Positions 1 to 43,593 of a stretch of 43,593 bases of DNA are shown one piece after another; within the stretch, counting starts at the first letter, position 1; each line of letters starts with the position of its first letter. The stretch comes from a virus, in the IMG/VR virus record IMGVR_UViG_3300033888_000029, positions 1 through 43,593 of that record, one strand, 5' to 3'. Made by a program: the position numbers and the translations under genes. The notes under the pieces are model-generated. The model searched no databases and was not told where the DNA came from. It saw nothing but the letters and a program-made list of their open reading frames with translations.

Positions 1-8
1 TCCGATCT
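1..8. other. Probable sequencing-adapter remnant
   Basis: The eight bases TCCGATCT equal the 3' end of the common Illumina adapter. The exact overlap between the two ends of the window starts at the next base, and at the other end the base corresponding to position 8 differs. These bases are therefore probably not phage DNA. Chance identity of an 8-mer cannot be excluded. Confidence 0.7.
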
Positions 9-134
9 CTGCGTTGGTGCTCGAAAGTGGCATTCAAGAGTGCCAACGCTCGCCCGCAATCGCAGCAGCGCCTATCCTGTCGCTCCCACATCAGTTTTAC
101 GCGCCGCTTGTATTCTAGCCACCCGTCTTTTGAA
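9..134. repeat. Left copy of 126-bp terminal direct repeat
   Basis: Identical to 43468-43593. An exact end-to-end repeat of about 126 bp fits the k-mer overlap left when an assembler closes a circular or terminally redundant genome. The HNH reading frame runs intact through it, so the molecule continues across the joint. It may be an assembly overlap and need not be a true physical terminal repeat. Confidence 0.95.
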
Positions 135-253
135 TTTTGGCAAACTTCCCTTCCGTCTTTGTAAACGCGGACCGCCCCGCCCATGATAGTTTCGTAGCGC
201 AGGGATTCCGTGGGGTAGTCGCGCACTCTCGGGATGGGACGGCGCCTAAGCAT
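9..253 (-). CDS. HNH endonuclease, N-terminal part (gene crosses the window ends)
   Basis: The minus-strand frame starts at ATG 253, with GAGGG just upstream, and overlaps the end of the preceding gene by a few bases. It reads MLRRRPIPRVRDYPTESLR, then on towards VYKDGREV and DGWLEYKRRVKL. Through the 126-bp overlap it continues at the right end of the window to a stop at 43368. Joined, the product is about 114 residues. The catalytic C-terminal half lies in the right-end piece. It is the last gene of the minus-strand operon 2201 to 246. Small HNH proteins are common in phages, often near packaging genes. The role here (packaging cofactor, homing or recombination) is not shown by the sequence. 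Confidence 0.8.
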
Positions 254-539
254 CTAGCCCTCGTACTATTCCACGCAGTTTTTTTATCGCCGTGTCCGCG
301 ATTTTCCGAATCTCGATATTCGGCGGGTTTTGAGTCTGCGCCTTTTGGCGGATTTCGCACAGCGCTCTGTCGGCCTCGGACGCTGCGTTGCAGGCTCGCT
401 CGATTTTTTCGGTGCGATGTTTCAACGTGGAGAGTGCTGGGCGGCGCGCAAGAACCTCGTCGATAGTCTGAAGTTCCATGTTCGCTAAATCCAATTTCAG
501 AGCTAACTCCTGCACTAAATCACTTCTTTCTTGGTCCAT
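246..539 (-). CDS. Small helical protein, unknown function
   Basis: 97 residues. ATG 539 is preceded by an AAGGAAGGAG Shine-Dalgarno. The sequence is rich in Glu, Lys, Leu and Ala with heptad-like spacing, so a coiled coil is likely. There is no recognisable catalytic motif. It lies in the minus-strand operon between the 77-residue gene and the HNH gene, whose start overlaps its stop. I do not recognise a family. Confidence 0.75.
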   Translation of the reverse strand: MDQERSDLVQELALKLDLANMELQTIDEVLARRPALSTLKHRTEKIERACNAASEADRALCEIRQKAQTQNPPNIEIRKIADTAIKKLRGIVRGLDA

Positions 540-604
540 GTCTTCTCCTTCCTTGGGGGCGCAGGATCACATCGTTATCTCGTCCGAGTCTTTGCAATGC
601 CGAA

Positions 605-838
605 TCATAGTTGTTGGGCTTTCGCTTTTTGGATGACGGCCATCGCGCGCAGGTGGATTTCACCTACGCGCGAGTTGGCGGCAAAGTCGCTCACGTCTAG
701 AAGTGTTTCGAGGGCTTCCAGGAGTTCGCGGTTGATCTCCACCAGTTCGTGCCCTGCTTCAAGTGCTGCCTGATGACGTTCAACTAGTGGAGTTGGGTCT
801 CCGAATCTTTTCGTGATCTTAATCACGGTGCCCTCCAT
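605..838 (-). CDS. Small helical protein, unknown function
   Basis: 77 residues, from ATG 838 directly after the stop of the ATPase gene (840). A GGAGG lies about ten bases upstream, inside the end of the ATPase gene, which suggests translational coupling. A long Glu/Leu-rich amphipathic helix occupies residues 18-50. No family recognised. Its position suggests that it assists the ATPase or belongs to the same early minus-strand operon. Confidence 0.75.
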   Translation of the reverse strand: MEGTVIKITKRFGDPTPLVERHQAALEAGHELVEINRELLEALETLLDVSDFAANSRVGEIHLRAMAVIQKAKAQQL

Positions 839-839
839 T

Positions 840-2201
840 TCAGAACGCCTCCGCTTCCCCGTTCGTTGGTTTGTCGAGGATTGCGGCGACCGGCTGCGGG
901 CCTTTTTTGCCCAGCTCCGCGGCGACTGATTGTCCGAGCATTGCCTCCAAAAGACTGACGCTCTTGTGTTCCGGGTTGTCGATATCTTCGACCGCCATGC
1001 GGATCGTGTTCCGCAGCTCGCCGTCCGTCGTGGGCGAATCCGTCTTCAATCGTTCCTCGAGGGCCAAGAGAATTGAGACCTGGCGCTCGATCAGGTTCAG
1101 CGGCTGCCGCTCGAATTCCGTCTTTGACCGGGTGCCGGTGATGGACATGCCGACGATGTTCCGCATTCGGATTGCGTCTTTCGACGTGCCGGCCGCGATC
1201 GCCGACATGGTGCCTTCCCACTTTTCGACCGCGATGGTCTTCTTGATGTTGTACTCGTACTGGCTTTGCTCGTTCCCCGGTTGAAAGAGTACGGATGAGC
1301 CGACAGTCGAAGCCATGACGTTGTGACTTCCGCCGATGCCGATTTGGTCGAAATGCGGCTTGAAGCACTCTGCAACCGTGGCATAGTAGCCCAGTTTGTA
1401 GGCTGGCTGATCCTTCCACGAGAAGGCTTTGCCGTTCAGCGCCCAGACCCTCGATTTCTTGAGCGTGGCGACGTGGATCATCTGTGACTTAAATGTTTTG
1501 CGGTTCTTGCCGCGCACCTTTTCCCAGCGCATGAAGTCGGGATCTTCGACCGCGGACATTTCGATTTCGAGATCCGGCTCGTGTCCGAAGTCGCCCTCCG
1601 CCTTTATCTTGGTGCCGCCGCGCGATACTTCCTTGGTAATCTCGCCGGTTTGTTCGTTCTGCGTTTCCACTTCGTCCCAGTTGAATCCCAGCCGCCCGGT
1701 CACGAGAAAATGCACCGGGCTGTCCTGGAAGTCCTGGCTGAACGGTGCCCACTCTTCCTTGATGCGCATGATTTTCTGCAGGCGCGGCCCCTTGGCTTTC
1801 ATGCCTTCACTGAAAAGTTCCTGCCAGAAATGGGTGATGGAATCGACCCCAACAGCGCAGCAACCGGCCTCGCGTGCGTCCCGCGTGGCGGAGCGCAAAT
1901 CGACAAACGAACGTGATCGCGAAACCAGCAACGGGACGCCTTCTGCCTTGAAAAAGTCCAAGACGAAATCGACGCCCTTCTCGGAGGCTAACCAGGCAAC
2001 GGGTGCGGAGTTGTGGTAAGTCTTCGAGAGGTAAAGCAGAAGCATCGCCATCACCGTTGTTTTGCCGGTTCCGGGTGGCCCGTAGAGCGAGCCCTTGACG
2101 TAGCCAATCTCTTTCGTCGCGATACTGAATTGCGTTTTGGGACGGGCGGCCCCCGCCGGCGGCTGTTGCGTGGGAAAATCGTGAGATGTTAAACTGCTCA
2201 T
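840..2201 (-). CDS. AAA/RecA-like ATP-binding protein (Sak4-like)
   Basis: 453 residues. Walker A GPPGTGKTT lies at residues 41-49 and a Walker B-like strand ends at Asp120 (AVGVDSITHF). This spacing is typical of phage RecA-core ATPases of the Sak4 type, which take part in single-strand annealing recombination and replication. The C-terminal half (about 230-453) has no motif I recognise. The start is set by AAGGAG eight bases before ATG 2201. It is the first gene of the minus-strand operon and sits directly behind the promoter/operator at 2318-2405. Assignment to recombination is inferred from motif and context; another AAA role in packaging or DNA handling is possible. Confidence 0.8.
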   Translation of the reverse strand: MSSLTSHDFPTQQPPAGAARPKTQFSIATKEIGYVKGSLYGPPGTGKTTVMAMLLLYLSKTYHNSAPVAWLASEKGVDFVLDFFKAEGVPLLVSRSRSFVDLRSATRDAREAGCCAVGVDSITHFWQELFSEGMKAKGPRLQKIMRIKEEWAPFSQDFQDSPVHFLVTGRLGFNWDEVETQNEQTGEITKEVSRGGTKIKAEGDFGHEPDLEIEMSAVEDPDFMRWEKVRGKNRKTFKSQMIHVATLKKSRVWALNGKAFSWKDQPAYKLGYYATVAECFKPHFDQIGIGGSHNVMASTVGSSVLFQPGNEQSQYEYNIKKTIAVEKWEGTMSAIAAGTSKDAIRMRNIVGMSITGTRSKTEFERQPLNLIERQVSILLALEERLKTDSPTTDGELRNTIRMAVEDIDNPEHKSVSLLEAMLGQSVAAELGKKGPQPVAAILDKPTNGEAEAF

Positions 2202-2317
2202 AATTGTTACTCCTTGTAGTGCGGACAGCGAGGGCCGTAGAAAGCGGCCCTTTCTTGCTTCCCTTTTGCTTTCTGGATCGCGGTTTCGGCCTCACCGACT
2301 TTCAACACCCGGTCAGT

Positions 2318-2405
2318 CCGCTTAACTGTGGTTATAATAAGCCGCTTAGCATATTCTTGTCAAGAAGTCTATTTGCCGTGTTCTCAATAACTTCCAAGCC
2401 GCTTA
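2318..2405. promoter_or_regulatory. Triple operator-like repeat
   Basis: The heptamer CCGCTTA occurs three times in the same orientation, at 2318-2324, 2342-2348 and 2399-2405. The middle copy is part of a perfect odd palindrome, TAAGC-C-GCTTA, at 2338-2348. It overlaps the -10 box of the minus-strand promoter. The third copy is a one-mismatch version (CAAGCCGCTTA) upstream of the -35. The first is a half-site near the predicted transcription start. This arrangement is what a repressor-controlled early promoter looks like. The repressor is not identified. Confidence 0.7.
2334..2363 (-). promoter_or_regulatory. Sigma-70-type promoter for the minus-strand operon
   Basis: On the minus strand TTGACA (2363-2358) is followed after 18 bases by TATTAT (2339-2334), which matches the -10 consensus at five of six positions. 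Transcription would begin near 2327 and enter the ATPase gene starting at 2201. The palindrome at 2338-2348 covers the end of the spacer and the first bases of the -10. Confidence 0.75.
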
Positions 2406-2440
2406 GTATGTATTGTGAAATTAGGCGTTAAAATCGTGGC

Positions 2441-2587
2441 GTGGAGAGCGTAAAAGAGTACTTGGCGAAGATCGGCAGACGGGGCGGAAAAGCCCGCCTC
2501 ACCAAAATGACCGCCGCACGCCGCACGGAGATCGCTCAAGGGGCCGCCCAAGCCCGCTGGAAAGCGCATAAGAAAGTCAAGCCGTGA
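2441..2587 (+). CDS. Small basic protein of the GRRGGKAR...ARW type
   Basis: 48 residues from a GTG start: begins MESVKEYLAKIGRRGGKARL and ends in a TEIAQGAAQARW-like stretch. This arrangement (Gly-Arg-x-Gly-Gly-Lys, then Thr-x-x-x-Arg, then Ala-x-Ala-Arg-Trp) recurs in many small phage and bacterial proteins of unknown function that are probably nucleic-acid binding. There is no good Shine-Dalgarno. It lies next to the operator region and transcribes away from the ATPase operon. Confidence 0.65.
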   Translation: MESVKEYLAKIGRRGGKARLTKMTAARRTEIAQGAAQARWKAHKKVKP

Positions 2588-2593
2588 TTCGTC

Positions 2594-2881
2594 GTGACTA
2601 TTTCCCGGAAACAGCTCGACGTGGCCTTGCAGAAGATCGCCGAAGAGTTCCACGCGATTGATGAGACTTTAGCAAAGCTTCAAGTTGCAGTTCGCGCTCT
2701 GAAAGTCGTTGTAGCAGCGCGGCTGAGTCCGGGTTTTCCAAAAGAAGGGTTAAAGCTGATTGAAGAGGTAGAGCAGGAGTTCGCGAAACTAGATCCCCAC
2801 GCAGAAGCGCGGCAACGATTTTCCGACGTAATTGAGATGCAGAAAATTTTCGAGAAGCACGGCGACCCGAAACAGGCTTAG
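2594..2881 (+). CDS. Small helical protein, unknown function
   Basis: 95 residues from a GTG start seven bases after the preceding stop. The sequence is strongly helical with alternating Glu/Lys and Leu/Val (residues 8-75), suggesting a coiled-coil dimer. An equally long frame on the other strand is Arg/Ser-rich and looks like a shadow. No family recognised. It probably forms a unit with the 48-residue gene before it. Confidence 0.6.
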   Translation: MTISRKQLDVALQKIAEEFHAIDETLAKLQVAVRALKVVVAARLSPGFPKEGLKLIEEVEQEFAKLDPHAEARQRFSDVIEMQKIFEKHGDPKQA

Positions 2882-3308
2882 ACATGCGCCCATTTTACCC
2901 CAAAATCCCCGAAATCCTCCCCCTAGCACCTTAGTAACCTACCGTTCTGGCAACCATTTCGTGCTATATTCTGCCTTGTAACCGTTTTGGGGCCATTCCG
3001 ATCGCTGCCCGCGCGCCAAAGCCGGGTACCTGCCTCCGCGCCTGTCAGCTACTCGTGTCCGCAAAAGTCAACGTTCTCGGCGATCGCGTCAAAAAGTGCA
3101 ATCGAGCGACCGCCAAATTGAAAGTTGCCCGCGGCGGATTTCGCTGGTTGGACGACTTCACGATCGTAGCTATCCCCGTCCTCTGCGCGCCCAGCCCCGC
3201 GGCGCGCCCCTTCCGTTTCGGCCCCTCCGCTTCATTTCAGGATTGGCAGCCGCGGCCCTCGCTCGGATTTCTGGTCATGCAGCTCCGCACTTCGCGCGTG
3301 GTGACGGC
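2882..3308 (+). promoter_or_regulatory. Intergenic region with extended -10 promoter and direct repeats
   Basis: No convincing gene. Two copies of ACCGTTYTGG lie exactly 40 bases apart (2941-2950 and 2981-2990). Between them is TGCTATATT (2962-2970), an extended -10 element without a clear -35. This would transcribe towards the LuxR-type gene. The open frames across 3055-3300 are Arg/Pro-rich and have no good start signals, so I treat the stretch as a leader. No tRNA fold is visible. Confidence 0.4.
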
Positions 3309-3584
3309 GTGAGCGCCGGCTTAAGCCTGGTGGTCTCCGGCACCGAGATCCCTGATTTACTTCCCTCTCTGCGCGATATTCTGACCGAAACGCAATTCAG
3401 GATCGCGGGCTGCGTGCGTGATGGCCTGGAGAATCGCGAAATCGCGAAAGAGTTGAAGATGAGTTACCACACCGTCAAAGCGTATGTGTACAGATCGTGT
3501 GAGCGCGTGGGCTGCGACAACCGGGTGCAGCTGGCCGTGCGTTATCAACGCGAGGAAATGGCCGGCAGGTATGAGCAGCGATGA
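3309..3584 (+). CDS. LuxR-type helix-turn-helix protein
   Basis: 91 residues when started at GTG 3309. Residues 25-80 form a GerE/LuxR DNA-binding domain: LTETQFRIAGCVRDGLENRE, then IAKELKMSYHTVKAYV and a closing helix, matching the usual L-T-x-x-x...N-x-E-I-A...T-V-K pattern. There is no sensor domain. The frame extends upstream to 3096, but that part is Arg/Pro-rich and unlike coding sequence. It overlaps the next gene by ATGA. A regulator of the nearby operator region or of late genes is plausible but not shown; small phage proteins of this fold can also serve as terminase-like DNA binders. Confidence 0.75.
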   Translation: MSAGLSLVVSGTEIPDLLPSLRDILTETQFRIAGCVRDGLENREIAKELKMSYHTVKAYVYRSCERVGCDNRVQLAVRYQREEMAGRYEQR

Positions 3585-3880
3585 AAGATCCGCTCTACGC
3601 TCCGCCTCATGTCATCGAACGCGCTAAGTATCTTGGAACCTTCAACAAGATCGATCGCAGAGCCCAGTACGACGGCCCCGAGCGCGCCCAACCCGAAGCC
3701 CTGCTGCACGCGGTCAACGCCCAATCGAATCACATTCGCGGCTTACAGGCCGACACCGGGCGCCTCAGCCAGCAGGTATTTAACCTCAAACTGCGGAATG
3801 CGGTGGTGGTGGCGGTGGTCACCGGCCTGGTCACGCGCGCTCCCGAGATCGTGCGCTGGGTGCTGCTGACCTTTCGCTAG
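3581..3880 (+). CDS. Small protein with C-terminal membrane segment
   Basis: 99 residues, start overlapping the preceding stop (ATGA). The N-terminal half is polar. Residues about 55-72 are helical and residues 74-97 form a hydrophobic segment (AVVVAVVTGLVTRAPEIV...) that could span a membrane or pack as an amphipathic helix. No family recognised. It is translationally coupled to the LuxR-type gene. Confidence 0.65.
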   Translation: MKDPLYAPPHVIERAKYLGTFNKIDRRAQYDGPERAQPEALLHAVNAQSNHIRGLQADTGRLSQQVFNLKLRNAVVVAVVTGLVTRAPEIVRWVLLTFR

Positions 3881-3881
3881 G

Positions 3882-4028
3882 ATGGGCGCTCTTGAGTGGT
3901 TCACGGTGGAAGAAAGTCGGGCGCTCCTGCACGTCATCTTTCCCAATTACCCGGACACTAGGAGCCCGCAGCCCTGTCCCGACCTCGCGCAGTTCCTGGT
4001 GGAGTATCGTGCGGGGAATGCGGAGTAG
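3882..4028 (+). CDS. Small acidic protein, unknown function
   Basis: 48 residues starting MGALEWFTVEESRALLHVIF and ending at a TAG whose last bases form part of the terminator stem. ATG 3882 follows the preceding stop by one base. The composition is that of a folded small protein. No family recognised. Confidence 0.55.
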   Translation: MGALEWFTVEESRALLHVIFPNYPDTRSPQPCPDLAQFLVEYRAGNAE

Positions 4029-4058
4029 GTGACAATATGAACTTCTGTCACCTTTTTT
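4027..4058 (+). terminator. Intrinsic terminator
   Basis: AGGTGACA (4027-4034) pairs with TGTCACCT (4046-4053) across an 11-base loop, and the T run extends to 4058. The stem begins inside the stop codon of the 48-residue gene. It should end the transcript of the 2441-4028 group and separates it from the recombinase. Confidence 0.8.
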
Positions 4059-4073
4059 GCTTGTAGCTGCTTC

Positions 4074-4616
4074 GTGGAGGCATTATCAAAGCCCGAGCTG
4101 ATCTCCCTCTTGCAAGCGGCGAGGACGCACAGCCCGAAGAATTGGCTGATGATTCTTGTGGCTTACTCGCACGGCTTGAGAGCAAGCGAAGTGGTACGGC
4201 TCGAAAGGGATGCGGTCGCCGACGGGCACCTGACCGTCGCTCGATTGAAGGGAAGTCTGCGGACTGTGCAGCCTTTGATCTCGGATCTGGAACCGCTTCT
4301 AGATGAGCGTGCGGCGCTCTTAGCTTTCATTCGTCCCATGCGCGTCAACCAAAAGCTTTTCCCCGTCACCCGGCAGCATTTCTGGCGTCTGATGCAGCGC
4401 TACGCGAAAGCCGCGGGGATCCCCGAGCGCAAGCGTCATCCCCACGTTTTAAAACACACCGTAGCCATGCAAACCATTCACAGCGCGGGAATTGAGAACG
4501 TTCGCCAGTATCTCGGCCACAAGTCCATGAGTAGCACGGGGGCGTACCTGAAAAAGACGGATGCGGAGGCAGCGGTTGCCATCGGGCTTGCCTTACAGGG
4601 GTCATCTGGCCTTTGA
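4074..4616 (+). CDS. Minimal tyrosine recombinase (integrase-like)
   Basis: 180 residues, only the catalytic domain. Recognisable residues are Arg36 (HGLRASEV), Lys59 (ARLKGS), His124 and Lys127 in HVLKHTVA, His149 (LGHK) and Tyr158 (TGAYL). The second active-site Arg of the usual H-x-x-R-H motif is Lys here. The N-terminal core-binding domain of phage integrases is absent. GTG 4074 is the likely start; it follows the terminator by about 15 bases, so another transcript or read-through must express it. It could integrate the phage, resolve dimers or act in recombination. No attachment site is recognisable. Confidence 0.8.
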   Translation: MEALSKPELISLLQAARTHSPKNWLMILVAYSHGLRASEVVRLERDAVADGHLTVARLKGSLRTVQPLISDLEPLLDERAALLAFIRPMRVNQKLFPVTRQHFWRLMQRYAKAAGIPERKRHPHVLKHTVAMQTIHSAGIENVRQYLGHKSMSSTGAYLKKTDAEAAVAIGLALQGSSGL

Positions 4617-4682
4617 TTTGTTTGAATCTATTTGGGCTTTTTTGGCCTCAAGACTGCTACCCTTTGTTGGCGGGGGGAGTAT

Positions 4683-5063
4683 ATGTCGCGAGGCGGGACA
4701 CGAATCGCAGGACTGGGAAAGAAGCTCGGGCGGCCAGCGAAAGCGAAGACAGAAACCGAGCGAATTCTAGCGTTCATCAAACAGCCAAAAGCGTTTGAGC
4801 ATTATCTAGCGGTTAGGCTGAAAAGATATCGGCTTACTCGTGCGGAATTCGAAAAGCTGCTTGCTGAACAGAAGGGCTGTTGTGCACTTTGTGAGTTGCC
4901 CTTGAGAGAGCACTGGCAAGTTGATCACGATCACTTCACTGGGAAAATGCGCGGACTGTTGCACCTAAAATGCAATGTTTTTCTAGGGAACGGTGAAGAA
5001 AATCCGCTTCGATTCGAACAGGCGATTGCCTACTTGAAAAAACACAACAAATTTCTCACCTAA
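4683..5063 (+). CDS. Endonuclease VII-like HNH nuclease
   Basis: 126 residues. The Cys67-x2-Cys70 pair, the VDHDHFTGKMRGLLH stretch (residues 80-94) and the following CN (97-98) and LGNGEENP are the hallmarks of the recombination endonuclease VII family, which cuts branched DNA such as Holliday junctions before packaging. ATG 4683 is chosen because GGGGGGAG precedes it; the frame opens earlier but without a signal. The basic tail KKLGRPAKAK (13-22) resembles an AT-hook and is echoed in the next gene. It overlaps the small terminase candidate by one base (TAATG) and starts the packaging operon. Confidence 0.85.
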   Translation: MSRGGTRIAGLGKKLGRPAKAKTETERILAFIKQPKAFEHYLAVRLKRYRLTRAEFEKLLAEQKGCCALCELPLREHWQVDHDHFTGKMRGLLHLKCNVFLGNGEENPLRFEQAIAYLKKHNKFLT

Positions 5064-5482
5064 TGGGCCGCGGCGGAAAACGTGAACCGGGCATCGATCC
5101 AAAGACCGGCGAGAAAAAGAAACTCGGGCGGCCAAAGTCCGTTCGTCCGACCAACGTCAATGTCGCGTTGCGAGTGCTCAACCAGGCGAAGTCGGAAACG
5201 CTCTGGAATTCGCTTATCGAGTTGGAGAAAAACCGGCTCGGCATCGGTGACGATGGCAAACTCTTGCCTCCGCCGAAAGGTGCTATCGAAGGCCCCGACT
5301 ATCAGGGAAAGTTCTCCATCATCCCGCTCACGAATTTATTGCGCTACCTCGAAGACCGCGCCTACGGTCGCCCGGTGGACACCGTGAACCACCTGCACGA
5401 CAAGCCGATTGAGATGAACGTGAACCTCGTACTCTCGGAAGCCATCCAGAAAGCCCGCAAGCGTGCGCTTGCCCCGAAATGA
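5063..5482 (+). CDS. Putative terminase small subunit
   Basis: 139 residues directly upstream of the large terminase and overlapping it by ATGA, the position normally held by the small subunit that recognises packaging-start DNA. The N-terminus is basic (KKKLGRPKS, residues 18-26). The rest is helical, with LLRYLEDRAYGRPVDTV near residues 93-109, a pattern common in small-terminase-slot proteins. I see no clear HTH. The role is inferred mainly from position. Its start matches that of the endonuclease VII-like protein (M-x-RGG-x-R...KKLGRP). Confidence 0.6.
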   Translation: MGRGGKREPGIDPKTGEKKKLGRPKSVRPTNVNVALRVLNQAKSETLWNSLIELEKNRLGIGDDGKLLPPPKGAIEGPDYQGKFSIIPLTNLLRYLEDRAYGRPVDTVNHLHDKPIEMNVNLVLSEAIQKARKRALAPK

Positions 5483-6978
5483 TTCAGGTATCCGAACAGC
5501 AGATGCTCGCTGACGACTTAGGCGGTTTTACCCACGACCCGCTGGGCGCCGTGCTCTACGGCTTCCCGTGGGGTGAAATGGAACTGGAAAAGTCTGCCGG
5601 CCCGCGGCAATGGCAGGCCACGATTCTTGCGGACGTGGGCGCGCACCTGAAGAATCCCGAGACGTGTCATCAGCCTTTCAAGTGTGCTGTGTCGAGCGGT
5701 CACGGCATCGGCAAATCCGCACTGGTCGCCATGATCATCTGGTGGGCTATGTCCACCTTCGAAGATTGCAAAGTGATCGTCACTGCGAACACCAAAGGCC
5801 AGCTCGATACCAAAACTCAGCCCGAAGCGTCGAAGTGGTTTCGCCTCGCGCTGAACTCCGATTGGTTCGCCGTCAACGTTGCCTCCATCAAGGTCATGGA
5901 GCAGGGTCACGATCGCACCTGGCGCGCCGATTTCAATCCCTGGTCCGAAGAAAACGCGCAAGCCTTCGCCGGTGCTCACAACCAAGGCAAGCGCATTGTG
6001 ATTATCATGGATGAGGCTTCGGAAATCGCCTCCGTCATCTCCGCCGAAGTCGGACGAGGAGCATTGACTGATAGTGACACGGAAATCCTCTGGTTCAAGT
6101 TCGGAAACCCGACGCTCAACTCCGGCGACTTCTACGACTGCACCCACGGCAACCAAAGGCACCGCTGGAAAACCTACGTCATCGACTCGCGTACCGTCGA
6201 AGGCACCAACAAAGAAGAAATCGCTGAGTGGGAGCAGGACTACGGCGAGGATTCCGATTTCTTTAGGGTGCGTGTTCGAGGCTTACCGCCTCGCGCAGCG
6301 TCTGGACAATTTATTGATCTCAGCACCATTCAACTCGCGCAACAGAGAATTGCCCTTTCACTCCCTGACGATCCTTTGGTCGCTGGAGTCGATTTTGCGT
6401 GGGGAGGCGCGGACGACAATGTTATCCGATTTAGAAAGGGCTTTGATGGACGAAGTATTCCCCCCATAAAAGTGAAGGGTGAATTTACTCGCAACCCCGC
6501 AGTGATGGTCGGTAAGCTCGCCGACGTGCTCTCCAAGAATTTCAACGGCGACAAAATCGCCATGCTCTTCTGCGATTCAGCCGGAATCGCAGGCCCGGTT
6601 GCGCAACGTCTGCGAGCCCTTGGCCACACCAACATCATGGAAGTGAACTTCGGTCAGGATTCGACTGATCCGAAGTATGCCTATCGAAGAGATGAGATGT
6701 GGGGAAAGATGAAGCAGTGGCTACAGGACGGCGGCGCGATTGACAAAGATCCCGGTCTCGAAGCCGATCTTTCGAAGCCGATTCTGGTTGGCGACCGTTT
6801 GCAGCGCGTGAAACTGGAATCGAAGGAACTGATGCAGAAGCGTCTTGCTAAAATGGGCGCGGATTCCAGTTCGCCCGACGATGGCGATGCGCTGGCCTTG
6901 ACCTTCGCCATGCCGGTGTTGCCCAAAAAGAAATCGACGGTATCAAGTTCCAAGCGCAGCTATTCCCCCTGGTCTTAA
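5479..6978 (+). CDS. Terminase large subunit
   Basis: 499 residues. The ATPase domain has a Walker A variant SGHGIGKS (73-80) and Walker B IVIIMDE (to 179). The RNase H-like nuclease has its acidic residues at Asp305 (GVDFAWGG), Asp366 (FCDSAGI) and Asp470 (DDGDAL). The protein pumps DNA into the procapsid and cuts the concatemer. Family and length fit P22-like and headful-type terminases. It is followed by head genes. Confidence 0.95.
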   Translation: MIQVSEQQMLADDLGGFTHDPLGAVLYGFPWGEMELEKSAGPRQWQATILADVGAHLKNPETCHQPFKCAVSSGHGIGKSALVAMIIWWAMSTFEDCKVIVTANTKGQLDTKTQPEASKWFRLALNSDWFAVNVASIKVMEQGHDRTWRADFNPWSEENAQAFAGAHNQGKRIVIIMDEASEIASVISAEVGRGALTDSDTEILWFKFGNPTLNSGDFYDCTHGNQRHRWKTYVIDSRTVEGTNKEEIAEWEQDYGEDSDFFRVRVRGLPPRAASGQFIDLSTIQLAQQRIALSLPDDPLVAGVDFAWGGADDNVIRFRKGFDGRSIPPIKVKGEFTRNPAVMVGKLADVLSKNFNGDKIAMLFCDSAGIAGPVAQRLRALGHTNIMEVNFGQDSTDPKYAYRRDEMWGKMKQWLQDGGAIDKDPGLEADLSKPILVGDRLQRVKLESKELMQKRLAKMGADSSSPDDGDALALTFAMPVLPKKKSTVSSSKRSYSPWS

Positions 6979-6981
6979 ATC

Positions 6982-7308
6982 ATGCTGATGGCTGATCAGA
7001 ATAACGTGTTCGCGCAACGCACCGGGATGACGGCGCCGCAAGCTCCGATGGCGGGCGCGGGTGGCCCGGTTGCTTCCCCGATCATGGCTGGCGGATTTCG
7101 CCCTCCAGGGATGCCTTCGGGAATGCCGATGGGGATGCCGCAAGGCCCAAACGGAAATCCCATCATGGCCCAGCCCGGTGTTCCGCAGATGCCTGGTCAA
7201 ATGTCGCCCGGCATGTCTCAATCGATGCCCGGCCAGATGCCGCAAAACGGGGGCATGGACCCCGCGGCGATGAACTTCATGCGGGCGCGCATGATGGGAA
7301 CGATGTAA
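6982..7308 (+). CDS. Met/Pro/Gly-rich small protein
   Basis: 108 residues, of which about twenty are Met and a similar number Pro or Gly, in loose repeats such as GMPSGMPMGMPQ and QMPGQMSPGM. No predicted fold; disordered. ATG 6982 follows the terminase stop by three bases. Similar low-complexity proteins are sometimes found beside portal genes, but the function is not known to me. Confidence 0.65.
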   Translation: MLMADQNNVFAQRTGMTAPQAPMAGAGGPVASPIMAGGFRPPGMPSGMPMGMPQGPNGNPIMAQPGVPQMPGQMSPGMSQSMPGQMPQNGGMDPAAMNFMRARMMGTM

Positions 7309-7341
7309 TCGACTTTTCTAGCTCACTAGGAGAATAAACTT

Positions 7342-7755
7342 ATGACCCCTCTATCCACTGGCCCCGGCAACCAAGTGAACACCCCCACCGGCGCTTTCAC
7401 TGATCGCGCGGTAGCCTCGCTGTTGGCTGGTCCTTACGTTCCGATTACCGCCTCGGGCGCGATCAATCCTCACCTTCCCGGCAAGTACGTTGTTACCGAT
7501 GCTGCTGCAGCTGCATTGACTTTGGCCGCGCCGACGGTGGGCGCAGATGATGGCGTGCTGATCGAGATTCTTTCGCTCACAGCTTACGCCCACACCATCA
7601 CCACGCCCGCCGCGGGCGACATTCGCGACGGCAACACGAGCGACCACGACACGGTGATGACCTTCAACGCGCATATTGGAGCCTTGTGCATCCTCGAAGC
7701 CTACCAAGGCGTGTGGTACGTGCGCGCCGAACTGGGCTGTTCGCTGTCGAGTTAA
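7342..7755 (+). CDS. Putative head decoration or fibre protein
   Basis: 137 residues with AGGAG before ATG 7342. It has beta-rich, small-residue-rich sequence: SGAINPHLPGKYVVTDAAAA, then alternating hydrophobic strands and a closing ILEAYQGVWYVRAEL. This layout resembles small phage decoration or head-fibre proteins that begin with a Gly-x-Tyr-x-(Val/Ile)-T strand. There are no catalytic residues. The intergenic spaces on both sides are short (33 and about 110 bases). Role inferred. Confidence 0.6.
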   Translation: MTPLSTGPGNQVNTPTGAFTDRAVASLLAGPYVPITASGAINPHLPGKYVVTDAAAAALTLAAPTVGADDGVLIEILSLTAYAHTITTPAAGDIRDGNTSDHDTVMTFNAHIGALCILEAYQGVWYVRAELGCSLSS

Positions 7756-7864
7756 CGGTGTTCTCGGCGCTACACGTTCCTTCGGATAGGCGCAAGCGCC
7801 GGGATCGGGGCTGTAGTTCCTCCCTGTCACTACTACAGCTCCGGTAATGTTTTGGAGATTTTGT

Positions 7865-8233
7865 ATGCCCTGGACTCGTCGCCAAGTTCGTTATCTCGAA
7901 TCGAGCGGTTCGCCGCTCACGTCTTCGCAGAAAGACAAGATGAATGCCGAGTTGCATGCCGATCCCTCACTCGGACATAACAAGAAAGGTTCCTCAGCCA
8001 TGCAAAAAGCACCGTTTCACCGCACCGAGATTACCCACCACGACGACGGCTCGCACACCGTCGAGCATATTCCCCACATGAAATCGGCCGGCAAGAGCGG
8101 CGCCTTCATGGAAAGCGGCCAAGCGACCACTTATTCCGCTCCAGATGGCGAAGCGCTGATGGGCAAACTGCACGAGCATCTAAAGCTTGACGGCCCCGAG
8201 GAAGAGTTGGAAGAAAAGGACCTGAAAGCCTAG
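7865..8233 (+). CDS. Conserved small phage protein, unknown function
   Basis: 122 residues starting MPWTRRQVRYLESSGSPLTS, a start seen in phage proteins encoded between terminase and portal. TTGGAG precedes ATG 7865; an ATG six codons upstream is in frame but has no signal. His-rich middle (HRTEITHHDDGSHTVEHIPH) and an acidic C-terminus (PEEELEEKD). It ends directly at the start of the next gene. Possibly structural; unknown. Confidence 0.65.
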   Translation: MPWTRRQVRYLESSGSPLTSSQKDKMNAELHADPSLGHNKKGSSAMQKAPFHRTEITHHDDGSHTVEHIPHMKSAGKSGAFMESGQATTYSAPDGEALMGKLHEHLKLDGPEEELEEKDLKA

Positions 8234-8779
8234 ATGCCCGCCGTCACCCTCAAGGATCGCCAGCGCATCAACCATGAGTTGAAGACGCTGGGTTTCGGCG
8301 GCTTGGAAGATCGCAACCTGTACGCTCAGATTGCGACCCTCTACAAGACGCACGACTCTTTTCGTGGGTTGCTCATGTCCACTGCGCCCGCGGAGCGGCG
8401 AAAAGCCTATGAATGCTTGAAGCTCCACCTTTCGTTCACGCCGCGATCGCTCGAAGATTACGAAATGGAAGTGAAGCAGAGGGCGGAGCGGGAGCAGTGG
8501 GACGTTTGGGATGGTTCGGCTTTCCCGAAGCCGTTCAAGCCTGGGGAAATCAAGAGCGAAGAGCACCGATTGGCAGAGGCAGCAACCGAGGCAATCAAAC
8601 TCTCTGAAGCCAAGGGATTTCTGACGCTTGGATGTGTTCGATGTACCCGCGAACAAGGTTATTCCGGTAAGACTCGCAAAGCAGCATTCAAAGATGCGCA
8701 CCGCGACGGCTGGCGGGCGAGTGAACATCCGCCGGAAATGGTCTGTCCGGCCTGCGCGCCAAAAACCATCATTCAATGA
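8234..8779 (+). CDS. Protein with C-terminal zinc-finger-like motif
   Basis: 181 residues. The N-terminal two thirds are helical (DRQRINHELKTLGFGG..., ERRKAYECLKLHLSF). The C-terminal part has CVRC (about 135-138) and CPAC (about 171-174), which could bind one zinc ion. The start abuts the preceding stop, and the end overlaps the portal gene by ATGA. No family recognised. Coupling to the portal gene suggests a head-assembly role. Confidence 0.65.
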   Translation: MPAVTLKDRQRINHELKTLGFGGLEDRNLYAQIATLYKTHDSFRGLLMSTAPAERRKAYECLKLHLSFTPRSLEDYEMEVKQRAEREQWDVWDGSAFPKPFKPGEIKSEEHRLAEAATEAIKLSEAKGFLTLGCVRCTREQGYSGKTRKAAFKDAHRDGWRASEHPPEMVCPACAPKTIIQ

Positions 8780-10977
8780 AACCCCCCGAACCCAAAGAGA
8801 TCAGGGAAGCCTACGCCGACTACCGCTCAGAGTGGCAGGATATTCGCGAGCAGGGCCGCCTCGATATGCAGTCCATCAGCATCGAAGGCCCCTGGACGGC
8901 GGAAGATCGCGCCCAAAGGAAAGACGCTGGCCGCCCCTGTGTTCACCTCGACCAGATCAATCAATTTCTCAATCAGACCATCGGCAACGTTCGCAAAAGC
9001 AAGCGCTCAGTGAAAGCCATGCCGAAGGGCGATGGTGCTAACGACAAAGACGCCAAGAATCGTTCCAACCTCATCATGGGAATTGAGGAACGGTCGCAGG
9101 CCCAGCCCGTTTATCTGAATGCTTTTGAAAGCATGATTGAGCGCAGTTATGGCTTCGCCGTGATCCGCACTGAGTACAAGGACGACGACAGCTTCGACCA
9201 GGAAATTATTGTCAAGCCGGTGATGAACCCGGACTGTGTACTTCTCAATCCCACTTACAAACAGCCCGACGCTTCCGACGTTTCCGACGGCTTCCTTTTG
9301 GAACTCGTTCCGAAAAAGGAATTTAAGCGCCTTTACCCCAAGGCGAAAATCACCGACTTTACGAGCGATGCCGACCCCCATCTCTCCGACTGGATCAAAG
9401 ATAAATTCGTGCAGCGTGCCGAGTATTGGATGGTGCAGCACGAAACCGACATGCTGTTGCTAGTCGAAACCGAAAAAGGCCCGGTTATCTTTCGCGAAGA
9501 CGAGTGGAAGGCCGCGCAGGAAGCCGGAATCAAGGGGACAGTCAAGCGGGACCGCAAAATCCAGATCCCCAAAGTCATGCAGTATCTGACCAACGGTTTC
9601 GAGATTCTCGACGATGTTCCATGGGCCGGAACGCGCATCCCGATTATTCCCTGTTTCGGGCCGGAGCGTTGGACCACCGAAGGCGGCAACAGCAAGCGCG
9701 AACTGCTCTCCATGGTTCGCTTCGCGCGCGATCCGCAGATGCTGTATGACTTCCTCGCCACCCAGGAGTGCGAAGAGGCGGGCATGGTGCCCAAAACGCC
9801 CTTCATCGGCTACAAGGGACAATTTGAGTCGGATGCCGAAGTTTGGGAAGAGCTGACCAAAGTTCCCCACGCGATCGCTCAGGTTGATGTGATGATCGAC
9901 GGCGTAACCGGGCAAGTTCTCCCGATCCCCACGCGCCCGCAATACGAACCTAACTTTCAGCAGTACGAGCTGGCGAAAGACTCTGCCGGCCGTTCTCTGC
10001 AAGCCGCGATGGGCATCACTCCCCTGCCCGACGCTGCCCAACGTAGGAATCAGAAATCCGGCGTGGCCCTCGAAAAGATTGACGACATGGAATCGCTCGG
10101 CGCCTTTCACTTCGTGGACCGCTATGAGAACTGCTTCCTGCACAACATGGGCTGGCAGATCAATGAATTGATCGAACCGATCCTCGACACCCAGCGCGAA
10201 ATGCCCGTGACTCAACCCGACGGCTCCCGCAGTTTGGTGCATGTCATCGGAAACACCTCGCATCCGATTGACGAACAAGGTAATTATGACGTGCAGGATG
10301 TTCCCGAGGACCACATTCACACCGGCAAAGGCGATTTCGATGTAACCATTTCTACCGGGCCGAGCTATCAGTCGGAACGCGAAGAGCAAGCGGCATTCGT
10401 CGATCAACTGATTGAGAACATGCCGAATATGCCGCAGCCCGGAACCCCGGCGGCCAAGGTACTCGCGCTCGCCATTCGGATGCGGCCCGACCTCGGACCT
10501 ATCGGCCAGCAGATCGCCGAAGTCTTCGACCCGCCCGCCCCATCGAATCTTCCACCGGAGGCCCAAGCCGTCGTTTCTCAACTTCAGGCGCAGTTGCAGC
10601 AAGTGCAGCAGGAAGCCGCGGGCCTACATGCCGAGCACGCCGGGAAAGTTCTCGAACAGCAGACGAAATTGTTGCTCCAGCAAATGAAGGAAGACGGCGA
10701 CAACCAGCGCGCGCAATTGGCGAACGACATTAAAGTGCTGATCGCGGAAATCACCGCCAAGAATCAGAACGCCGCGCAAGAGATGGAGATGTACAAAGCC
10801 TTCTGGGTCGAAAACCATGGTGCCGCCCACGAAGCCGGGATGCAGGCCGCCGAACATGAGCACGCGCAAGGGTTGGCAGACCAGCAGGCTACGTTGCAGC
10901 AGCAAACGCAGGATTCGGATCAGGCCCATCAACAGGCGATGGCGCAGAACACACAGCCCAATCAAGGCCAAGTTTAG
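8776..10977 (+). CDS. Portal protein (P22-like)
   Basis: 733 residues, the size of P22 gp1 and its relatives. The N-terminal region has EIREAYADYRSEWQDIREQG and VHLDQINQFLNQTIGNVRK, followed by the SKRSVKAMPK segment, all characteristic of P22-type portals; the crown and stem regions follow. The C-terminal 150 residues are very Gln/Ala-rich (QLQAQLQQVQQEAAG...) and probably form the helical barrel. It makes the dodecameric ring through which DNA enters and leaves. It lies upstream of the scaffold and coat genes as in P22. Confidence 0.9.
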   Translation: MKPPEPKEIREAYADYRSEWQDIREQGRLDMQSISIEGPWTAEDRAQRKDAGRPCVHLDQINQFLNQTIGNVRKSKRSVKAMPKGDGANDKDAKNRSNLIMGIEERSQAQPVYLNAFESMIERSYGFAVIRTEYKDDDSFDQEIIVKPVMNPDCVLLNPTYKQPDASDVSDGFLLELVPKKEFKRLYPKAKITDFTSDADPHLSDWIKDKFVQRAEYWMVQHETDMLLLVETEKGPVIFREDEWKAAQEAGIKGTVKRDRKIQIPKVMQYLTNGFEILDDVPWAGTRIPIIPCFGPERWTTEGGNSKRELLSMVRFARDPQMLYDFLATQECEEAGMVPKTPFIGYKGQFESDAEVWEELTKVPHAIAQVDVMIDGVTGQVLPIPTRPQYEPNFQQYELAKDSAGRSLQAAMGITPLPDAAQRRNQKSGVALEKIDDMESLGAFHFVDRYENCFLHNMGWQINELIEPILDTQREMPVTQPDGSRSLVHVIGNTSHPIDEQGNYDVQDVPEDHIHTGKGDFDVTISTGPSYQSEREEQAAFVDQLIENMPNMPQPGTPAAKVLALAIRMRPDLGPIGQQIAEVFDPPAPSNLPPEAQAVVSQLQAQLQQVQQEAAGLHAEHAGKVLEQQTKLLLQQMKEDGDNQRAQLANDIKVLIAEITAKNQNAAQEMEMYKAFWVENHGAAHEAGMQAAEHEHAQGLADQQATLQQQTQDSDQAHQQAMAQNTQPNQGQV

Positions 10978-11019
10978 CTCTTCTCGCCCCCGCAGCGTAA
11001 AGCGGAAAAAAGGAAAATC

Positions 11020-12159
11020 ATGAGCACACCCGCCGTCACTAAGGAAGCCTCGGCAGTTTCCACTCCCGATCGCGAACCCACATCTCGCTTTCTGCCGACT
11101 GGCAAAAACTACCGACTCACCGGCGAATTGCCGGAAAAGTTGGACGTTGCCGCCACGCAGTTAGTGGATGATGGTGAGCACGTTCCCGCCGTGATCCGCG
11201 AAGAGCGGGAAAAAGAAACTCAAGTTCCGCCAGTGAAAGAGGGAGAATCGGCGACTCCCAATGCATCCGAAACCGCTGCGGGCTCGGAACCCGCGAAACC
11301 TGCACAGAAGACGGCAGCGACCAGCGAAAACCGCTGGGCGAAGATCACCCGTGAAAATCGCGAACTGCGCGAACGTCTGGAACGCCTCGAAAAACCCCCT
11401 CAGCGTGAAACCGTGCAGGAATCGCAACCTGCAACCGAGACAAAGCCAAAAACCAATCTCAAGCCCAAGATCGACGACGTAGACCCGAAAACCAACCAGC
11501 CGAAGTTTAAATCCTTTGCCGAATATGAAGAGGCAAAAGATCAATGGTTGGTGGAAGAGGGCGAACGCCGGGCCGTGGAGAAGTTTTCGCAGACGACGCA
11601 AGCGAGCGAGCAGGATCGACAAAGGCAAGCGATACAGCAGGGTCTGACCGAGCATGTCACAAAACAGCGTGAAGTTCACCCGGACTACGACGCCACCATG
11701 GAAGCCGCGTTGGGAACGAAAGAAGCCGACGGCCGTTCTGCGATTTTCTATCAAGACGGCTCGCACTTCGATCGCTTCTTTCTCGCGCAACCGGATCGCG
11801 GCGTCTCGTTGCTGTATCACCTCGCCAAAAACATCGACGATCCAGCGATTCGTGAGATTTTCGCGCGCAATCCGCAAGGCACCGATTACAAGCTCGGCCA
11901 GATTGAGCAAATTTCGCGCCTTGCCGTGCTCGCGAATACTTATCTCAGCGGCGAAGCCAAGCCCAATGCGAAGTCTGCTGTTACCGAAACAACTTCTGTG
12001 AAACCCGTGACCCAGGCCCCTCGGCCTCCCCACCAAACTTCCGGCAAGGGAGCGGTGGGAAAAGATCCCGTCGCCGAGGCCCTCGAAACCGGCGACTCCG
12101 AGAGCTATATACGCGAAGAAAACCGCCGTGCTCTCGAACGTCGCAAAAAAGGAAAATAA
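11020..12159 (+). CDS. Putative scaffolding protein
   Basis: 379 residues immediately before the coat gene, the slot of P22 gp8. It is charged and helical, with disordered Glu/Pro/Lys-rich parts (residues 60-160), a coiled-coil segment (ENRELRERLERLEKPPQ) and a Lys/Arg-rich C-terminus (ENRRALERRKKGK). P22-type scaffolds bind coat through a basic C-terminal helix-turn-helix, which this ending would suit. The start is preceded by AAAGGAAAA. No enzymatic motif. Assignment by position and composition. Confidence 0.75.
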   Translation: MSTPAVTKEASAVSTPDREPTSRFLPTGKNYRLTGELPEKLDVAATQLVDDGEHVPAVIREEREKETQVPPVKEGESATPNASETAAGSEPAKPAQKTAATSENRWAKITRENRELRERLERLEKPPQRETVQESQPATETKPKTNLKPKIDDVDPKTNQPKFKSFAEYEEAKDQWLVEEGERRAVEKFSQTTQASEQDRQRQAIQQGLTEHVTKQREVHPDYDATMEAALGTKEADGRSAIFYQDGSHFDRFFLAQPDRGVSLLYHLAKNIDDPAIREIFARNPQGTDYKLGQIEQISRLAVLANTYLSGEAKPNAKSAVTETTSVKPVTQAPRPPHQTSGKGAVGKDPVAEALETGDSESYIREENRRALERRKKGK

Positions 12160-13404
12160 ATGGCCAACCAGTTTCTCAACACTTCCTGGATCTCGATGGA
12201 AGTGCTCCGCAACCTCAAGAACGCTTTGAAGGTGGCGGAGTATTTCAGCACCGACTGGGAGAAGGACTACAACAAAACCTTCGCCGTCGGCACCACCATC
12301 CAGGTCAAATTCCCGCAACAGTTCCTGATCCGCGACGGCCTCGGTTACAACCCGCAAGGCATCGACCGGATTTCAACCACCATCTCGCTCGACCAACCTT
12401 TTGGCATCGACTTTCAGTGGGACGATTACGAAGCCGCCGTCAAAGCCGAACGCTCCGAAGAGGAAATCAAGGAGCAATACCTCGAACCGGCAGGGGTGCA
12501 GATCGCGCAAGAAATCGACTCGAAGGCTGCTTTCTTCGCCAAAAACAACACCTCGCAGATCGTCGGCATTTTGGGATCGGACCCGACCTCGGTCAAGTTC
12601 CTTGACGATGCCCGCGCCCGGCTCTTGCAAAAGGCCGCGCCTCCGGGAAAACGCTGCGCCTTGGTCTCGTCTTCGATGCAGACCAACTCGATCAACACGC
12701 CCGTGACTTCACTTTTCCAACCGAGCGATGAAATCACCATGGCGTTCAAGGAAGGCGCGCTGGGGCGGCTGAAAGGCTTCGACGTTTTCGAGGAGCAGTC
12801 GCTGTACTCGCAAACCGCCGGAACTTGGGCGGGAGCAGTCACCGTGCATGGCGCAGGCCAGAGCGGAACCTCGCTTGCGATTAGCTGCACCGCCAGCGAC
12901 ACCTTCAACCAGGGCGACAAGTTCTCCATTTTGAACGTCAACATGGTGAACCCGCGCACCCGGAGAAGTCCCGGACCACTGACCCCGCAGACTTTCACCA
13001 TAACTCAGTCGTTGGTTGGCTTGGGTTCTGGCAACGCGGCCGATGTGCTGCAAATCCTGCCCGCGATCTACGGGCCGGGCTCGCAGTACCAGAACGTCGA
13101 TGTGCTGCCCGCGGATACGGCGGCGATGACGCTCTTCCCCGGAACCCAATCCCCGAACGGCGTGACCGGCACCATCGGCCTCGCTCTGACTAAGCAGGCA
13201 TTCGCCATCGTCGGAATGAGATTCTATCTGCCGAAGGCGGTCGAAGCGCGTTCGCAGGCGGAAGACAAGCAAACCGGGATTCCGGTGCGCTTCGTCAAAG
13301 CCTGGGACCCGGTTCGGTCCATGCAAATCCACCGTTTTGACACTTGCTGCGGTTTCGGCAACCTGTACCAGGACAACGGTGCAGTAGCGATTCTGGGAGC
13401 CTAG
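12160..13404 (+). CDS. Major capsid protein (P22 gp5-like)
   Basis: 414 residues, close to the 430 of P22 coat. It starts MANQFLNTSWISMEVLRNLK and continues with TFAVGTTIQVKFPQQF, then SLDQPFGIDFQWDDYE, the N-arm and E-loop pattern of the gp5 family. The segment around 235-300 would be the family's insertion domain. The protein directly follows the scaffold gene without a gap. It builds the icosahedral head with the HK97 fold. Confidence 0.9.
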   Translation: MANQFLNTSWISMEVLRNLKNALKVAEYFSTDWEKDYNKTFAVGTTIQVKFPQQFLIRDGLGYNPQGIDRISTTISLDQPFGIDFQWDDYEAAVKAERSEEEIKEQYLEPAGVQIAQEIDSKAAFFAKNNTSQIVGILGSDPTSVKFLDDARARLLQKAAPPGKRCALVSSSMQTNSINTPVTSLFQPSDEITMAFKEGALGRLKGFDVFEEQSLYSQTAGTWAGAVTVHGAGQSGTSLAISCTASDTFNQGDKFSILNVNMVNPRTRRSPGPLTPQTFTITQSLVGLGSGNAADVLQILPAIYGPGSQYQNVDVLPADTAAMTLFPGTQSPNGVTGTIGLALTKQAFAIVGMRFYLPKAVEARSQAEDKQTGIPVRFVKAWDPVRSMQIHRFDTCCGFGNLYQDNGAVAILGA

Positions 13405-13471
13405 GAAAAGGAGATTTCCCGCACCTGGTTGTACGGTGTTGTACGTACATTCCAATCGGGAGACAAAAACC

Positions 13472-14275
13472 ATGAAAAAACTTACTATTACTCTCTCGCT
13501 CATCCTGGCTTTGGTGATTGCCGCGCCGTTCTACCAAATTTACCAAGCGCACGCCCAAGCCACTGCCACCAACCTTTTACTCACCGCCACCAGCCTTTCG
13601 GCGTCGGTGACGCAATCGACCACTACCTTTACGGTAGCTTCGGCCACCGGCATTACCGCGAATACAACCCTGCTTTACATCGAAGACGGCACCGGGGGCA
13701 ACTCCGAAGCCGTATTTGTCAACTCGGTCAGTGGCACAAGGATCGGCGTGACGCGAGGTTACAACGGCACGCAGGCCAATGCGCACTTGTCCGGCTCGGT
13801 GGTGCTGGCAGGACCGCCGAATTATTTTGTCGCGGTCGATCCCTCTGGCTCTTGTACCGCTTCAGCTTCGGTCACGCCCACGGTGAATATTCAAAGCGGG
13901 CGGCAGTGGATTTGCTCCAGCATCACAGCTTCATGGGTGCCGGGCTTTTTCAATGAGGCAAAACCTGCCGGCGTGACCTTCGCGGTCGCTGCGGTTTCGG
14001 GCGGCGCGGCGGTCAATCCATCGGGCCCGCTGTTCCACGTTACCGGGACCAGCGGTTACTCCATCACGGCTTGGGGCTCATCGGCTACGCTGGGTCTACT
14101 TGGCGGTGGCGGATCGGCCACTCAGCCTTACGGCGCGCCGTTCTGCACCATTCCCGACGCTACCTGGGTCACGACTGCGACCAATAACATCGCGCTCGCA
14201 TCTACTGCGGTCGTGAACAAAAAGCTGTGTTTCACGTTTGACGGAACGAATAAGAAATATTTCCCGTCGTATTAG
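13472..14275 (+). CDS. Putative head or decoration protein with a signal peptide
   Basis: 267 residues. ATG 13472 is preceded by GGGAG; an in-frame ATG 12 codons upstream has no signal. Residues 1-28 form a classic Sec signal peptide (MKKLTITLSLILALVIAAPF..., cleavage likely at AHA|QA). The mature part begins with TSLSASVTQSTTTFTVASAT, then LYIEDG and VTRGYNGTQANAHLSGS. This arrangement occurs in phage head or neck decoration proteins. Four Cys residues could form disulfides. A signal peptide on a gene next to the coat gene is unexpected, because such virions assemble in the cytoplasm. Confidence 0.75.
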   Translation: MKKLTITLSLILALVIAAPFYQIYQAHAQATATNLLLTATSLSASVTQSTTTFTVASATGITANTTLLYIEDGTGGNSEAVFVNSVSGTRIGVTRGYNGTQANAHLSGSVVLAGPPNYFVAVDPSGSCTASASVTPTVNIQSGRQWICSSITASWVPGFFNEAKPAGVTFAVAAVSGGAAVNPSGPLFHVTGTSGYSITAWGSSATLGLLGGGGSATQPYGAPFCTIPDATWVTTATNNIALASTAVVNKKLCFTFDGTNKKYFPSY

Positions 14276-14294
14276 CAACGCTGTTTAGTCTCAC

Positions 14295-14345
14295 GCAAGG
14301 GAGGCGTCGCGCTTGCCTCCAGGCCGGCGCTTCCCTTGCCTTTTT
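14295..14345 (+). terminator. Terminator-like hairpin after head genes
   Basis: GCAAGGGA (14295-14302) pairs with TCCCTTGC (14332-14339), followed by five T. A second possible inner stem is GGAGGC with GCCTCC. It would end or attenuate transcripts after the coat and decoration genes, keeping their products more abundant than the tail-hub genes downstream. Confidence 0.6.
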
Positions 14346-14371
14346 CACTCTTCACCCAGGAGAATATCGCC

Positions 14372-15109
14372 ATGGACCCAGAGACTTCGCTTAATCCGCC
14401 GCAAGAAAACTCCTTTGATCTGCGCACGCATGAGATTTACCACGGCGTAGACCTTGCCGAGAAAACCGATTACCGCGGCGACCAGATTCCAGCAGTTACA
14501 ATCGCAGCCGCCGGAACCGGCTATGCCATCAACGCCACGGGTACGATTCCCGGCGAGGGCGTTATCTACACCGTCACCGCCATCGGAGACAACGGAGCGG
14601 TGACTGCGGTTTCCATTTCTCCCCAGCATCGTCGGTTACTCAACGACCGCTCTCGCGCCAATGTTGCGACGACAGTGACCACGGGCTCGGGAGATGGCGC
14701 GCTCAGGCTCAACCTCATCGCTAGGGATTCCGGGCAGAGAGTACTCCACGCCAACCCGTTTTTCCTCTCTCGCACCAAGGCGACCCACTACGGCGACCAG
14801 ATTCAGTTCGCCACGCATCCCAACCGATCGTTATCCATCTTCGACGCCACGGTGCTTTGCGCTTGGCTCGCGTTCCTGATCGATGACGACAAAGCGGTCG
14901 GCGTCGAACTCGACAACTTGCGCCAACGACCCTACGTGAAAGCGGTGGCTGCGCCTCACGAAACCGAAGCGCAAGATTTGCAGACGGGAAGGCCCATCGA
15001 AACCGAAATGTATGAGCCGGTCCCCATCGACTCGCAGACGGGAACGCCAGTCGAAACCGAGAACTTCGACCCGAGTCCATTCGTCATGCCCGAAACGGTC
15101 GCAGAGTAA
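14372..15109 (+). CDS. Virion protein candidate carrying a shared beta module
   Basis: 245 residues, GGAG before ATG 14372. Residues 45-117 are a beta-rich module (AGTGYAINATGTIPG, YTVTAIGDNG, SGDGALRLNL) that recurs twice in the gp10-like protein at 16653. Residues 120-190 contain HANPFFLSRTKATHYGDQIQ-like sequence without a known motif. The C-terminus repeats QTG-x-P-(I/V)-ETE twice. Its position between coat and gp4 suggests a decoration or head-completion role. No family recognised for the rest. Confidence 0.65.
   Translation: MDPETSLNPPQENSFDLRTHEIYHGVDLAEKTDYRGDQIPAVTIAAAGTGYAINATGTIPGEGVIYTVTAIGDNGAVTAVSISPQHRRLLNDRSRANVATTVTTGSGDGALRLNLIARDSGQRVLHANPFFLSRTKATHYGDQIQFATHPNRSLSIFDATVLCAWLAFLIDDDKAVGVELDNLRQRPYVKAVAAPHETEAQDLQTGRPIETEMYEPVPIDSQTGTPVETENFDPSPFVMPETVAE
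14504..14722 (+). repeat. Shared coding module, copy 1
   Basis: It encodes about 73 residues homologous at protein and visibly at DNA level to the two tandem modules at 17079-17522. Common frame: G-x-GYAI-x-x-TGTI, then YTVTAI, then a GDGAL-x-LN(L/I) end. Confidence 0.75.
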
Positions 15110-15131
15110 AAGGCGACACAGGAAAGGAACA

Positions 15132-15335
15132 ATGAAAAAGCCATCGCGCAAACTCAAAGTCAAGAAAGTAACACCGCTCGCCAAGGGCGTGCACCACGTC
15201 GAACTGGAACTGTATAACGCGCCTCCCTTGCCGGCCGCTCCGATTCCCGAGGCGGTAATCGAGTTGCCTCCTCCGACGGACGTTCCCGAGGAGCAACGCC
15301 ACTGGTACGACTGGATCGTCAAAGCGGTCGCCTAA
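15132..15335 (+). CDS. Small protein, unknown function
   Basis: 67 residues; AGGAAAGG precedes ATG 15132. Basic N-terminus (MKKPSRKLKVKKV), a Pro-rich middle (PPLPAAPIPEAV) and a Trp-containing end (EEQRHWYDWIVKAVA). It may bind a partner with its C-terminal helix. No family recognised. Confidence 0.6.
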   Translation: MKKPSRKLKVKKVTPLAKGVHHVELELYNAPPLPAAPIPEAVIELPPPTDVPEEQRHWYDWIVKAVA

Positions 15336-15431
15336 CTCGTGCCCTTGAACGAAGCTACCCGCAAGCCGCGTCGTGAGCGTACCACGCTCGAAGCGCAGCT
15401 TGCGGGAACTCACACCCAAAAGGAACCTTCC

Positions 15432-15815
15432 ATGTCCCAGAATTCTTTTCTCAGCGACAAAACCGGGATCGATGCACTGAGCCCGGCGCAGAAAGCCGCG
15501 CTACTCGACGAGTTGCAGCGAAGCGCCCCGGTGGGCCGCGAAATCGACCTCTCGAAGCCGGTCACTCCGCGTTACGTCCACCAGGAATTCCCCAAAACGG
15601 TCTATCACCACGAATCGGGCGATGTACTCACGGTGGGCGACGAACGGATGTTGAAGGCAGCCGAGAGACGCAGCTTCAAGAATCAACCTTCGCCGAATTA
15701 TGACTATTCGCGGATCGTCAACGGCCGCGCCGCCAAGAAAAGCGCCCCACCGCCGCGTGCTCATAGCCTGACCGACGAAGAGATCGCGGAACTCGACGCC
15801 GCCGACGCCAAGTAA
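15432..15815 (+). CDS. Small structural-region protein, unknown function
   Basis: 127 residues from ATG 15432 with AAGGAA upstream; the frame opens earlier at 15339 without a ribosome site. Starts MSQNSFLSDKTGIDALSPAQ and is acidic at its C-terminus (LTDEEIAELDAADAK). No motif recognised. It lies between the module-bearing gene and the gp4-like gene. Confidence 0.6.
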   Translation: MSQNSFLSDKTGIDALSPAQKAALLDELQRSAPVGREIDLSKPVTPRYVHQEFPKTVYHHESGDVLTVGDERMLKAAERRSFKNQPSPNYDYSRIVNGRAAKKSAPPPRAHSLTDEEIAELDAADAK

Positions 15816-15821
15816 CAACCC

Positions 15822-16649
15822 ATGCCGATCTCCCCTCCAATTACGCCCCCGGCCCCGCTCAGCTATAGGGTGCTCGATCTCTGCGCCGACGCTCTGATCG
15901 AGATCGGAGCGCTCTCTCCCGGAGAAGTTAACAATGTTCCGCCGGACGAAGCGCAGTGGGCCTTTCGCAAACTCAACGACTTGATCGATGAGTGGAGCGC
16001 GCGCAAAGCCTACGTCTATTCCTATGTTTTCAGCGTGTACACGCTGGTGGCTGGGTTGAGTCCCCACACCGTCGGACCTTCGGGACTGGCGACATTTTCA
16101 ACGAATGGCTTGCCGCGTCCGGTGCGCCTTGAATCGGCGGCGCTTTTACTGAATACCGGGACACCGGGCCTGGTCGATTTGCCCATGAACGTTCGCGATC
16201 ATACCTGGTGGGCACTGAATCAGGTCAAGCAGATTCAGACCAACGTCCCGACCGATGTTTATTACGATCCAACCTTCCCCGATGGCTCGCTTTATTTCTG
16301 GCCAATGCCGAACTCACAACAGCAAGTGCGGTTGCAGTTCTGGACCGCGATCTCGCAGTTTGTCACCATCCAAGATCCCATCGGCGGACCTGGCGGACCG
16401 GGAACTTTGCCCCCCGGCTGGCGCAATGCGCTGAAACTGACGCTCGCTGAAAACCTACTCTCCGGTTCTAATCGCGGGGAGAATCCCAGCCTCAATATTG
16501 CGGCGCTGCGCGCGCGGAAAGCGGTGCTCTCCGCGAATGACAAGTCTCCTCGAATATCAACTCAGGATAGTGGAATGCCAAGATCGGGGAAAGCGAAACC
16601 GGATTTCAATTGGGCTTCAGGTTCAGGTCCTGGGGGACCTCCCGAGTAA
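15822..16649 (+). CDS. Tail accessory factor (P22 gp4-like)
   Basis: 275 residues. The N-terminal stretch CADALIEIGALSPGEVNNVP, followed by AQWAFRKLNDLIDEWSARK, is the helical signature of gp4-type head-tail adaptors, which bind the portal ring and close it after packaging. A YYDPTFPDGSLYFWPMP strand region follows (residues 145-165), as in relatives. The C-terminus is Gly/Pro-rich and disordered. It is followed by the gp10-like gene, the same order as in P22. Confidence 0.8.
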   Translation: MPISPPITPPAPLSYRVLDLCADALIEIGALSPGEVNNVPPDEAQWAFRKLNDLIDEWSARKAYVYSYVFSVYTLVAGLSPHTVGPSGLATFSTNGLPRPVRLESAALLLNTGTPGLVDLPMNVRDHTWWALNQVKQIQTNVPTDVYYDPTFPDGSLYFWPMPNSQQQVRLQFWTAISQFVTIQDPIGGPGGPGTLPPGWRNALKLTLAENLLSGSNRGENPSLNIAALRARKAVLSANDKSPRISTQDSGMPRSGKAKPDFNWASGSGPGGPPE

Positions 16650-16652
16650 TTT

Positions 16653-18623
16653 ATGAAAGGCTGGGGCTTTTGCGGTCCGACTTACATGAGTCAGTCGCCG
16701 AACATCGACGATGAGGATTGTATGAACGCCTACTGCGAGCAGTCGGAATCGCCCGCCGCGAAAACGGCCATCGCCCTACTGCACACGCCGGGGAAAAAAG
16801 TCTTCGCTTCGATGGCGGGCGAGGCTTCGATTCCCGGCCTCTTCACCGTCAACGGGCGCACCTTTGCCGCGGCTTCGAAACTCTATGAACTGACCGGCGC
16901 CGGTCCGGTTGTTCGCGGCGTGCTGGCGGGTCCGCCGGTGACCCCGCCCATGATGACCGCGAACGAAACCCAACTGGTCATCCTGGCGAACGGCAATCTT
17001 TTTGTGATGACCTTCAAGGGCGCCATCACCGCCGCCGCGATCATCACCGTGGGGATGATTTCAGTCGCCACGGTAACAGCCGGTCACGCGGGAACCGGGT
17101 ACGCCATTAATGACACCGGCACGATCGCTGGGGGCGCAGGCGGAGTCTACACCGTAACCGCCATCACCGGTGCTGGCCCCACCGGGCCGGTTGAAACGGT
17201 TGCCATCTCGCCGGGATCGACCGGCTACTCGACCACTCCGAACGCCGCAACTGCGGTGACGGCGGGCGCGGGCGATGGCGCTCTGGAGTTGAATATCACC
17301 GCGGGTTATGCCGGGCAGAATTACGCGCCGGGCGATCAGGGAACGGTTGACGGCTCGGTTTCAGGATCTGGCGCAACTTACACCGTGACCGCGATCGGGC
17401 CGGGCGGCTCGGTGGTCGGCTTCAAATTGACGCCGGGCTCGGGCTATGTCGTCGAGAACAATAATCCGACCACGATCGTCAGTGGCAACGGAGACGGCAC
17501 GCTCCAATTCAACATCACCGCGGTTCAGGACAACAACTTTTATCCGGTGGACATGACCCAGTTCAACGGGCTGATCGCGCAGATCGGCTTCGTCGATGGC
17601 TACGTGATCGCCACCTTGCAGAATTCTCACACCTTTCAGCAATCGAACCTGGAAGACGCGACGATTTGGAACGGGCTCAACATCTCGACCATTTCCTACT
17701 TCCCGGACAACATCACGTCCATGATCTGCGACCACCGCACCATTGTTTTCTTCTCGGCCAAGAAAGCGGTCGTCTACTACAACTCCGGGGCTGGGTTTCC
17801 TGTCTTCATTCCGATTCAGGGCGCCTTTATAGAGACCGGATCGGGCGCGGCTTTTGCCACCGTGCAGATTGATCCGAGTGTGTTTTGGCTTTCACAAGAT
17901 GACCGCGGCGCGCTCATCGCAAATCGAAGCCAGGGCTATAACGCGCAAAGAATCTCCACGCACGCCACCGAACTGGCTTGGCAGCAGTACGGGGTCACGT
18001 CCGACGCGGTGGGCTGGACGTATCAGGAATACGGTCACTCGTTTTGGGTGCTTAATTTTCCGAGTGCGAACGGCGGGGCGGGTGCGACTTGGGCTTACGA
18101 CCTTTCCACCGGATATTGGGGCAAGCGCGGTTTCTACAATTCAGTCACGGGAACTTACACCGCGGATCGTGCCATGTGCCATACCTTCAATTTTGAGAAG
18201 CATCTCGTCGGCGACTGGGCTACAGGAACGGTGTACGAGCTTTCGAGTTTGTTTTATGACGACTTCGGCAACGCTATCCGCGGCTACCGCCGATCGCCGA
18301 CCATCTCCGACGAAAACAAGTGGATCTATTTCAAGCAGATCGAGCTTGACGTGGAAGTAGGCCTGGGCGCGCAGCCTCCGCTCCTTGACGGCGACGGCCA
18401 GCCCCGCCCTCCGCAAGTGATGCTCCGCTGGTCGAATGATGGCGGGAAAATCTGGTCGAACACCTACACCTTGAGCGTGGGCGCGCAAGGCGGCTACGAC
18501 ACGCGAGTCATCATGCGGATGTTGGGACGGGCGCGCAAGCGAGTCTGGGAAGTATCGTGGTCGGACCCCGTGCCGATCAGGATAGCTGACGCATATTTAG
18601 AAGTGGAACCGCAACTCGCCTGA
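16653..18623 (+). CDS. Packaged-DNA stabilisation / tail hub protein (P22 gp10-like)
   Basis: 656 residues, longer than the roughly 470 of P22 gp10. The start MKGWGFCGPTYMSQSPNIDD with NAYCEQSES and the later VDGYVIATLQNSHTFQQSNL, then IWNGLNIS, GHSFWVLNFP and YDLSTGYWGKRG are family-like. The extra length is largely two tandem beta modules at residues 143-216 and 217-290, inserted between the N-terminal strands and the VDGY region. The protein seals the portal/gp4 neck and holds the next tail part. It follows gp4 directly and overlaps the next gene by TGATG. Confidence 0.8.
   Translation: MKGWGFCGPTYMSQSPNIDDEDCMNAYCEQSESPAAKTAIALLHTPGKKVFASMAGEASIPGLFTVNGRTFAAASKLYELTGAGPVVRGVLAGPPVTPPMMTANETQLVILANGNLFVMTFKGAITAAAIITVGMISVATVTAGHAGTGYAINDTGTIAGGAGGVYTVTAITGAGPTGPVETVAISPGSTGYSTTPNAATAVTAGAGDGALELNITAGYAGQNYAPGDQGTVDGSVSGSGATYTVTAIGPGGSVVGFKLTPGSGYVVENNNPTTIVSGNGDGTLQFNITAVQDNNFYPVDMTQFNGLIAQIGFVDGYVIATLQNSHTFQQSNLEDATIWNGLNISTISYFPDNITSMICDHRTIVFFSAKKAVVYYNSGAGFPVFIPIQGAFIETGSGAAFATVQIDPSVFWLSQDDRGALIANRSQGYNAQRISTHATELAWQQYGVTSDAVGWTYQEYGHSFWVLNFPSANGGAGATWAYDLSTGYWGKRGFYNSVTGTYTADRAMCHTFNFEKHLVGDWATGTVYELSSLFYDDFGNAIRGYRRSPTISDENKWIYFKQIELDVEVGLGAQPPLLDGDGQPRPPQVMLRWSNDGGKIWSNTYTLSVGAQGGYDTRVIMRMLGRARKRVWEVSWSDPVPIRIADAYLEVEPQLA
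17079..17522 (+). repeat. Two tandem shared coding modules, copies 2 and 3
   Basis: Each encodes about 74 residues. Copy 2 has AGTGYAINDTGTIAGG, YTVTAI and GDGALELNIT. Copy 3 has GQNYAPGDQGTVDGS, YTVTAI and GDGTLQFNIT. Both match the single module in the gene at 14372. They look like a mobile surface domain duplicated within the tail hub. Confidence 0.75.
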
Positions 18624-18970
18624 TGCCCACCAAGCAAATTCTCCCTCCGCCGCCGACCACCATGGGGTCAAGCCTTTCCCCGACTGATTACCAGTGGCTT
18701 TTAATCTCGCATGGCTTGCAGCCGCATAATTTGGTGGACACTTCGAAGGGTGATGAGGAAGAGACGCCACCGCCAGCAGGCCTCAATCCGGCCACCGGGC
18801 AGACGGCGCAGTGCAAAGAGATCACCTACACGAAAACTTCAGTGGACGGGAACACTTTCACCTTGAAGGGAATCGAAGGCGGCCCCTTCACCTTGACCGG
18901 AGCTCCGGGGACTCCCGGCAGTTTTATGAAGATAAAAAGCGATGGTACTCGCTGGTGGAAAGTTGGATGA
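18623..18970 (+). CDS. Unknown protein in the position of the P22 tail needle
   Basis: 115 residues. N-terminus PPPPTTMGSSLSPTDYQWLL, C-terminus with the beta-like TFTLKGIEGGPFTLTGAPG, then KIKSDGTRWWKVG. In P22 the gene after gp10 encodes the needle gp26, a long trimeric coiled coil; this one is half that length and shows no heptads. It overlaps both neighbours (TGATG and ATGATG). It may be a different plug or an adhesin connector. Confidence 0.6.
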   Translation: MPTKQILPPPPTTMGSSLSPTDYQWLLISHGLQPHNLVDTSKGDEEETPPPAGLNPATGQTAQCKEITYTKTSVDGNTFTLKGIEGGPFTLTGAPGTPGSFMKIKSDGTRWWKVG

Positions 18971-19422
18971 TGTTCGAGCGCACCGCAGACGCGAAGCTGA
19001 TCCGTGCCATCGCCACTCACCCCAAAGTCTGGCCAGGGATCGGCGACGATTTGGCCGGCGACCGGGAGAAGTGGACCCCGGTTCTGCATGAAGGCGTCTG
19101 GTACGTGCTCGCTTTTGACAATGACGGCGAGATTTTGCGCGGCATGTTCGTATTCTTCCCGGAGAATTCCGTGTGCTGGCAAGTGCATATCTGCATGTTG
19201 CCTGCCTCGTGGGGAACGGGGGCGCGGGCTCTCCGGGAAGTCTTTCAGTGGCTTTGGGCGAAAACGCCGTGCTTGCGGATCACCGGCTCAGTCCCGCTCT
19301 GGAATGAGGCGGCGATTCATTGTGCATTGCGGGCCGGGATGACGGCCTACGGAGTGAATCAGCATAGTTCGCTGAAAAATGCGCGGCTGCATCATCAGCT
19401 TTTGCTCGGGATCTCGAAATGA
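18967..19422 (+). CDS. GNAT-like protein (P22 gp14 position)
   Basis: 151 residues. Motifs PGIGDDLAGDREKWTP and FDNDGEILRGMFVFFPENSV, then HICMLPASWGTGARALREVF and WLWAKTPCLRITGSVPLWNE, follow an acetyltransferase-like beta-alpha order, with the GTGARAL loop in the acetyl-CoA-loop position. P22-like phages carry a small protein of this kind (gp14) between needle and ejection genes. Function in assembly is not known to me. ATG 18967 overlaps the preceding stop. Confidence 0.7.
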   Translation: MMFERTADAKLIRAIATHPKVWPGIGDDLAGDREKWTPVLHEGVWYVLAFDNDGEILRGMFVFFPENSVCWQVHICMLPASWGTGARALREVFQWLWAKTPCLRITGSVPLWNEAAIHCALRAGMTAYGVNQHSSLKNARLHHQLLLGISK

Positions 19423-19444
19423 TACTGGCAACTGGATAAATCTT

Positions 19445-20170
19445 ATGGGCTTCATTGGATCGATGGTCGGCGGAATTCTCGGCGCGGGCGCCGCGGGAAC
19501 TGCCTCGAATCAACTCGCACAGGGCGCGCAGCAGGCGCAGCAGCTTGAACTCAAAAACCAGCAGGCGGCGCAGGGCTCGCAGGCTAGCGCGACGGCGGCG
19601 AACCAGGCAGCCGAACAGCCCTACCAGCAGCTCGGCTCAACGTCGGCGGCGGGACTCCAGGCGCTCCTGCAAAAAGGCTTTCAGGCCCCGACCCTTCAGC
19701 AAGCTCAGCAGACTCCCGGTTATCAGTTCCAACTCAATTCCGGCACGCAGGCACTCAACGCAGGCGGCGCGGCCACCGGCAACCTCATGTCCGGGACGCA
19801 GGGCACGGCCTTGCAGAAGTACGGCCAGGGCCTCGGGCAATCCGCGTATCAATCGACCTATAACAACGCCCTGCAGCAGTACATGTCGAACTATCAGAGT
19901 CTGATGGGCGGGACGAATGCGGGTCTGACCTCGACCGGACAAATGGGACAACTCGGGCAGGCCGGGGCGCAGAATCTCGCGAACATCGACCTCACGGGCG
20001 GCCAGCAACAGGCGTTGCAACTGAACAACGCAGCCATGGCGCGGGCCCAAGGCACCATGGGATCGAATCAAGCGTGGCAAGGTGCGCTTGGCGGCATGAT
20101 GGGCAGCGACCAGATGGGACAGTTGGGCAGTTACGTGAGCACGCTGGGCAGCGGCAACTTCGGATGGTAG
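19445..20170 (+). CDS. Putative DNA ejection protein (P22 gp7 position)
   Basis: 241 residues. ATG 19445 begins MGFIGSMVGGILGAGAAGTA, a glycine-rich hydrophobic segment able to enter a membrane, followed by a Gln/Ala-rich helical body (QLAQGAQQAQQLELKNQQAA). Ejection proteins of P22-like phages are Ala/Gln-rich, pass through the portal and form a conduit across the cell envelope. No enzymatic motif. Assignment from composition and gene order. Confidence 0.7.
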   Translation: MGFIGSMVGGILGAGAAGTASNQLAQGAQQAQQLELKNQQAAQGSQASATAANQAAEQPYQQLGSTSAAGLQALLQKGFQAPTLQQAQQTPGYQFQLNSGTQALNAGGAATGNLMSGTQGTALQKYGQGLGQSAYQSTYNNALQQYMSNYQSLMGGTNAGLTSTGQMGQLGQAGAQNLANIDLTGGQQQALQLNNAAMARAQGTMGSNQAWQGALGGMMGSDQMGQLGSYVSTLGSGNFGW

Positions 20171-20188
20171 AGATCGGACACTTTTAAT

Positions 20189-21850
20189 ATGGGCGGATAC
20201 ACTTCAACCCCGCTGAATATCCCGCAAGATGTTGCCATGGGGCAAGAGGCGAGTCAGAACGCCATGGCGGAGTATGCCCGCATCGGCGAGCTGAAACAGC
20301 AGACCGCGCTCATGCAGCAGCAGCAGGCGGCGGAACAGCAGCGGATGCAGCAGCAGGGTGCGATGTTTCCGGGGCAACTCAAGGGGCAGCAGCAAACCCT
20401 TCAGCAACAGAACATCGCTCTCCAGCAACAGCAGCTCGATCTTAAGGACCGGCAAGGATTCGCGCAGGTTCTTAGCGATACCTTTCGCCAGCCAGGCGCA
20501 TCAACCGGAGGCGCAAGCGCGTCGCCTTCCGCACCGTCAACCGCTCCCCCGCGCACTGTGGTTAGAAATCCTGCGACCGGCGCGCCGGAATTTTCCGATG
20601 TGATGGCGCTTCAGCAGCCGACCGCTCCCGGTCAATCTGGCACAGCGCCTGCTCCTGCTCAATCTTCGACGCCCGCCGCGAGCGCGCCGACTTCCGAGAC
20701 TCCCGCGCCGACAAATTCGGGTGACCGCCTTTCTTCTTTGCTCGACCGCATTCAAGACCCGAAATATGGGATTTCCGCTCAGGGGCAGATGGGATTCCTC
20801 AAGCAGTACACCGAAATGCGGAAAGATGTTGCAGGAGCGGACAAGGCCACACTCGACGCGCACGCCGACGCCAATAAGCAAATATCGCAAGGCTTGCAGG
20901 CCGTACTTGAAGCGCCTCCCGAGGATCAGGCGGCGCAGTATTCACTTGCGGTCAATGCCTTGCGGCGCGATCCAACGATGGCGAAATACGCACAGTCCCT
21001 TCCTCCGCAGTATCCCGGCCCGGCGCAACTGCAAATCTTGAATCACTCGCTGATGCTCGAAAAAGATGTGATTGACGATGTGAAGCAAAAGAATGAAGGG
21101 CCGGGGCAAATTGCTCATAGCCAAGTGGAACAGCAGAACGTAATTCCGGCCGGTGGAGGACTCTCGCCAGCAACCCAGCAGAAAGTTCAACAAGATGTTG
21201 CTGTAGCGACCAATCCGCAAATTCAGGCGGGAAAGGTTGCCGTTGCCACCGCCGAAGGCATAGCCCGCGCCAACATCGAAGCCCAAATTGCGCGGGGCTC
21301 GAACGCCGCTCTCGCGATGGTTCCTCCGCATCTGGTCGCACCCGCCACTGCAGCCGCGACGAAGGCCGGGGAAGATTACGCCCAGGCGCAGTCAGTCAGC
21401 CAGCGGTTGCAGGCCATCATGGACGACGCGAAGAAAGGCAATGTGGTTTCCTACCAGTTGCTCCCTGAGGAAGGCGCGTTGCAGGTGGTGACGGCTCAAG
21501 GCATCCACCGCATCAACATGGCCGAGATTCAGAATTACGGCGGCGGTTCCTATCTGCAAGCCCTCGAAGGTCACATCGGAAAAGCTCTCAGCGGCAAATC
21601 GATCCCCGATTCCGTGCTGAACGATATGGGCGACATGCAGAGGATCATGGCGGAAGGCTCGCAGACGAAATACCAGAACACCTTGAGCACGATCAATCAG
21701 ACTTACGGCTCGAAGTTCCAGCCAGTGCAGATGGCTCCGATGGCGCGAAATCAGGCGCAGTCGGGCGGGGGGGGCGTTACCGTGGCTGGCTTCACCTTCC
21801 CTGACCAGAAATCAGCCGATGCCTTCAAGAAAGAGGCCGGGATTCCGTAA
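20189..21850 (+). CDS. Putative DNA ejection protein (P22 gp20 position)
   Basis: 553 residues. Residues 30-90 are very Gln-rich (LMQQQQAAEQQRM, QQTLQQQNIALQQQQ), followed by a Pro/Ser/Ala linker (105-180) and a helical, Ala-rich remainder. Residues 121-147 (PRTVVRNPATGAPEFSDV...) share a motif with the next protein. Composition and order point to an internal virion protein ejected with the DNA. The last base of its stop codon is the first base of the next start (TAATG). Confidence 0.7.
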   Translation: MGGYTSTPLNIPQDVAMGQEASQNAMAEYARIGELKQQTALMQQQQAAEQQRMQQQGAMFPGQLKGQQQTLQQQNIALQQQQLDLKDRQGFAQVLSDTFRQPGASTGGASASPSAPSTAPPRTVVRNPATGAPEFSDVMALQQPTAPGQSGTAPAPAQSSTPAASAPTSETPAPTNSGDRLSSLLDRIQDPKYGISAQGQMGFLKQYTEMRKDVAGADKATLDAHADANKQISQGLQAVLEAPPEDQAAQYSLAVNALRRDPTMAKYAQSLPPQYPGPAQLQILNHSLMLEKDVIDDVKQKNEGPGQIAHSQVEQQNVIPAGGGLSPATQQKVQQDVAVATNPQIQAGKVAVATAEGIARANIEAQIARGSNAALAMVPPHLVAPATAAATKAGEDYAQAQSVSQRLQAIMDDAKKGNVVSYQLLPEEGALQVVTAQGIHRINMAEIQNYGGGSYLQALEGHIGKALSGKSIPDSVLNDMGDMQRIMAEGSQTKYQNTLSTINQTYGSKFQPVQMAPMARNQAQSGGGGVTVAGFTFPDQKSADAFKKEAGIP

Positions 21851-22926
21851 TGCCTGATCTCAGCGCATTGGCGGCAAAATACGGTGGAACTCCCGCGATG
21901 CCACCGGGAACGGATCTTGCCGCGCTTGCGGCCAAGTACGGAGGCAGGTCAGTTTCCCGGCCCGAAGAAGAAGCTGAAATTCCGAGCACTACCACGGGCT
22001 TTGAAGCCTCGGGGCAGATGGCACCGAAGAGTGCCGTGGATGCCGGGCTTAAAGCGCAGGCCCTTGGTACGGGAGCAATTTTGGGGGCCGGAATAGGCAT
22101 TCCGGCCCTTGGCCCTGAAGTTGGGGCGCTTGCGAGTGCTGCGATTCGTCCGGTTGCGCAACTTGCCGCGAAACATCCGATCATCTCGAATGCAGTAGCG
22201 AGCGCCGCGATCTCCCAGGCAAGGCAGATCCCCTATGTAGGAAAATTGATTCCCCCCGGTGCTGAATTCCTGCCGTGGCTCAGGCGAGTGGGGGGCGCGG
22301 GCGAAGAACCAGTGCCGGGAGAAGAGCCGAGTACATCTCCGTCAGGACCTTCCGCCACTCCGAAGCCCACTGCGCCGTCGCCGCGCACGATTGAGATTGA
22401 TCCTGCTACCGGACGTCCTGAATTTTCCGACGTTATCGTCGCGAAGCCGTCCGCACCAATGGCGAAGCCAGCCGAAGTGCAGCAGGCGCTTGAAACTGCG
22501 CTCGGCGGAAAGCCTTTACAGCCCGGAGTATCGCTGCGCAATCAGCCTGCCGCGCAAGCCATCGCCGCCGGGAAATTGCCGGAGGGGTTTACTCCAGTAC
22601 AGTCGAGCGTCATCAAGGGCTACAAGTACGATCCAGCCGCGCAGGAATTTACCGCGATCACGAACAATGGCCAGACTTATACACATGGCGACGTTTCCCC
22701 ATCGCAAGCAGCGGCGGTTGAATCGGCGGATTCCAAAGGACGAGCATGGACGACGGCTATCCGCAATTCAAGCCCGCTGGTGAAAAAAAACGGCGTACCA
22801 GTAAAAACCGCGACGATGGGAACGGCAACTGGTGAGGTTATCCCGAAGGCGCAAGCGGGGACGCAGGATTTGACCGGAATTTTACAGCAGTCACTCGAAG
22901 CGGCAAGGGCGGGGAAAACTCAGTGA
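21850..22926 (+). CDS. Putative DNA ejection protein (P22 gp16 position)
   Basis: 358 residues. The N-terminus carries two LAAKYGG repeats (DLSALAAKYGG and DLAALAAKYGG, residues 3-32). Residues 70-130 contain hydrophobic Gly/Ala helices (LGTGAILGAGIGIPALGP) that may insert in a membrane. Residues 178-203 repeat the PATG-x-PEFSDV motif of the preceding protein. No lytic-transglycosylase motif is visible, although some gp16-slot proteins have one. Ends overlapping the convergent small gene by seven bases. Confidence 0.7.
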   Translation: MPDLSALAAKYGGTPAMPPGTDLAALAAKYGGRSVSRPEEEAEIPSTTTGFEASGQMAPKSAVDAGLKAQALGTGAILGAGIGIPALGPEVGALASAAIRPVAQLAAKHPIISNAVASAAISQARQIPYVGKLIPPGAEFLPWLRRVGGAGEEPVPGEEPSTSPSGPSATPKPTAPSPRTIEIDPATGRPEFSDVIVAKPSAPMAKPAEVQQALETALGGKPLQPGVSLRNQPAAQAIAAGKLPEGFTPVQSSVIKGYKYDPAAQEFTAITNNGQTYTHGDVSPSQAAAVESADSKGRAWTTAIRNSSPLVKKNGVPVKTATMGTATGEVIPKAQAGTQDLTGILQQSLEAARAGKTQ

Positions 22927-23129
22927 GGCAGTTTGGCAACTTCGCCGGGAGCGCATGCGATGCGGACGCCGCCAAACTTCGCAAACCAATCGGGAATCTC
23001 TTTCCCCTGCGAATCAAAGCAAGCCACGGGAACAGGTTTTGCAGGTGGCGCAGGTGAACGATAGCCGAGAGCGTATCCGAAAAACACTCCGATGGCCACT
23101 AACAGCACGCGGTAAAGGAACTGTCTCAT
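22920..23129 (-). CDS. Small membrane-anchored protein
   Basis: 69 residues from ATG 23129 (purine-rich AAGGATGGGGG upstream): MRQFLYRVLLVAIGVFFGYA gives one N-terminal membrane segment, then a Pro-rich spacer (RSPAPPAKPVPV) and a compact domain with two Cys (ACFDSQG, IACAPGE). On the strand opposite to the late genes, probably an independently expressed accessory gene. It could be a periplasmic superinfection-exclusion or spanin-type protein; no family recognised. Confidence 0.6.
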   Translation of the reverse strand: MRQFLYRVLLVAIGVFFGYALGYRSPAPPAKPVPVACFDSQGKEIPDWFAKFGGVRIACAPGEVAKLPH

Positions 23130-23187
23130 AGCGCCCCCATCCTTACACTCAGGTATACGAAAGTCCACCCCACGTTCGGGCTACTCC

Positions 23188-23514
23188 TCAGTCGAATTCG
23201 GCGATCAGTTTTTCCAGGCTGGCCAGCCGTTCCGACTGTTCGGCAAGCTCTTGAAGTTTGGGTTCGAGATCGCGCGGCATGAGATCGCGGAAGAAATGCA
23301 CGATGTATTGCGCTGGTGTCATCCCGGTTGGGCCGGGTCCGCCGGTGGGTGCGGCAAGAAACTGGGTTACTTGCTGATGCGCTTCTTTCAATCGCTCCGC
23401 ATGGGCTGCGATGTCCGCTTTCAGGATGCCGACACTGGCTTTGGTTTTGCGGAACTCTTCACGGGTGCGGCCTTCAACTTTCCAGCGTTCTTCGGGAGTC
23501 ATGCCTGACAGCAT
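23188..23514 (-). CDS. Coiled-coil protein, unknown function
   Basis: 108 residues from ATG 23514, or 104 from the ATG at 23502. MTPEERWKVEGRTREEFRKT starts a long helix; a Gly/Pro linker (AAPTGGPGPTGMTPAQ) and a second helix (LEPKLQELAEQSERLASLEK) follow. It shares the minus strand with the small membrane gene. Its start lies only 12 bases from the divergent start of the adhesin gene at 23527, leaving no room for normal promoters between them. Confidence 0.6.
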   Translation of the reverse strand: MLSGMTPEERWKVEGRTREEFRKTKASVGILKADIAAHAERLKEAHQQVTQFLAAPTGGPGPTGMTPAQYIVHFFRDLMPRDLEPKLQELAEQSERLASLEKLIAEFD

Positions 23515-23526
23515 AACAAATTTATT

Positions 23527-24957
23527 ATGACCAACCGCCTCCACGCTCTTTTCTTCGTGCTGTGTGCAATCTTTTGCGCATCCTTCGCCCCCGCTCAGAC
23601 CGCCGTGGTCGTGTCTCCCTGGCCGCAGTTCGTCTCCTACCTGCAAAACGGCCAGCCCAACGCCTTCGGCTGCGTCTTTACCTACGAGATCGCTTCCACG
23701 ACGCCGCTGGCCACATTTACTGATTACACAGGAAACACAGCCAACGCCAACCCCGTAATTCTTTCGGCAGGCGGGACGGCTAACGTCTGGATCCAAAGTG
23801 GAAACGCATATCGCTATGTGATCAAAAGCGCTGGCGGCTCGAATTGTGCGAGCGGGAGCACCGTAGTCACAATTGATGGGTTGGGCGGCGGGGGGTCGAC
23901 CAACGCCACCACGGTAATCACCTACTCGGCTACCCCCAATTTCCCCGTCGCCGCCGAAAACCAGCTATTTATTCTCACTTTGACCGGGAACGCCTCCGCT
24001 CAACCGCTGACCTTCGTCGGGATCTCCCCGCCGGCCGAGATCTTCTTTCAGATCATTCAGGATGCGGTCGGCGGGCGAACTTTCTCCTGGCCGGCTAACT
24101 CGGTAGGCGGCTGCGTCATCGGTTCGGCCCCCAACCAGGTCACGACCGCAGAATTCGTCTATGACGGCACGAATGCTACCGCAGTAGGCCCGTGCGTGAC
24201 CGGAAACGGGCCTACAAGCTCGGTCTCGCAGTTGACCAGCACCATAGCCACCGGAAATCCTCCCCTGATCGTGGCTTCCCAGACCGAAGTCACGAATCTC
24301 AACGCCAATTTGCTCGAGGGCTACGACTGGGCCAGTCCGGGGACGATCGGCTCGACCGCGCCCAACACGGGCAATTTCACCACTTTGGAAGTCGGCGGCT
24401 CGGTTCCGCAAGTTGGGGTCCAGGGCGGCGGATCGGGCGGGGATACGAAACTCTTAGCCGCGGGGACGACCTCGGTCACTCCGGGAGTGGTTTTCTGTAC
24501 CGATACCAACGGCGGAGCCACCACAACAGGCTGCAATGCCGCATTCAATCCCCCGCAGAGGGTTGTCCTCGCCTCCCAGGTGACGCTCGTCTCGACGACT
24601 CAGACCATTGTTCTGACTGAAACCGTGACATTCCCAAGCGGGCCTGGGACCTACCGCGCCGACATTCGCTATGGTGCCTGGTTTTCGGCGGCCAACAATG
24701 CGTGCGCGGCGGAAGTCATCGACACTACCAACGCGAAAGCCTTCGCGCTCTCCGGGCAGGATTCCAACGGCTTTGGCTATATGGCGCTCTCGGGATCGGA
24801 AATCTCGTCAAACACTTATGCCGCCGGCGCAACTCCGACCTTCACTCTACAAGTGCAGTGCAACGCCGCCCAGTATGTGACCGTGAATAGCGACGTTTTC
24901 ACCTTCTCGCCGGCGGAAGCAACCTATCTGTCCGTGACCCCGGTGCTGAGCAACTAA
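23527..24957 (+). CDS. Tail fibre/adhesin with signal peptide and fibre N-terminal domain
   Basis: 476 residues. Residues 1-23 form a Sec signal peptide (HALFFVLCAIFCASFAPA|QT). Residues 31-100 are the domain found at the N-terminus of many tail fibres: PQFVSYLQNGQPNAFGCVFT, then IASTTPLATFTDYTGNTANA, NPVILSAGGTANVWI and YRYVI. A Gly linker follows. The C-terminal 140 residues are a beta-sandwich-like domain (QTIVLTETVTFPSGPGTYRA, then CAAEVIDTTN). The fibre domain normally starts the protein; a cleavable export signal in front of it is odd. First of seven such genes. Confidence 0.75.
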   Translation: MTNRLHALFFVLCAIFCASFAPAQTAVVVSPWPQFVSYLQNGQPNAFGCVFTYEIASTTPLATFTDYTGNTANANPVILSAGGTANVWIQSGNAYRYVIKSAGGSNCASGSTVVTIDGLGGGGSTNATTVITYSATPNFPVAAENQLFILTLTGNASAQPLTFVGISPPAEIFFQIIQDAVGGRTFSWPANSVGGCVIGSAPNQVTTAEFVYDGTNATAVGPCVTGNGPTSSVSQLTSTIATGNPPLIVASQTEVTNLNANLLEGYDWASPGTIGSTAPNTGNFTTLEVGGSVPQVGVQGGGSGGDTKLLAAGTTSVTPGVVFCTDTNGGATTTGCNAAFNPPQRVVLASQVTLVSTTQTIVLTETVTFPSGPGTYRADIRYGAWFSAANNACAAEVIDTTNAKAFALSGQDSNGFGYMALSGSEISSNTYAAGATPTFTLQVQCNAAQYVTVNSDVFTFSPAEATYLSVTPVLSN

Positions 24958-24961
24958 TAAT

Positions 24962-25867
24962 ATGCGCAAACTATTCCTGCTCTTTTTGCTGGCGCCGTTG
25001 GCCTTTGGGCAAAATGTTCGCTATGATGCGCCTTTTCCCTCTATCTCTTCGAGCACTTCAACACCCTATCTTCTGGCGAACATTCCGCCCAATTCCCCGG
25101 TTTTGGCTGTGTGTAATTCTCCAGCCAATGCAGTTCCTTGCACAAACTATGCTCAGGTTTTCACTTCGACCGGCGCTACATGTCCTTCAGGATCTCAAGA
25201 CACGCCTCAACCCCAGCCCTCGGCCTGTCAAAGCACGGGTGATGCCCAAGGGAATATCGGCTGGTGGGCTCCGCCGGGCCGCTACGATTACACGGTCTGC
25301 GTCGCGAATAGTTGCTTTGGCCCCTACACTGTTACTTTGGGCGGTTCGGGCGGCGCTTGCATCGGCGCGAATCCCGGAGACCTTTGCTACTACGACGGGG
25401 CGCATTGGACCGTCTTGACGGGAAACACTACGACTCCGCCAGCGAGAACAAACATTGTTTTAACTGAAGATGAAAGCGGCGTCCCAAGTTGGATCGATGC
25501 GGCCCTTGCAGTAGCGAAGAGTTGTCAAACCGGACTTGGCGACGGTTTGAACGCGATCCCGTCAGGAACGTATCCGCAATTTTTCTGTGTCAATAATTCT
25601 GGGCTTAGTTTGCAGATCACCGCGATCCACTGCTACACCGACAACGCCGGGAGTTCCACGCTGGACGCAAAAAACAATGCCGGAACCAGTTACCTCACCG
25701 CGCCGATCACTTGCAACAACACGAAAACGGGCGGGGGGCAAGCGGGATCATTAAATCTCACGATTGGGACAATCCCTAACCTTGATGCTGTTAATTTCAG
25801 TTTCATCTCCGACGGCGCTTCAACCCAAACGACTTGGACTGTCGATTCCACAACGTTGAGCCCATGA
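24962..25867 (+). CDS. Secreted-type adhesin candidate
   Basis: 301 residues. MRKLFLLFLLAPLAFG|QN is a signal peptide. The mature part has many Cys residues in pairs (CNSPANAVPC, CPSGSQDTPQPQPSAC, CVANSCFGPY, CIGANPGDLCYYDG), which fits disulfides formed outside the cytoplasm. GDLCYYDGAHWTVLTG resembles short strand repeats of phage fibres. Starts four bases after the preceding stop and overlaps the next gene by ATGA. Confidence 0.65.
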   Translation: MRKLFLLFLLAPLAFGQNVRYDAPFPSISSSTSTPYLLANIPPNSPVLAVCNSPANAVPCTNYAQVFTSTGATCPSGSQDTPQPQPSACQSTGDAQGNIGWWAPPGRYDYTVCVANSCFGPYTVTLGGSGGACIGANPGDLCYYDGAHWTVLTGNTTTPPARTNIVLTEDESGVPSWIDAALAVAKSCQTGLGDGLNAIPSGTYPQFFCVNNSGLSLQITAIHCYTDNAGSSTLDAKNNAGTSYLTAPITCNNTKTGGGQAGSLNLTIGTIPNLDAVNFSFISDGASTQTTWTVDSTTLSP

Positions 25868-26328
25868 AAACCAAATTACTGCTTGCGTTTCTGCTGCTCT
25901 GCTGTCTCGGCCTGTTGGCCGCAACCTCGGATGTGTACCTGAAACTGACCGGCGGGACCATGACCGGGCCCATCGTTGGCAAGATCGGCGGGCACCGCAT
26001 GTTGCTGACGACCGCCGGAGGTGCGCACGCTTCCGTCTCCGATTTAGGAACCGGCGATGCGCAACTCACCGATAACTCAGGCAATGGAGTGATCGTCGCC
26101 GACGGGATCATTTACGTTCGGAATGGAGGAAGTCAGATCGGCGTCGGTTCCGAGACCAGAGTTTCCGGTCCTTTCGCCATCTCCGATTCGCTGACGCCAT
26201 CCTCGGGAAGCACGGCCTGCGTGCAAGGTCAAATCGCTTGGGACCAAAATTTCCTGTACCTCTGCACTTCTGCCGGCCCTGCTGGGTCTGCGATTTGGAA
26301 GTCTGTTCCGCTGGTGATAGTCCACTAA
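25864..26328 (+). CDS. Short tail-fibre-like protein with signal peptide
   Basis: 154 residues. N-terminal hydrophobic MKTKLLLAFLLLCCLGLLAA is a signal peptide or anchor. LKLTGGTMTGPIVG (about residues 27-40) is the tail-fibre repeat motif known from many phage fibres, and the end CVQGQIAWDQNFLYLCTSAG, then IWKSVPL is a common fibre C-terminus. ATG 25864 overlaps the previous stop. Short for a fibre; may assemble with its neighbours. Confidence 0.65.
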   Translation: MKTKLLLAFLLLCCLGLLAATSDVYLKLTGGTMTGPIVGKIGGHRMLLTTAGGAHASVSDLGTGDAQLTDNSGNGVIVADGIIYVRNGGSQIGVGSETRVSGPFAISDSLTPSSGSTACVQGQIAWDQNFLYLCTSAGPAGSAIWKSVPLVIVH

Positions 26329-26335
26329 ATTCGCA

Positions 26336-27169
26336 ATGAGAAAACTTCTTACCCTTGCTCTCTTCTGCCTGCTGTTTTGCCTACTGACGACGGCGGGCTT
26401 CGGCTCGGCCACGCTGGTGCAGGCGAATGCGGGTGGAAGCGCAAGCGCGACATTCACGGGGGGTGGAACGCTCACCACGAATGCGGTTGGTTTCTCCAGC
26501 AACACGACACTCGGGAATCATCTGTTTCTTGTGGCGTGGGTGCAGGAGAGCGGCGGCGGCGAACTTACTGGAGTCGCCTACAACCACATCGCGGCTACGA
26601 CATCGGGTTTTTCCTGGGCGTGTCTCGGGGGGCCGTCTCAATGCGAGCAGGCATCCACTTATCAAGACAACGCCACCGCGACTAAATACGGCATCACGGC
26701 GGTTTACGAGATTGCGAACGCGGCGGTTATGAGCACGGCTACCACGACCGTAGTCACGGCGGTCGTTCCCTCTGGCGATCATTGTGTGGTTTGTACGTTG
26801 GAATTCAGCCTGTACGAGTTTGCCGGGGTCGGTGCCTACCTCTCGCCGTTGCTCGCCCCGGCGGGAAACGAAACCGGCACACCCACGAACCCGGCGCAAA
26901 CTTATGCCTGTACTCCCTCGCCGTGTTTTATGTTTTTCACGCTGATCGGCTATCCCGGAAGTGATCTAACCGCTGCATCCGGTTGGACGCTTGGGGTCAA
27001 CGCATCGGTTGCGACCATTGGGCAAGTCGTCTACAACCTTTCGCTCAGCGGTTCGACCACACAGCAATTCGTCGGCACGCTGGGGCTCTGGGATATGTAC
27101 GGCGCTCACTACGCGTTGGCTTCGCCGCCTTCTTCCGCCGTCCCCCGCCACCGAGGTTTCGTGAACTGA
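26336..27169 (+). CDS. Secreted-type beta-sandwich protein
   Basis: 277 residues. MRKLLTLALFCLLFCLLTTA starts a signal peptide (cleavage near GFG|SA). The mature part resembles the jelly-roll repeat of phage or host surface proteins: SSNTTLGNHLFLVAWVQESG, TGVAYNHIAATTSGFSW, VYEIANAAVM and the LYEFAGVGAY strand. The same overall plan is seen in the gene at 30313. It contains Cys pairs. Possibly carbohydrate-binding. Confidence 0.65.
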   Translation: MRKLLTLALFCLLFCLLTTAGFGSATLVQANAGGSASATFTGGGTLTTNAVGFSSNTTLGNHLFLVAWVQESGGGELTGVAYNHIAATTSGFSWACLGGPSQCEQASTYQDNATATKYGITAVYEIANAAVMSTATTTVVTAVVPSGDHCVVCTLEFSLYEFAGVGAYLSPLLAPAGNETGTPTNPAQTYACTPSPCFMFFTLIGYPGSDLTAASGWTLGVNASVATIGQVVYNLSLSGSTTQQFVGTLGLWDMYGAHYALASPPSSAVPRHRGFVN

Positions 27170-27170
27170 C

Positions 27171-27716
27171 TTGTGCAAGAGATTACTTCAACTCGCGCTG
27201 CTCTTGGCGTCTCTGCCCGTTTTCGCGGGCACGGTGGATCTGACTTGGACGCAAGGGTCTATCCCTCCCGACTGGCAAGCTTCCACATCCTACGTTCCGG
27301 GGCAAGTGATCTGCCCGCAGAGCGGGAATGCTGGCTCTTATGTCTTTTTCGCGCAATCGGGCGGCGGAAGTATGGTCAGCGGCTCGTCCGCTCCGACCTG
27401 GGTGCAGACACCCTTAACCCAAACCGCAACCGACGGTGGAATTGCGGATTGGATGAACTCGGGAAATACTTGCGGCCCGGTTCTCTCGAACAACGTCTAT
27501 CGCAGCACGACGAGCGGTGGACCTTACTCCGAAATCTATTCTTCTTCGAGCCCGATCACGACTTACTCCGACACATCGGTTTCTCCGGGCACTTACTACT
27601 ACGTGGTGACGGCAGTCAACTCGAACGGTGAAAGTCTAAATTCGAACGAAGTGACTGCCGTAGTGCCGGGATCTTCCACGCCGGTTTCGCGTTCCGGTCG
27701 AGGGTCCACCTTCTAG
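27171..27716 (+). CDS. Secreted-type FN3 protein with an inserted domain
   Basis: 181 residues from a TTG start. Signal peptide CKRLLQLALLLASLPVFA|GT. VDLTWTQ (residues 22-28) is the first FN3 strand; the rest of the FN3 fold resumes at NNVYRSTTSGGPYSEI (107-122) and continues to TYYYVVTAVNSNGES and SNEVTAVVP. Between them (about 34-98) sits a domain with W-x-x-x-x-x-YVPGQVI, then SAPTW and TATDGGIADW, a motif frequent in phage structural proteins. The C-terminus is Ser/Arg-rich. Confidence 0.6.
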   Translation: MCKRLLQLALLLASLPVFAGTVDLTWTQGSIPPDWQASTSYVPGQVICPQSGNAGSYVFFAQSGGGSMVSGSSAPTWVQTPLTQTATDGGIADWMNSGNTCGPVLSNNVYRSTTSGGPYSEIYSSSSPITTYSDTSVSPGTYYYVVTAVNSNGESLNSNEVTAVVPGSSTPVSRSGRGSTF

Positions 27717-27757
27717 CTTCTCTATCTCTCACAACAAAACCGAAAGGAGTCTCGTTT

Positions 27758-30313
27758 ATGCTTCTGCGCCGTTTCGCGTTCGTTATCCTCGCCTGTCTAG
27801 CCCTCGGTCCGCCCGTGTTCTCTCAATCGAAGGCAGGTCCATTCGTCATCTCGAGCTCCACCTCGAAGTGTGCGACCATCGGCACCCAAGGGCAGGCCAC
27901 CGTTTTCATCGACGTAACCGGGACTTTCTCCATTACGCTCAATCCCGAGGTGGCGATTGAAGGCGGCGCGGCGCGCGGGGCGCAAGTCTTCCCCACCAAC
28001 TCCTCGACCGCGCAGACCACGATTACCGCGGCTGGCGGTTACTACGCGCCGGTAGGCTCGGCAGACGAGTTTCTGGTCTGCGTCGGCTCCTACGTGTCCG
28101 GCTCGGCCACCATCCTTTTGACGGCCACGCCAGCGGTCAATGCGTCGATCTTGAGTGGGGGTGGAGGCGGCGGCGGCTCGATGGTCTATCCCGGCGCCGG
28201 GATTCCGAACTCCACGGGATCGGCCTGGGGAACGTCGTACACAAGTTTTGGCAGTGAGGCGGGAGTGGCGACTTCCGCCGATCCGGGGACCACGGCAGAA
28301 GTGCCGATGGTGGCGGACGGAACGCACGGGCAAAAGCCGAGTGCGAGCGGGGCGCTGGGGACGGGAGCTTTCCAGGCGGCGCCGATCATCACCGCCGTTA
28401 CTTCGCCGCTGGCAGTATCGGGCGGAACGGAAACCTTTGCCGCTTCTCTCCTAAACTACTCCGGCAACGGCAACGGATCGTCCGACAATTCCACCGCCAT
28501 GACCGCAGCTTGCGCCGCGAACTCGGAAGTGTGGTTGCCCGCCGGGGCGTTCGCCTTCACGTCGAACTATGCTCTGCCTTGTCCGCTGCATTTTGGGACA
28601 GGAGCCACATTGGTTGCGCCGACCGGAGTCACAGTGTCGGGTCTAGTGGTCGGTTCCGCACCGCCGAATGTGAAGATTCTCACCGTGGCTGGAACGGGCA
28701 AATTTACCCATGGCGCGGGTCAGACCGTGAACTATGCGGAATGGTGGGGAGTCACGGGGACCGCCGACTACACGCCGATCACTAAGGCGCTGGCGGCTCT
28801 GGTTGATGGCGGTACAACCCAGTTGCTCTGCAAGTCCTACACGATCACCGGCGGCACAGTTGTCTTCGCAAATTCTTACACAACGCTAAATGGTTGCGGA
28901 TATGGCCCACATCTCACCGTTTTCTCTACGGTACTAACCTCTGCGACCGCGACTGGTGATCTAGTTGACATGGTCGGTACGGGGGCAAACTGCGGAGCTG
29001 GGCAGCTTACGGCGCCCAATCTTACCAATCTCAGCGTCATTCGCACCGTGGCCCCTACCGCTGGCTATGGTGTCAATTTGACGGATTCCTGCTGGGCGCG
29101 AATTGAAAACGTGGAATTGAACGATGCCGGCCTTTCAGCCGAGTATCACAACGGAACGGGAAACTTTTACGGCAATCACGTCGAAATCTACTACTCTCTC
29201 TCCACTTCCGCGCAGCTCAACGGCGTTGACCTTGATAGTTCCACGGTGTCTAACAATGGAACAGCCCTCGACAATTACGAGGTAGCCGGTCCAGGACTAC
29301 ACGTGAAAGGTTTCTACGCCCACGGCTCATTGATTTCCGACATTTGGACAAAGGCGTTCCAGATTGACGCTCCCGACTATTGTTTTTACATCGACGGCAC
29401 TAGCGCCGGCGGAGCGCACGCCGCTAGCGACATACATTTGCTCGACAGCATTTGCGATTCCGCCGGCGTGTCGGAAATCCTGGTAACTGGCGTTGCCAAC
29501 ACCGCCAACGGAATGGTGGAAATCAACGGCGGGGAAGTGGTGGGCACGGGTTCCGGGCCGACGATTGACATCGAAAGTTCCAACGGGGTCAGTGTCAGCA
29601 ACATGCAGTTCCGCTGGTACGGGGCCGGGGCGACCCAGGCGGGCCTGTACATCAATGGCGGCGGCGGCAATGCAGTCAATGGAAACATTTTCAACGGCGG
29701 AACGACTTCCGGCAATCCCATCTTGCTTAACGCCACGGCGGACAACGCGATTGTCGGCAACACAATCTGGCAGAAGAGCTCAGCCACCACCACCATGATC
29801 GCGTTAACCGGGGCGACTTACAACGCCATCACCGGCAACAGCCTTTACGGCTACGCGACCGATGGCATCACTGCCGACGGCTCCTCTAACTACAACAAGA
29901 TTTATCCGAACGTCATCGACCCGACGCACATCACGACGCCCTACACAGACGCCGGGACGGGCAATGTGTTCGCGCCGACTGTTACTTATGGGAACTGTGC
30001 GGCGGCCGGTTCGGGCGCGAATCCCTCGATAGCAGCGTGCGGTGCAAATCCCTCGGGGGCGTTCTCTTGTGCGACCAATGCCTCGACCGGAACCTGTCAG
30101 GTGAATACATCGGTGGTGACCGCAAACAGCCGTATCTTCGTGCAACCAAGTGTGGGCGAAGGCAGCAACTTAAGCGTTACCTGTAATGCCAGCGCCGATA
30201 CCGGATTAACTGCACCACGCTTGCTGTCGAAGAACGCGAGCACAAGTTTTACCATCAACTTAGGGACGTTCACGGCGAACCCGCTATGCTTCGACTACTT
30301 CATTGTGAACTAA
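27758..30313 (+). CDS. Beta-helix tailspike-like protein with signal peptide
   Basis: 851 residues, AAAGGAG before ATG 27758. Residues 1-22 form a signal peptide (LRRFAFVILACLALGPPVFS|QS). After a beta domain and a Gly-rich linker, residues from about 233 show the pectate-lyase-fold entry NYSGNGNGSSDNSTAMTAAC, then EVWLPAGAF. A right-handed beta helix follows with repeated N-x-(I/V)-x-G-N turns (NAIVGNTIW, NAITGNSLY). Such spikes bind or cut surface polysaccharide; active-site acids cannot be assigned. C-terminal domain with three Cys (CATNASTGTCQ, CNASADTG). Confidence 0.8.
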   Translation: MLLRRFAFVILACLALGPPVFSQSKAGPFVISSSTSKCATIGTQGQATVFIDVTGTFSITLNPEVAIEGGAARGAQVFPTNSSTAQTTITAAGGYYAPVGSADEFLVCVGSYVSGSATILLTATPAVNASILSGGGGGGGSMVYPGAGIPNSTGSAWGTSYTSFGSEAGVATSADPGTTAEVPMVADGTHGQKPSASGALGTGAFQAAPIITAVTSPLAVSGGTETFAASLLNYSGNGNGSSDNSTAMTAACAANSEVWLPAGAFAFTSNYALPCPLHFGTGATLVAPTGVTVSGLVVGSAPPNVKILTVAGTGKFTHGAGQTVNYAEWWGVTGTADYTPITKALAALVDGGTTQLLCKSYTITGGTVVFANSYTTLNGCGYGPHLTVFSTVLTSATATGDLVDMVGTGANCGAGQLTAPNLTNLSVIRTVAPTAGYGVNLTDSCWARIENVELNDAGLSAEYHNGTGNFYGNHVEIYYSLSTSAQLNGVDLDSSTVSNNGTALDNYEVAGPGLHVKGFYAHGSLISDIWTKAFQIDAPDYCFYIDGTSAGGAHAASDIHLLDSICDSAGVSEILVTGVANTANGMVEINGGEVVGTGSGPTIDIESSNGVSVSNMQFRWYGAGATQAGLYINGGGGNAVNGNIFNGGTTSGNPILLNATADNAIVGNTIWQKSSATTTMIALTGATYNAITGNSLYGYATDGITADGSSNYNKIYPNVIDPTHITTPYTDAGTGNVFAPTVTYGNCAAAGSGANPSIAACGANPSGAFSCATNASTGTCQVNTSVVTANSRIFVQPSVGEGSNLSVTCNASADTGLTAPRLLSKNASTSFTINLGTFTANPLCFDYFIVN

Positions 30314-31083
30314 TGAAACGATTACTCATTTTCGCGTTTTTCGCGCTCTCTTGCCCGTTGTGGGGCCAATGCACGCTGCCCTGTGTGGTGTCCACTTACC
30401 AGCCAGCGGCAGGAGCTCTTGGGCCGACTTCCACCTCGGCCATTGATACCACCGGGGCGAATTTCATTATCATCGCGGCAGGGGGCTTCAACGGCGCTGG
30501 GTCTATCGTGGACGGGCTTACGGGCTGCGGTGGTCCATGTAACACTTGGACGCCACTTACCGTCTACACAAATACTCCCCTCTCCGTGGGAATCAAACTC
30601 TGGTACTGCGTAAACCCAACGGTTGGACCCGGCCATGTATTTGAGTACGTCAACACTGGTGGTTTTCCGGCCTTAGCCGTCGCCGCCTTCAACCACATCT
30701 TGACGACTTCACCCTTTGATGTGCAGAACGGAGCCATACCGGGCAGCGGCGGTACAACGGTGCAGCCGGGGAGCATCACTCCTAATCACGACGGCGAACT
30801 AATTGTGGCCGGGGTTTTTTACTACGGCACAACGACACTACCGACGATCAACGACGGCTTCAGTATCACCGCCAATTCCGTATTCAATGGCGGCGTAAGT
30901 TACGCCTTCGCCTTGGCTTACTACGTGCAAACGACTGCCGCCGCCATCAACCCCACTTGGACGAACTCGCAATCGCAAACCGGATATGCGGCGGCCATCG
31001 CTTCTTTCCAGCCCGCGCCCGCTGCAACCGGGAAGTGTGCGACGTGTGATCTGTCGCGGTTGGAGTACCCTAACTCGCCATGA
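30313..31083 (+). CDS. Secreted-type beta-sandwich protein
   Basis: 256 residues. ATG 30313 overlaps the preceding TAA. Signal peptide MKRLLIFAFFALSCPLWG|QC. The mature part (TSAIDTTGANFIIIAAGGFN, CGGPCNTWTPLTVY, VGIKLWYCVNPTVGPGHVFE, AVAAFNHI) matches in plan the protein at 26336: a jelly-roll-like domain with Cys pairs. The C-terminus has CATCDLSRLEY. Last of the signal-peptide genes; overlaps the lysin gene by ATGA. Confidence 0.65.
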   Translation: MKRLLIFAFFALSCPLWGQCTLPCVVSTYQPAAGALGPTSTSAIDTTGANFIIIAAGGFNGAGSIVDGLTGCGGPCNTWTPLTVYTNTPLSVGIKLWYCVNPTVGPGHVFEYVNTGGFPALAVAAFNHILTTSPFDVQNGAIPGSGGTTVQPGSITPNHDGELIVAGVFYYGTTTLPTINDGFSITANSVFNGGVSYAFALAYYVQTTAAAINPTWTNSQSQTGYAAAIASFQPAPAATGKCATCDLSRLEYPNSP

Positions 31084-31541
31084 CCCCCGCACAGAAAGCC
31101 TTTCTCAATCGCGCCTACGAAGCCGCAAAAGAAGCGGGCCACATCTTCCCGGAGATGGCGGCCTGTGAGTGCGCACTGGAAAGTGGCTACGGTAAATCGG
31201 TTCTCGCGCAAAGTTGCAATTTGTTCGGCATGAAAAAACACGCGCACGAATTTTATCCGACAGTGAGCCTGCCGACCAAAGAATGCTTGGATGGGAGATG
31301 GGTCGCACTGAATTCCTCGTTCATCGCCTACCCCGACTGGGCGGCCTGTTTCCGGGATCGCATGGAAACCCTGAAACGTCTCGCCCCGTTCTACCCGCAT
31401 TACAAGGCAGCGTTGGAAGCAAAATCGCCGGAAGATTACGTCGAACAAGTGAGCCAAACATGGTCTACCGATCCACACCGGGCACAATCGTGTTGTCAAA
31501 TCTACCACGAGATGTCGAGCGACTGGAATGCCAACGCGTGA
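31080..31541 (+). CDS. Endolysin: glucosaminidase-type peptidoglycan hydrolase
   Basis: 153 residues. CECALESGYGKSVLAQSCNL, then FGMKKHAHEF is the motif of GH73/FlgJ-type N-acetylglucosaminidases, with Glu34 in the E-S-G-(Y/W)-G-x-S context as the likely catalytic acid. The single-domain length fits a Gram-negative phage lysin. There is no signal peptide or anchor helix, so export should depend on a holin, in contrast to the seven genes before it. It opens the lysis group. Confidence 0.85.
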   Translation: MTPAQKAFLNRAYEAAKEAGHIFPEMAACECALESGYGKSVLAQSCNLFGMKKHAHEFYPTVSLPTKECLDGRWVALNSSFIAYPDWAACFRDRMETLKRLAPFYPHYKAALEAKSPEDYVEQVSQTWSTDPHRAQSCCQIYHEMSSDWNANA

Positions 31542-31819
31542 GTCTCAAGCCGAGCATCAAAGCACTGATGGAACCATTAAGCGCGCACAAGTCCCCGTTG
31601 CAGCGGGTGTTTGTCGAAATAAGAAACAAGCTCCAGGTCATCGAGGCTCTCTGCGAGGAACAGGCTGTGCATGGGGCAGTCTTGCAGATTGATATGCTGC
31701 TCACCAAAATTCAGGGAATCGCGCACTGTCCTCTGGACAAAGATTGTCCGGTGCGGACGATGACGTTCAACCTGGCCAAGCCCAAACCGAAACGCAAACA
31801 CAAGGAAAAGAAACCATGA
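31538..31819 (+). CDS. Small protein of the lysis region
   Basis: 93 residues from GTG 31538, overlapping the preceding stop (GTGA); an internal ATG at 31568 would give 83. Helical body (SPLQRVFVEIRNKLQVIEAL) with a basic tail (KPKPKRKHKEKKP) and two Cys pairs (CEEQ, CPLDKDCP). No membrane segment. It precedes the holin candidate and overlaps it by ATGA. Unknown. Confidence 0.55.
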   Translation: MSLKPSIKALMEPLSAHKSPLQRVFVEIRNKLQVIEALCEEQAVHGAVLQIDMLLTKIQGIAHCPLDKDCPVRTMTFNLAKPKPKRKHKEKKP

Positions 31820-32076
31820 AAGCAGCCTGGACCTACATAACTACTAATTGGAAGACAAGCTTGTTCGGCTTGTGTGCATTTATCATGTCCGTCCCGCAGG
31901 GGGTGACCGCGTTGCATCAGTTGCAGGCGGGGCAAAAAGTCGATTGGTTGGGAACCGCGCTCTGTTTGCTGATTGCAGCCGTCGGGCTAGCCGCGAAGGA
32001 TGCGAGCACGCACTCCACCCAGTTGCAGGTGGCCAAGGCTACATCCGATGCCATCGTCAATGGGAATGGAAAATAG
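31816..32076 (+). CDS. Holin candidate
   Basis: 86 residues, AAGGAAAAG before ATG 31816. Two hydrophobic segments (TSLFGLCAFIMSVPQGVTAL, residues 14-33, and WLGTALCLLIAAVGLAAKDA, 44-63) separated by a short polar turn. This two-segment form with GL-x-AKDA after the second is common in small phage membrane proteins near lysins. Best candidate for releasing the leaderless endolysin. Confidence 0.6.
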   Translation: MKAAWTYITTNWKTSLFGLCAFIMSVPQGVTALHQLQAGQKVDWLGTALCLLIAAVGLAAKDASTHSTQLQVAKATSDAIVNGNGK

Positions 32077-32440
32077 TCCGGTGACGCCCAGTCTTAAGTT
32101 CGACGGCTCCATCAACCTCGGCAACCTGATCTCGCTCGGGTTGCTCTTGCTTGCGCTCGTCGGCGCGTGGCACGCTTTGGATACAAAGATTACCGTGCTC
32201 CAATTGCAGGCGGTTGACGCCAAGGCGGATCATGCCACACTGGAAACGCTGAAGGCGATTATCGGGAACAAAATTCCGGACACGCTTCCCATGCTGCTTA
32301 ACACCAAGAGTCAAACCTCCGTAGTGCATACCTTCGGCCAAAAGATGTTCGAAGCGGGCGTGGCGGCGGACGCGGCGGAGATGCCGAGAGGTCCGGGCAC
32401 GCCAGTCCCGACCGCGCCAGTTGCAACCGAGAAAAAGTAA
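32060..32440 (+). CDS. Membrane-anchored protein, spanin or holin candidate
   Basis: 126 residues from ATG 32060 (or 32066). It overlaps the holin candidate in another frame. FDGSINLGNLISLGLLLLAL (residues 14-33) is a single membrane segment in a context (FD-x-(T/S)-INLG) seen in phage proteins near lysis genes. A helical segment (TKITVLQLQAVDAKADHATL) and a disordered Pro-rich C-terminus follow. The topology would suit an inner-membrane spanin, but no partner lipoprotein is visible. Confidence 0.55.
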   Translation: MGMENSPVTPSLKFDGSINLGNLISLGLLLLALVGAWHALDTKITVLQLQAVDAKADHATLETLKAIIGNKIPDTLPMLLNTKSQTSVVHTFGQKMFEAGVAADAAEMPRGPGTPVPTAPVATEKK

Positions 32441-32776
32441 GTGGACCCGTTTCAAGGTCTCGCCTCGCTGATTCTCGGCAAGCTGAAAGAGTCCCTGATC
32501 GGACTCTGGCTGAAATTCCTCTTTGAGATGGCGTTCTCCGGCCTAGTCAGCTTCTTGCTCGTTTGGGGCTCGGTTCTCGTCTCCAGCCGAAACTGGGCGC
32601 TGGCGGCGGGTTCTGGCGGGATAACTGCCGCCGTGTGTATGACGGTGTTATTTCGCAAAGAAGCCTCTCGCTTGACTCGTGGAATGCTGGTCGTGTTGCC
32701 TGAGTTAGAAGCAAATAAAGAACTTACTACCGACTTACTAACTATCCAAAAATCAGATAAGGAGCAAAAACCATGA
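32441..32776 (+). CDS. Small membrane protein
   Basis: 111 residues from a GTG directly after the preceding stop. Hydrophobic segments FEMAFSGLVSFLLVWGSVLV (about residues 28-47) and AAGSGGITAAVCMTVLF (55-71); amphipathic N-terminus; polar C-terminal helix ending KSDKEQKP. Could be a second holin or antiholin. Overlaps the next start by ATGA. Confidence 0.55.
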   Translation: MDPFQGLASLILGKLKESLIGLWLKFLFEMAFSGLVSFLLVWGSVLVSSRNWALAAGSGGITAAVCMTVLFRKEASRLTRGMLVVLPELEANKELTTDLLTIQKSDKEQKP

Positions 32777-33135
32777 GCAAGTTCGTCTCGAAACTCGAAG
32801 CCATCGCCAAGGATTTCAACCGGGGCATTCTGAAAATTCTGCCCTGGGCGGAAAAAGCGGAGCCGGAAATTGACGCTTTGGTCCCCGCGCTCGGGCCTGC
32901 CTACAATTCCACCGTTACCGCGATCGCCTTGGCGGAACAGAACGGGGCTGCGGTCGGAGCATCCGGCACCGGCCCACAAAAAGCCGCCGCCGTGATTGCG
33001 CTGGTTGGGAACCTGGTGCAGACGGAGTTGAAGACCGCCGGCCAGCCCTCGACCGCCGCCGACGTTCAGAAGTATGTACAGTCGGTGTACACTGTCCTCA
33101 GCACGGCCCCGAGTAGCGCCGCGCCCAGCGCCTAA
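32773..33135 (+). CDS. Conserved small protein next to lysis genes
   Basis: 120 residues, AAGGAG before ATG 32773. ILKILPWAEKAEPEIDALVP, then GPAYNSTVTAI is the recognisable part; the rest is Ala-rich and helical. A degenerate copy of the same sequence lies inverted at 41269-41579. No catalytic motif; function unknown to me. Overlaps the next gene by TAATG. Confidence 0.7.
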   Translation: MSKFVSKLEAIAKDFNRGILKILPWAEKAEPEIDALVPALGPAYNSTVTAIALAEQNGAAVGASGTGPQKAAAVIALVGNLVQTELKTAGQPSTAADVQKYVQSVYTVLSTAPSSAAPSA

Positions 33136-33386
33136 TGTCCAAGCAACTCAAATCCGTCGCCGAACTCTATGCCGAATACGAATCTCAGCGCGAGCAGGGC
33201 AAACTCTTCTACGAGAAGGCCGACACCATCCTCGCAAAATTGGTGCGCACCTGGAAGAAAGACAAATCGGCGAAGATCGACGACAAGCACACGCTCGAAA
33301 TCGAAGACAGCTTCCGGGGGCAGGTGAAAGCCTTCGCCCCCGCCTTCGCTCACAGGTACAAATTGAAGTCCAAAGCCATTGACTAA
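33135..33386 (+). CDS. Small charged protein, unknown function
   Basis: 83 residues starting MSKQLKSVAELYAEYESQRE, rich in Lys, Glu and aromatic residues, predicted helix with a short beta part (HTLEIEDSFRG). It is the last gene of the late operon. No family recognised. Confidence 0.6.
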   Translation: MSKQLKSVAELYAEYESQREQGKLFYEKADTILAKLVRTWKKDKSAKIDDKHTLEIEDSFRGQVKAFAPAFAHRYKLKSKAID

Positions 33387-33484
33387 GAAGTAACTAGCCC
33401 AACTTTATTTTCCCCTTCATCCTCCGCTTCAACTCCTCCCGCCTCGCCCGCAGAAACACGCATCTAAGTCGTTCTTTTCCGAGA

Positions 33485-33514
33485 TTTCCACAGCGTTTTC
33501 ACAGCTATTCACAG
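33485..33514 (+). repeat. Three DnaA-box-like direct repeats
   Basis: TTTCCACAG (33485-33493), TTTTCACAG (33496-33504) and TATTCACAG (33506-33514) follow each other at 10 to 11 bases, one helical turn. Each resembles the DnaA box TTATCCACA at six or seven of nine positions. Phase and strand are the same for all three. Confidence 0.5.
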
Positions 33515-33525
33515 GCTGAACGTCA

Positions 33526-33554
33526 TTGACAATTTTTCATTGCGGGGCTATTTT
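33526..33554 (+). promoter_or_regulatory. Promoter for the early/replication operon
   Basis: TTGACA (33526-33531), a 17-base spacer, then TATTTT (33549-33554). The -35 is perfect and the -10 matches four of six. Start near 33561 gives a leader of about 280 bases that contains the hairpin at 33643-33727. Confidence 0.65.
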
Positions 33555-33642
33555 TGCGCCTGCTGTGAACTTCCTGCCCCATCCCGCCGCGATTTTGCAT
33601 AATCCCGATTTTCCGCATTCCCTGTTATCAGACATTGCTTGT

Positions 33643-33727
33643 GCTCCGCGTCCCGCCCGCGCAACCGTTGAAAGGTGCAATCTCACTTGCATTACGGTGC
33701 GGCAAACGGGCGGGCGGAACGCGGAGC
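33643..33727 (+). ncRNA. Long nested hairpin in the early leader
   Basis: Three stems are nested. GCTCCGCGT + CCCGCCCG (33643-33659) pairs with CGGGCGGG + ACGCGGAGC (33707-33714, 33719-33727) with a four-base bulge. Inside, CGCAACCGT pairs with ACGGTGCG (one bulged A). At the tip TGCAA pairs with TTGCA. It may be a structured RNA leader or a DNA cruciform at an origin. It matches no riboswitch I can name. Confidence 0.55.
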
Positions 33728-33838
33728 ATCTACCACCTGTTACGAATTCCGAACACATCCGGCAAGCCTCAGACCGGCAACCCCTCCCCCAAGTAGTCTT
33801 TCCAGTCCTTACTCCCCCAAATCTTTCCAGGGGGAGCT

Positions 33839-34093
33839 ATGTCTTCATCGCGCCAATTCTTGCGCAAGATCGAGTTCCGCGAAATCAGAACTTTTTACAC
33901 CGTCTCCGAAATGCTGGAGTGCGGCCACCGCTTCGAGAGCGAAGTGCTCTTCTTAGCCGATCCGCTGGTTGCGAAACACAGAGTCTGCCCGAAGTGCGCC
34001 CAAGCCGCTTCCCTGCTCGAAGTTCCCAAGAAGCCGTCTGGCTCGACGAAATCGATGCCTGCTTTACTCCAGGGCGACCGCCGAGTGGGTTAG
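33839..34093 (+). CDS. Small zinc-finger protein
   Basis: 84 residues; GGGGGAG precedes ATG 33839. LECGHRFESEV (around residue 28) and VCPKC (49-53) give Cys-x-His and Cys-x2-Cys, a likely zinc site of the kind seen in many small phage early proteins. N-terminus basic. First gene of the early operon; function unknown. Confidence 0.65.
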   Translation: MSSSRQFLRKIEFREIRTFYTVSEMLECGHRFESEVLFLADPLVAKHRVCPKCAQAASLLEVPKKPSGSTKSMPALLQGDRRVG

Positions 34094-34105
34094 AAAGTTT
34101 ACTCA

Positions 34106-34507
34106 ATGACTGAACTCCTCCGAAAACCGATCCTCTGTCTCGATTTTGATGGCGTTTGTCACAGTTACACGTCGGGATGGAAGGGCGCGGCGGTGATTCC
34201 TGACGGATACGTCGAAGGGTTATTTGAGTTCCTAGAGGCGGCAAAGGAAGAGTTTGAAATCCACGTCTTTTCCAGTCGAACACATCAAGCGGGCGGCAAA
34301 GAGGCAATGCTCGCATGGTTCTACGAACAGCGAAAAATCTGGCGCTCGAAGGGCGGCAAGCCTCCAGTTGATACGCCGATCACGATCAATTTCCCCAACG
34401 AGAAACCGCCTGCGATGGTGAGCTTAGACGATCGCTGCTTATTGTTCACGGGACAGTGGCCGTCAATCGAAAGCCTGAAACAGTTCAGGCCGTGGAACTT
34501 GAAATAA
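34106..34507 (+). CDS. HAD-superfamily phosphatase
   Basis: 133 residues. Motif I is LCLDFDGV (Asp13, Asp15), motif II FSSRTH (55-60), motif III Lys100 in NEKPPA, and motif IV LDDR (Asp108, Asp109). All four HAD elements are present in a minimal, cap-poor protein. Such phage proteins act on nucleotides or 5'/3' phosphate ends; the substrate is not evident. Confidence 0.8.
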   Translation: MTELLRKPILCLDFDGVCHSYTSGWKGAAVIPDGYVEGLFEFLEAAKEEFEIHVFSSRTHQAGGKEAMLAWFYEQRKIWRSKGGKPPVDTPITINFPNEKPPAMVSLDDRCLLFTGQWPSIESLKQFRPWNLK

Positions 34508-34555
34508 CCCTAACCCCGCCAAAAGCATGGCGGAAAACCAGAGAAAGTGAAGTGC

Positions 34556-34972
34556 ATGAGCGTACCTAACACGCCCGAGAACAACACCCAATCCGATTCC
34601 CCGCCAGGCATAGAGTCTCACGTTCGCCAAACTCTCGCCAATAATTCTCTTTCCGCCAATCACTCCCCCGAACCTTGGTATCTTTTCAGCGGGCAAACTC
34701 CAGGCATCCTCTTCGAAGTCCGTTCAGTCGATTGCGAATTTAATCACGAGATCGTCGCACTCGTTCCCGCGGAGCCTGGCGAGCCGCTTCCCGTCCAAGC
34801 CGTTTCAAACGGTGCTCTAATCGCCCACGCCCCGCGCCTGCTGCGCACGCTCCGCCAGTTGTTCGCAACCTACCTGATTCCAGTCGAGTATCGCGACGTT
34901 CCCGAACAGGTTGAGGCGGTCAAAGCCGCGTCCGAACTGCTTCACGATCTACAGAAGGCTGGGGTGTTCTGA
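34556..34972 (+). CDS. Small early protein with HSPEPW motif
   Basis: 138 residues from ATG 34556 (a GTG three codons upstream is the alternative). SANHSPEPWYLF (about 37-48) and SNGALIAHAPRLLRTLRQLF (around 88-107) match a widespread phage pattern: H-x-P-E-P-W near the start, N-(A/G)-x-LI-x-x-AP-x-LL near the middle. Function unknown. The N-terminal 35 residues are disordered. Confidence 0.65.
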   Translation: MSVPNTPENNTQSDSPPGIESHVRQTLANNSLSANHSPEPWYLFSGQTPGILFEVRSVDCEFNHEIVALVPAEPGEPLPVQAVSNGALIAHAPRLLRTLRQLFATYLIPVEYRDVPEQVEAVKAASELLHDLQKAGVF

Positions 34973-35379
34973 TGGCGGACCCGATGACTAGAGAGAGAGT
35001 TGTTAAGACCTTGATTTTTTTTGGAGAGAGTTTAGCCGAAAAAGAGCAAGCCGACGTATTGCGTGAAGTCAAAGAGACTAACCATTGGGCATTCGCGGCA
35101 CTGGCAATTGCGATGTATCGGGCTACTCACGATTTGCAGCGCGCCATCCCACGGCAGCCCGGAAAAAGTCAAGAAATGGCTGTACGGGAGAAAGGCGTGA
35201 TGACTTTTCAGTTGTTAAATTCGGGTGAGGAAAGGAGCCGCGGAGAATCGCCAGAGCCATTGCGCCGGCCAATGATGCGCTTGCCGGAGAAAACGAAAGG
35301 CCCGCCGTCAAACCGGCAGGCCCCAGACCCCAACAATCAAACTGCAACGAGTTTAACAGACCAGGAGCGCAGCAGATGA
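34972..35379 (+). CDS. Small early protein, unknown function
   Basis: 135 residues; ATG 34972 overlaps the preceding stop. Helical N-terminal 60 residues (EKEQADVLREVKETNHWAFA), then a disordered, basic, Pro/Asn-rich tail. Overlaps the next gene by ATGA. No family recognised. The opposite strand has a longer frame but it is a shadow. Confidence 0.55.
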   Translation: MADPMTRERVVKTLIFFGESLAEKEQADVLREVKETNHWAFAALAIAMYRATHDLQRAIPRQPGKSQEMAVREKGVMTFQLLNSGEERSRGESPEPLRRPMMRLPEKTKGPPSNRQAPDPNNQTATSLTDQERSR

Positions 35380-35645
35380 GCACATCTCGCGTTACAGGCA
35401 TGATGCCAGGCGCAGAAACCGTCCACACCGACAAACTGAAAGAGAACGATCGCCTCGTGTTCGAGAGAGCTCGCACCCGCAGCGAGGATACGTTCACACT
35501 GGTCGGACAAGACTTGTCCTCGCCAAAACTAATCTGCCTGTGGATCGCGGAGAACATCGAAACCGCGCCCATGCACAAACTGATTGACGCTTTACAGCAC
35601 GCGTTAGTGATGCGGGCCACGCTGCACCGGAAGCACGCGGACTGA
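35376..35645 (+). CDS. Small early protein, unknown function
   Basis: 89 residues. RVTGMMPGAETVHTDKLKEN, then a helical C-terminal half (HKLIDALQHALVMRATLHRK). It ends in RKHAD; the same 17 bases coding for this ending recur near the end of the next gene. No family recognised. Confidence 0.55.
   Translation: MSTSRVTGMMPGAETVHTDKLKENDRLVFERARTRSEDTFTLVGQDLSSPKLICLWIAENIETAPMHKLIDALQHALVMRATLHRKHAD
35626..35642 (+). repeat. 17-bp direct repeat, copy 1
   Basis: ACCGGAAGCACGCGGAC at the 3' end of the 89-residue gene; an identical copy lies at 35897-35913 near the end of the next gene, encoding the same RKHAD in the same frame. Confidence 0.7.
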
Positions 35646-35646
35646 C

Positions 35647-35943
35647 ATGAGATTCACAAACGAGACTCGGTTCACGCCGCCGCGCTGGATGCGCCACGTC
35701 ATTTCGTGGAAGATTCTGGGCTGGATCAGCGACCGCTCCGACACTTGCTGGTCGAACATGGTGATGTGGAAACTCGGCTACGACTATGACAACTGGTGGC
35801 CGTCGCCGCTTTGTTTCAAGCCGTACGACTACTGCGGGAAGTTTGACGGAAAGCCACTGCCTGATTTGCCGGAACCTGTGATGGTTAGATTTTGCGACCG
35901 GAAGCACGCGGACACCGCCGAAACAGGAGAGTTGAGACGCTAA
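35647..35943 (+). CDS. Small Trp-rich early protein
   Basis: 98 residues. Aromatic-rich (WKILGWISDRSDTCWSNMVM, then YDYDNWWPSPL) with three Cys. Contains the RKHAD ending plus a further TAETGELRR. Starts two bases after the preceding stop and overlaps the next start by TAATG. No family recognised. Confidence 0.55.
   Translation: MRFTNETRFTPPRWMRHVISWKILGWISDRSDTCWSNMVMWKLGYDYDNWWPSPLCFKPYDYCGKFDGKPLPDLPEPVMVRFCDRKHADTAETGELRR
35897..35913 (+). repeat. 17-bp direct repeat, copy 2
   Basis: Identical to 35626-35642. The pair flanks almost exactly one gene (35647-35943), so homologous recombination between copies would delete or amplify that gene in frame. Confidence 0.7.
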
Positions 35944-36263
35944 TGATCAACCTCCGCCAACACGTCAGCGACATGATGGTCTGGGTGAACCTGATTTTAC
36001 CGGAACTGGCCGACGATCATGTCCGCAAAATGGATCAAGCCGAAGTCGAGCGGACATTTCTAGAGTTGTACGTTCCGCTGACCGCCCAATTCGCGGAATT
36101 TGACGGGCATTCGGAACAGGAACGCCTCGCCTGGGCAAAAGAACTGATCCGCAAAGCGCGGGAAGTACCACCCGGGGAGCAGGCGCCGTTGCCGCTCACC
36201 CCGGAAAATCCTGTCCGAAAGGAGGTGCCCAGACAATCGCCCGAAGTTGTTGCTCCGCTCTAA
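35943..36263 (+). CDS. Small helical early protein
   Basis: 106 residues from ATG 35943. MINLRQHVSDMMVWVNLILP starts a helical domain (DDHVRKMDQAEVERTFLELY); Pro-rich C-terminus (PGEQAPLPLTPENP). No family recognised. The stop codon lies next to the first hairpin at 36253. Confidence 0.55.
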   Translation: MINLRQHVSDMMVWVNLILPELADDHVRKMDQAEVERTFLELYVPLTAQFAEFDGHSEQERLAWAKELIRKAREVPPGEQAPLPLTPENPVRKEVPRQSPEVVAPL

Positions 36264-36317
36264 ATGCAGTTCTGGGGAGCGGAGTTGAATTCCGTCACTT
36301 GTGGCGGAATTGAACTC
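36253..36317 (+). promoter_or_regulatory. Two overlapping palindromes
   Basis: CTCCGCTC (36253-36260) pairs with GAGCGGAG (36277-36284). GAGTTGAATTCCG (36282-36294) pairs with CGGAATTGAACTC (36305-36317), with CAC/GTG extending it to a nearly closed stem of about 17 pairs. The two hairpins share three bases, so forming one weakens the other. There is no T run, so a simple terminator is unlikely. An attenuator, processing site or operator between small genes and the helicase is plausible. Confidence 0.55.
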
Positions 36318-36328
36318 TGTTTCTGAAA

Positions 36329-36496
36329 ATGAATTGGCTAGATCCAAAGACTGTGCGCCGCTACAAAACCGCCAACCAGCGGAAAAACCGACTTATGTTT
36401 AGAATCCGCCACCGAGCAACCGAATTGGCGCAGCAGTGCTTGCGCAATGAGTCTGGCCGGGCGTGTAAGAAATACAAAACTAAGGGAGCATTTTGA
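36329..36496 (+). CDS. Small basic protein upstream of helicase
   Basis: 55 residues: starts MNWLDPKTVRRYKTANQRKN and ends in CKKYKTKGAF. Very basic, so nucleic-acid binding is likely. The TGA stop overlaps the TTG start of the helicase gene (TTTGA), suggesting coupled translation. No family recognised. Confidence 0.55.
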   Translation: MNWLDPKTVRRYKTANQRKNRLMFRIRHRATELAQQCLRNESGRACKKYKTKGAF

Positions 36497-38070
36497 ACAC
36501 GTTGGATCCAAACGAATCCGAACCACGCTCAGCTTGGCAGCGCCTGAATCTTTACGAGACGCCCCCATCTCCGTCCTCCCTCTGCGATCTGCGCTTGCAG
36601 GGCGAGATCTTATCCCGCGTGCTCGAACAACCCGATCTCCTTCAGGAATCATTCGGCGACTTAGCTATCTCCGATTTCGTTGGCAAGGTCCACCAGTCGT
36701 TGTTCCGCACTCTACTTAAACTCTCGCAAGAGGGCCGGCCCTTCGACATTACGACCGTGGCCGACTCTTGGGGTGCGCAACAAGAAGTGGGCGACCCAGT
36801 TGCCTACATATCCGGCTTGCTCGACACGCACGACTTACCCGCATCAAACCTTCGCCTGCGGGTTGAAAAACTACACAAACTCTCCCAACTCCGGCGCTTA
36901 CGTTTCATGGGCGAACTCCTGCAGCGCCATGCCGAGAGCGCGAAAACCGAACCCGATCTACTTATGGAGAAACTTTCCATGGGTGTCGAAGCTTTGCGCG
37001 CGGGTTACGACCTGAACGGCGACATGCTTCCCTACTCCCCGCGCAATCTCGCGCGGCGTCCCGATTTGATCAGATTGTCGTCCGTCGAAGCGAAGCCGGT
37101 GCCGTGGCTGTGGCGCCCGTATCTCTCTTTCGGGATGATCAACATGCTGTCGGGCGAGCCGGGATCGGGGAAAACCTACTTAGCTTTGGCATTCGCGGCG
37201 GCGCTCACTCTCGGCAAAATTCCCTTCACGGGCGACGATTGTTTCCCTCTCGACGTGCTTTATCTTTCCATCGAAAACGATCCGGAGTATGTTGTCCGTC
37301 CGCGCTTCGATCTGCTCGAAGGCGATGTCGGGCATTTCCATTTACTCCAAGGCGCAAAAACTGGCGAGGGTTCGAAGGCGAGGCGGGAAAGCGTCAGGTT
37401 GAGCGATGTGCCACTGCTCGACGCGGCGCTAAAAGAGACCAAGGCGAAACTACTGGTCGTGGACCCCATTCAGTCCTACCTCGGCGGCGAAGTCGATATG
37501 CACCGTTCGAACGAAACACGCCCGCTTCTCGACGGTTTGGCGTTTCTCGCGCGCAAATACCAAGCCTGCCTCTTAATCCTGCGCCACTTCGCGAAGACCA
37601 CGACCGGCTCGGCGATCAATCGCGGGCTTGGCAGCATTGACCTTACTGGAGCGGCGCGCACGGAGCTGCACGCGGGGAAACGCGACGGCCGGCATGTGCT
37701 GGCGCACGCCAAAAGCAATATCGGCCCCTTTGGAAAATCCATGGGCTATGAACTGTGCGATGACGGCAGCTTCCACTGGACCGGGGAGAGCGCGATCACA
37801 GCCGATGATTTAGCGGCTACCGGCAACATGACGACCGAAGACCGGGACGCGGTGGATGAGAGCGCCGAATGCCTGAAGGATATGCTGCACCGCGGCGCGA
37901 AATCGTCTCGCGATATTTTTTCCGCGATGAAGGACGTTGGGGCGTCGATCGCGGCGGTGAAGCGAGCCAAGAAAAAACTTGGGGTCAAGTCGCGGAAGAG
38001 GGGCGGCTCAGGCGAGGGTTGGGAGTGGTATTTGGAGGGCTACGAAGATGGCGAGATAGCCTCCAGTTGA
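36493..38070 (+). CDS. Replicative helicase: DnaB N-domain fused to RepA-type ATPase
   Basis: 525 residues. TTG 36493 is chosen because AAGGGAG lies six bases upstream. Residues 28-165 resemble the DnaB N-terminal domain (LQGEILSRVLEQPDLLQESF, IYR-like HQSLFRTLLKLSQEGRPFDI, VAYISGLLD). Residues 205-420 are a RepA/RecA-fold ATPase: Walker A GEPGSGKT (221-228), Walker B LLVVD (to 324), then RHFAKTTTGSAINRGLGSID as in plasmid RepA helicases. The C-terminal 70 residues look like a winged helix ending EGWEWYLEG. It should unwind DNA at the fork. It is followed by iteron-like repeats. Confidence 0.85.
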   Translation: MNTLDPNESEPRSAWQRLNLYETPPSPSSLCDLRLQGEILSRVLEQPDLLQESFGDLAISDFVGKVHQSLFRTLLKLSQEGRPFDITTVADSWGAQQEVGDPVAYISGLLDTHDLPASNLRLRVEKLHKLSQLRRLRFMGELLQRHAESAKTEPDLLMEKLSMGVEALRAGYDLNGDMLPYSPRNLARRPDLIRLSSVEAKPVPWLWRPYLSFGMINMLSGEPGSGKTYLALAFAAALTLGKIPFTGDDCFPLDVLYLSIENDPEYVVRPRFDLLEGDVGHFHLLQGAKTGEGSKARRESVRLSDVPLLDAALKETKAKLLVVDPIQSYLGGEVDMHRSNETRPLLDGLAFLARKYQACLLILRHFAKTTTGSAINRGLGSIDLTGAARTELHAGKRDGRHVLAHAKSNIGPFGKSMGYELCDDGSFHWTGESAITADDLAATGNMTTEDRDAVDESAECLKDMLHRGAKSSRDIFSAMKDVGASIAAVKRAKKKLGVKSRKRGGSGEGWEWYLEGYEDGEIASS

Positions 38071-38159
38071 GCGAATAACCAGGCGTGTCAAATTGTAGAC
38101 GGTTAGACGTTTGGCCGGATGCGGGGGATAAGTGTCGCTTGCTAACAGTTTGTTTGTAG

Positions 38160-38224
38160 TCAAAGGGGTCAAAGGGGCTCAAGAATTCTGTGTGCGACCC
38201 CTTTGACCAGTTTGACCCCTTTGA
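38160..38224. repeat. Iteron-like inverted repeat array
   Basis: TCAAAGGGG occurs in tandem at 38160-38168 and 38169-38177. Its reverse complement CCCCTTTGA occurs at 38198-38206 and 38216-38224. The two arms can pair into a long hairpin. There is no T run after it. Position just downstream of the helicase gene and in a non-coding gap (38071-38251) suggests an origin or binding site for the replication protein. Confidence 0.65.
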
Positions 38225-38251
38225 AAAATGCAACAGTGAAAAGAGACACCA

Positions 38252-38503
38252 GTGACTCACCGTAGACACAGAAGCGTGACAGACTCGACACACAATTCGC
38301 TGTTCTATGCAGCTCTTGGAATCCGGTCGATCGCCTTCAGCTCCTACGACGGCACGAACCGGAAATCGTACTGGAAGGTGACCACCGAGGACGGCCAGCA
38401 ATTCAAGGTGGCAGCGCCGAACCTGGCCGGGGAATCGACGGTGCTCAAGTATGCCGCCGCGAGGCTGGCGAAGATGGGGCGAGGGGTGCGATGGCCGGAA
38501 TGA
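38252..38503 (+). CDS. Small early protein, unknown function
   Basis: 83 residues from GTG 38252. SLFYAALGIRSIAFSSYDGT, then SYWKVTTEDGQQFKVAAPNL is a small alpha/beta pattern. A second, shorter start may be used further inside. Overlaps the zinc-ribbon gene by 13 bases. No family recognised. Confidence 0.55.
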   Translation: MTHRRHRSVTDSTHNSLFYAALGIRSIAFSSYDGTNRKSYWKVTTEDGQQFKVAAPNLAGESTVLKYAAARLAKMGRGVRWPE

Positions 38504-38676
38504 CAATCACGCCGCTCGCGACCAAGGTGGAATTCCCACGCCAGTGCCCCAAGTGTGGCTGCGAGCAAACCTTTGTCGCAGGTTGGGATTGTGATGCTGG
38601 GCTAGTGGGCTGTTGCCAGGGTTGCGGCGACGAGAGGCTTATGCCCTACACGCGGGCGAATTCGCAAGCGGCCTAA
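38491..38676 (+). CDS. Zinc-ribbon protein, paralogue of the 39934 gene
   Basis: 61 residues. Two CxxC pairs: CPKCGC (about 19-24) and CCQGCGDERL (41-50). The second pair with GLVGCCQGCGDERL closely matches GLVACCAVCGDERI in the protein at 39934, so the two are paralogues. Likely DNA or protein binding. Overlaps the preceding gene. Confidence 0.65.
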   Translation: MAGMTITPLATKVEFPRQCPKCGCEQTFVAGWDCDAGLVGCCQGCGDERLMPYTRANSQAA

Positions 38677-38686
38677 AACGGTTGTC

Positions 38687-38727
38687 AACTAGGAAGGGAG
38701 CGGCGGACACGAAAGCCGCTCCTAGTT
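38687..38727 (+). promoter_or_regulatory. Hairpin before the J-domain gene
   Basis: AACTAG (38687-38692) and GAGCGGC (38698-38704) pair with GCCGCTC (38715-38721) and CTAGTT (38722-38727), leaving a five-base bulge. Thirteen pairs, ten-base loop, no T run. It lies about 60 bases upstream of ATG 38788 and might protect or regulate the mRNA. Confidence 0.45.
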
Positions 38728-38787
38728 AATCCGGGATGGAACCGTGGCGCCGGGGCTCGCCCCACTGAAATTTGAAAGGAGCAACGA

Positions 38788-39444
38788 ATGGCGAAAGACA
38801 AAATCACGATGAAGGTCAATGAGCAATCGCCTTTGAAGTGGCCGAAGGGCTGGCTCCGTACTGGCATTGAGGCGCGTCGTGCGAAAAAGGTATGGAATAA
38901 GCCTTTGAACTATTGCCGCGAGGCTCTGATCCGCGAACTTGGCAAGGCGGGTGTGACGGAGCTCATCATTTCGTTCAACACTGGGGAGGATGCCCGGCGC
39001 GACCCCGGAGTGAGCATTTTTTTCTGGAAACAGGCCAAGCAAGATTTTAGTTGGCAACTTGCTTTAGGTATCGACAATCCAGCGCCCACGCTGGACGAGA
39101 TCGACTCCGCTTACCGGAAAAAGTCTCTGGAGCATCATCCTGATCGCTTAGGCGACAAGGCAACAGCGGCCGATTTGGAAATTTTCAAGGCGCTCGGCAA
39201 ACATCGTGAAAATGCTCGGCAATGGGTGCTCAACTCGGCACGGCAGGATCGCCCCTACGAACTACCGTGCGACCGATTCAGCGAAGTGCGTTGGAACATC
39301 AATGCCTTACGTTTTGGGATCGTTTCGCTTCGCAGGCTTGAGGAGTACGGCCTCCCTGGATTACTGGAGCGCGTAGCGCAGCCTGGGTTGCTGTCGGAAC
39401 ATTCGGAGGTTGGTGAAGATGGCAAGCAAACCGTTAATGCTTGA
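38788..39444 (+). CDS. J-domain protein
   Basis: 218 residues; AAAGGAG before ATG 38788. Residues 100-148 form a J domain: TLDEIDSAYRKKSLEHHPDR (HPD at 117-119), then LEIFKALGKHRENARQWV. J domains stimulate Hsp70 ATPases; lacking a DnaK gene in this window, it would work with the host chaperone. The N-terminal 95 residues (ARRAKKVWNKPLNYCREALI, then TELIISFNTGEDARRDPGVS) have no motif I recognise. Phages use host DnaJ/DnaK to remodel initiation complexes, which fits its place in the replication region. Confidence 0.8.
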   Translation: MAKDKITMKVNEQSPLKWPKGWLRTGIEARRAKKVWNKPLNYCREALIRELGKAGVTELIISFNTGEDARRDPGVSIFFWKQAKQDFSWQLALGIDNPAPTLDEIDSAYRKKSLEHHPDRLGDKATAADLEIFKALGKHRENARQWVLNSARQDRPYELPCDRFSEVRWNINALRFGIVSLRRLEEYGLPGLLERVAQPGLLSEHSEVGEDGKQTVNA

Positions 39445-39937
39445 GGGCGTGTTGAAAGAAGCGCCCGGAGCGGACGATGGGTTGCTGCGCAAACTTCGCA
39501 AGGAGAAGCAGCAACTTGAAGACGATCTCCGCGACGCGCGCCAGGAACTCGACGACGCACGCACGCAGAATGAACGGCTGGAACGGTCGATGCGGAATCT
39601 CCGCCAGCAACTCTCTCCACTTCATCGTGGATTGCGCGCGCTGTTCGGTGAGATCGAGCTGGCGGTTGGCGAAGAGCAGTATTCCGCTCCCAGCGTAAAC
39701 ACTGCCGCTCCATCGAACAGCACAGTCGATCCGCGCTGGGAATCGTGGAAACAAACAATGCCAGGCCGCCCAGCCGAGATGATCGATCTTCTGTTGCTGC
39801 ACAAGTCGATGCAAACGAAGGCGCTGATGAGTGCGCTGCACTGCTCGAAGGACACGGTCTACAACGCCGCACGGAAGTTAAGCCAGGCCGGACTTCTCGC
39901 CACCAGTCAGCCGTACTCGCTAAAGGAGTTGCAGTGA
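39419..39937 (+). CDS. Coiled-coil protein with C-terminal winged helix
   Basis: 172 residues from ATG 39419, GGAGG nine bases upstream; overlaps the J-domain gene by 26 bases. Residues 20-70 are a clear coiled coil (LRKLRKEKQQLEDDLRDARQ). Residues 115-165 form a likely winged helix (MIDLLLLHKSMQTKALMSAL, DTVYNAARKLSQAGLL). Together they suggest a dimeric DNA-binding regulator or replication accessory. The stop overlaps the next start (GTGA). Confidence 0.65.
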   Translation: MASKPLMLEGVLKEAPGADDGLLRKLRKEKQQLEDDLRDARQELDDARTQNERLERSMRNLRQQLSPLHRGLRALFGEIELAVGEEQYSAPSVNTAAPSNSTVDPRWESWKQTMPGRPAEMIDLLLLHKSMQTKALMSALHCSKDTVYNAARKLSQAGLLATSQPYSLKELQ

Positions 39938-40155
39938 CCTCGCAAATTTCCCTTCCGCCGCCAGTCTGTCCCCGCTCCTGGTTCCCGGAATACTGCGTGA
40001 TCTGCCTCAAGAAGCAAGTCTTTATCGTCGGCGGATTAGGGCTGGTGGCTTGCTGTGCGGTGTGCGGCGACGAACGCATTCTCACTCGCAGGCGGAGTGC
40101 TTTGCGGGCGCGGCGGCGAAGAAAGGCGAAAGGTAAGCCGTGTCAAACGATTTGA
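39934..40155 (+). CDS. Zinc-ribbon protein, paralogue of the 38491 gene
   Basis: 73 residues from GTG 39934, AAAGGAG upstream. YCVICLKK and GLVACCAVCGDERI supply two Cys pairs; the tail is very basic (RRRSALRARRRRKAKGK). Same core as the 38491 protein but with a longer basic tail, so a duplication followed by divergence. Likely nucleic-acid binding. Confidence 0.65.
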   Translation: MTSQISLPPPVCPRSWFPEYCVICLKKQVFIVGGLGLVACCAVCGDERILTRRRSALRARRRRKAKGKPCQTI

Positions 40156-40328
40156 CCATCGACCAACGCGCCTGGGATCGTGCTCGGGCTGAATTGCCGG
40201 AATCCGCCGACTGGTCGGAAGTGGCTCGGCTCTCGCAGACCATCAAAGAACGTATGCTCGCTGAAAGTGTGCGAGTCGAAGCTTACCAGGTGAAAATATT
40301 GCAAGCCGCTGCAAGGGAGTGGACCTAG
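40140..40328 (+). CDS. Small helical early protein
   Basis: 62 residues from a GTG inside the end of the preceding gene. MSNDLTIDQRAWDRARAELP, then SEVARLSQTIKERMLAES: two helices. No family recognised. Confidence 0.5.
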   Translation: MSNDLTIDQRAWDRARAELPESADWSEVARLSQTIKERMLAESVRVEAYQVKILQAAAREWT

Positions 40329-40520
40329 ATGACCATCCTCTGCACTTCCCTGTTCTTCGTCGCCGCTGTCGTCTACCTCGTAACGGTGAGGCTTGTCTGC
40401 GAAAATCGCGGTTATGAGCAGGGCCACAAAGCCGGTTACGAAGCTGGACGTACCGACGAAGCGTATTGGTGGCTGATGATTGAATCGGACGTGCGTGGGA
40501 AAGGGAAGGTGCAACGGTGA
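40329..40520 (+). CDS. Small membrane protein
   Basis: 63 residues, start directly after the preceding stop. TILCTSLFFVAAVVYLVTVR is an N-terminal membrane segment; the rest is polar and ends KGKVQR. Overlaps the next gene by GTGA. Its last codons are part of the 26-base repeat shared with 41582-41607. Confidence 0.55.
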   Translation: MTILCTSLFFVAAVVYLVTVRLVCENRGYEQGHKAGYEAGRTDEAYWWLMIESDVRGKGKVQR

Positions 40521-40523
40521 GCG
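40498..40523 (+). repeat. 26-bp gene-start repeat, copy 1
   Basis: Covers the ribosome site (GGAAAGGGAAGG) and the GTGAGCG start of the mosaic gene at 40517. It matches 41582-41607 at 25 of 26 bases, which holds the start of the gene at 41601. Confidence 0.75.
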
Positions 40524-41215
40524 ATAAATTGGAGACCCCAGCACGCCCGCAGATGCTGCGAACGAAGAACTGCGAGCATAGCCCTACATTTTCTTGTGGG
40601 ACGTATTGTACAACTTACGAAACTGATCTTGCACCAGCACGCCCGCAGAGCGCGGAGCCTGAAATCTTGCGACCGGAGTTTGAAAAACTAGCCAAGCCCA
40701 GGCATTTTGATTTAGGCCGTCCCAAATTGGGTGCTTATGCAGATGCGGACACCGAGCACCTGTGGCAGTTCTACTGCGATGGGTACGCTTATGCCGCGCC
40801 CGAACTGGCCCGCCTGCGAGCCGTACTGACGAAGATTGACGCAATTCGTAACATGATTGTCGCCACACAGAACGTCAATTGGTCGCGGGATATTTATCCG
40901 CTAGTGGCTGCTTTGAACGACGCTGGATTTGAAGGCAAGTCTTACGACGAAGCGCGGGAATGGGCGCAAATGGAATTCGAGAAGGCCAATGGCCACAAGG
41001 TCACGCTGATTACAAATTTCAGACTGCGCGCAGAGAAAGCCGAAGCCAAGTGTGACGGCCTGCGAGATGCGCTGGAGAAGATGGTCAAGTTTTATAAACC
41101 GCCGAGCCACGACAGGCGGTTAGAACTCCAAGGTGCTGATGATAATTGCGCGATTTGCAAGGCTCAGACCGCTCTCGCCGCGCTGCCCGATTCGCCGAAG
41201 GGAGAAGCCCGGTGA
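40517..41215 (+). CDS. Mosaic early protein 1 (Ead/Ea22-like layout)
   Basis: 232 residues from a GTG start. It carries N-terminal tags ETPARPQ (6-12) and APARPQSAEP (39-48), a YAAPELARLRAV stretch (about 92-103), the GLRDALE segment (about 180), and a C-terminal tag NCAICKAQTALAALPDSPKG. The same tags, in the same order, occur in the genes at 41807 and 42169 around different centres. Phage Ead/Ea22-like proteins show a comparable layout, but no function is established from the sequence. Confidence 0.65.
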   Translation: MSDKLETPARPQMLRTKNCEHSPTFSCGTYCTTYETDLAPARPQSAEPEILRPEFEKLAKPRHFDLGRPKLGAYADADTEHLWQFYCDGYAYAAPELARLRAVLTKIDAIRNMIVATQNVNWSRDIYPLVAALNDAGFEGKSYDEAREWAQMEFEKANGHKVTLITNFRLRAEKAEAKCDGLRDALEKMVKFYKPPSHDRRLELQGADDNCAICKAQTALAALPDSPKGEAR

Positions 41216-41493
41216 GCTACCGCTTTGAGGATGACGAGACGCCAGCACGCCAGCAGGGCATGGAGCTTCTAACTCCAAAGAGGACCACCTATAGCATTGC
41301 CAATGGCATTTTCAAAACGGGCATAAGAATCAATCAGCAACGCAGATGGATTAGGCGAGGCATTCGAGACCCAGAGGGCTTGGGGAAGCGCTTGACTGCC
41401 GCTTGGCACGTTCGGGCCGCCCGTCAGAAGCGGGATGTCCACGCGCACGGCCTGGGCGTGGGCGAGGGATGTGCGGCCACGGTTGTGTTGTAA
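41212..41493 (+). CDS. Truncated mosaic gene running into an inverted fragment
   Basis: 93 residues from GTG 41212. Only the first 20 or so (MSYRFEDDETPARQQGMELL) look like a mosaic-gene start with the TPAR-x-Q tag. From about 41269 on it reads the opposite strand of a decayed gene (pseudogene at 41269-41579), giving an Arg-rich tail without known features. It may be translated but is probably the 5' stump of an interrupted gene. Confidence 0.4.
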   Translation: MSYRFEDDETPARQQGMELLTPKRTTYSIANGIFKTGIRINQQRRWIRRGIRDPEGLGKRLTAAWHVRAARQKRDVHAHGLGVGEGCAATVVL

Positions 41494-41579
41494 AGCGGAC
41501 CCGCCTCCGGGAAAAGGGCGTCGACTTCCGGCTCTGCATTTTCGGCGAAAGTGAGGATGACTTTTAAAAAAGAAGTCAA
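41269..41579 (-). pseudogene. Inverted, frameshifted relative of the 32773 gene
   Basis: Minus-strand reading from TTG 41579 gives SFLKVILTFAENAEPEVDAL, then FPEAGPLYNTTVAA, closely matching ILKILPWAEKAEPEIDALVP, then GPAYNSTVTA of the 120-residue protein at 32773; DNA similarity is also visible. After VAA the frame stops soon. The sequence resumes in another frame (SLAHAQAVRVDIPLLTGG..., to ENAIGNAIGG) and stops at 41269, a total length close to the intact gene. No ribosome site precedes it. A single frameshift and wrong orientation mark it as a decayed copy from a related phage's lysis region. Confidence 0.7.
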
Positions 41580-41581
41580 CT

Positions 41582-41607
41582 GGAAAGGGAAGGTGGAACG
41601 GTGAGCG
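41582..41607 (+). repeat. 26-bp gene-start repeat, copy 2
   Basis: Same as 40498-40523 except for one base. It brings a ribosome site and GTGAGCG start to the gene at 41601, immediately beside the inverted pseudogene. Confidence 0.75.
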
Positions 41608-41807
41608 CAAAGTGTGGCGATACGATCGTGTTCTATGCCGTTGTTTCGCGGAAGCCACACACGGCGTTTCATGTATTCCAATGGAAGCCTTGGGATTTCT
41701 GGATGTACGCTACGTTCTCAGAGGCCAAGGTTATCCGGGATGCAGCTCGATTCAATCACCCGGAGAACGAGTTTGAGGTGGTGAAGTTTGGAGCGAAGGC
41801 GGGATAG
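41601..41807 (+). CDS. Small early protein, unknown function
   Basis: 68 residues from GTG 41601 with the repeated GGAAAGGGAAGG ribosome site. DTIVFYAVVSRKPHTAFHVF, then WDFWMYATFSEAKVIRDAAR: small alpha/beta protein rich in aromatic residues. No family recognised. Stop overlaps the next GTG. Confidence 0.6.
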   Translation: MSAKCGDTIVFYAVVSRKPHTAFHVFQWKPWDFWMYATFSEAKVIRDAARFNHPENEFEVVKFGAKAG

Positions 41808-42172
41808 TGAAAAGTGATGAGCGATGCAGTTGTGGACCAGCACGCCCGCAGAGCGCGGAGCAGTTACTCGATGCCTATTACGGCAAACCTGGGTCGTCAA
41901 AGGTTATCCAGAAATCGCAGGAAATTTATCGCTTTGCCGTCTACGCCGCCTCCGAACTTGCTCGCCTGCAAGCCGAGGGCGACAGTCTGCGCGACGCGCT
42001 GCCACAAATTCGAGAAGCGTTACAGTTAGCGAGCGAACGATTCGAGTATGCGCCACACACCATCACAGGATTCGGCGGAGTAACTGAACACTATCCGAAG
42101 AACTGTACAAGATGCAAGGTTGCTGCCGCCCTCGCCGCGCTGCCCGATCCGCCGAAGGGAGAAGTGAAATGA
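41807..42172 (+). CDS. Mosaic early protein 2
   Basis: 121 residues from GTG 41807. N-terminal tag GPARPQSAEQ (10-19), YAASELARLQAEGDSLRDAL in the middle and C-terminal NCTRCKVAAALAALPDPPKG. It is the shortest family member and nearly all tags, so it shows the shared skeleton best. Cys-x2-Cys before the C-tag (NC-x-x-CK) is shared with mosaic protein 1. Overlaps the next gene by ATGA. Confidence 0.65.
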   Translation: MKSDERCSCGPARPQSAEQLLDAYYGKPGSSKVIQKSQEIYRFAVYAASELARLQAEGDSLRDALPQIREALQLASERFEYAPHTITGFGGVTEHYPKNCTRCKVAAALAALPDPPKGEVK

Positions 42173-42981
42173 ACGACAAAGCGACTCCAGCACGCCCGCA
42201 GAGCGCGGAGCAATTCCACAAGACTGAATGTGGCATCGCTATCCCACTCTATGCGGTATTGGATGAAAATCGCCAAGGTCGCCAGCCAATGCCGAAAGAA
42301 ATTCTCGCCAAAGTTTACGAGTTTGCCGAAGCCTACGCAGACAGCGAACTGTCCCGCCTGCGAGCTGAGCATGACCGCGATCTATTTAACCTAAAAGCCT
42401 CCAATTCTGATATGTGGCACGAGTTGCGGGAGGTTCTGGGCATACCACTTGACGATGTGAAGTGGTTCCCCTCGGCCCTGGTTCATCAAGTTGGCGACCT
42501 CATGGAACGTGTCGAGAAATCCGAAGCCGAGCGCGACGGCCTGCGGGATGCAAAGCCTAAGTATGCAGTTGGAGTTTCGGTGTTACTGACGCGCGGGAAT
42601 CAATTGCTTCTTGGCAAGAGGAAGAATATATCCGCAGCAGGTCTCTACTCGACTCCGGGCGGGCGTATCGAGCCAGACGAGGACATGGCGCGGTGTGCGA
42701 TTCGCGAATTCCACGAAGAAACGGGTGCGGTTCTCGGTGGTTTCACGTTCATCGATTATTGCGAGCATACGCGCTTTGGTCATCATTACTTCATGTTCTA
42801 CGCGCACGCGACTGATTACGAAGGCGAAATTGTAAACACGCAACCCGACAAGTGTGAAGGCTGGGAATGGATCGACTTAAACAGATTGCCGGGGAATTGT
42901 ACTGAACCTCCCAAGGTAATCGATTTGCTAGGCCGCACCCTTGCTGCGCTGTCCGATCCGCCGGAGGGAGAAACCCGGTGA
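42169..42981 (+). CDS. Mosaic early protein 3 with NUDIX hydrolase domain
   Basis: 270 residues. N-tag TPARPQSAEQ (6-15), YADSELSRLRAEHD (56-69), and GLRDA (124-128) precede a NUDIX domain (about 131-240). The NUDIX box is complete: Gly165-x5-Glu171-x7-Arg179-Glu180-x2-Glu183-Glu184-x-Gly186. The C-tag TLAALSDPPEGE follows. NUDIX enzymes cleave nucleoside diphosphates linked to another group; here dNTP cleaning, NAD or mRNA-cap-type substrates are all possible. The enzyme sits where the other members have variable centres. Confidence 0.8.
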   Translation: MNDKATPARPQSAEQFHKTECGIAIPLYAVLDENRQGRQPMPKEILAKVYEFAEAYADSELSRLRAEHDRDLFNLKASNSDMWHELREVLGIPLDDVKWFPSALVHQVGDLMERVEKSEAERDGLRDAKPKYAVGVSVLLTRGNQLLLGKRKNISAAGLYSTPGGRIEPDEDMARCAIREFHEETGAVLGGFTFIDYCEHTRFGHHYFMFYAHATDYEGEIVNTQPDKCEGWEWIDLNRLPGNCTEPPKVIDLLGRTLAALSDPPEGETR

Positions 42982-43175
42982 GCTATCGCGAAGAGAACGA
43001 TCAGGTAATCCTCACTATGAATCGGGAAGACTACGACAAACTATTTGTTCTCGTCTCACTGATGGAATTTCTTCGTTTCAATGGTACAGAGTTGCAGGGC
43101 TGGCGGGAATTGTCTGACCGTCTCAACCAGGGTAACCCGAACTATACCCCACACCGGGTGGAGGAGAAAAAGTGA
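42978..43175 (+). CDS. Small early protein, unknown function
   Basis: 65 residues from GTG 42978; its first bases (GTGAGCTAYCGC) match those of the truncated gene at 41212. NREDYDKLFVLVSLMEFLRF, then GTELQGWRELSDRLNQGNPN: helical. Overlaps the next start by GTGA. No family recognised. Confidence 0.55.
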   Translation: MSYREENDQVILTMNREDYDKLFVLVSLMEFLRFNGTELQGWRELSDRLNQGNPNYTPHRVEEKK

Positions 43176-43432
43176 GCCGGCGATGGAGGCGCGACGGTCG
43201 GATATTTCGGTTCGATTGCCCCGACGCGCAGGGTTTTATTTTTGGAGCGCAGGCACCATCTTGCATGTGGGCATGGGCTGTTTATGGATCGCATTTCAAG
43301 GCGGAGGGTGTGGAATTCAGCCTGGTTGTTGCGAAACGTCGCGCCAACGAGCAACTAGATAAACTGCTTAACCTTGCACCCCATTGCAAACCCAGTGCGC
43401 CGCCCCGTTCCAATCCTGACCGTCCTTCGTGA
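43172..43432 (+). CDS. Small early protein, unknown function
   Basis: 86 residues from GTG 43172. SRRWRRDGRIFRFDCPDAQG, then SCMWAWAVYGSHFKAEGVEF. The last 20 residues (APHCKPSAPPRSNPDRPS) read against the convergent HNH gene and may only be read-through to the next stop. Last gene of the early operon. No family recognised. Confidence 0.5.
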   Translation: MSRRWRRDGRIFRFDCPDAQGFIFGAQAPSCMWAWAVYGSHFKAEGVEFSLVVAKRRANEQLDKLLNLAPHCKPSAPPRSNPDRPS

Positions 43433-43593
43433 TTCTGTCGTCTCGCCACGCCGCCCCCATCCCTCGCCTGCGTTGGTGCTCGAAAGTGGCATTCAAGAGT
43501 GCCAACGCTCGCCCGCAATCGCAGCAGCGCCTATCCTGTCGCTCCCACATCAGTTTTACGCGCCGCTTGTATTCTAGCCACCCGTCTTTTGAA
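43368..43593 (-). CDS. HNH endonuclease, C-terminal catalytic part
   Basis: Continuation of the gene starting at 253, reading through the 126-bp overlap. Sequence DGWLEYKRRVKLMWERQDRR, then CCDCGRALALLNATFEHQRR, GAAWRDDRI and NGAAHWVCNGVQG: the CCDCG pair, FEH and the closing HWVCN are an HNH zinc/metal-binding pattern. Stop at 43368, overlapping the convergent early gene by about 65 bases. Confidence 0.8.
   Translation of the reverse strand, partial: SKDGWLEYKRRVKLMWERQDRRCCDCGRALALLNATFEHQRRRGMGAAWRDDRITKDGQDWNGAAHWVCNGVQG
43468..43593. repeat. Right copy of 126-bp terminal direct repeat
   Basis: Identical to 9-134; see the left copy. Confidence 0.95.

What the first reader, a model, noticed from the sequence alone, without database searches (positions are those of the whole stretch)
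33643..33727. Long nested hairpin in the early leader
Seventeen base pairs in the outer stem plus two inner stems over 85 bases, located between promoter and first early gene, in DNA that codes for no protein. It could be a regulatory leader RNA, a small RNA, or a single-strand origin hairpin.
Basis: seen in the sequence. Interest (0 to 1): 0.6.

Follow-up and report, generated by a model that had tools for sequence, protein, structure and literature searches.

The report
Hairpin RNA in a phage leader
A soil phage carries an unusually stable 87-base hairpin in the untranslated start of its presumed early transcript; it is real and probably a regulatory or processing signal in that RNA, but no relative shares it, so its function cannot be confirmed from sequence.

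Summary
The hairpin is real. Bases 33642-33728 form 18 Watson-Crick pairs (10 + 8, split by one C.A mismatch) closing a 49-nt loop. MFE is about -52 kcal/mol, z -5 to -7, the strongest in the window, beyond all 20 shuffled windows (best 15 pairs). The inner stems are not significant (z -1.5). It lies in a 452-nt gap with no coding signal, about 80 nt after a TTGACA-17-TATTTT promoter-like site and 110 nt before an 84-aa ORF. Additions: the ORF's Shine-Dalgarno is buried in a 7-bp stem, a C-rich/G-poor (rut-like) stretch follows the hairpin, and three phased DnaA-box-like repeats precede the promoter. Best reading: a structured 5' leader RNA of the early operon, most plausibly an RNase III processing or leader-control hairpin that works like the lambda N leader. 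This is inferred. Covariation could not be tested: the only other copy is identical, and relatives with the same upstream gene have unrelated gap sequence and no such hairpin. Rivals: a palindromic (REPIN-like) insertion (no second copy found in IMG/VR, phages, plasmids or about 1,000 Acidobacteriota genomes), a put-like antiterminator (architecture differs), an origin hairpin (iteron-like repeats at 38.16-38.23 kb compete). Modest interest.

The parts
33642..33728 (+). long hairpin: arms 33642-33660 and 33710-33728 (18 WC pairs, one C.A mismatch), 49-nt loop
33674..33693 (+). inner stem GGUGCAA-UCUCAC-UUGCAUU within the loop (7 pairs in the MFE); whole loop z only -1.5
33526..33554 (+). promoter-like site TTGACA-17-TATTTT (10/12)
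   Evidence: consensus match only
33484..33514 (+). three direct repeats NTWTNCACAG, 11 and 10 bp apart, each 8/9 to the DnaA box; only TWTNCACAG sites in the window
33562..33838 (+). inferred non-coding 5' leader of the early operon (start inferred from the promoter-like site)
   Evidence: transcription start inferred
33752..33829 (+). C-rich, G-poor stretch (44% C, 12% G), third strongest 78-nt C>G window on the + strand; rut-like
   Evidence: Rho use inferred
33812..33836 (+). stem CUCCCCC(33812-33818)/GGGGGAG(33830-33836) burying the Shine-Dalgarno of the first gene; a near-repeat of its 5' part lies at 33784-33805
33839..34093 (+). first ORF after the leader, 84 aa, Cys-rich, sub-threshold zinc-ribbon match
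34106..34507 (+). second ORF, 133 aa, HAD-like by weak Pfam match; phrog_23773

Best explanation
The hairpin is a structured element of the untranslated 5' leader RNA of the phage's early operon. RNA polymerase starting near 33562 would transcribe it within about 165 nt. The near-perfect 19-position duplex then most likely serves as an RNase III processing or leader-control site that separates the 5' leader from, and sets the stability and translation of, the first early gene, whose Shine-Dalgarno is itself held in a stem. It would thus work like the RNase III-cleaved leader of the lambda N gene. Shown: the hairpin, its rank and its non-coding position. Inferred from patterns: the promoter, the leader and its direction. 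Inferred without direct evidence: cleavage and regulation.
For: Energetic and pair-count excess over shuffles. Non-coding gap. Promoter-like site whose second hexamer ends 88 bases upstream of the hairpin. In the 299-nt stretch 33562-33860 the hairpin forms at high probability (0.999 for the pair 33643-33727) and the Shine-Dalgarno GGGGGAG is paired at 0.98-1.0. That 7-bp stem is the second longest among 56 tested start sites. A near-repeat of its anti-SD half lies just upstream. A C-rich, G-poor stretch follows the hairpin. RNase III cleavage of the lambda N leader and T7 early RNAs is established (Steege 1987 and Dunn & Studier 1973, as cited in PMC5371410).
Against: No conservation: phages with the same upstream gene have other sequence in the gap and no such hairpin. 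In L035 the nearest promoter-like site leaves almost no leader before the first gene (read in the sequence). The SD-region fold itself is no better than shuffles (z -0.7 to -0.95). The antisense strand folds as well. No Rfam family matches. RNase III cleavage cannot be predicted from a fold alone.
Confidence: 0.38

Rival explanations
1. It is a palindromic intergenic element of the REPIN/MITE kind, picked up from a host and tolerated in a gap, with no dedicated phage function.
For: Size (87 nt), arm length and nested form match the 80-110-nt palindromic elements that a scan of contigs carrying the same terminase family finds next to prophage genes, e.g. L126 11481-11583, L134 2219-2306, L142 9095-9198 and L146 2338-2441. 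Absence from relatives fits an insertion.
Against: No second copy in the window. No paired-arm copy in IMG/VR; 28 single-arm hits there lack a partner arm. None in phage or plasmid records. In Acidobacteriota only chance-level matches; in the last two searches each inspected hit lies in a long open frame and lacks a partner arm. The true host is unknown.
Confidence: 0.22
2. It is a processive antitermination RNA like HK022 put: the nascent hairpin binds RNA polymerase and lets it read through terminators or Rho sites in the early operon.
For: Position just after the presumed early promoter, the right size range, and a rut-like C-rich stretch downstream. HK022 putL lies just after PL, and putRNA suppresses intrinsic and Rho-dependent termination (PMC9378689).
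Against: put is two side-by-side stem-loops in a V shape with a bulged stem I (PMC9378689); here a single nested hairpin encloses everything. No Rfam match. Terminator-like sites in the early region are at chance level.
Confidence: 0.1
3. It is part of the phage replication origin: DnaA-box-like repeats, AT-rich DNA and a hairpin for strand initiation.
For: Three phased DnaA-box-like repeats are unique in the genome. Exact DnaA boxes occur near the same place in relatives L033 and L035. The detrended GC-skew minimum is at 34.9 kb.
Against: An iteron-like inverted array at 38157-38225 directly follows the DnaB-like helicase gene, and the raw skew minimum is at 37.6 kb. The 49-nt loop disfavours cruciform extrusion. 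The relatives with DnaA boxes lack the hairpin.
Confidence: 0.1
4. It is an independent small RNA, or an antisense transcript hairpin of the minus strand.
For: The minus-strand fold is continuous and slightly more stable (-53.0, z -7.0).
Against: No minus-strand promoter-like site in 33000-34600 and no terminator-like site on either strand in the gap.
Confidence: 0.08

Closest known systems
RNase III-processed leader of the phage lambda N gene (also T7 early RNase III sites)
   Same: Long hairpin in the untranslated leader between the early promoter and the first early gene's Shine-Dalgarno
   Different: No sequence similarity found; cleavage untested; no nut (boxA/boxB) site was searched for; presumably a soil bacterium host
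HK022 putRNA
   Same: Structured RNA of about 70-90 nt close to the early promoter
   Different: Single nested hairpin instead of two stem-loops; no detectable family match
REPIN and other palindromic intergenic elements
   Same: About 87 nt, inverted arms of 19 nt, nested hairpin, intergenic
   Different: Single copy; no dispersed copies found in any collection searched

Membership tests
RNase III-processed phage early leader (lambda N type) | long duplex in a non-coding early leader upstream of the first gene | tested here: met
   (the leader itself rests on a promoter-like pattern)
RNase III-processed phage early leader (lambda N type) | cleavage by RNase III | not testable with these tools
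   needs transcript ends in wild type and an rnc mutant
HK022 putRNA | two adjacent stem-loops | tested here: not met
   single nested hairpin; put description PMC9378689
HK022 putRNA | antitermination needing only RNA polymerase | not testable with these tools
   no assay possible
REPIN / dispersed palindromic element | multiple copies in a genome | tested here: not met
   none in window, IMG/VR, phages, plasmids, about 1,000 Acidobacteriota genomes; true host not available
Replication origin hairpin | located at the initiation site | tested here: inconclusive
   skew minima 34.9 kb (detrended) and 37.6 kb (raw); competing iteron-like array at 38.2 kb
Any Rfam family | covariance-model match | tested here: not met
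Conserved structured RNA | covariation among homologues | tested here: inconclusive
   only one other copy, identical; relatives' gaps not homologous

The most novel reading that the evidence does not exclude
A protein-free leader RNA switch of a new family: the long hairpin, the C-rich Rho-loading stretch and the duplicated anti-Shine-Dalgarno/SD stem act together to decide between early termination and expression of the early operon in a phage of the epsilon15/phiV10-like kind.
Probability: 0.08. Interest if true: 0.65.

Novelty: new member of a known kind. Interest (0 to 1): 0.3.

Why it matters
Early leader RNAs decide how a phage's first genes are switched on, and few are known outside model phages. 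If active, this would be a compact leader control element in a phage from uncultured soil bacteria, testable with a reporter. As it stands it is one well-formed hairpin without homologues.

Tried and rejected
Rfam: only chance matches to lncRNA models. DNA similarity in phages and plasmids: none. Paired-arm, single-arm and loop patterns in IMG/VR (inspected in 74, 43): only this phage has the hairpin. Relatives through flanking genes: the early module (ORF 33839, helicase) is found only in the identical contig; the gap is not homologous in the others. Hairpin survey of the relatives' fetched records: nothing comparable in their early gaps. Dispersed-element test in Acidobacteriota (inspected in 81): only chance-level matches, and the inspected ones lie in long open frames. 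Terminator of the late operon: rejected, no T-run on either strand after the hairpin. Coding: rejected by codon usage. Assembly artefact: unlikely, since the contig IMGVR_UViG_3300038457_000192 carries the identical sequence and the arms are imperfect.

Full report
WHAT THE WINDOW IS. The window is an IMG/VR virus record of 43,593 bases. Bases 9-134 recur as 43468-43593, a 126-base terminal repeat. Two contigs of one other sample (IMGVR_UViG_3300038457_000107 and _000192, 26,833 + 16,752 bases) tile it, and _000192 runs across the ends, so the genome is probably complete at about 43.5 kb. Terminase, portal and head-closure proteins match phage families. The nearest named phages by terminase are Pseudomonas phages UFJF_PfDIW6 and AF and E. 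coli phages such as phiv142-3, all below 50% identity. From general knowledge, several of these are podoviruses near the epsilon15/phiV10 group; that assignment was not tested. A tyrosine integrase fragment lies at 4074-4613. Among bacterial contigs, close terminase relatives include Acidobacteriota MAGs (Candidatus Sulfotelmatobacter 58%, Bryobacterales 56%) and a betaproteobacterial MAG (58%), so an Acidobacteriota host is only a guess.

THE OBSERVATION. The hairpin is there and is exceptional. The arms 33642-33660 and 33710-33728 pair at 18 of 19 positions. The fold is -52.0 kcal/mol, z -5.3; the 85-nt version is -50.4, z -6.0. No other hairpin in the window reaches 13 pairs under the same criterion, and 20 shuffled windows reach at most 15. 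The inner stems are close to chance (z -1.5). Both strands fold equally well.

SURROUNDINGS. The gap 33387-33838 has no coding signal in any frame. A promoter-like site TTGACA-17-TATTTT lies at 33526-33554. In front of it stand three direct repeats of NTWTNCACAG at 11- and 10-bp spacing, the only TWTNCACAG sites in the genome, each one mismatch from the DnaA box. After the hairpin the + strand is C-rich and G-poor: 33752-33829 is the third strongest such 78-nt window in the genome, and the strongest, 33398-33475, lies just after the last gene before the gap. The Shine-Dalgarno of the first ORF (33839-34093) is in a 7-bp stem 33812-33836, and CTCCCCC..TCTTTCCAG is present twice (one search finds the first copy; the second, three bases shorter, is read). 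This RBS stem is not significant by shuffling, so it is suggestive only.

COMPARATIVE EVIDENCE. The same sequence occurs in one other contig, identical. The early module (ORF 33839 and the helicase at 36493) was not found in any other phage. Six phages share the gene just upstream of the gap (58-70% identity), but their gaps are unrelated in sequence and lack a comparable hairpin. In L035 the promoter-like site TTGACT-17-TACATT ends about 9 bases before the first ATG, so there is hardly a leader at all (read). Covariation therefore could not be tested, and the element is not general to these phages.

COULD IT BE A DISPERSED PALINDROME? Contigs that carry the same terminase family often hold 80-110-nt nested palindromes near phage genes (L126, L134, L142, L146), so the anatomy alone does not demand a phage function. 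But no second copy of this one exists in the window, IMG/VR, phage or plasmid records, and about 1,000 Acidobacteriota genomes give only chance-level matches; the twelve from the two order-level searches lie in long open frames without a partner arm. If the host lies elsewhere the test is blind.

MECHANISM. The most economical reading is a structured 5' leader. Transcribed early, the long duplex is a natural RNase III substrate, as in the lambda N leader and T7 early RNAs (PMC5371410), upstream of a translation start that is itself masked. A put-like antiterminator is possible, but putRNA has two side-by-side stem-loops (PMC9378689). An origin hairpin is less likely, since an iteron-like inverted array sits behind the helicase gene. 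Steps shown: hairpin, non-coding position. Steps inferred: promoter use, leader, cleavage, regulation.

VERDICT. Observation confirmed. Interpretation partly supported; function unproven; no family membership established. Interest 0.3.

Noticed in passing
window 38157-38225: Inverted array of GTCAAAGGGG/CCCCTTTGAC repeats directly after the DnaB-like helicase gene (36493-38070); likely iterons or origin. L061 and L066 carry similar inverted arrays of other short repeats.
   Followed up: partly
window 33484-33514: Three helically phased DnaA-box-like repeats in front of the presumed early promoter; exact DnaA boxes at the same place in L033 (5627) and L035 (5582).
   Followed up: partly
window 33398-33475: Strongest C-rich/G-poor stretch of the genome, right after the last gene before the gap; candidate Rho-dependent terminator.
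   Followed up: partly
window 36261-36350: Second strongest local fold of the window, in the gap before the helicase gene.
   Followed up: no
window 9-134 and 43468-43593: 126-base direct terminal repeat; the record is probably a complete, circularly assembled genome.
   Followed up: yes
window 3096-3584: LuxR/GerE-type HTH regulator gene next to the integrase gene; candidate lysogeny or lysis regulator.
   Followed up: no
window 35297-35324: Good intrinsic-terminator-like site on the minus strand inside a + strand ORF.
   Followed up: no
L049 5146-5241: Another phage of the terminase family has a 96-nt hairpin in a gap; its loop reads like part of the HAD-like gene family found at window 34106-34507 (by eye).
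   Followed up: no
L142 9095-9198 and L146 2338-2441: Nearly the same 100-nt palindromic element upstream of the terminase gene in two Sphingomonas contigs.
   Followed up: partly
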